From a virus: DNA of 27,157 bases. The notes under the pieces are model-generated. The model was not told where the DNA came from. It made no database searches and saw only the letters and a list, made by a program, of their open reading frames with translations. The DNA lies in IMG/VR virus record IMGVR_UViG_3300027810_000049, positions 1 through 27,157 of that record, one strand, 5' to 3'. Of the stretch, positions 1-27,157 are shown in pieces (position 1 is the stretch's first letter; every line of letters starts with the position of its first letter). Both the position numbers and the translations under genes were made by a program.

Positions 1-174
1 ATTGGGTTAGAAAGAAACCAACAAGACGAAGAAACGTCTAACACAACAACACTACGGATACTAAAGAACAGATGGTCTGGGGCGACTGGAGTAGCTGGGC
101 AATTGACTTACTCTACAGAAACAGGTAGAATGTCTGAGAACGAATCGACACTACATGACGACATACCCTTCTAA
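1..174 (+). CDS. Replicative helicase/primase, C-terminal end (T7 gp4-like), partial
   Basis: The window opens inside a gene read in frame 1 that stops with TAA at 172-174; 57 codons are visible. The peptide begins IGLERNQQ and continues with TLRILKNRWSGATGVAG, which matches the end of the RecA-like helicase domain of T7 gp4 (IGLERNQQ, then RILK-RFTGDTGIAG). In T7 this ring ATPase unwinds DNA ahead of the polymerase at the fork. The last residues (ESTLHDDIPF) are acidic and end in Phe, as in T7 gp4, where the acidic tail and terminal Phe contact the polymerase. The Walker motifs and any primase domain lie upstream of the window, so whether this is a primase-helicase fusion cannot be seen. Replication genes follow directly. 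Confidence 0.9.
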   Translation: MGLERNQQDEETSNTTTLRILKNRWSGATGVAGQLTYSTETGRMSENESTLHDDIPF

Positions 175-187
175 CAGGAATTACATT

Positions 188-334
188 ATGAATGATTTAC
201 AAGTAAGACAAGAATACCATGAGATGCTAAAACTATTATCTGATCTAGGCTTAGGCTCTGTATCGTTTGACTTCTTTAAAATAGTTTGGGCAGAAGAAAT
301 GCTAGACAGTGCAGATCGCAATACAAAACATTAA
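188..334 (+). CDS. Small hypothetical protein (48 aa)
   Basis: A short reading frame starts at ATG 188 with an AGGA ribosome binding site at 176-179 and stops at 332-334. It fills the gap between the helicase and polymerase genes. The product starts MNDLQVRQEYHEMLKLLSD and looks helical and mildly acidic, with no membrane segment and no motif I recognise. The good ribosome binding site, the fit between its neighbours and the shared strand support a real gene. Function is unknown. Confidence 0.6.
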   Translation: MNDLQVRQEYHEMLKLLSDLGLGSVSFDFFKIVWAEEMLDSADRNTKH

Positions 335-355
335 TCACTCCAACGAGAGGATGCT

Positions 356-2068
356 ATGCTCATTTTTGATTTAGAAACAGATGGTTTATTAGATGACGTA
401 ACTACGGTTCATTGTATGGTTACGCAAGACACAGAGACGGGCGATGTATGTACATATGACCCAACACAGATTGAGCTAGGTATAGAAGTTTTAGAGAATT
501 TTGAACATATAGGTGGTCACAATGTTATGGCTTACGATCTACCAGTGCTGCGTAAGCTTTACGGCTTCCAGCACAAAGGTAAGGTATACGACACGTTAGT
601 AGCCTCACGTTTGATCTGGCCTAACATGAAAGAGAAAGACATGTTGAAGCGTACTGTCGATAACAAGCTTATAGGGTCACACTCCCTTAAGGCTTGGGGT
701 CAGCGTCTACACTTTAACAAAGGTGCTTACGGAGAGCAGGATGCAGCTTGGGATGTTTACACACCTGAGATGCTTGATTACTGTGTGCAAGATGTAGCAC
801 TCAACGTCAAGTTGTTCGAGTTAATACAATCGAAGCAGTACCCTGAAGAACCTATGGAGCTTGAGCATGAGATGAATAGGTTACTCATCAAGCAACAGAT
901 AGAAGGTTTTCCTTTTGATGTACCAAAAGCACAGAAGCTCTACACTCTCTTATCAACACGTAAGTTAGAAATAGAAACAGAGCTTGTCGAAACTCTTGAG
1001 CCTACCATCATAGAACTTAAGACTAAGACTAAAACTATACCGTTTAACCCTGCGTCACGTCAGCAGATTGCGGATAGATTACAAAGACGAGGTTGGGTTC
1101 CTAAGGAATTCACACCCTCTGGTGAACCGAAAGTTGATGAAAAAATCTTGTCAGGTATTGACTTACCTGAAGCTGGATTGTTAACTGAGTTCTTAATGCT
1201 AAACAAACGACTGGGGCAATTAGGTAATGGCAAACAAGCGTGGCTTAAACTGGAAAGGAGTGGGCGCATTCATGGTAGGGTCAACCATATGGGCGCTGTC
1301 ACTTCTCGTTGTACACACAGCGACCCTAATGTTGCTCAAGTCCCCTCCGCAGGGGCGGCCTTCGGAAAGGAGTGTAGAGAACTCTTCCACGCACCCAGTG
1401 GTTACACCCTACTTGGCGCAGATGCAAGCGGATTAGAGTTAAGGTGCTTAGCTCACTACATGAACCGCTTTGATGGTGGTCGTTACGGTAAAGAAATACT
1501 GGAAGGTGATATACACACAGCCAACCAACTAGCAGCAGGGTTAGCCACTAGACCCCAAGCCAAGACATTTATCTACGGCTTCCTATACGGAGCAGGTAAC
1601 GAGAAGATAGGCCAGATCATTGGTAAAGGTGCGAAGGAAGGAGGTCAGATTAAGAAACGCTTTCTGGCTAAGACCCCTGCGTTAAAGAAACTAACAGAAG
1701 CTTTGAACACTAGATTAGATAATCAGCGGGGTGAAAAGTTCATCAACGGGTTGGATGGTAGGCGAATACCTATACGCCACCCACACGCTGCCCTCAACAC
1801 GCTACTACAGTCAGCAGGAGCTATTATATGCAAGCGTTGGTATGTTTCTGTAGAGCAGATGATTAGAGCTAAGGGCTACACTCAGGAGCAGGTATCCATT
1901 GTAGCGTTTGTCCACGATGAGGTTCAGATTCTAGTTAAGAAAGGGCTTGAGGATGCTATAGGTGCAATCACTAAAGAGGCCATTAAAGAAACAGAGCTTC
2001 ACTTCGACTTCAAATGCGCTCTCGACTCTGAGTTCCAAGTCGGAGCAAGTTGGGCAGACACTCACTGA
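356..2068 (+). CDS. DNA polymerase, family A (T7 gp5-like)
   Basis: This is the phage replicative polymerase with a 3'-5' proofreading exonuclease at the N-terminus. Exonuclease residues are D5 and E7 (DLETDG), D61 (HNVMAYDLPVL) and Y142/D146 (DYCVQDVALN). The polymerase domain shows motif A with D356 (GADASGLELR), motif B from R399 to G408 (RPQAKTFIYG, with K403 and Y407) and motif C with H520-D521-E522. Y407 corresponds to T7 Y526 and E. coli F762; Tyr or Phe there is commonly reported in lytic phages. Length is 570 aa against 704 in T7. Most of the difference is the missing thioredoxin-binding loop: only a short linker separates the thumb helix ending near residue 220 from FNPASRQQ at 231. 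GAGAGG just upstream serves the start; ATG 352 is out of frame. The 3' end overlaps the nuclease gene. Confidence 0.97.
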   Translation: MLIFDLETDGLLDDVTTVHCMVTQDTETGDVCTYDPTQIELGIEVLENFEHIGGHNVMAYDLPVLRKLYGFQHKGKVYDTLVASRLIWPNMKEKDMLKRTVDNKLIGSHSLKAWGQRLHFNKGAYGEQDAAWDVYTPEMLDYCVQDVALNVKLFELIQSKQYPEEPMELEHEMNRLLIKQQIEGFPFDVPKAQKLYTLLSTRKLEIETELVETLEPTIIELKTKTKTIPFNPASRQQIADRLQRRGWVPKEFTPSGEPKVDEKILSGIDLPEAGLLTEFLMLNKRLGQLGNGKQAWLKLERSGRIHGRVNHMGAVTSRCTHSDPNVAQVPSAGAAFGKECRELFHAPSGYTLLGADASGLELRCLAHYMNRFDGGRYGKEILEGDIHTANQLAAGLATRPQAKTFIYGFLYGAGNEKIGQIIGKGAKEGGQIKKRFLAKTPALKKLTEALNTRLDNQRGEKFINGLDGRRIPIRHPHAALNTLLQSAGAIICKRWYVSVEQMIRAKGYTQEQVSIVAFVHDEVQILVKKGLEDAIGAITKEAIKETELHFDFKCALDSEFQVGASWADTH

Positions 2069-2345
2069 TGTCAACCGCTTAGGGGATCTAGCGGAGCACT
2101 ATGCTATTACTTGGTTATGGGACGAAGGTTTTGAAGTATTCCATAACTCAGGCTGTACAGGTGCTGTTGACATAGTGGCAATAAAAGATGGGGAGGTTTA
2201 CTTGTTTGATGTCAAGATGAATAGTGAGCCGAGTAGGGTTAACAATTCTAAAGCCCGCTCAAAACTACAGAAAGAGTTAGGTGTGCAGTACATACTGTTC
2301 GACCCTCATACTCGTAAACTTCGTTTAACAAAACATAGGAAATAA
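1962..2345 (+). CDS. PD-(D/E)XK-type nuclease (start uncertain)
   Basis: The conserved part begins near 2064 and shows a nuclease pattern: LAEHYA (Glu in the first helix), GAVDIVAIKDG (catalytic Asp) and YLFDVKM (the D-x-K signature). This resembles small phage and archaeal resolvase-like endonucleases, which cut branched or foreign DNA; the exact substrate is not known. The start is odd. The only usual in-frame start upstream of the domain is GTG 1962, with GAGG at 1949-1952 at a good distance. It would overlap the polymerase gene by 107 bases, and the first 35 or so residues are Ser/Thr/Lys-rich filler outside the domain. A CTG at 2028 or a shift from the polymerase frame are alternatives. 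The fold assignment is fairly safe, the start is not. Confidence 0.7.
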   Translation: MQSLKRPLKKQSFTSTSNALSTLSSKSEQVGQTLTDVNRLGDLAEHYAITWLWDEGFEVFHNSGCTGAVDIVAIKDGEVYLFDVKMNSEPSRVNNSKARSKLQKELGVQYILFDPHTRKLRLTKHRK

Positions 2346-2347
2346 TT

Positions 2348-2536
2348 ATGGAAACAAGCACATTAAACATGATATTAGGGTTAGGATTTGGTTTTGTTTC
2401 GTTTGCTTTTGGCTTTAAGTGGGTAGTCGAGTCACTCATACATTGGAAGATGACTAACCAAGTTAGTACAATGATTACTATGGATGCAGAAGAGTTCGAG
2501 AAATTCATGGAGGGGCAAGAAGATGAAGAAAAATAG
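2348..2536 (+). CDS. Small single-pass membrane protein (62 aa)
   Basis: The start at 2348 lies two bases after the nuclease stop. The product has a hydrophobic, Gly/Phe-rich segment at about residues 8-28 (MILGLGFGFVSFAFGFKW), followed by a charged tail rich in Glu and Asp. The likely topology is one transmembrane helix with an acidic tail. The 3' end overlaps the exonuclease start by 14 bases, and the tail codons carry that gene's GGAGGGG ribosome binding site. I do not recognise a family. Position among early and middle genes argues against a late lysis role, but the sequence alone does not exclude one. Confidence 0.65.
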   Translation: METSTLNMILGLGFGFVSFAFGFKWVVESLIHWKMTNQVSTMITMDAEEFEKFMEGQEDEEK

Positions 2537-3248
2537 GACGTTATTAGTTGACGGTGACATTGTAGCCTACAAAGCTGCAACCATTGCCGAGACACCAATC
2601 AATTGGGGCGAGGGTACATGGACACTCCACGCTCACGAGAAGGATGTCATAGGGTCGATGGAAGAGTTCATGTCTAAGATCATAGAAGAGTCAGGGTGTG
2701 ATAAAGTTATCACCTGCCTCTCAGGGTCTAACCTTTATCGAAAAGACGTAGCGCCTTATTACAAGATGAACAGAGTCAACACCCGTAAGCCTATGCTACT
2801 AAAGTTTGCTAAAGATTATCTAGCAGAAAAGTATAACGGCATGGTTGAGGACAACTTAGAAGCAGATGACTTACTAGGAATCCTCGGTAGTAGAAGTTTT
2901 GATACTGTTATCTGGTCACTTGATAAAGACTTACTAACTATTCCAGCTTTCCATTTGATTGAGGGTAGAGTTGTTGATGTAGGTTTAGAAGAGGCCGACT
3001 ACAACTTCTTTTATCAGACGTTGGTAGGTGACTCTACAGATAACTATAAAGGCTGCCCTACTATAGGAGCTAAGAAGGCTGCACAGTTGCTAGGTCGAGA
3101 AGGTGCAACATGGGAAACTGTTGTCGCTGCTTTTAAATCTAAAGGTTTAGGTGAAGAAGTAGCTATAGAAAATGCAAGGCTGGCTCGTATACTACGTGAC
3201 GGTGAATACAACTTTGAAACAAAGGAAGTAAAATTATGGGCGGCATAA
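2523..3248 (+). CDS. 5'-3' exonuclease (T7 gp6-like)
   Basis: The product (241 aa) resembles T7 gp6, the 5'-3' exonuclease that removes RNA primers and degrades host DNA for nucleotides. Metal-binding acids are visible in order: VDGD at residues 9-12, NLEADDLLGI near 115, SLDKDLLTIP near 138, then GDSTDNYKGCPTIGAKKA near 175, which is the helix-3-turn-helix DNA-binding element of the FEN/exonuclease family. The C-terminal ARILRDGEYNF and the ending in LW match T7 gp6 closely. I chose ATG 2523 rather than the longer in-frame start at 2484, because GGAGGGG at 2510-2516 is well placed and the family core begins at once. It overlaps the next gene by 13 bases. Confidence 0.93.
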   Translation: MKKNRTLLVDGDIVAYKAATIAETPINWGEGTWTLHAHEKDVIGSMEEFMSKIIEESGCDKVITCLSGSNLYRKDVAPYYKMNRVNTRKPMLLKFAKDYLAEKYNGMVEDNLEADDLLGILGSRSFDTVIWSLDKDLLTIPAFHLIEGRVVDVGLEEADYNFFYQTLVGDSTDNYKGCPTIGAKKAAQLLGREGATWETVVAAFKSKGLGEEVAIENARLARILRDGEYNFETKEVKLWAA

Positions 3249-3583
3249 ATGATGCAACACCAGCAGCATGGGACTCAGTAGTAGAGCAAGCAAGGCAATC
3301 ATATAAAAGTGCTCACGCTGAAACAGTAAACAAACCCAGTGTACACGCTGACCCAGTAAACAAACCCGACCATTATAACGTAGGTGAGATTGAAACCATT
3401 GACTACATTGTCGATGTGTTAGGTAAGTACGAAGCTATCTCATACTGCCACGGCAATGTAATTAAATATACTGGCTCTCGCCTTTGGGCAAAGAACTACC
3501 CTATCCAAGATGCAGAGAAAGCACAGTGGTACTTAAACAAAATGATTGAACTAATGAAAGAGACTAAAGGAGTTAACTGGTGA
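3236..3583 (+). CDS. DUF3310 protein (T7 gp1.7 nucleotide kinase relative)
   Basis: From residue 42 the sequence NKPDHYNVGEIETIDYI is the typical opening of DUF3310, followed by the helical part with YCHGNVIKY and a final helix (EKAQWYLNKMIELM). In T7, gp1.7 of this family is reported to phosphorylate dGMP and dTMP; whether this shorter protein (115 aa) has that activity is inference. The N-terminal 45 residues hold a tandem repeat, AHAETVNKPS followed by VHADPVNKPD. The gene sits between the exonuclease and MazG and next to RNR, which suits a role in nucleotide supply. Its start overlaps the exonuclease stop and its stop overlaps the MazG start. Confidence 0.85.
   Translation: MGGINDATPAAWDSVVEQARQSYKSAHAETVNKPSVHADPVNKPDHYNVGEIETIDYIVDVLGKYEAISYCHGNVIKYTGSRLWAKNYPIQDAEKAQWYLNKMIELMKETKGVNW
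3311..3370 (+). repeat. Imperfect 30-bp tandem repeat inside the DUF3310 gene
   Basis: Positions 3311-3340 and 3341-3370 are two adjacent copies of a 30-bp unit; by eye 23 of 30 bases agree. The shared core is cagtaaacaaaccc. The repeat keeps the reading frame and duplicates ten residues, ending in VNKPS and VNKPD. The second copy is the one that joins the conserved domain. Confidence 0.9.
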
Positions 3584-3933
3584 CAGCTACTTACGAATAT
3601 ATTGCAGGAATGTACGAAGCCTTTGATTATTACCAAGCTAAGGCAAACGAAACAGCTATCTTCCCCGAAGACCAAGCCCTAGAGTATCTAGCCTTAGGAC
3701 TCGTATCGGAAGCAGGAGAGGTAGCTGGGAAAATTAAGAAAAAAATACGAGACGGTGAGCCATATGATTTCCGAGAAGCCCTCGATGCTGAACTAGGTGA
3801 CGTACTTTGGTATGTTGCGTTGTTGTCTGACAGGTTAGGTCTGAACTTAAGTGACGTAGCTTTCAATAACATTATCAAACTACAGAACAGAAAAGTTGAA
3901 GGTACACTAAGAGGCTCAGGGGATAACCGATGA
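3580..3933 (+). CDS. mazG: MazG-like nucleotide pyrophosphohydrolase
   Basis: The all-alpha MazG fold hydrolyses NTPs or dNTPs to monophosphates and pyrophosphate. The metal-binding pattern is complete: SEAGEVAGK gives E44 and E47, and DAELGDVLW gives E71 and D74, the usual E-x2-E followed by E-x2-D. At 117 aa it is one MazG domain. Phage MazG proteins have been proposed to tune host nucleotide pools or (p)ppGpp and to clean up nucleotides for replication; which applies here is not visible. Translation starts at GTG 3580, which overlaps the previous stop as GTGA and is preceded by AAAGGAG at 3566-3572. Its own stop overlaps the RNR start, so the three genes are probably coupled. Confidence 0.93.
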   Translation: MTATYEYIAGMYEAFDYYQAKANETAIFPEDQALEYLALGLVSEAGEVAGKIKKKIRDGEPYDFREALDAELGDVLWYVALLSDRLGLNLSDVAFNNIIKLQNRKVEGTLRGSGDNR

Positions 3934-5840
3934 TGGATTCATATCAGCAGTACATACACAAGTCACGTTATGCACGATGGCGTGAAGATGACAATCGCCG
4001 TGAGACGTGGGCGGAAACAGTTCAACGCTATGTAGATTTTTGGTATGATCGTGGACAGATTGATCTTGCTACTTCTGATCGTCTCTATGATGCTATCTAT
4101 AATTTAGATGTTATGCCTTCTATGCGTTGCTTAATGACAGCAGGTAAAGCATTAGACCGTGATAACATGGCAGGCTTTAACTGTTCGTATGTTGCAGTAG
4201 ATCACATCAGGGTCTTTGATGAGATACTCTACGTTCTTATGTGTGGCACAGGTGTAGGCTTCTCAGTAGAACGTCAATCAGTAAATAAATTGCCCGAAGT
4301 GGCAGAGGAATTCCATGAAACAGATACTACAATCATTGTCAAAGATTCTAAAATCGGCTGGGCTAAAGCTTTCCGTGAACTGGTTACGCTTCTGTATTCA
4401 GGTCAAATACCTACTTGGGATGTGTCAGGCTTACGTGCAAAAGGTGCGAGACTCAGAACATTTGGTGGTAGGTCTAGTGGTTCTGACCCTCTCGTTAAGC
4501 TTTTTAATTTTACAATTAGCACTTTCAAAAATTCTGCTGGTAGAAAGCTAACGAGTATTGAGTGTCATGATATTGTTTGTAAAATTGCAGAGATTGTTGT
4601 GGTGGGCGGTGTCCGTAGGTCTGCGCTTATTAGTTTGTCTAATCTTTCTGATGATCGGATGCGCCATGCTAAGTCAGGCAATTGGTGGGAGTCTGATACG
4701 CAACGTGCGCTCGCTAACAATAGTGCAGTGTATGATGAACGCCCTGACTTCGAGACGTTCCTAGAAGAATGGACAGCTCTCTATAAATCTAAAGCAGGTG
4801 AGCGTGGTATCTTCTCTCGGAAGGCTGCAAAGAAACAGTCAGCCCGTCACGGACGTAGAGATATTGAGCACGAATTCGGCACCAACCCATGTAGTGAGAT
4901 CATCCTACGCTCTGCACAGGTTTGTAATTTGTCAGAAATAGTGGTTCGTAGTACCGATACGTTCGAGAATTTACTACGCAAGGCTGAGATTGCTACTATC
5001 TTAGGTACTCTACAGTCTTCGTTGACCGACTTCCGCTACGTTCGTAACATCTGGACGAAGAACACAAAAGAAGAATGTTTACTTGGTGTTAGTATGACAG
5101 GCATTATGGATCACGCTGTCTTATCAGGCAGACAGAAGACTGGTGCATGGTTTGAACAGTCAGGGTACGATGAGCTACCTGAAATCTTAGAAGCCTTGAA
5201 AGCTAAGACAGTTGCGGTTAACGAAGTCTGGTCAACACGTTTAGGTATCAACCAGTCTACGGCTATTACCGCCGTGAAACCTTCAGGTACTGTCTCTCAG
5301 TTAGTCGATAGTGCGTCAGGTATTCACGCTCGTTTCTCTCCGCAGTACATTCGGACAGTACGTAGTGATGGGAAAGACCCTATCTCAGCCTTCCTCAAGG
5401 ACGCTGGAGTGCCTTGGGAGAAGGACGTGATGAATGAGGATAACTATGTGTTCTCGTTCCCTATCAAGGCTCCTAAAGGTTCTACGAGCGTTGACGACCT
5501 TAACGTACAACAGCAGTTAGATTTATGGGAAGTTTATCAGAACCATTACTGTGAGCATAAACCCAGTGTGACTATTTATTACTCAGATGAAGAGTTCTTA
5601 GCAGCAGGTCAGTGGTTGTGGGACAGATTAGACAGTTGTTCAGGTATCAGCTTCCTGCCTCGTACAGACCATGTGTACCAACAGGCTCCATACACAGCCA
5701 TTACTGAAGAGGCTTATGATGAAGCCTTATCTAAGATGCCTAAGGTTATTAACTGGGATGACTTGGGTAAGTTTGAGACAGAAGACACTACAACTGGTAC
5801 TCAAGAACTCGCTTGTGTAGCAGGGAATTGTGAAATTTAA
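3930..5840 (+). CDS. nrdJ: Class II (adenosylcobalamin-dependent) ribonucleotide reductase
   Basis: The product (636 aa) reduces ribonucleotides to deoxyribonucleotides with a thiyl radical made from coenzyme B12, with no small radical subunit needed. The active-site motif NPCSE gives N319, C321 and E323. The reducible pair is C85 (GFNCSY) and C332 (QVCNLSE); C332 lies 11 residues after C321, the same spacing as C408 and C419 of the Lactobacillus leichmannii enzyme. The C-terminal pair C629 and C634 (CVAGNC) is the expected shuttle. The overall pattern is that of the monomeric ribonucleoside-triphosphate reductases found in many marine phages. No NrdB-like gene follows. The start overlaps the MazG stop as ATGA; ATG 3933 is an equally possible start. 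A strong hairpin follows four bases after the stop. Confidence 0.95.
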   Translation: MMDSYQQYIHKSRYARWREDDNRRETWAETVQRYVDFWYDRGQIDLATSDRLYDAIYNLDVMPSMRCLMTAGKALDRDNMAGFNCSYVAVDHIRVFDEILYVLMCGTGVGFSVERQSVNKLPEVAEEFHETDTTIIVKDSKIGWAKAFRELVTLLYSGQIPTWDVSGLRAKGARLRTFGGRSSGSDPLVKLFNFTISTFKNSAGRKLTSIECHDIVCKIAEIVVVGGVRRSALISLSNLSDDRMRHAKSGNWWESDTQRALANNSAVYDERPDFETFLEEWTALYKSKAGERGIFSRKAAKKQSARHGRRDIEHEFGTNPCSEIILRSAQVCNLSEIVVRSTDTFENLLRKAEIATILGTLQSSLTDFRYVRNIWTKNTKEECLLGVSMTGIMDHAVLSGRQKTGAWFEQSGYDELPEILEALKAKTVAVNEVWSTRLGINQSTAITAVKPSGTVSQLVDSASGIHARFSPQYIRTVRSDGKDPISAFLKDAGVPWEKDVMNEDNYVFSFPIKAPKGSTSVDDLNVQQQLDLWEVYQNHYCEHKPSVTIYYSDEEFLAAGQWLWDRLDSCSGISFLPRTDHVYQQAPYTAITEEAYDEALSKMPKVINWDDLGKFETEDTTTGTQELACVAGNCEI

Positions 5841-5909
5841 GGTAGCGATAAAGGTATTGGAGGTGGTAACCTGCCTCCATATCATCGCAAATGTCTGGTT
5901 ACATCTACC
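5841..5909 (+). promoter_or_regulatory. Long imperfect RNA hairpin after the RNR gene (possible RNase III-type processing site)
   Basis: Directly after the RNR stop, four stacked segments pair: GCGAT 5845-5849 with ATCGC 5884-5888; GGTAT 5853-5857 with ATATC 5879-5883 (one G-U pair); GGAGG 5859-5863 with CCTCC 5874-5878; and possibly TGG 5864-5866 with CTG 5871-5873 by wobble pairs. The bulges are AAA at 5850-5852 and T at 5858. GGTA 5841-5844 can also pair with TACC 5906-5909, enclosing a small ATGT/ACAT hairpin (5891-5894 and 5901-5904). No U-tract follows, so it is not an ordinary intrinsic terminator. T7 has RNase III sites next to promoters at comparable points; processing or 3'-end protection here is inference. 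Confidence 0.65.
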
Positions 5910-5933
5910 TTTTAACTTGTTGTTTTATAACAG

Positions 5934-5960
5934 TAATTTATTATCGACACTATAGAGGAC
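5934..5960 (+). promoter_or_regulatory. Candidate phage RNA polymerase promoter for the late genes
   Basis: GACACTATAGA at 5946-5956 is identical to the core of the SP6 promoter (GACACTATAGA), and CACTATAG is shared with T7 promoters. In that family transcription would start at G5955. An AT-rich stretch (taatttatta) lies just upstream. The site is in one of the three sizeable gaps of the window, between the replication and structural genes, much as T7 has a promoter near gene 6.5. The phage polymerase gene is not in the window, so the match cannot be tested against its recognition loop. The A/G-rich bases after the start also serve as the ribosome binding site of the next gene. Confidence 0.5.
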
Positions 5961-5965
5961 AAACA

Positions 5966-6151
5966 ATGGATAATTTTCCCCCAGTCAGTAAAGTATTACT
6001 AGACCATTTCCAGAGAATTTTCCCCGACAAGATTCCTACACATAGAGGTCTTCAAGCATCTGACTTATCTTTCCTACAAGGGCAGCAGTCAGTTATTAAA
6101 CGCTTGCGGTTTCTACATGAGGAGGACAACCCAATAAACGAGGACACTTAA
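5966..6151 (+). CDS. Small hypothetical protein before the portal genes (61 aa)
   Basis: ATG 5966 is preceded by AGAGGA at 5954-5959. The product starts MDNFPPVSKVLLDHFQ and is soluble, helical and mixed in charge. It ends one base before the next start. The frame stays open upstream to ATG 5891, which would add a hydrophobic segment, but that start has no ribosome binding site and lies inside the hairpin region, so the shorter form is preferred. Its pattern (FPDKIP, then SFLQGQQSVIKRL) recalls small unnamed proteins found at this place in other T7-like phages; no function is known to me. Confidence 0.7.
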   Translation: MDNFPPVSKVLLDHFQRIFPDKIPTHRGLQASDLSFLQGQQSVIKRLRFLHEEDNPINEDT

Positions 6152-6364
6152 ATGTGTATGTCATCACCAGATATGCCAGAAATCCCTAAACCTATCGTAC
6201 CGCAGAAAGCGCCTATGGTAGCTAAGGCTCCTGTATTAAAATCAGCAGAGACACCTAGCGATACAGTAGGGAAAAAACGTAAAGGTATTAAGAAATTAAA
6301 GCGAGCTAAGACTGGCCTACAAATCGCAGGTAGCGGTTCAGGCGCTAATGTAACCCAAGGTTAA
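6152..6364 (+). CDS. Small virion-associated protein, T7 gp7.3-like
   Basis: This 70-residue protein has a Pro-rich N-terminus (MCMSSPDMPEIPKPIVPQKA), a Lys/Arg-rich middle (KKRKGIKKLKRAK) and a Gly/Ser tail (GLQIAGSGSGANV). The tail recalls the end of T7 gp7.3 (SLSVARSSGGGINI), a small virion and tail-assembly protein encoded just before the portal, as here. The resemblance is short and partly compositional, so the role is tentative. GAGGA precedes the ATG, and the stop is followed four bases later by the portal start. Confidence 0.5.
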   Translation: MCMSSPDMPEIPKPIVPQKAPMVAKAPVLKSAETPSDTVGKKRKGIKKLKRAKTGLQIAGSGSGANVTQG

Positions 6365-6368
6365 ACTT

Positions 6369-7895
6369 ATGAATGTAGATACAGCAGCTAACAAATACGA
6401 AAACATGGCGGCTGGTCGAGAAACGTATTTAACCAGAGCTCGAAGAAGCGCTGAGTTGACAATACCTACTTTGATGCCGCCTTCGGGACACAGCTCTGCT
6501 ACCGAATACCCAACGCCCTACCAGTCTGTAGGAGCCAGAGGTGTAAACAACCTAGCTTCTAAGTTACTTCTAACACTACTCCCACCCAATAGTCCTTTCT
6601 TTAGGCTGACTATAGACGACTACGACCTAGCAGCATTAGGTGGAGACGCTAGAGGTAAAGCTGAGGAAGCCCTGTCACGTATAGAGCGCAGCGCACAACA
6701 AGAGATAGAGGCTAAGGCTATCAGGGTTCCTACCTTTGAAGCAATTAAACAGTTAATTGTTACAGGTAACGTTCTTGTACACTTTCCACCTAAGCAAGGA
6801 ATGAAGATTTTCCGCTTAGATCGTTACGTTGTTAAGCGTGATACAATGGGAAATGTAATTAAGATTGTAGTTAAAGAAACTATAAGCTACGAAGCGTTGC
6901 CTAAAGAAGTGCAGATGTCCATAGTAGACCTGCCAGAGTATAAGAACTCTGCGGATACTAAAGAATGCGATATATACACTTGTGTCGTACGTGATGGTAA
7001 GAAGTTTAAAGTACATCAAGAGGTTTATGGTGTAATCGTTCCTAAGAGTACAGGTTCTTACCCTGAAGAAAAACTACCTTGGTTAGCCCTACGCTTCAAC
7101 GCTGTAGATGGCGAAGACTACGGACGTGGTTTTATAGAAGAGTATATTGGAGACCTTAAGTCTTTAGAAGCTCTCACTAGAGCTATCGTAGAAGGCTCTG
7201 CGGCTTCCGCTAAGCTGCTTTTCTTAGTACGCCCCAACGGTACTACTAAGATTAGAAACATCGCTGACAGCGCCAATGGTGCAATCATATCAGGTGATGC
7301 TAATGACGTTACAACTTTACAAGCATCGAAGTTTAACGACTTCCGAGTTGCTCAGGAAACAATGCAAAGAATAACAGAACGTTTGTCTTTCGCATTCCTG
7401 CTTAATAGCTCTGTACAACGTCAGGCAGAACGAGTTACTGCTGAAGAAGTACGCTTCATGGCTCAAGAGTTAGAAACTGCAATAGGCGGTATCTACTCTG
7501 TATTGTCTCAAGAGTTCCAAGTACCTTTGGTTCAGCTTCTTCTTGCCAAAATGCAGAAAGAAGGTAAAATGCCTAAGTTCCCTAAAGACACTTTGAAACC
7601 AAAGATTGTCACAGGTATGGAAGCATTAGGTCGTGGACAAGACTTAAACAAGTTAGCCACCTTCCTACAATACTTACAACCCTTAGGTCAAAATGTAGTT
7701 GCACAAGAAATGAATGTAGATGATTACATCTCCCGTCTTGCTGCATCCTTAGGTATTGATACTCAAGGTCTTATTAAATCGCCAGAGCAGAAACAAGCGG
7801 AAGCTCAAGCTGCACAACAGGCACAACAACAACAGATGATGGCTCAGATGGCAGAGAAAGCAGTAGCTCCTACCATGCAAGGCTTAACAAAATAG
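6369..7895 (+). CDS. Portal protein (head-tail connector, T7 gp8-like)
   Basis: The portal forms the dodecameric ring at one capsid vertex through which DNA is packaged and ejected and to which the tail attaches. At 508 aa it is close to T7 gp8 (536). The N-terminal region has RETYLTRARRSAELTIPTLM, a Pro/Gly stretch and SVGARGVNNLASKLLLTLLPP, then PFFRL, all typical of the podovirus head-tail connector family. The C-terminus is Gln/Ala/Met-rich (near residues 470-495), also common in this family. Position before the scaffold and capsid genes agrees. The ribosome binding site is weak (GGTTAA), perhaps because translation is coupled to the preceding gene. Confidence 0.95.
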   Translation: MNVDTAANKYENMAAGRETYLTRARRSAELTIPTLMPPSGHSSATEYPTPYQSVGARGVNNLASKLLLTLLPPNSPFFRLTIDDYDLAALGGDARGKAEEALSRIERSAQQEIEAKAIRVPTFEAIKQLIVTGNVLVHFPPKQGMKIFRLDRYVVKRDTMGNVIKIVVKETISYEALPKEVQMSIVDLPEYKNSADTKECDIYTCVVRDGKKFKVHQEVYGVIVPKSTGSYPEEKLPWLALRFNAVDGEDYGRGFIEEYIGDLKSLEALTRAIVEGSAASAKLLFLVRPNGTTKIRNIADSANGAIISGDANDVTTLQASKFNDFRVAQETMQRITERLSFAFLLNSSVQRQAERVTAEEVRFMAQELETAIGGIYSVLSQEFQVPLVQLLLAKMQKEGKMPKFPKDTLKPKIVTGMEALGRGQDLNKLATFLQYLQPLGQNVVAQEMNVDDYISRLAASLGIDTQGLIKSPEQKQAEAQAAQQAQQQQMMAQMAEKAVAPTMQGLTK

Positions 7896-7904
7896 GAACT
7901 TAAC

Positions 7905-8432
7905 ATGGCGTACACAGTAACCGAAAAACGCAAAGAGAAAGAAGAAGAGATTAAGCGTGTTAGACGTTCTCTTAGAGATCAGAGAGCTGATCGAAATAAA
8001 AAGAAAAAGAAAGAAGAGCCTAAGGAGAGTCGAAACCCTTTAGGACGTAGGCGAGCTAGACGAAACGGCGAAGAGCCTAAGGCAGCCACAAAGCCTAAAC
8101 CAGCTACAAAACCTAAGGCTTCTACTAAAAAGGCTAAACAGGCAGCGCCCTACAACCCTCGCCCAGCTTCTACACGCACACGTTTTAACGATGCGTTTAA
8201 GAAAGCTAAAGGTGCAGGTAAGTCTGAGTTTCTTTTTGAGGGTGGTAAGTATAATACCAAAACTAAAGACGAAGTAAACGCTAAGAAAGCTGCTGAAAAG
8301 AAAACACCTGAGAAGAAAAAGAAATCTCTAGGTAGTAGGTTTAAAGGTGTTCTTAGCAAGTTAAAGATTAAACCTGCTTCAGGAAAACGTAAGTACGATC
8401 CTCGTAAGAAGCGTTTCGTAACAGTTAAGTAA
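7905..8432 (+). CDS. Very basic hypothetical protein between portal and scaffold (175 aa)
   Basis: The product is about 35% Lys plus Arg by my count (42 K, 20 R). It has a charged helical start (KRKEKEEEIKRVRRSLRD), Lys runs, a Pro/Ala/Lys/Thr repeat near residues 60-78 (ATKPKPATKPKASTKK) and a basic end (KYDPRKKRFVTVK). It has no membrane segment or enzyme motif. In T7 the portal and scaffold genes are adjacent, so this is an extra gene. The charge suggests contact with DNA or with the acidic scaffold encoded next; that is inference. AGGA lies before the ATG. Function unknown. Confidence 0.7.
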   Translation: MAYTVTEKRKEKEEEIKRVRRSLRDQRADRNKKKKKEEPKESRNPLGRRRARRNGEEPKAATKPKPATKPKASTKKAKQAAPYNPRPASTRTRFNDAFKKAKGAGKSEFLFEGGKYNTKTKDEVNAKKAAEKKTPEKKKKSLGSRFKGVLSKLKIKPASGKRKYDPRKKRFVTVK

Positions 8433-8454
8433 TTTTTTTAATAGAGAGACTATT

Positions 8455-9234
8455 ATGGCAGAAGAAATTAGTACACACGTAGAACCTCAGGGAGAAAGCG
8501 CAGAGCACGTAGAGGCTATGCTTAGTGCAGCCGAAGGGCTTGAACAAGTACCCTCAGATCGTCCTGACTGGCTTCCTGAGAAGTTTACAGATGTAGAACA
8601 AATGGCACAAGCTTATCAAAATTTGGAAAAACGTTTAGGTTCTGAGGAATCTGAAGGTGACGAAGAAAATGAAGAAGAGTTTGAGTCTTTAGAAGAAGCC
8701 GAGCAGACAGTAACCGAGGTATCTGACCTTCTGGATGATGCTGGCTTAGACTTTGGAGTTCTACAACAAGAATATGCGGAACTAGGAGAGCTATCTCCTG
8801 AAGCATATGAAGCCTTAGAAGAAGCAGGCTTTCCTGAAGAGCTAGTCGAAACTTGGATAGCTGGACAGGAAGCGCTGAATCGAGGTGTAGAAGCATCCGT
8901 TTACGATTTAGTAGGCGGTCAAGAAACTTATAGCGAAATTATTGGATGGGCAGCTGACACCCTGAGTGAAACTCAGATCGCTGCCTACGATAAGGCTGTA
9001 AGTTCTGGAGACATTGAGTTGGTGAACTTAGCAGTTCAAGGATTACAGTCTCAATATCGGGCTACTGAAGGACAAGCACCACAGCTTTTAGATGGTGGTA
9101 ATAGTACTTCAGTAGGTGGTAGGTTTGGTTCGTGGAATGAAGTCACCACTGCCATGCGTGACCCAAGATATGATACCGATATAGCTTATCGCCAACAAGT
9201 TGCGAGCAAATTAGCAAGCAGCAATATAAAATAG
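8455..9234 (+). CDS. Capsid assembly scaffolding protein (T7 gp9-like)
   Basis: The scaffold guides procapsid assembly and leaves before or during packaging. The protein (259 aa; T7 gp9 has 307) is strongly acidic, with Glu-rich runs near residues 60-90 and predicted helices, as usual for this family. WLPEKFTDVEQMAQAYQNLE near residues 39-58 is a typical N-terminal motif of podovirus scaffolds. The C-terminal part contains MRDPRYDTDIAYRQQVASKL, matching the T7 gp9 end (MADPRYQTDPAYR). It lies between portal and capsid. AGAGAG precedes the start, and an intrinsic terminator follows the stop. Confidence 0.92.
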   Translation: MAEEISTHVEPQGESAEHVEAMLSAAEGLEQVPSDRPDWLPEKFTDVEQMAQAYQNLEKRLGSEESEGDEENEEEFESLEEAEQTVTEVSDLLDDAGLDFGVLQQEYAELGELSPEAYEALEEAGFPEELVETWIAGQEALNRGVEASVYDLVGGQETYSEIIGWAADTLSETQIAAYDKAVSSGDIELVNLAVQGLQSQYRATEGQAPQLLDGGNSTSVGGRFGSWNEVTTAMRDPRYDTDIAYRQQVASKLASSNIK

Positions 9235-9238
9235 TCTC

Positions 9239-9266
9239 TTAGCCCCCTTCGGGGGGCGTTTTATCT
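9239..9266 (+). terminator. Intrinsic terminator between scaffold and capsid genes
   Basis: GCCCCC at 9242-9247 pairs with GGGGGC at 9252-9257 around a TTCG tetraloop (9248-9251), followed by gttttatctc. The six G-C pairs and UUCG loop are typical of strong rho-independent terminators; the short T-run suggests partial read-through. Confidence 0.85.
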
Positions 9267-9391
9267 CAAGAACAAGAACACAAAGCTAATTACCTTTGAC
9301 CCTCTGCGGAGGACAATCTCAGAGAAAGGAAGAGTGTTAGGTGACTGAGAACTTTCATTCATTCAAACATTTAACTAAAAGGTAACAAATT
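9267..9391 (+). promoter_or_regulatory. Capsid gene leader with possible promoter and RNA structure
   Basis: This 125-base stretch without a gene lies between a terminator and the capsid start, so it may hold a promoter for the capsid gene, as T7 has phi10. A candidate is TAATT 9287-9291, GAC 9298-9300, then GAGGACAA 9309-9316, which resembles the late promoter candidate near 5946 except for spacing. CCTC 9301-9304 pairs with GAGG 9309-9312. TCTCAG 9317-9322 can pair with CTGAGA 9345-9350, and GAAAG 9324-9328 with CTTTC 9352-9356, an arrangement that would make a pseudoknot. The ribosome binding site is AAAGG at 9379-9383. All roles are inferred. Confidence 0.4.
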
Positions 9392-10375
9392 ATGACAGGA
9401 TATTCAGGAAGTGCAGGAATCTCACGTTTAGGTGAAGATTCAGCTGTATCAGGAACAGACGCAAAAGGTTTATTTCTTAAAGTCTTTGCTGGTGAAGTTC
9501 TAACAGCTTTTAACACAAACAACATCGCTATGCCTTTGCATAACGTACGTACTATCGCAAGCGGTAAGTCGGCTCAGTTCCCTCTTACTGGTATTAGCTC
9601 TACAGGCAGCCACACTGCTGGTGCTGAGATTGTACCTACAGCGATCAACCACAGTGAGAAAATCATCACCATTGATGACTTACTTGTAAGTTCAGCGTTC
9701 ATCTCGAACATTGACGAAGCAATGAATCACTACGATGTTCGCTCTATCTACTCTAAGCAGATCGGTGAAGCTCTTGCTAAGAAAGCTGATAAGGACATCT
9801 TTAATGCTATTGCTAACGCCTCTGTTGGTAAAGATGGTGCAGGCGCAGCATTACCACAAGCTGATGACTCTATCACAAGCGGTGCTACTCTGGCTTCAGG
9901 TGCAACTAACGCTGCTATCTCTGGTCAGACAGCTGCGGACTCAATCTTTGCAGCCCTCCAGACTCTTGACGAAAAGAACGTTAGCGGTGAGCGTTATGTA
10001 GTCGTGAACCCTGCGATCTACTACTCAATGTTCAAAGGTACTACTGCTAATATGGCTGGCTTCATGTCGTCTGATTTTGGTTCTGGCGGCAACGCTACCA
10101 GTGGTCAGGTGCCTATGATTGGCGGTGCTAAAGTTTATATGTCTAACAACCTCCCTGCCGAAACTGATTACAATGGCACTGGTGCTGGTAACCGAGACGT
10201 TCAGGCGTTAGTATTCACTAAACAAGCTGCTGGTACAGTTAAATTATTGGACTTAGGTGTAGAATCAGAATACTTGATTCAAAACCAAGGTACTTTAATG
10301 GTAGCTAAATATGCAATGGGACATGATGCCTTACGTGGCGAATGTGCTGTTCGTATTGTGGAAGCAATATCGTAA
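9392..10375 (+). CDS. Major capsid protein (T7 gp10A-like)
   Basis: The HK97-fold shell protein has 327 aa (T7 gp10A: 345). Similarity to T7 is obvious: FLKVFAGEVLTAF near residues 28-40, ASGKSAQFPLTG near 57-68, SEKIITIDDLL near 88-98, EAMNHYDVRSIYSKQIGEAL near 107-126, and near the C-terminus AAGTVKLLDLGVESEY and VAKYAMGHDALR. No slippery frameshift site or extended second product like T7 gp10B is evident, and only about 60 bases separate the stop from the next gene. It is the only gene here with a terminator both before and after, which would give an abundant separate transcript if a promoter lies in the leader. Confidence 0.97.
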   Translation: MTGYSGSAGISRLGEDSAVSGTDAKGLFLKVFAGEVLTAFNTNNIAMPLHNVRTIASGKSAQFPLTGISSTGSHTAGAEIVPTAINHSEKIITIDDLLVSSAFISNIDEAMNHYDVRSIYSKQIGEALAKKADKDIFNAIANASVGKDGAGAALPQADDSITSGATLASGATNAAISGQTAADSIFAALQTLDEKNVSGERYVVVNPAIYYSMFKGTTANMAGFMSSDFGSGGNATSGQVPMIGGAKVYMSNNLPAETDYNGTGAGNRDVQALVFTKQAAGTVKLLDLGVESEYLIQNQGTLMVAKYAMGHDALRGECAVRIVEAIS

Positions 10376-10385
10376 GCTTGACACT

Positions 10386-10420
10386 TGAGAGCACCCCTTC
10401 GGGGGTGTTTCTCTTTATTT
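10386..10420 (+). terminator. Intrinsic terminator after the capsid gene
   Basis: CACCCC at 10392-10397 pairs with GGGGTG at 10402-10407 around a TTCG loop; GAGA/TCTC can extend the stem with a small mismatch. A T-rich tail (tttattttttc) follows. It has the position of the T7 late terminator after gene 10, where leaky termination makes capsid mRNA more abundant than downstream mRNA. Confidence 0.9.
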
Positions 10421-10436
10421 TTTCATTGAGGTTTCT

Positions 10437-11060
10437 ATGACAAGCCCAACAACAAAATTAGAAGCTGTTAATGTGATGCTCTCTACACTAGGAGAAGCTC
10501 CAGTAAATAGCTTAAGCTCTGGTCTTATTGATGCTGAAATGGCTGAACAGATTTTAGATAATGTAAACAGAGAAGTACAAGCCCAAGGTTGGAATTTTAA
10601 TACCGAAACTGATTATACAATAGCAGTTAATACTGCTGGCGAGATCGAACTACCTAGTAGTTTTGTTAGGGTTGACCTAGCTAAATCAGAAACAAAGTAT
10701 AGAAGCTCTAGGAATGAGTACGTCCAACGTGGCAACAAGATTTATGATACCGTACAACACACGTATGTTATCAACAAAGCTCTAAAGCTAGACGTAGTAG
10801 TCTTATTAGACTTTGAACTTATACCTGAAATAGCCCGAAGATATGTAGCTATCAGAGCTTCTCGGATATTTCAAGAACGTGTTTTAGGCAGTACTAATAT
10901 ATCTGCACAGAACAGAACAGACGAGCAGCAAGCTCAACTAGCCTTAAGAGATATGGAAGGCGATAATGGTGACTATAGCATATTTGATGATTATGGCACT
11001 TACAGCGTACTAGACAGAACAAGCACTTCAAAGGTGATTACTAATGGCACTAGCTTCTAA
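10437..11060 (+). CDS. Tail tubular protein A / adaptor (T7 gp11-like)
   Basis: This adaptor joins the portal to the tail nozzle. At 207 aa it is near T7 gp11 (196). The N-terminus shows the family pattern KLEAVNVMLSTLGEAPVNSL, then AEQILDNVNREVQAQGWNFN and a central part with PSSFVRVD; the C-terminal half has RRYVAIRASRIFQERVLGS. The gene follows the capsid terminator, with TTGAGG before the ATG, and overlaps the next gene by 17 bases. It should act in the virion at the head-tail joint. Confidence 0.93.
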   Translation: MTSPTTKLEAVNVMLSTLGEAPVNSLSSGLIDAEMAEQILDNVNREVQAQGWNFNTETDYTIAVNTAGEIELPSSFVRVDLAKSETKYRSSRNEYVQRGNKIYDTVQHTYVINKALKLDVVVLLDFELIPEIARRYVAIRASRIFQERVLGSTNISAQNRTDEQQAQLALRDMEGDNGDYSIFDDYGTYSVLDRTSTSKVITNGTSF

Positions 11061-14000
11061 GAGCGTCCCTAACTTAATTAACGGGGTTACACAACAACCA
11101 CCAGAGTTACGGTTAAACAACCAATTAGAAGTCCAAGAGAATGGTTATCCAGATGTGGTGGAAGGGTTACGCAAAAGACCCCCAAGTTTATTTTTAAAAT
11201 ACTTACTAAAGTGTTCTAGTAGTTGGGCAGCAGGTGCGAGTACCAGCAACTTAACTACATCAAACACTGAAAGATTCACGACTTCGGAACTAGCTAACGC
11301 TTTAATCCATACTTATAAAAGAGATAGCGATGAAACATACACTGTCTTAACAGTCCCTCAAGAATCTGGAGGAGTAGTTCAAGACCCTTTGTTGTTAGTT
11401 TACGATGAGGTAGGTAACTTAAGATACCAAGCAGGTAAGTCTAGCTGGTTGGCTGATGGTACTTCCATAACGTATACCTTAGGAGCTGTAACGTACTACG
11501 GTAATACTGATTCTGTAGCTTACTTAAAAGATGCAACACCTAACACGACTATAAAGGCTACCTCTGTAGCTGATGCTACTTTTATGTTAAATTCAAAAAC
11601 TACTGTAGCATTATCAAGTGAAAGAATACCTCCCAAAGCAGGTAACTCCGCTTTAGTCCATCTTAAAAGCGTAAACTATAGTAAAGATTATGATGTAACT
11701 TTTGAGTCTAAATCGTCTAACGAAAGGTTTGTGGCTTCGACTTTTACAGACAACCCTAGCGCTAACACAGAATACAACCAACTCAAAGTATCTACGGTAG
11801 CTACCGCCTTACGAGCTAAAACAGTATTAGCAGGCGCTCAATCGGGTGACACTGTTTATTTTCAAAGTCAAAGGGCTTCTTTTACTAAAACTGCTTACGC
11901 TACCTATATTACTGATGCTGAACTGGCTCCTTTACTCACACTGTTAAAAACAAACGGTTATGAAGATGATGCTGGTGCAGCTACAGGCGATTTTGATCTT
12001 TCAGGAGGCATAACAGTTATTGCAGGTAGTAACGGTCTTGCGTATTCTTCGGCTGAGCAAGGTGCTTGGGATTCTTCCCAAATATTACCTAGAGAAGGTT
12101 GGGTATACTACGATGGGACTGACAGTACACCTGACACTATAGTTTTACCTAGAAGCGTTGCAACTATTTATGAAGAAGGCGCAGGTTACGGGGATGTAGA
12201 AGTATATGTAGACATACCCACCATTTCTGTTGTTGAGCAAAACCCTGCCAACTCTAAGTTTGTCGTTACTCCTGCTATTGATAGAAACGAAGGTTACTTT
12301 GTAGTTACAAGTACTCCTGAAGGTTCTTTTGGAGACTTTGATATTTTTGTTGCTGACGATAACGGAGGCAGAGATTTAATAGCTATTAAGGATATTGCTA
12401 AGTCTTTTGAAGACCTTCCTAACCAATGCGTATCAGATTACAGATTAGCTGTTACAGGCGACGGTAGTAGGGGAGAGGATGATTTTTATGTTGTATTCGT
12501 TGGCGCAGGTGGTTCTGGAGTTTGGAGAGAAAGTGTAGCAGGTGGTTTACAAAATAGTTATGATGACACTACGATGCCCCATCAACTTAGACAAGACCCT
12601 CTACTATCAGGCAGCTTGCGTTTTTCTTTTGAGGTTATAGAATACCAAGCCCGTAGAGTAGGTGATGATACCACTAACTCTCCCCCTAGCTTCGTAAATA
12701 ATACTATTAATGATATTTTCTTTTATAGAAACCGTTTAGCTTTCTTATCTGAAGATAACGTAATCTTTAGTGAGAATGGTGAATACTTTAATTTCTATAG
12801 AACTACCGTTAGGTCACTTTTAGATAGTGACCCTATCGACGTTTCTATAGCAAATGCTGATGTATCTACACTTAAGGCTGCTACAGCAATTCAAGATTAC
12901 TTGTTACTGTTCTCAGAAGAGAACCAGTTTACCTTGTCTTCTGGACAGCTCCTTACACCTACAGATGTTAAAGCTGATTTATCTACTCAGTACGAGTGTG
13001 ATTTGACAGCTAAACCTGTAATAGCAGGAAACAGTGTATTCTTTGCTACAAAAAATCAGTATTACTCAGGTTTGCGAGAGTATGTAACAAACCCTAGCAC
13101 TGAAATAAACGAAGCACCTTTAGTTACTAACCATGTTCCTGAGTATATAGAAGGGGCTATAACTAAAATGGCATCGTCTACTAATAAGAGTATGCTTTTG
13201 TGTTTAAGCAATGTAGATAAAAAAGTTGTTTATGTGTACAAGTGGTATGATAGTGATAGTCAAAGACTCCAAAGTGCTTGGTCAAAATGGATATTTGATA
13301 AGGATGTGTTGAGCATAACGTTTAACAACTCTAGAATGTACATAACATTTGGTGATGGTAGTTTTGAAGAACTAGACTTAGCTTCTAACGAGCAGTCTAT
13401 TACTTTTTCAAAACAAGCTACTGTTTCAGGTAGTTCTTTTGTATTAAGCTCTGGTGCGTATGCGGCTACAACTCTAGCAACTTATGCTTATAATAACCAG
13501 CAAACGCTTGTGGGGATTACCGCAAGATTTGAAAACGTCTTTAACACGCCTATACTAGAGGCTACCCTTGTATCAACAATACTTAATGAGGGTTTTAGTG
13601 GGGTAACGTTCAATGGTGAGCTGTATTCTAGTGCAGATGCTACGGTACTTAACTACAGCGATGGTACTAAGAAATTCACATGGATTCCTACAGTGTCTCA
13701 AATTAATGCTGTTCAGGCTATTGTAGATGCAACACCAACTACTCAGTTTGTACTGGCACTTAATTTACAAACCGAGGAAGCTTACACAGGGAAAGCCTAC
13801 GATGTTTATTTAGATCATCGCAGAAAACTAAACTCTGCTAATTCGGCTACCTTTAGTCTTAGTGATATACCTTCAGCTGACTTAACAACGTCTACTAAAT
13901 TTGTAGATCACTTAGGTGTGTTAATCGCTCAAGGCACAAGCAGCGCTGAGTTAGCTAAAGTAGTTAGTTATATAAATGGAAAAACTCATACCGAAAATGG

Positions 14001-14403
14001 GGTTATTGTTAATAACTACCTTTATGCTGGCGAGCCTTACACGTTCACAGCTACATTGTCAGAACCAGTGTTTGATTATGGTAAGAAAGACCCATCTCAC
14101 TTAGCTAGAATGCAACTACGAAGTTTTAATATATCGTTTAGCGATACAGCATTCTTCAACTTCAAAGTAAAAGCTAAGGACAGAGACGAAGTAGTTTCGA
14201 CTTACACAGCTAAACAGTTTGGTAATTCTCAAAATACTTTAGGATTTCTACCGAACATTGCTTATGATACTAAGAAGTTTGCTGTTTTATCTAACGCTAC
14301 TACTGTAAAACTAACCCTTGAAAATGACTCACACTTACCCTCAACATTCCAGAGCGGTGAATATGAAGTTATGTTTCATTACAGAAACCCAGTAAGGTTA
14401 TAA
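11044..14403 (+). CDS. Tail tubular protein B / tail nozzle (T7 gp12-like), enlarged
   Basis: The nozzle is the distal hexameric tail part that carries the fibres. The N-terminus, MALASKSVPNLINGVTQQPP followed by EGLRKRPP, matches T7 gp12 (MALISQSIKNLKGGISQQPD). The middle shows the usual NDIFFYRNRLAFLSEDNVIF (near 556-575), FSENGEYFNFY and SDPIDVSIAN, and the C-terminal part has GKKDPSHLARMQLRSFNISF. At 1119 aa it is over 300 residues longer than T7 gp12 (794). Part of the extra length probably lies between EELDL (near 779) and YDVYLDHRR (near 919), a stretch without T7-like motifs. Its start overlaps the gp11-like gene. A promoter-like GACACTATAG lies inside the gene at 12133. Confidence 0.93.
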   Translation: MALASKSVPNLINGVTQQPPELRLNNQLEVQENGYPDVVEGLRKRPPSLFLKYLLKCSSSWAAGASTSNLTTSNTERFTTSELANALIHTYKRDSDETYTVLTVPQESGGVVQDPLLLVYDEVGNLRYQAGKSSWLADGTSITYTLGAVTYYGNTDSVAYLKDATPNTTIKATSVADATFMLNSKTTVALSSERIPPKAGNSALVHLKSVNYSKDYDVTFESKSSNERFVASTFTDNPSANTEYNQLKVSTVATALRAKTVLAGAQSGDTVYFQSQRASFTKTAYATYITDAELAPLLTLLKTNGYEDDAGAATGDFDLSGGITVIAGSNGLAYSSAEQGAWDSSQILPREGWVYYDGTDSTPDTIVLPRSVATIYEEGAGYGDVEVYVDIPTISVVEQNPANSKFVVTPAIDRNEGYFVVTSTPEGSFGDFDIFVADDNGGRDLIAIKDIAKSFEDLPNQCVSDYRLAVTGDGSRGEDDFYVVFVGAGGSGVWRESVAGGLQNSYDDTTMPHQLRQDPLLSGSLRFSFEVIEYQARRVGDDTTNSPPSFVNNTINDIFFYRNRLAFLSEDNVIFSENGEYFNFYRTTVRSLLDSDPIDVSIANADVSTLKAATAIQDYLLLFSEENQFTLSSGQLLTPTDVKADLSTQYECDLTAKPVIAGNSVFFATKNQYYSGLREYVTNPSTEINEAPLVTNHVPEYIEGAITKMASSTNKSMLLCLSNVDKKVVYVYKWYDSDSQRLQSAWSKWIFDKDVLSITFNNSRMYITFGDGSFEELDLASNEQSITFSKQATVSGSSFVLSSGAYAATTLATYAYNNQQTLVGITARFENVFNTPILEATLVSTILNEGFSGVTFNGELYSSADATVLNYSDGTKKFTWIPTVSQINAVQAIVDATPTTQFVLALNLQTEEAYTGKAYDVYLDHRRKLNSANSATFSLSDIPSADLTTSTKFVDHLGVLIAQGTSSAELAKVVSYINGKTHTENGVIVNNYLYAGEPYTFTATLSEPVFDYGKKDPSHLARMQLRSFNISFSDTAFFNFKVKAKDRDEVVSTYTAKQFGNSQNTLGFLPNIAYDTKKFAVLSNATTVKLTLENDSHLPSTFQSGEYEVMFHYRNPVRL

Positions 14404-14404
14404 T

Positions 14405-14884
14405 ATGACACACCACCACAGACCCAGTGTACTTGGAGATTGCGATCTAATCGCCCCTTACATGCGTACACAGGACGTTAAAGAGATAACCTATAGTCAT
14501 GGTTTATCCCCTTTAGAATCCCTTCAGCGTAGCTTCCTAAGCTCTCAAGAGTGCAACACGATTGTACACGCTGATGGGACTGTGGTAGGTATGTTTGGTA
14601 TTGTTGATTCTGGTATTCTTGCAAGTCCTTGGTTATTAGGTACTGATAAGTTACTAAAAACTAAAAGAGTAATGTTACCTATCTCAGCTAAATGGGTAGA
14701 AGAGATGAACATTAAGTACCCTCTTTTACTTAACTACGCCCATGTAGAAAACACAGTCTCAATTAAGTGGTTAAAATCTTTAGGTTTTAAGTTTATAAAA
14801 CTAGAACAAGAACATGGTGTAGGAAAACAACCTTTTTATCAATTTGTGAGGATAGGACAATGTGTCATCCAGCAGTCTTTATAG
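14405..14884 (+). CDS. Internal virion protein A, GNAT-like (T7 gp13-like)
   Basis: This 159-residue protein occupies the T7 gene 13 position. Its C-terminal part, LLNYAHVENTVSIKWLKSLG followed by FKF, resembles T7 gp13 (LWNYVWVGNTSHIRFLKTIG). The pattern is that of the last strand-helix part of a GNAT acetyltransferase fold, where N-x-x-[AS]-I-[KR]-[WF]-L-[KE]-x-[LI]-G is common; T7 gp13 is needed for virion morphogenesis and no acetyl transfer is known to me. An AAGG motif precedes the ATG. The 3' end overlaps the next gene by 25 bases. Family membership is likely, catalytic activity unproven. Confidence 0.8.
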   Translation: MTHHHRPSVLGDCDLIAPYMRTQDVKEITYSHGLSPLESLQRSFLSSQECNTIVHADGTVVGMFGIVDSGILASPWLLGTDKLLKTKRVMLPISAKWVEEMNIKYPLLLNYAHVENTVSIKWLKSLGFKFIKLEQEHGVGKQPFYQFVRIGQCVIQQSL

Positions 14885-15411
14885 CAATGGGGGCGCTGCA
14901 AATGCGGCAGCAAGCTCAGCAAGCAAAATCAATGGCAGTAGCGCAAGGCAAAGCTTACGAGGCAAATGCTAAGAACGCTATGAACGCCTTCGTAGATAAC
15001 AGCCGACAGTTAAATTTAAAAGATAGACAACAAAAAGAAGCAGCAATGTCTGCTCAAATGCAAAGTGATCTCAAGGCTATGCAGTTAAAAGCAACAGCCA
15101 AAGTTGCTGGAGCAAACTCTGGGGTCTTCTTAAACAATGATGCGGTAATGCAAAACTTAACCAGACAAGGCTTAGTTTCAGGCACAAGTATCCAAGCTAA
15201 TCTAGGTCGAGCAGAAGATCAACTACAAGAAGCTCGTTATGGAGCGTCTACTACTTACCAAAGCCGTATTAACTCTGTAGCAGCGCCTACTTTCGATAAA
15301 AGTAACGTAATGCTTGGTGCTGGTTTAGCGGGATTACAAACAGGTATGGCTGCTTACTCAACTTTTGGTGGTGGTGGCGGCGCACCCGCAGGTACAGGAG
15401 CAACTACTTAA
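14860..15411 (+). CDS. Internal virion protein B (T7 gp14-like)
   Basis: T7 gp14 is ejected from the head and forms the outer-membrane part of the DNA channel. This protein (183 aa; T7 gp14 has 196) begins MCHPAVFIAMGALQMRQQAQ, close in layout to T7 gp14 (MCWAAAIPIAISGAQAISGQ), with a short hydrophobic start and a long Ala/Gln/Met-rich helical middle. The C-terminus is Gly/Ala-rich, with GGGGGAPAGTGATT at the end. AGGA lies before the ATG. Assignment relies on the N-terminal motif, composition and place between the gp13- and gp15-like genes. Confidence 0.85.
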   Translation: MCHPAVFIAMGALQMRQQAQQAKSMAVAQGKAYEANAKNAMNAFVDNSRQLNLKDRQQKEAAMSAQMQSDLKAMQLKATAKVAGANSGVFLNNDAVMQNLTRQGLVSGTSIQANLGRAEDQLQEARYGASTTYQSRINSVAAPTFDKSNVMLGAGLAGLQTGMAAYSTFGGGGGAPAGTGATT

Positions 15412-17208
15412 ATGCCTAGATCATTATTTGAAGTAATGGGTGACACAAACGAGTTAATAAAACCCGATGCACCCCAAGTCGTTGCAGCGCCTGTAGATAC
15501 GTTTGTTCAAGGTAAAAGCGCTCAACAGTATTTACAACAAGACTCTAAGTTTCAAACAGCTAAGGCTATAGAAAGCCTAATTGATACTGGGTTAGAAGTA
15601 GCAGAGCAGGTCAGTGAAGCTAGAATTAAATCTGATTCTTACGATGCACAACTACAGTATCAACAAGCTGATGCTCAGTGGGAAAGCTGGAAGGTAAACA
15701 ATCAAGATGATTACCAATCTATGTCTCCCCCAGATAGAGAAAAAAAGTTTAACGAGTACTTTGCTCCTGTAGTCTCTAAAGATTTTCACCCAAGAGTACA
15801 GAAAAAGGTCTCAAGCACAATCTCACAAACTCTTTACAAAGAATCTTTAAGTAACCTACCAGCAGACTTTGAAAGGGCTGTAGATAACAAAGCCAACGCT
15901 GTGTTTGATGCAGCAGCTACAAGAGAACAAGCAGGTGAAGGTGCAGATGTTTTAAACCCTTTCTTAGATGAACAGCTTAGAGAGTTAGGCAATCTTTACG
16001 GAGTTCCTCAAAAAGAACTTAATGCTTTAGTAAGAGAAAAAGCTATAGCAGACTTAGGTGTGGGAAGTGCATCACTATATAACTACGCTGAAAAGTATAA
16101 GATGTTTGGTACAAGCGAAAGTATAAGAGCAGGTGATGATAAGAGATTAGCTACGGCTAGGTCTCAGTATGCCGTAGCCATGCAAAAAGCTCAATTACAA
16201 GCAGAGATAACAGACGTAGTAGCAAACATAGAAACTGGAAAGTCCCTTGGCGTAGTCTCGGAAGAGGTCTCTAAGAAGGCAGGAGAGGTTCTTGAAGATA
16301 GATCGAGAGGTCGTGAGAAAGTGTATGCAGACGCTTACGGTCAGGCGGCAGCAGCTTCTTCTTTTGGTCAAGGAGACCCAAACAAAACTCTGGCTTTAAA
16401 AAACCAATATAGAACACAGATAGCTGTAACAGCAAGGCAGTTTAATGCTTTAAGTATAAAAAACGCAGATCACGAACAGTCTTTAGCTACAGGCTTAGGT
16501 CAACTTACAGGCGGAGCATCACTAAAAGATTCTGCTTCTGTGCTACGTGGTTTGACTATCTACGAAACTTACAAAGCTGAGTCACCTTACTTGTTAGATG
16601 GTATGTTAAAGTCAGATCAAGTTGCTGATTACGAAGTTGCTTTGTCTCATTTTAAACGTGATGGTATGCAGGCTGCTATAGAGTTTATGGCACGACCTAA
16701 GATGGATAAAAGCCTGATAGATGATAAGGTGAAAGCTTCAGACCTTGAAGATGCTTTTGACCCTTTCTTAGGAGGCTTCTTACGTCGCCCTACAAACGCT
16801 AGTAACTTTTCTGGTCAGTATGTTGACTACGCTGTAAGCCTGCAACAGCGAGGAATTTCTAAATCTGCTGCTATAGGTAAAGCTCAACAAGCTTTCCAAA
16901 CTAGGTATCTAAAGATTAATGGAGGTTTAATTGACACAAACCCTATACAGCAAGAGGTATTACGACAAGCCACTCAAGGTGTAAATGTAACTCCTGCGAA
17001 CATCCCTGCTATCTTTGAAAAGTATATAGACTTTGTAAAAGAAGAAATACCTTACTTAGATAACGAAAATTTAAGCTTTATGTCTTCAGGTATTAATCAG
17101 TATATTTTAGTCACTGATGATGGTGGGCGAGCTGTTCTTGACGATGGTGAAGAGTTTATTGATGCTATGATAACTACAGAAGAGTTGCTCGATAACTTTA
17201 TAAAATAA
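15412..17208 (+). CDS. Internal virion protein C (T7 gp15-like)
   Basis: The product (598 aa) is smaller than T7 gp15 (747). It is soluble and mostly helical, with many Gln, Ala, Lys and Glu residues and no membrane segment, as expected of gp15, which lies in the capsid core and is ejected to form the periplasmic tube. I see no strong family motif except the N-terminal layout, with SAQQYLQQDSKFQTAKAIES near residues 34-53. The call rests mainly on gene order between the gp14-like and gp16-like genes and on size. CAGGAG precedes the ATG, which abuts the previous TAA. Confidence 0.78.
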   Translation: MPRSLFEVMGDTNELIKPDAPQVVAAPVDTFVQGKSAQQYLQQDSKFQTAKAIESLIDTGLEVAEQVSEARIKSDSYDAQLQYQQADAQWESWKVNNQDDYQSMSPPDREKKFNEYFAPVVSKDFHPRVQKKVSSTISQTLYKESLSNLPADFERAVDNKANAVFDAAATREQAGEGADVLNPFLDEQLRELGNLYGVPQKELNALVREKAIADLGVGSASLYNYAEKYKMFGTSESIRAGDDKRLATARSQYAVAMQKAQLQAEITDVVANIETGKSLGVVSEEVSKKAGEVLEDRSRGREKVYADAYGQAAAASSFGQGDPNKTLALKNQYRTQIAVTARQFNALSIKNADHEQSLATGLGQLTGGASLKDSASVLRGLTIYETYKAESPYLLDGMLKSDQVADYEVALSHFKRDGMQAAIEFMARPKMDKSLIDDKVKASDLEDAFDPFLGGFLRRPTNASNFSGQYVDYAVSLQQRGISKSAAIGKAQQAFQTRYLKINGGLIDTNPIQQEVLRQATQGVNVTPANIPAIFEKYIDFVKEEIPYLDNENLSFMSSGINQYILVTDDGGRAVLDDGEEFIDAMITTEELLDNFIK

Positions 17209-17221
17209 CTAAGGATAATTT

Positions 17222-20200
17222 ATGGCTACTGAACAAAACCCTAATGATGATTTATTCATTGCTTCCCCTGAAGGGACTTTAAACACCCGTCTTGAGGAAA
17301 CGACTTGGGTAGAAAAGTTCAAAGCTGCTAAGAAAATAACTTGGCTTCCTGACATTTACGCTGAGTCTGATTATGCACAAGACTTTGAGAATAGCATAGA
17401 CTTCCAAATAGATGAAGAGGCACAAAAGAAAATTAAACTAGAGCATACCGAAGTTTGGGCTAAAGACCTTTTAGACTCTAACAGTCAAGAAGAGTTTGAG
17501 TTTAAACAAGGTAGAGCCAAAAGAGCTAAAGAGTCTTACAAACAGTTAGGTGGTTTAGGTTTTGGCTCTGTAGCAGCCTTAATATCTGCTGGCGTTACTG
17601 ACCCTGCTCTATTACCTCTATGGTTTGTACCTTATGCTCGCTTAGGTGCAGGCGCTAAAGCACTTCAAGGTGCTTCAAGGTATATGCACTACGCTAAAAC
17701 AGGTGCAGTTATAGGTGGCGCTGAAGGTCTTGCTGTGTCTAGTGCCGAGTATATGTTACGTCCCGATGCTCAGGCTAAGGATGTTTTATTCGGTGTTACC
17801 TTAGGTGCAGGTATCGGTGGCGCAATGGGTGCTGTAGCTGGTCGGCTTCGTAGAGATATAGATGCAGAACACTTTGAAGCTAACGCTGTTGACTTAACGC
17901 CTAAAGGTAAAGAGAAGTTTGAAGGACACACACCCGCAGAGAAACAAGCTAGAGTGGTTGATGCTCTTACAGACGAAGGCGACTTAGATGCTATCCCAGT
18001 CCCTAAAGCTTGGGATGACGCTGCTGATGTGTCTATTCCTCAACGACAGTTAGATGATATTCTAGCACAAGGTCTTAGAGGTGGCGCTACTCAGGTACGT
18101 AAACTAAGAGCTGAAGTAAACCGTAGAGCAAGCTCACGTAAAACCTACATGGTTGGCGGTCAACAAGTAACTCAACAAAACTTTGGTAAGCGTCTTTTTG
18201 GTGTAACAGATGGTACAAACACAGCTTACTTTAAAAGAACTAAAGATGGCACATACCGCTCTAACGAGAAAGGTGAGGTACTAGAAAAAATAGGAGCTGA
18301 AAAGTTCTCAAGAGGTAACGCCAGTCGTAGAGTCTTAGGGTTTAAATCTAAAAGTCGAGTCGAAGAACTTAAAAAAGACGCAGATAACATGACCTTTACT
18401 GAGCAGAAGCTTGCAGAAAACGACAGGATTGCTGCGGGTGATTTAAAACCTGAAGATGTCCCAAGGCTTAAAGATACTGTCTTTAACAAGCTGCGCCTAC
18501 GTAATGTTTTGTCATCTATCTCTCGAACAACCCAGTCAGAAACAGCAGCAGTAAGAGCTTTAGGTATTAGAATGGGGTTAGCCTCAGGAGCTTTAGTTAA
18601 TGCTACTGGTAAAATGGTTAAAGCGCCTTTCAATGCTCTTACTCGTTCTCACCAGTTTCAAACAAAATATAATACATTAATTACCAAGGTAGTAGTTAAT
18701 GCTGAAAGAAACTCTAACTTACGGTCAAAAGAAATACGTGAGCATCTAGGACAAGCGTTAAACAACCCTAACCACGGAGTTCCTGTAGAATTACAGCCAT
18801 TTGTAAAAGAGCTTAAAGATATAATCGAAGATATGCACGAAAAGGCTGTTAAGTCTGGAGTGTTTGAAGGGTCTAATAAAATTGAAAGTTACTTCCCTAG
18901 AATCTTTCGAGCAGATTATATTGACCGAGTGATTGAAAAAATGGGTGGTAGGAGTGAAGCCACCGCTACACAAATGAAAGAAGCATTTAAAGAGTTAATT
19001 ATAGATGCTTTGCCAGAGAAGTCAAAACCACGTACTACTGAAGAAACTAAAAAGATTTATTCAATAGCTAGTGCTTATTGGAGTACCTTAAGTAGCATTG
19101 ATGGTCGTAACAAACTTACTCGTACGGCTAAGTATGCTGGTAAAGATTTTAACTCAGATGAAGATACTTTAAAGAAAACCCTTAGAGAAGCTTTAGAAGA
19201 TGAAGAAGTAAAGGTAACTGACGAAGAGTTAGATCGTGTATTGTACGCACTAAACCCTGAGCAAAAAGCTAAGGCTAAAAACGTACACGCTCGATCACGT
19301 ATGCTGATTAACGATACTAAAGTAATAAAACTTGCTGATAAAAACGGCGAAGAGTTTGATTTTAAACTTACAGATTTAGTAGAGAAAGATGTATACACAG
19401 CCATGAACATCTATACACACCGTATGGGTGGTAGTATTGCCTTAGCGGAACAGGGTATAGATAGTGTCGAGGGTGTTTCCTTTAGCTCTTTAATAGCTAA
19501 GTTAGGCACTGAAGCAACTGAGCAAGAGATTAAGTCCCTTGAGTTTATGTACCAGACCTTAAGAGGTTCTACAAGCATAAACGAAACAATGGATTTAACC
19601 ACTTCAGTATTACTTAGACGTGTTCGAGACTTTAACTTTATTCGTATGATGGGTATGTCAGGTCTAGCAGCGTTAGCAGAAGTACCTAACGTAATGTTTG
19701 AAAACGGTATTAGACATTTCTTAACAAACGTCCCTGCAATACCATCTATGATTGGAAGACTTAAAGCAGATGGTGAACTACGCAATGCGTTAGTACGTGA
19801 AGTTGAAATAGGTAATGGTTTAGGTGCTGATGTTTTTACAGGTAGCGCTATTGCTCGTTTTGATGACACCAGTGATGACATCTCAAGGCTCAGCCAAACT
19901 CATGGTAAGCTCGATGAGGGTTTAGCACATGGTCGTAGAATGGTTTCCTTAATGAGTGGCCTTACACCTGTAACTGTATTCTTACAGAGACTACATCAGT
20001 ATAACACTGTTACTAAATTCTACAAAGAGTTAGTTAAAAAAGACAACTTAGGTGTTTACCACCCTGCCAAGTTAAAACAACTTAACCTTGACGAAGATAT
20101 GCTTAAGCGTATCCAAACTGAAATGCGTAGACACGCAAGCGTTGAGGGGGAGAAGACGGTAACTAAAACAGATGTAGGTGAAACAATCACTGTTAAAGGT

Positions 20201-20803
20201 AGTAACAAATTAAAAACTATAAACGCTAAAGATTGGACTGATAGAGAAGCTGCGGATGCTTTTGAGTATGCGTTGTTCCTAGACACTACTCAAGTTGTCC
20301 AGCTAACAAACGCTTCTTCTATTAACCCATTCTTTAATAGTGTAGTAGGTAAGACAGCCTTTCAGTTTTGGTCATTTCCTGTAGCAGCCACAGAACAACA
20401 GTATGCTCGCCAAACAGCCCGATTAGCTGAGGGTGATCTTAGACCTTTGGCTATGATCTCAGGGTCTTTAGGTGTAGCTACTCTTAGTTATATGGCTAGA
20501 GCCGCTATAAATGCTAACGGCAAAGACGACCCTGATAAGTACTTTTCAGAGAAAATGGAAATAGGTAATTTAATCAGAGGCGGTGCATCAGGCATGGGCT
20601 TCTTAGGTGTAGGTGGTTTTGCTTTTAACTACGGTGGTGTAGACCCTGCATCGCTAGTGCAGAACCCCACAATACAGCTAGGTTCTGGTATCTATAACAA
20701 TGCAGTGGATGGAGATGTCATGGGTATGATAGGCTCTTTTAACCCAAATAACCCGCTTCTCGGAGCACCTTTCAACATGCTTGATAAATCTTTAGGAAAC
20801 TAA
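17222..20803 (+). CDS. Internal virion protein D (T7 gp16-like), no transglycosylase domain seen
   Basis: The largest protein of the window (1193 aa; T7 gp16 has 1318) sits at the gene 16 position. In T7 it is ejected into the cell envelope, forms the inner-membrane part of the channel and helps pull DNA in. Hydrophobic Gly/Ala-rich stretches near residues 109-148, 160-176 and 189-207 could insert into membrane. The C-terminal third contains FNFIRMMGMSGLAALAEVPN and NPFFNSVVGKTAFQFWSFP, typical of this family. The lytic transglycosylase domain at the T7 gp16 N-terminus (WTESRF, then GPLGMMQ) is not visible: the N-terminus here starts with an acidic region. AAGGA precedes the start. Confidence 0.88.
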   Translation: MATEQNPNDDLFIASPEGTLNTRLEETTWVEKFKAAKKITWLPDIYAESDYAQDFENSIDFQIDEEAQKKIKLEHTEVWAKDLLDSNSQEEFEFKQGRAKRAKESYKQLGGLGFGSVAALISAGVTDPALLPLWFVPYARLGAGAKALQGASRYMHYAKTGAVIGGAEGLAVSSAEYMLRPDAQAKDVLFGVTLGAGIGGAMGAVAGRLRRDIDAEHFEANAVDLTPKGKEKFEGHTPAEKQARVVDALTDEGDLDAIPVPKAWDDAADVSIPQRQLDDILAQGLRGGATQVRKLRAEVNRRASSRKTYMVGGQQVTQQNFGKRLFGVTDGTNTAYFKRTKDGTYRSNEKGEVLEKIGAEKFSRGNASRRVLGFKSKSRVEELKKDADNMTFTEQKLAENDRIAAGDLKPEDVPRLKDTVFNKLRLRNVLSSISRTTQSETAAVRALGIRMGLASGALVNATGKMVKAPFNALTRSHQFQTKYNTLITKVVVNAERNSNLRSKEIREHLGQALNNPNHGVPVELQPFVKELKDIIEDMHEKAVKSGVFEGSNKIESYFPRIFRADYIDRVIEKMGGRSEATATQMKEAFKELIIDALPEKSKPRTTEETKKIYSIASAYWSTLSSIDGRNKLTRTAKYAGKDFNSDEDTLKKTLREALEDEEVKVTDEELDRVLYALNPEQKAKAKNVHARSRMLINDTKVIKLADKNGEEFDFKLTDLVEKDVYTAMNIYTHRMGGSIALAEQGIDSVEGVSFSSLIAKLGTEATEQEIKSLEFMYQTLRGSTSINETMDLTTSVLLRRVRDFNFIRMMGMSGLAALAEVPNVMFENGIRHFLTNVPAIPSMIGRLKADGELRNALVREVEIGNGLGADVFTGSAIARFDDTSDDISRLSQTHGKLDEGLAHGRRMVSLMSGLTPVTVFLQRLHQYNTVTKFYKELVKKDNLGVYHPAKLKQLNLDEDMLKRIQTEMRRHASVEGEKTVTKTDVGETITVKGSNKLKTINAKDWTDREAADAFEYALFLDTTQVVQLTNASSINPFFNSVVGKTAFQFWSFPVAATEQQYARQTARLAEGDLRPLAMISGSLGVATLSYMARAAINANGKDDPDKYFSEKMEIGNLIRGGASGMGFLGVGGFAFNYGGVDPASLVQNPTIQLGSGIYNNAVDGDVMGMIGSFNPNNPLLGAPFNMLDKSLGN

Positions 20804-20804
20804 A

Positions 20805-21263
20805 ATGGCATATTCAATAAAAACTTATGCAGGTACAGGTGCAGCAGGGGCTTTTACGACCCCTGAGTACCTAGACTCTTCGCATATTGAGGTGTATGTA
20901 GATGATGTTTTAAAAACAGTCACTACTCATTACACTATTACAGGAACAACAGTTAGTTTTACTACTGGTAATTTTCCTACCTCATCTAACACTATCAAGA
21001 TAATTCGTAAGTCTAGTCAGAGCACTAGGCTTGTGGATTACACAGACGGAGCTGTAGAAGTAGCAGCTACGTTTGATGAAGATAGTAAACAAAGCCTTTT
21101 TATAGCTCAAGAAGCTCTCGATGGTGTTGAGGCTGTAGGTTTTACTACTTTTCAACCTTTAAAAGTAGCTCCTGCCGCACCTACAACGGGCATGGTATAT
21201 TACGATGCACCTACCAATAAACTTAAAGTATACACTGGCTCTGCCTTTGTAGATTTACATTAA
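20805..21263 (+). CDS. Tail fibre anchor, N-terminal domain of T7 gp17 only
   Basis: The protein (152 aa) begins MAYSIKTYAGTGAAGAFTTP and continues HIEVYVDDVLKTV, HYTITGTTVSF and KIIRKSSQSTRLVDYTDGA, the pattern of the T7 tail fibre N-terminal domain (phage_T7_tail), which attaches the fibre to the tail. T7 gp17 has 553 aa and continues into a shaft and tip; here the gene stops soon after the domain, with a short Pro-rich end (PLKVAPAAPTTGMVYYDAPT) of a type often found near fibre chaperone or trimer regions. It should serve as an adaptor to which separate receptor-binding proteins attach. AGGAAA precedes the ATG. Confidence 0.92.
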   Translation: MAYSIKTYAGTGAAGAFTTPEYLDSSHIEVYVDDVLKTVTTHYTITGTTVSFTTGNFPTSSNTIKIIRKSSQSTRLVDYTDGAVEVAATFDEDSKQSLFIAQEALDGVEAVGFTTFQPLKVAPAAPTTGMVYYDAPTNKLKVYTGSAFVDLH

Positions 21264-21277
21264 TATAGGAAACCATA

Positions 21278-21556
21278 ATGATAACATTAGCAAACGATAA
21301 TACCCCTTACAACCCTAAAATGGGCGACGGTTCAAGAGGTGTGGTTCAATGTAAACATGGTGGCTCTACAAACCATGCGTATCTTTGGGGTAGTCTTACA
21401 GGAGTCTCTAGTGAATACGTCTTAATCGACAGCTTTACGACAGATACTCTTAAAGAGTTAGTCCTAACCCCTTACCTTTTAATTAGCAGCAGCAACTCTT
21501 CGATCTCAGGCGCAGTAAACGCAGCAACTAAAGTTTACGTAGACGAAACACGATAA
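21278..21556 (+). CDS. Hypothetical protein in the receptor-binding region (92 aa)
   Basis: A small protein follows the fibre anchor after 14 bases, with ATAGGA before the ATG. It contains a Gly-rich segment (GDGSRGVVQCKHGGS) and Ser-rich strands (LLISSSNSSISGAVNAATKV) and looks mainly beta. I recognise no family. Its place between the anchor and the larger unknown proteins suggests a virion component, such as a collar or joint of the adhesion device. That is inference from context. Confidence 0.6.
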   Translation: MITLANDNTPYNPKMGDGSRGVVQCKHGGSTNHAYLWGSLTGVSSEYVLIDSFTTDTLKELVLTPYLLISSSNSSISGAVNAATKVYVDETR

Positions 21557-21571
21557 CTTAAGGAATCCCCA

Positions 21572-23116
21572 ATGACATTTGACGTTAATTCTAAGCTATA
21601 CCAAAAATACATACGTAGTATAGATAAGCAGAAGGTTATGTGTATCTGGGATTCTGGGTTAGGCGCATCAGAAGAAGCTTTGGTTGACGCTTATATAGCA
21701 GCGCACCCCCTGAACTCTGCCCATAAATATGGTGTAGATTTTCAGGCTTCTGGTGTTTTTGACGAAGCTACTTGTTGGGAAGATTGGATCAAAGACGTTA
21801 ATGATTACATGACAACGCATCAAATTGAAGCTGTCTGTATATCACCTAACTGTCCTCAGCTATCTCCTTTCAATTTTAACTACTCGTTTGCAGGAAACAT
21901 AGCTTTCTCTCACCTCTTTGGGCAACTACCTCGTATTGCAAACTATATGGAAAGTAAAGGATACACGAGCTTTTCTCAATACACTGTAGGTGAGGGAGCG
22001 ACTCAATACACTTACCTCTCCATGACGAATGACTATATGTTTGAAAAGAATCTAAGTGGTCTAACTCGTGACGGCTTAGTAGACGGGAATGTCTATGCTG
22101 ACGAAGATTTAATAACTCACGATGGTATACCTCGAAGTGCTTTTAAATATAGCTCCCGTTTTATAAAACCGCCTTACTTGTCTAAAAAAGCAGTTTTTAA
22201 AGCAGAAGGTTATGGGGTACAAGCTTTACCTCGTTGGAGAATAGGTTGGAAAAAAATACACTCTAGCCAACCAGTTATAACCGCTACAGATATAACAAAC
22301 ATGGTGAATAACGGCAAGGTTGGAGAAAAGTCTTTAAAAGATCACTCTAAGGTATCTCCTATTATAGCTACACTGCGAAATAGAACCAACAGTATAAACC
22401 CTGCACAAGGCGTACAGGTAGCTACATTTCTTGAGGGTGGTTTGGGTTACGAGCAGTTTAAGTTTGGAGTTTACGAAGATTTAGTACCTGATTTAGATAG
22501 CGGTAAGCTTACAGCTTTAGATGCTCAAGGTGGTAAGTATTCTTATTTTAAAAACCAAACTCCTATAGAAGCCAACACAAGCTCTAAGTTTACCCACGGT
22601 TTAAAAAGGGTAGCAGATGGAGAAACTCCTCCAACTAATAGCTCAACTATAAGATACTTTGATGATTTTAGTGCAGGTGCGGGATACCAAGGTATCACCT
22701 TAACGGCTTACAATGGCAACACCTTTCCTATAGACGTTTTCTTTCATTACAACCAAATGGCTAACTTTGACTCAGGAAATTCAGGTGCATTTTATAATAG
22801 CGAAGCCTCAAGCACACAAGCGTTTAACGTTTTAAAGGGCGGGGCTATCTTTGAATCTACCAGCCACGGTCATAAAATAAGCCCTTGGGCTATAAAAAAC
22901 GGAGCCTCTGTAGCTTTTGGGTCTTACCTAGAACCTTATGCAGATTCAGTAGACATGTATAATAAAACTATTTATGAAGTTGTTACAGGAAACAGTTATG
23001 CAGTAGCGCATTTAAGCACTGTTGCTGGAGGCCGTGGTATCGAAGAACTCTGGGGTGATGGCTTAGCTTCACCATTTAAAAAACAATCACATTCAAGAAA
23101 GGGTTCAACCTCATGA
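21572..23116 (+). CDS. Hypothetical protein, likely adhesion device component (514 aa)
   Basis: The protein is not recognisable to me. The N-terminal 130 residues show alternating strands and helices (KVMCIWDSGLGASEEALVDA, then HQIEAVCISPNCPQL), suggesting a Rossmann-like alpha/beta domain rather than a fibre shaft. The middle has LPRWRIGWKKIHSSQPVITA and an Asn/Gly-rich region; the C-terminal half has aromatic, Ser/Gly-rich strands (near 360-490) of the kind seen in virion receptor-binding proteins. No collagen-like or heptad repeats and no pectate lyase repeats are obvious. The gene lies downstream of the fibre anchor, with AAGGA before the ATG, and its stop overlaps the next start as ATGA. 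A role in host binding or in modifying surface glycans is possible but unproven. Confidence 0.6.
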   Translation: MTFDVNSKLYQKYIRSIDKQKVMCIWDSGLGASEEALVDAYIAAHPLNSAHKYGVDFQASGVFDEATCWEDWIKDVNDYMTTHQIEAVCISPNCPQLSPFNFNYSFAGNIAFSHLFGQLPRIANYMESKGYTSFSQYTVGEGATQYTYLSMTNDYMFEKNLSGLTRDGLVDGNVYADEDLITHDGIPRSAFKYSSRFIKPPYLSKKAVFKAEGYGVQALPRWRIGWKKIHSSQPVITATDITNMVNNGKVGEKSLKDHSKVSPIIATLRNRTNSINPAQGVQVATFLEGGLGYEQFKFGVYEDLVPDLDSGKLTALDAQGGKYSYFKNQTPIEANTSSKFTHGLKRVADGETPPTNSSTIRYFDDFSAGAGYQGITLTAYNGNTFPIDVFFHYNQMANFDSGNSGAFYNSEASSTQAFNVLKGGAIFESTSHGHKISPWAIKNGASVAFGSYLEPYADSVDMYNKTIYEVVTGNSYAVAHLSTVAGGRGIEELWGDGLASPFKKQSHSRKGSTS

Positions 23117-23817
23117 AATATTTTACTTTAGGAAAACCACAGGCATCCGCTGCTGACGCTTATTCTCCCGCAGGCGAAGAGTCTTTGTTAATGGGTGTCT
23201 TTTATAAAAATTTAGATAATACTGCTCCTATAACAGACACACCTGTAGAAGCTATAGCTGCCTATGCTTCCGAATATACAGGTAGCGATGACTTATCAGA
23301 TTCAACATCAAACACAGGTTTTGTAACAGACGATAACAATGTTATTGTAGGACAAAATGTTATTCAACTTTTTGGTATAATCCGTAGTGATGCCTCTCTA
23401 TATGGAGGTACTTATTCGGCTTCGTATTCTCTTTTCGCAGGGGCTACTGACGCAGCTTCGGCTGTAACAGGGTTTTTCTGTTCGGTTACGGGCGATTTGG
23501 CTGGACAACCTTGGCCTTTTGGTGATGTTCATATTTGGACTACCACAAATGGTTATGCAAATCGTAAAGTTATACGTGCTGATGAGTTTTTAACTGGCGT
23601 TAATCCCTCTGGTATCGGCACGTCTGTTGGGTTTGCCACTACTGCCTTTGGTGTGCCTGATGCGGTTAGAGAGACAGTAGAAGTAACACAATTTGAAGAA
23701 GCTGTAGGCAATTCAGGTGGTGCAGCTGCTCAGATTAACCTAGTCCACGTTCTTGTTGAGGGTTATAATGTTACTAATTCAACATTAACAAGTTCAATGA
23801 CTAACCCAGTAAGCTAA
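23113..23817 (+). CDS. Hypothetical protein, likely adhesion device component (234 aa)
   Basis: This protein starts at ATG 23113, which overlaps the previous stop as ATGA, so the two are probably made together. It is rich in Gly, Ser, Ala, Thr and Asp and looks beta-rich, with short repeats of small residues such as DASLYGGTYSASYSLFAGAT. It has no signal peptide or membrane segment. Composition and place suggest a distal tip or receptor-binding protein, but I recognise no family. AAAGGG at 23099-23104 lies in front of the start. Confidence 0.6.
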   Translation: MKYFTLGKPQASAADAYSPAGEESLLMGVFYKNLDNTAPITDTPVEAIAAYASEYTGSDDLSDSTSNTGFVTDDNNVIVGQNVIQLFGIIRSDASLYGGTYSASYSLFAGATDAASAVTGFFCSVTGDLAGQPWPFGDVHIWTTTNGYANRKVIRADEFLTGVNPSGIGTSVGFATTAFGVPDAVRETVEVTQFEEAVGNSGGAAAQINLVHVLVEGYNVTNSTLTSSMTNPVS

Positions 23818-23827
23818 GGACTGCAAC

Positions 23828-24052
23828 ATGGAAGATATAAGACAACACGTTGACCGCCTTGAGTGGCGAGTCGATGCACATGACGAACAATTAAGTGCTC
23901 TTACAGCTCAAGCTGAGGGTCTTAGAGGTATGCTCGACAATATTAACCGAACCTTACTGCAAATTAAGTGGTTAGTAGTGGGAGGAGCTGTTGTTTACTT
24001 TGCACAGGAGATGGGGTTCTCACAATTCATTAAAGTTATGGGAGTTATCTAA
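23828..24052 (+). CDS. XhlA-like membrane protein (lysis-associated)
   Basis: The 74-residue protein has a heptad-like, charged helix at residues 1-42 (RQHVDRLEWRVDAHDEQLSA) followed by a membrane segment near 46-64 (IKWLVVGGAVVYFAQEM). This N-terminal coiled coil plus C-terminal anchor matches haemolysin XhlA-type proteins, small phage and prophage proteins encoded next to holins and endolysins. It is followed directly by a 3TM holin, with a one-base overlap. It may regulate or assist membrane permeabilisation. AAGGA precedes the ATG. Confidence 0.75.
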   Translation: MEDIRQHVDRLEWRVDAHDEQLSALTAQAEGLRGMLDNINRTLLQIKWLVVGGAVVYFAQEMGFSQFIKVMGVI

Positions 24053-24441
24053 TGGGTATTACAGACTTAATTGCGGGCATATTCAAACCTGCTGCTGATC
24101 TAGTAGATAACCTCCATACCAGTGAAGATGAACGTCTGCAAGCTAAAGGGCATCTTTTAGATGTCCAAGCGGCTGCAATGCAACGTATATTTGATTATGA
24201 AAAAGAAACATTAGCTGGACAACAAGCTATTGTAACCGCAGAAGCAAAAAGCGACCACTTCTTAGTCGCTGCTTGGCGGCCTATAACCATGCTTACATTC
24301 CTCGTGTTAGCCGTAGGTGATAGTCTAGGATTACTAGCTACACCCTTACGTGACGAGGCTTGGGCTTTACTACAGCTAGGCTTAGGTGGGTATGTTGTAG
24401 GCAGAAGTGGCGAGAAGATAGCTAAGGTGATTAAAGGATAG
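24052..24441 (+). CDS. Holin, 3TM family (GTA-holin type)
   Basis: The 129-residue protein matches the 3TM holin family of gene transfer agents and marine phages. It has an amphipathic helical start (MGITDLIAGIFKPAADLVDN), a charged middle, the signature AAWRPITMLTFLVLAVGDSL near 73-92, and a second hydrophobic stretch near 100-118 (AWALLQLGLGGYVVGRSGEK). Holins permeabilise the inner membrane at the end of infection so that the endolysin reaches the wall. The gene lies between an XhlA-like protein and an M15 peptidase, a coherent lysis cassette. Its start overlaps the previous stop by one base. Confidence 0.88.
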   Translation: MGITDLIAGIFKPAADLVDNLHTSEDERLQAKGHLLDVQAAAMQRIFDYEKETLAGQQAIVTAEAKSDHFLVAAWRPITMLTFLVLAVGDSLGLLATPLRDEAWALLQLGLGGYVVGRSGEKIAKVIKG

Positions 24442-24443
24442 AT

Positions 24444-24791
24444 ATGACTTTTAAATACTTTGATATTTCAGAATTTGACTGTCAAGAGACAGGTAAGAAC
24501 CATATGAGTGAAGGGTTCATAGATAAGCTAGACAAACTGCGTGAAGCTTGTGGATTTTCCTTTACAATTACGTCGGGTTATAGAGACCCTACACACAGCG
24601 CCGAAAGAAAGAAAGCCTCTACAGGCACACACTCGTTAGGCATTGCAGCTGACATCCGTATACACAACGGAGCAGATAGGTACACCATTGTCCAGAAAGC
24701 ACTAGAGTTAGGCTTTACAGGCGTTGGTGTGGCTAAGACATTTGTCCACGTTGACTTAAGAGAATCCACCCCCGTTATTTGGAGTTATTAA
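24444..24791 (+). CDS. Endolysin, M15-family zinc peptidase
   Basis: At 115 aa this is one peptidase domain of the M15 type (Peptidase_M15_3), which cleaves peptide bonds in peptidoglycan. The zinc pattern is complete: SGYRDPTHS at residues 44-52, then H63 and D70 in TGTHSLGIAADI, and H102-V-D104 near the C-terminus. There is no signal peptide or binding domain, so release depends on the holin just upstream. AAAGGA at 24434-24439 lies before the ATG. It takes the place of the amidase of T7 (gene 3.5), which is encoded elsewhere in T7. Confidence 0.93.
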   Translation: MTFKYFDISEFDCQETGKNHMSEGFIDKLDKLREACGFSFTITSGYRDPTHSAERKKASTGTHSLGIAADIRIHNGADRYTIVQKALELGFTGVGVAKTFVHVDLRESTPVIWSY

Positions 24792-24792
24792 A

Positions 24793-25104
24793 ATGGCCGT
24801 ACAAGCCCTAGTTATTGCAGCATCAGCAGCACAAAAAGCCGTTACAGGCGTTAAGCTTTATAAGAAAGCCAAGAAACTAAAGAAATTAAAAAAGAAACAA
24901 AAAGAAAGAGCTGATAAGATAGAAAAAGAAAAGAAAAGCTCTAAGCAAGACTATAAAAAGAAACCTTCAAAAAAGCCAAAGCCTACTAAGACAGATGTGG
25001 CTATAACTGGTGGAGCTCTTGCGGCTACTGGCGCTGGTATTGGCGCAGGCGTTAAGAAAGACAACGAACGTTTAAAGAAAAGGTACAACAAAGGGGCTAA
25101 ATAA
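24793..25104 (+). CDS. Lys-rich hypothetical protein with two weak hydrophobic segments (103 aa)
   Basis: The protein has a hydrophobic start (MAVQALVIAASAAQKAV), a long Lys-rich middle (residues 24-66) and an Ala/Gly-rich segment near 67-86 (TDVAITGGALAATGAGIGAG), then a basic end. The layout could be a small membrane-active or virion protein. It follows the endolysin and precedes the small terminase, where T7-like phages often carry lysis or unknown genes. I know no family for it. GGAG precedes the ATG by nine bases. Confidence 0.6.
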   Translation: MAVQALVIAASAAQKAVTGVKLYKKAKKLKKLKKKQKERADKIEKEKKSSKQDYKKKPSKKPKPTKTDVAITGGALAATGAGIGAGVKKDNERLKKRYNKGAK

Positions 25105-25307
25105 TGAAAGATAGCTTAGATCAATTACACGAAAGCGTAGCTAACCAACTGTTAGCACGAGTAAACTCAGGTGAAGCCACGTCAGCAGAGCTTTCGGTAG
25201 CTGTTAAGTTCCTTAAGGATAACAATGCTATCTTAGATATAATCACAACTGATTCGCCGTTAGCTAATCTGCTAGAGGGTTTACCCTTTGAGGAGGCACA
25301 TCACTAA
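25104..25307 (+). CDS. terS: Terminase small subunit (T7 gp18-like)
   Basis: The 67-residue protein resembles the N-terminal helical part of T7 gp18 (89 aa), the small maturase that recognises phage DNA and regulates the large subunit. Its pattern, VANQLLARVNSGEATSAELS followed by AVKFLKDNNA, matches T7 gp18 (MAQRMLADLSDDERRSPQLY, then NAINKLLDRH), and the end has PLANLLEGLP, like LGGLAGALEE in T7. Its ATG overlaps the stop of the previous gene by one base, and AAAGGGG lies just before. The large subunit follows two genes later. Confidence 0.85.
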   Translation: MKDSLDQLHESVANQLLARVNSGEATSAELSVAVKFLKDNNAILDIITTDSPLANLLEGLPFEEAHH

Positions 25308-25594
25308 TGAAGAACAAGTACAAAAATAAAGAAGGTGGTCTTAACCAAGCAGGCCGAGACTACTACAAAAGGACTGAAGGTTCTAACCTTAAAGCTCCTG
25401 TAAAAGGTGGGACTAACCCTAGAAGGGTCTCTTTTGCTGCTCGTTTTGCAGGCATGAAGGGGGCTATGAAGAAGCCCGATGGTAGTCCTACTCGCAAAGC
25501 GTTAGCCCTCAAAGCTTGGGGTTTTGGCTCTGTAGAGGCCGCTAGAAACTTTGCAGCACGACATAAGAAATCTAAAACTAACAGGACTGCGTAA
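25307..25594 (+). CDS. Conserved small basic phage protein (95 aa)
   Basis: The sequence GGLNQAGRDYYKRTEGSNLK, then a basic stretch with RRVSFAARFAGMKGAMKKPDG and PTRKALALKAW, is a pattern I recall from many marine myoviruses and podoviruses (LTxAGRxxYNxxTGSNLKxP, then RR-S-CARxxG). Its function is not known to me. GAGGAGG upstream serves the start, which overlaps the small terminase stop by one base. It sits between the two terminase genes, roughly where T7 has its Rz/Rz1 spanin genes, but it has no signal or membrane segment and is not a spanin. Confidence 0.75.
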   Translation: MKNKYKNKEGGLNQAGRDYYKRTEGSNLKAPVKGGTNPRRVSFAARFAGMKGAMKKPDGSPTRKALALKAWGFGSVEAARNFAARHKKSKTNRTA

Positions 25595-25824
25595 TGAGCT
25601 ACACACGTAATTACCGACAAGAATACGACAGATACCAAGGCACACCTAAGCAGCGCACTCGTAACGACCAACGTAAGCGAGCACGTAGACTTATGGAGAA
25701 GAAGCATGGTAAAGCAGCACTTAAAGGTCGAGATATTGATCACGTAGATCGCAACCCCTTTAATAACTCTTACAATAACTTACGCATTGCAGACGTGAAG
25801 CGTAACAGGAGCCGTAATGGATAA
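25594..25824 (+). CDS. Minimal HNH endonuclease-like protein (76 aa)
   Basis: The C-terminal half, GRDIDHVDRNPFNNSYNNLR followed by IADVKRNRSRNG, fits the HNH signature of the HNH_3 group (x-D-H-x-D-x-N-x-x-N-N-x-x-x-N-L-R, then N): H50, N58 and N66 are candidates. The first half is basic (RTRNDQRKRARRLMEKKHGK) and may bind DNA. HNH proteins are often found next to terminase genes, where some help the terminase to cut DNA at packaging; others are homing nucleases. At 76 aa it lacks any extra homing domain. Its start overlaps the previous stop and its end overlaps the large terminase by eight bases. Confidence 0.75.
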   Translation: MSYTRNYRQEYDRYQGTPKQRTRNDQRKRARRLMEKKHGKAALKGRDIDHVDRNPFNNSYNNLRIADVKRNRSRNG

Positions 25825-27157
25825 AGTACCAGATCAGCTAAAAGACTTTAAGAACTTCGCTTTTCTGGTCTGGAAGCACCTTAACCTTCCAGCACCTACT
25901 CCAGTACAATATGATATTGCAGACTATTTACAACACAGCCCTCGACGGGCAATCATAGAAGCTTTTCGGGGTGTCGGCAAGAGCTACCTCACAGCAGCCT
26001 TTGTCGTACACCAGCTTCTCTTAGACCCCCAAAAGAAGTTCATGGTAGTCTCAGCGTCCAAACAACGAGCTGATGACTTTTCAACCTTTACTCAAAGATT
26101 GATCATAGAGCTTCCCTTCTGTAAACACCTTATAGCTACAGAGGGACAACGTTGGTCTAAGATAGCTTTCGACGTAAGACCTGCAATGGCTAGTGGTAGC
26201 CCTTCGGTTAAGTCCGTGGGTATCACTGGTCAATTGACAGGCAGTCGAGCCGACATCATTATCGCAGATGACATCGAAGTACCTAACAACTCGATGACCC
26301 AGATGATGAGAGAGAAACTTGGGGAGGCTGTGAAAGAGTTCGATGCTGTACTCAAGCCTGATGGAAAGATAATCTATCTAGGCACTCCCCAGTGTGAGAT
26401 GAGTCTATACAACACGTTAACTGAGCGTGGCTACGCAATGAGAGTATGGACAGCACGTTACCCTACCCTACAACGCTCTGAGACAGCCTATGGCGAACGT
26501 TTAGCTCCTACCCTAATGGAAGCCTTACAAGCAGACCCTAAGGGCTTAGAAGGGCAACCAGTAGACATAGACAGGTTTGACGACGAAGACTTGCTAGAGC
26601 GTGAGCTCTCATACGGTAGGTCAGGCTTTGCACTCCAGTTTATGCTCGATACCAGCATGTCAGACGTAGACAGATACCCTCTCAAGCTATCCGATCTAAT
26701 GGTTATGTCTGTAGATCAAGACAAAGCCCCTGAGAAGCTCGTGTATGGCGTTATGAAGGAGGTTAGGGATATACCTAACGTTGGGCTTAGGGGAGATAAG
26801 TTCTACGCTCCTGAGGCTTCTGTGGGCGACTACGTGGACTACGATGGCTCAGTACTGGTAGTAGACCCCTCTGGTAGAGGTAAAGATGAGACTGCATACG
26901 CTGTAGTCAAGATGCTCAATGGTTTTCTACACGTCCCTGAGTGTTGTGGACTACAGGGTGGCTACGATGAAAGAACCCTTAAGAAACTCGTTGAGATAGC
27001 TAAGAATCATAAGGTCAATGCCATACTCGTTGAGAGTAACTTTGGTGACGGTATGTTTACTGAGCTACTCAAGCCTTACCTGAAGAAGACATACCCCGTA
27101 AGTATCGAGGAAGTAAGACACAGCAAGCAGAAAGAAAGACGTATAATTGATACGTTA
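25817..27157 (+). CDS. terL: Terminase large subunit (T7 gp19-like), 3' end cut by window
   Basis: The frame starts at ATG 25817 with CAGGAG upstream and is open to the end of the window (447 codons; T7 gp19 has 586 aa). This motor protein packages DNA into the procapsid and cuts it. The ATPase domain shows Walker A FRGVGKS (R51 to S56), Walker B IIIADDIE (D151, D152, E154) and the coupling motif YLGTPQ. The nuclease domain begins with VLVVDPSGRGKDE (D350) and continues with ILVESNFGDG (E406). The last visible residues, KERRIIDTL, match the T7 region RKEMRICDTL. The rest of the nuclease domain is beyond the window. Confidence 0.96.
   Translation, partial: MDKVPDQLKDFKNFAFLVWKHLNLPAPTPVQYDIADYLQHSPRRAIIEAFRGVGKSYLTAAFVVHQLLLDPQKKFMVVSASKQRADDFSTFTQRLIIELPFCKHLIATEGQRWSKIAFDVRPAMASGSPSVKSVGITGQLTGSRADIIIADDIEVPNNSMTQMMREKLGEAVKEFDAVLKPDGKIIYLGTPQCEMSLYNTLTERGYAMRVWTARYPTLQRSETAYGERLAPTLMEALQADPKGLEGQPVDIDRFDDEDLLERELSYGRSGFALQFMLDTSMSDVDRYPLKLSDLMVMSVDQDKAPEKLVYGVMKEVRDIPNVGLRGDKFYAPEASVGDYVDYDGSVLVVDPSGRGKDETAYAVVKMLNGFLHVPECCGLQGGYDERTLKKLVEIAKNHKVNAILVESNFGDGMFTELLKPYLKKTYPVSIEEVRHSKQKERRIIDTL

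Follow-up and report, generated by a model that had tools for sequence, protein, structure and literature searches.

A rare protein in the tail cassette of a marine T7-like phage, with a putative TIGR03790-superfamily C-terminal block

Introduction

The NCBIfam family TIGR03790 comprises exosortase-associated secreted proteins that are uncharacterised. We know of no activity for this family, and our search of the literature returned no paper naming it. In this study, the term “TIGR03790 superfamily” denotes a wider grouping made in the course of the analysis and not the NCBIfam model, whose curated cut-off is 67 bits. Profiles were built from cyanobacterial TIGR03790 proteins and then from two further groups, Pseudomonadota and Thermoplasmatota (names inferred for MAGs titled Gammaproteobacteria and Euryarchaeota), and all three groups have N- and C-terminal blocks in common. 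In the Thermoplasmatota proteins (L186–L214), which are encoded by open frames of 920–1840 aa, the two blocks are parted by a large insert. At four archaeal loci (L192, L209, L206, and L214), the TIGR03790-type blocks are covered by no Pfam family and are split by inserts, one of them weakly like CBM_4_9 (E 0.06). A second cyanobacterial branch (L177–L182, about 490 aa) has only the C-terminal block in common with TIGR03790.

Here, we describe a putative distant relative of these proteins that is encoded by a virus. The window, i.e., the whole stretch of DNA that was analysed, is one virus record of 27,157 bases from a marine T7-like phage and encodes tail tube B, internal virion proteins, a gp17 anchor, and an M15 endolysin. 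Its 514-aa protein is, as judged from sequence comparison, a diverged phage form of this uncharacterised superfamily and sits in a tail cassette in which related phages encode other surface enzymes.

Results

The tail cassette runs from the gp17 anchor through the genes for the 92-, 514-, and 234-aa proteins to the lysis genes (Table 1). The gp17-like protein is cut down to its anchor and has no fibre shaft. A sequence-only reading of the window had assigned the 514-aa protein to the adhesion region. Immediately upstream lies the N-terminal domain of a T7 fibre (Pfam E 6e-19), which shows this placement to be correct. The 92-aa protein, which gave no match in a Pfam scan, is conserved in phages of the group and might possibly be an adaptor, while the cassette probably continues with the 234-aa protein. 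Further upstream, several long antisense ORFs (window 18226–19881, minus strand) lie across the gp16-like gene. They are present again in the related loci L002 and L003 and have the look of a side effect of codon usage.

Table 1. Positions of the features discussed in the text (window coordinates unless a locus is given).
Feature	Position	Strand	Evidence or remark
gp17-like protein, 152 aa: T7 tail-fibre N-terminal anchor and short C-terminal linker	20805..21263	+	Pfam Phage_T7_tail E 6e-19; PHROGs tail fibre
92-aa protein directly ahead of the 514-aa gene	21278..21556	+	23 IMG/VR loci, 35–98% identity
514-aa protein gene	21572..23116	+	ATG start; three IMG/VR relatives
Residues 1–97, near-invariant, all four Cys	21572..21862	+	99% and 91% identity; dN/dS 0.04–0.11
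Residues 98–200, hypervariable	21863..22171	+	78% and 50% identity; dN/dS 1.3
Residues 423–507, putative TIGR03790-superfamily-type C-terminal block (GGAIFESTSHGHKISPWAIKNGASVAFGSYLEPY...WGDGLASPF)	22838..23092	+	hhalign
234-aa protein, next after the 514-aa gene	23113..23817	+	No family match (Pfam, PHROGs, NCBIfam)
M15 endolysin-type peptidase, lysis gene, marks the cassette end	24444..24791	+	Pfam 1.4e-8; PHROGs endolysin 8e-31
Bridge: 649-aa TIGR03790-type protein, bacterial contig	L241:386-2335		Mixed-profile search
Second interval given for the prophage-like contig of the bridge	L242:2212-3387		Contig with integrase and tail genes
Peptidase_S8 tail-cassette proteins, related marine T7-like phages	L226:6117-7973, L226:10056-11792, L230:6133-7962, L034:2185-7812

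Relatives whose terminases are 72–82% identical carry, from the gp17 anchor up to the lysis genes, a gene content that varies from phage to phage, and this comparison marks the region as a hypervariable host-recognition cassette. Some of the genes found there encode subtilases (E 4e-15, 5e-13, 8e-13, and 4e-9, the last of these an 1875-aa protein with cadherin repeats), and pectate-lyase folds occur in the same cassette of relatives (E 3e-11). The subtilase-bearing proteins of L226, L230, and L034 share cassette and phage group with the 514-aa protein, and three of them are similar to it in size (578–618 aa); unlike it, they carry Peptidase_S8 and are unrelated in sequence. L226 has two subtilase-domain proteins, and one protein of the set bears cadherin/invasin repeats.

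The 514-aa frame has the coordinates, strand, and length that the sequence-only reading had given. An AAGGA Shine-Dalgarno motif lies ahead of its ATG, its stop codon overlaps the ATG of the next gene (23113), and a dN/dS of 0.23 relative to L003, the most distant relative, indicates purifying selection; the frame is therefore not a chance ORF. Both peptides that had been singled out are present (VMCIWDSG at residues 22–29 and AVCISPNCPQ at residues 87–96). The Cys-containing N-terminal core holds all four cysteines within residues 1–130, and the description of the rest as aromatic and Gly/Ser-rich agrees with its composition, since residues 131–514 consist of 12.5% F/W/Y and 20.3% G+S and contain no cysteine. 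No signal peptide is visible, whereas TIGR03790 proteins are apparently secreted.

Relatives of the 514-aa protein in IMG/VR number three, with identities of 91, 91, and 71%. It found no match among 50,697 phage records, and no other close member came to light when IMG/VR was scanned again together with genomes of bacteria and archaea. Searches of the phage records by tblastn with the 514-aa protein, its C-terminus, a TIGR03790 protein, and the bridge protein described below returned nothing real; one weak match in Pbunavirus was rejected because it lies antisense to a Pbunavirus gene. Pfam, PHROGs, NCBIfam, and PDB sequence searches assigned the protein to no family. This is consistent with the earlier statement that it differs from beta-helical fibres and known depolymerases, and a confident match to an ordinary fibre or baseplate fold did not appear in these searches either. 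A beta-helical tail spike or depolymerase was set aside, as no pectate-lyase or spike match was obtained in Pfam, PHROGs, or PDB sequences. The 514-aa protein is thus rare.

Conservation is distributed unevenly along its sequence. Residues 1–97 are near-frozen (dN/dS 0.04) beside the fast-evolving residues 98–200, for which dN/dS reaches 1.3 when the window is compared with L002, with non-silent sites changing no more slowly than silent ones, and identity to L003 falls to 50%. The latter segment is a candidate recognition surface. The adjoining 234-aa protein is 57% identical to its L002 counterpart with a dS of 1.16, in contrast to 0.03–0.10 in neighbouring genes, which points to a probable swap of the allele by recombination. 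Together, the frozen N-terminus, the fast-evolving segment, and the apparently swapped allele make up the pattern of a host-recognition module.

The C-terminal motif of the 514-aa protein had suggested TIGR03790 on inspection by eye, and this choice was then tested, with N- and C-terminal blocks compared with separate superfamily profiles. In plain HMMER searches with narrow profiles, the protein scored 5–7 bits (about p 0.002 in shuffles). By hhalign, residues 423–507 matched a 43-member profile with a score of 33.5, a probability of 75.6%, and an E-value of 2.4e-5, which, like all single-comparison E-values here, is optimistic because the superfamily was chosen by eye. None of 200 column shuffles reached this score (mean 12.2, sd 2.5, maximum 20.6), and the alignment extends in register over 85 columns nearly to the protein end. 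The score grew with the breadth of the profile, from 20.3 (TIGR03790 only) over 26.8 (archaea added) and 33.5 (43 members) to 40.0 (bridge protein added). When 75 family profiles were compared as decoys, TIGR03790 was the best-scoring one apart from the protein’s own family, and the top eleven included two further superfamily branches aligned in register. The sequence-only reading had proposed a profile-profile search but had missed that the C-terminus is the part of the protein most open to identification.

On the strength of these profile comparisons, residues 423–507 and the superfamily’s C-terminal block have a common origin. The block of about 85 residues, with the pattern G-A-(S/T)...G...E-P...G...G-(D/E), stands at the protein end in both, and it also recurs in the Thermoplasmatota proteins, which differ from the 514-aa protein in being archaeal and not viral. 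Compared with the TIGR03790 family, the 514-aa protein is longer, lies in a phage tail cassette, and has no recognisable N-terminal or middle sequence: comparison with the superfamily profiles gave no signal for the N-terminal block (VVVN..S..I..Y...R.IP...) or the middle block (ALIDRG). The NCBIfam TIGR03790 model matched none of the four members of the phage protein family, even at E 10. Consequently, the 514-aa protein is to be regarded as a relative within the wider superfamily and not named a member of TIGR03790. The C-terminal relationship also implies that its fold is probably not new but common to secreted bacterial and archaeal proteins, and that phages probably have in it a novel type of tool for acting on the host surface.

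AlphaFold modelled the full-length protein and residues 1–140 with low confidence (pLDDT 29.5 and 41.7). Both runs returned strands at residues 22–27, 51–55, and 87–90 and helices at residues 34–44 and 67–82, at a local pLDDT of about 40–57, so that the alternation of strands and helices claimed for the N-terminus is reproduced but plausible only. Residues 1–97 are probably arranged as beta-alpha-beta-alpha-beta. In these low-confidence models, this order, which spans residues 20–90, resembles that expected of TIGR03790 proteins from their sequences.

A bacterial contig supplied a second phage-associated protein of this type, the bridge, which scored 38 bits (E 1e-9) against NCBIfam TIGR03790 and thus remained below the curated cut-off. 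By BLASTP, it matched the 514-aa protein at E 6e-4, with N-terminal and middle segments collinear but weaker and not significant; overall identity is about 21%. Adding the bridge to the profile raised the C-terminal match to 90.5% (E 1.3e-6), part of this gain being expected because the profile that found the bridge included the 514-aa protein. With the latter left out, the C-terminus of the bridge still matched the superfamily at 90.3%. Its contig encodes a PHROG 308 internal virion protein, also found in the window, and a large ejection-type protein, as well as endolysin-, holin-, and integrase-like ORFs recognised by inspection, and from this gene content looks like a prophage. This integrase-bearing contig (L241:386-2335 and L242:2212-3387) carries the TIGR03790-type protein beside its tail genes. 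Like the 514-aa protein, the bridge adjoins phage tail genes, and the C-termini are comparable (HGACVAFGALQEPMADN versus NGASVAFGSYLEPYADS). Unlike it, the bridge has a canonical TIGR03790 N-terminus and a GDPLYRPF end and belongs to a different, integrase-bearing type of phage. On these findings, TIGR03790-type proteins do occur in phage tail loci, and the 514-aa protein is related to them at a great distance.

Discussion

The reading that we favour, and consider somewhat better than even, is that of a tail-cassette protein acting at the host surface and built on a diverged TIGR03790-like core. The gene, its cassette context, the C-terminal relationship, and the pattern of variation are shown by the data. 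In this model, the C-terminal 85 residues derive from the same ancestor as the superfamily’s C-terminal block, the conserved N-terminus would, from its layout, probably be the matching alpha/beta half of the core, and the large, partly hypervariable region 98–420 would meet the host receptor or substrate. Its cassette position suggests that the protein is in the virion, where neighbouring proteins presumably link it to the short gp17 anchor. The function at the host surface is inferred. For a protein acting there, enzymatic processing of a surface polymer has a nearly even chance and pure binding a considerable one, with some other role improbable. A surface-modifying enzyme or a new receptor-binding fold had been suggested from the sequence. 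Both options fit the cassette and the variation of residues 98–200, the enzyme drawing on the subtilases and pectate-lyase folds found there and the binder on that variation, but the novelty of the fold probably does not stand.

A purely receptor-binding protein, in which the TIGR03790-like core is a scaffold and recognition falls to residues 98–200 and the insert, is a serious contender, if short of an even one. The accelerated segment lies beside frozen flanks and the adjoining 234-aa allele was probably swapped, and a gp17 without shaft means that another protein must bind the host. However, residues 1–97 are more strictly conserved than would be expected of a passive scaffold, and several kinds of enzyme fill the same cassette in relatives.

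A tail-carried hydrolase of the gingipain/caspase type (clan CD, C25), for which proteolysis would be the likeliest activity, is improbable. Inspection by eye shows a likeness to C25 in the strand layout and in the G-D-P motif at the end, relatives have subtilases in the same cassette, and bacterial superfamily members look secreted. Yet TIGR03790 profiles compared with 19 archaeal C25 domains scored only 14.7–20.5 (E 0.08–0.5, not significant), the His/Cys pair could not be placed, and there is no Pfam match; the C25/gingipain identity is thus not supported. Similarly doubtful is a novel, unrelated fold whose C-terminal resemblance to TIGR03790 arose by convergence or chance. It would account for the silent N-terminal and middle blocks and the low narrow-profile scores, but it conflicts with an in-register alignment scoring above every shuffle and with an independent phage protein, the bridge, that links the 514-aa protein to TIGR03790. 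A divergent subtilase with DSG, HGHKIS, and NGASVA as its Asp, His, and Ser boxes can be rejected almost outright despite the local motif resemblance and the true subtilases in relatives’ cassettes, since the His and Ser boxes are only about 10 residues apart, which is impossible for a subtilase, and neither Pfam nor profiles of phage subtilases gave a match.

Returning to a surface-acting protein with a TIGR03790-like core, phages might have taken up the superfamily as a tail-mounted host-surface enzyme with specificity conferred by the fast-evolving insert. This extension is rather unlikely at present, but if true, tail enzymes would comprise one more, novel class in addition to depolymerases, subtilases, and lysozymes. 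The finding puts a name to one of many marine T7-like tail-cassette genes that lack ordinary annotation. The uncharacterised TIGR03790 proteins occur widely and are apparently secreted, and relatives in phage tail loci would tie the family to the cell surface. The 514-aa protein may thereby offer a compact, fast-evolving system in which TIGR03790 function could be studied.
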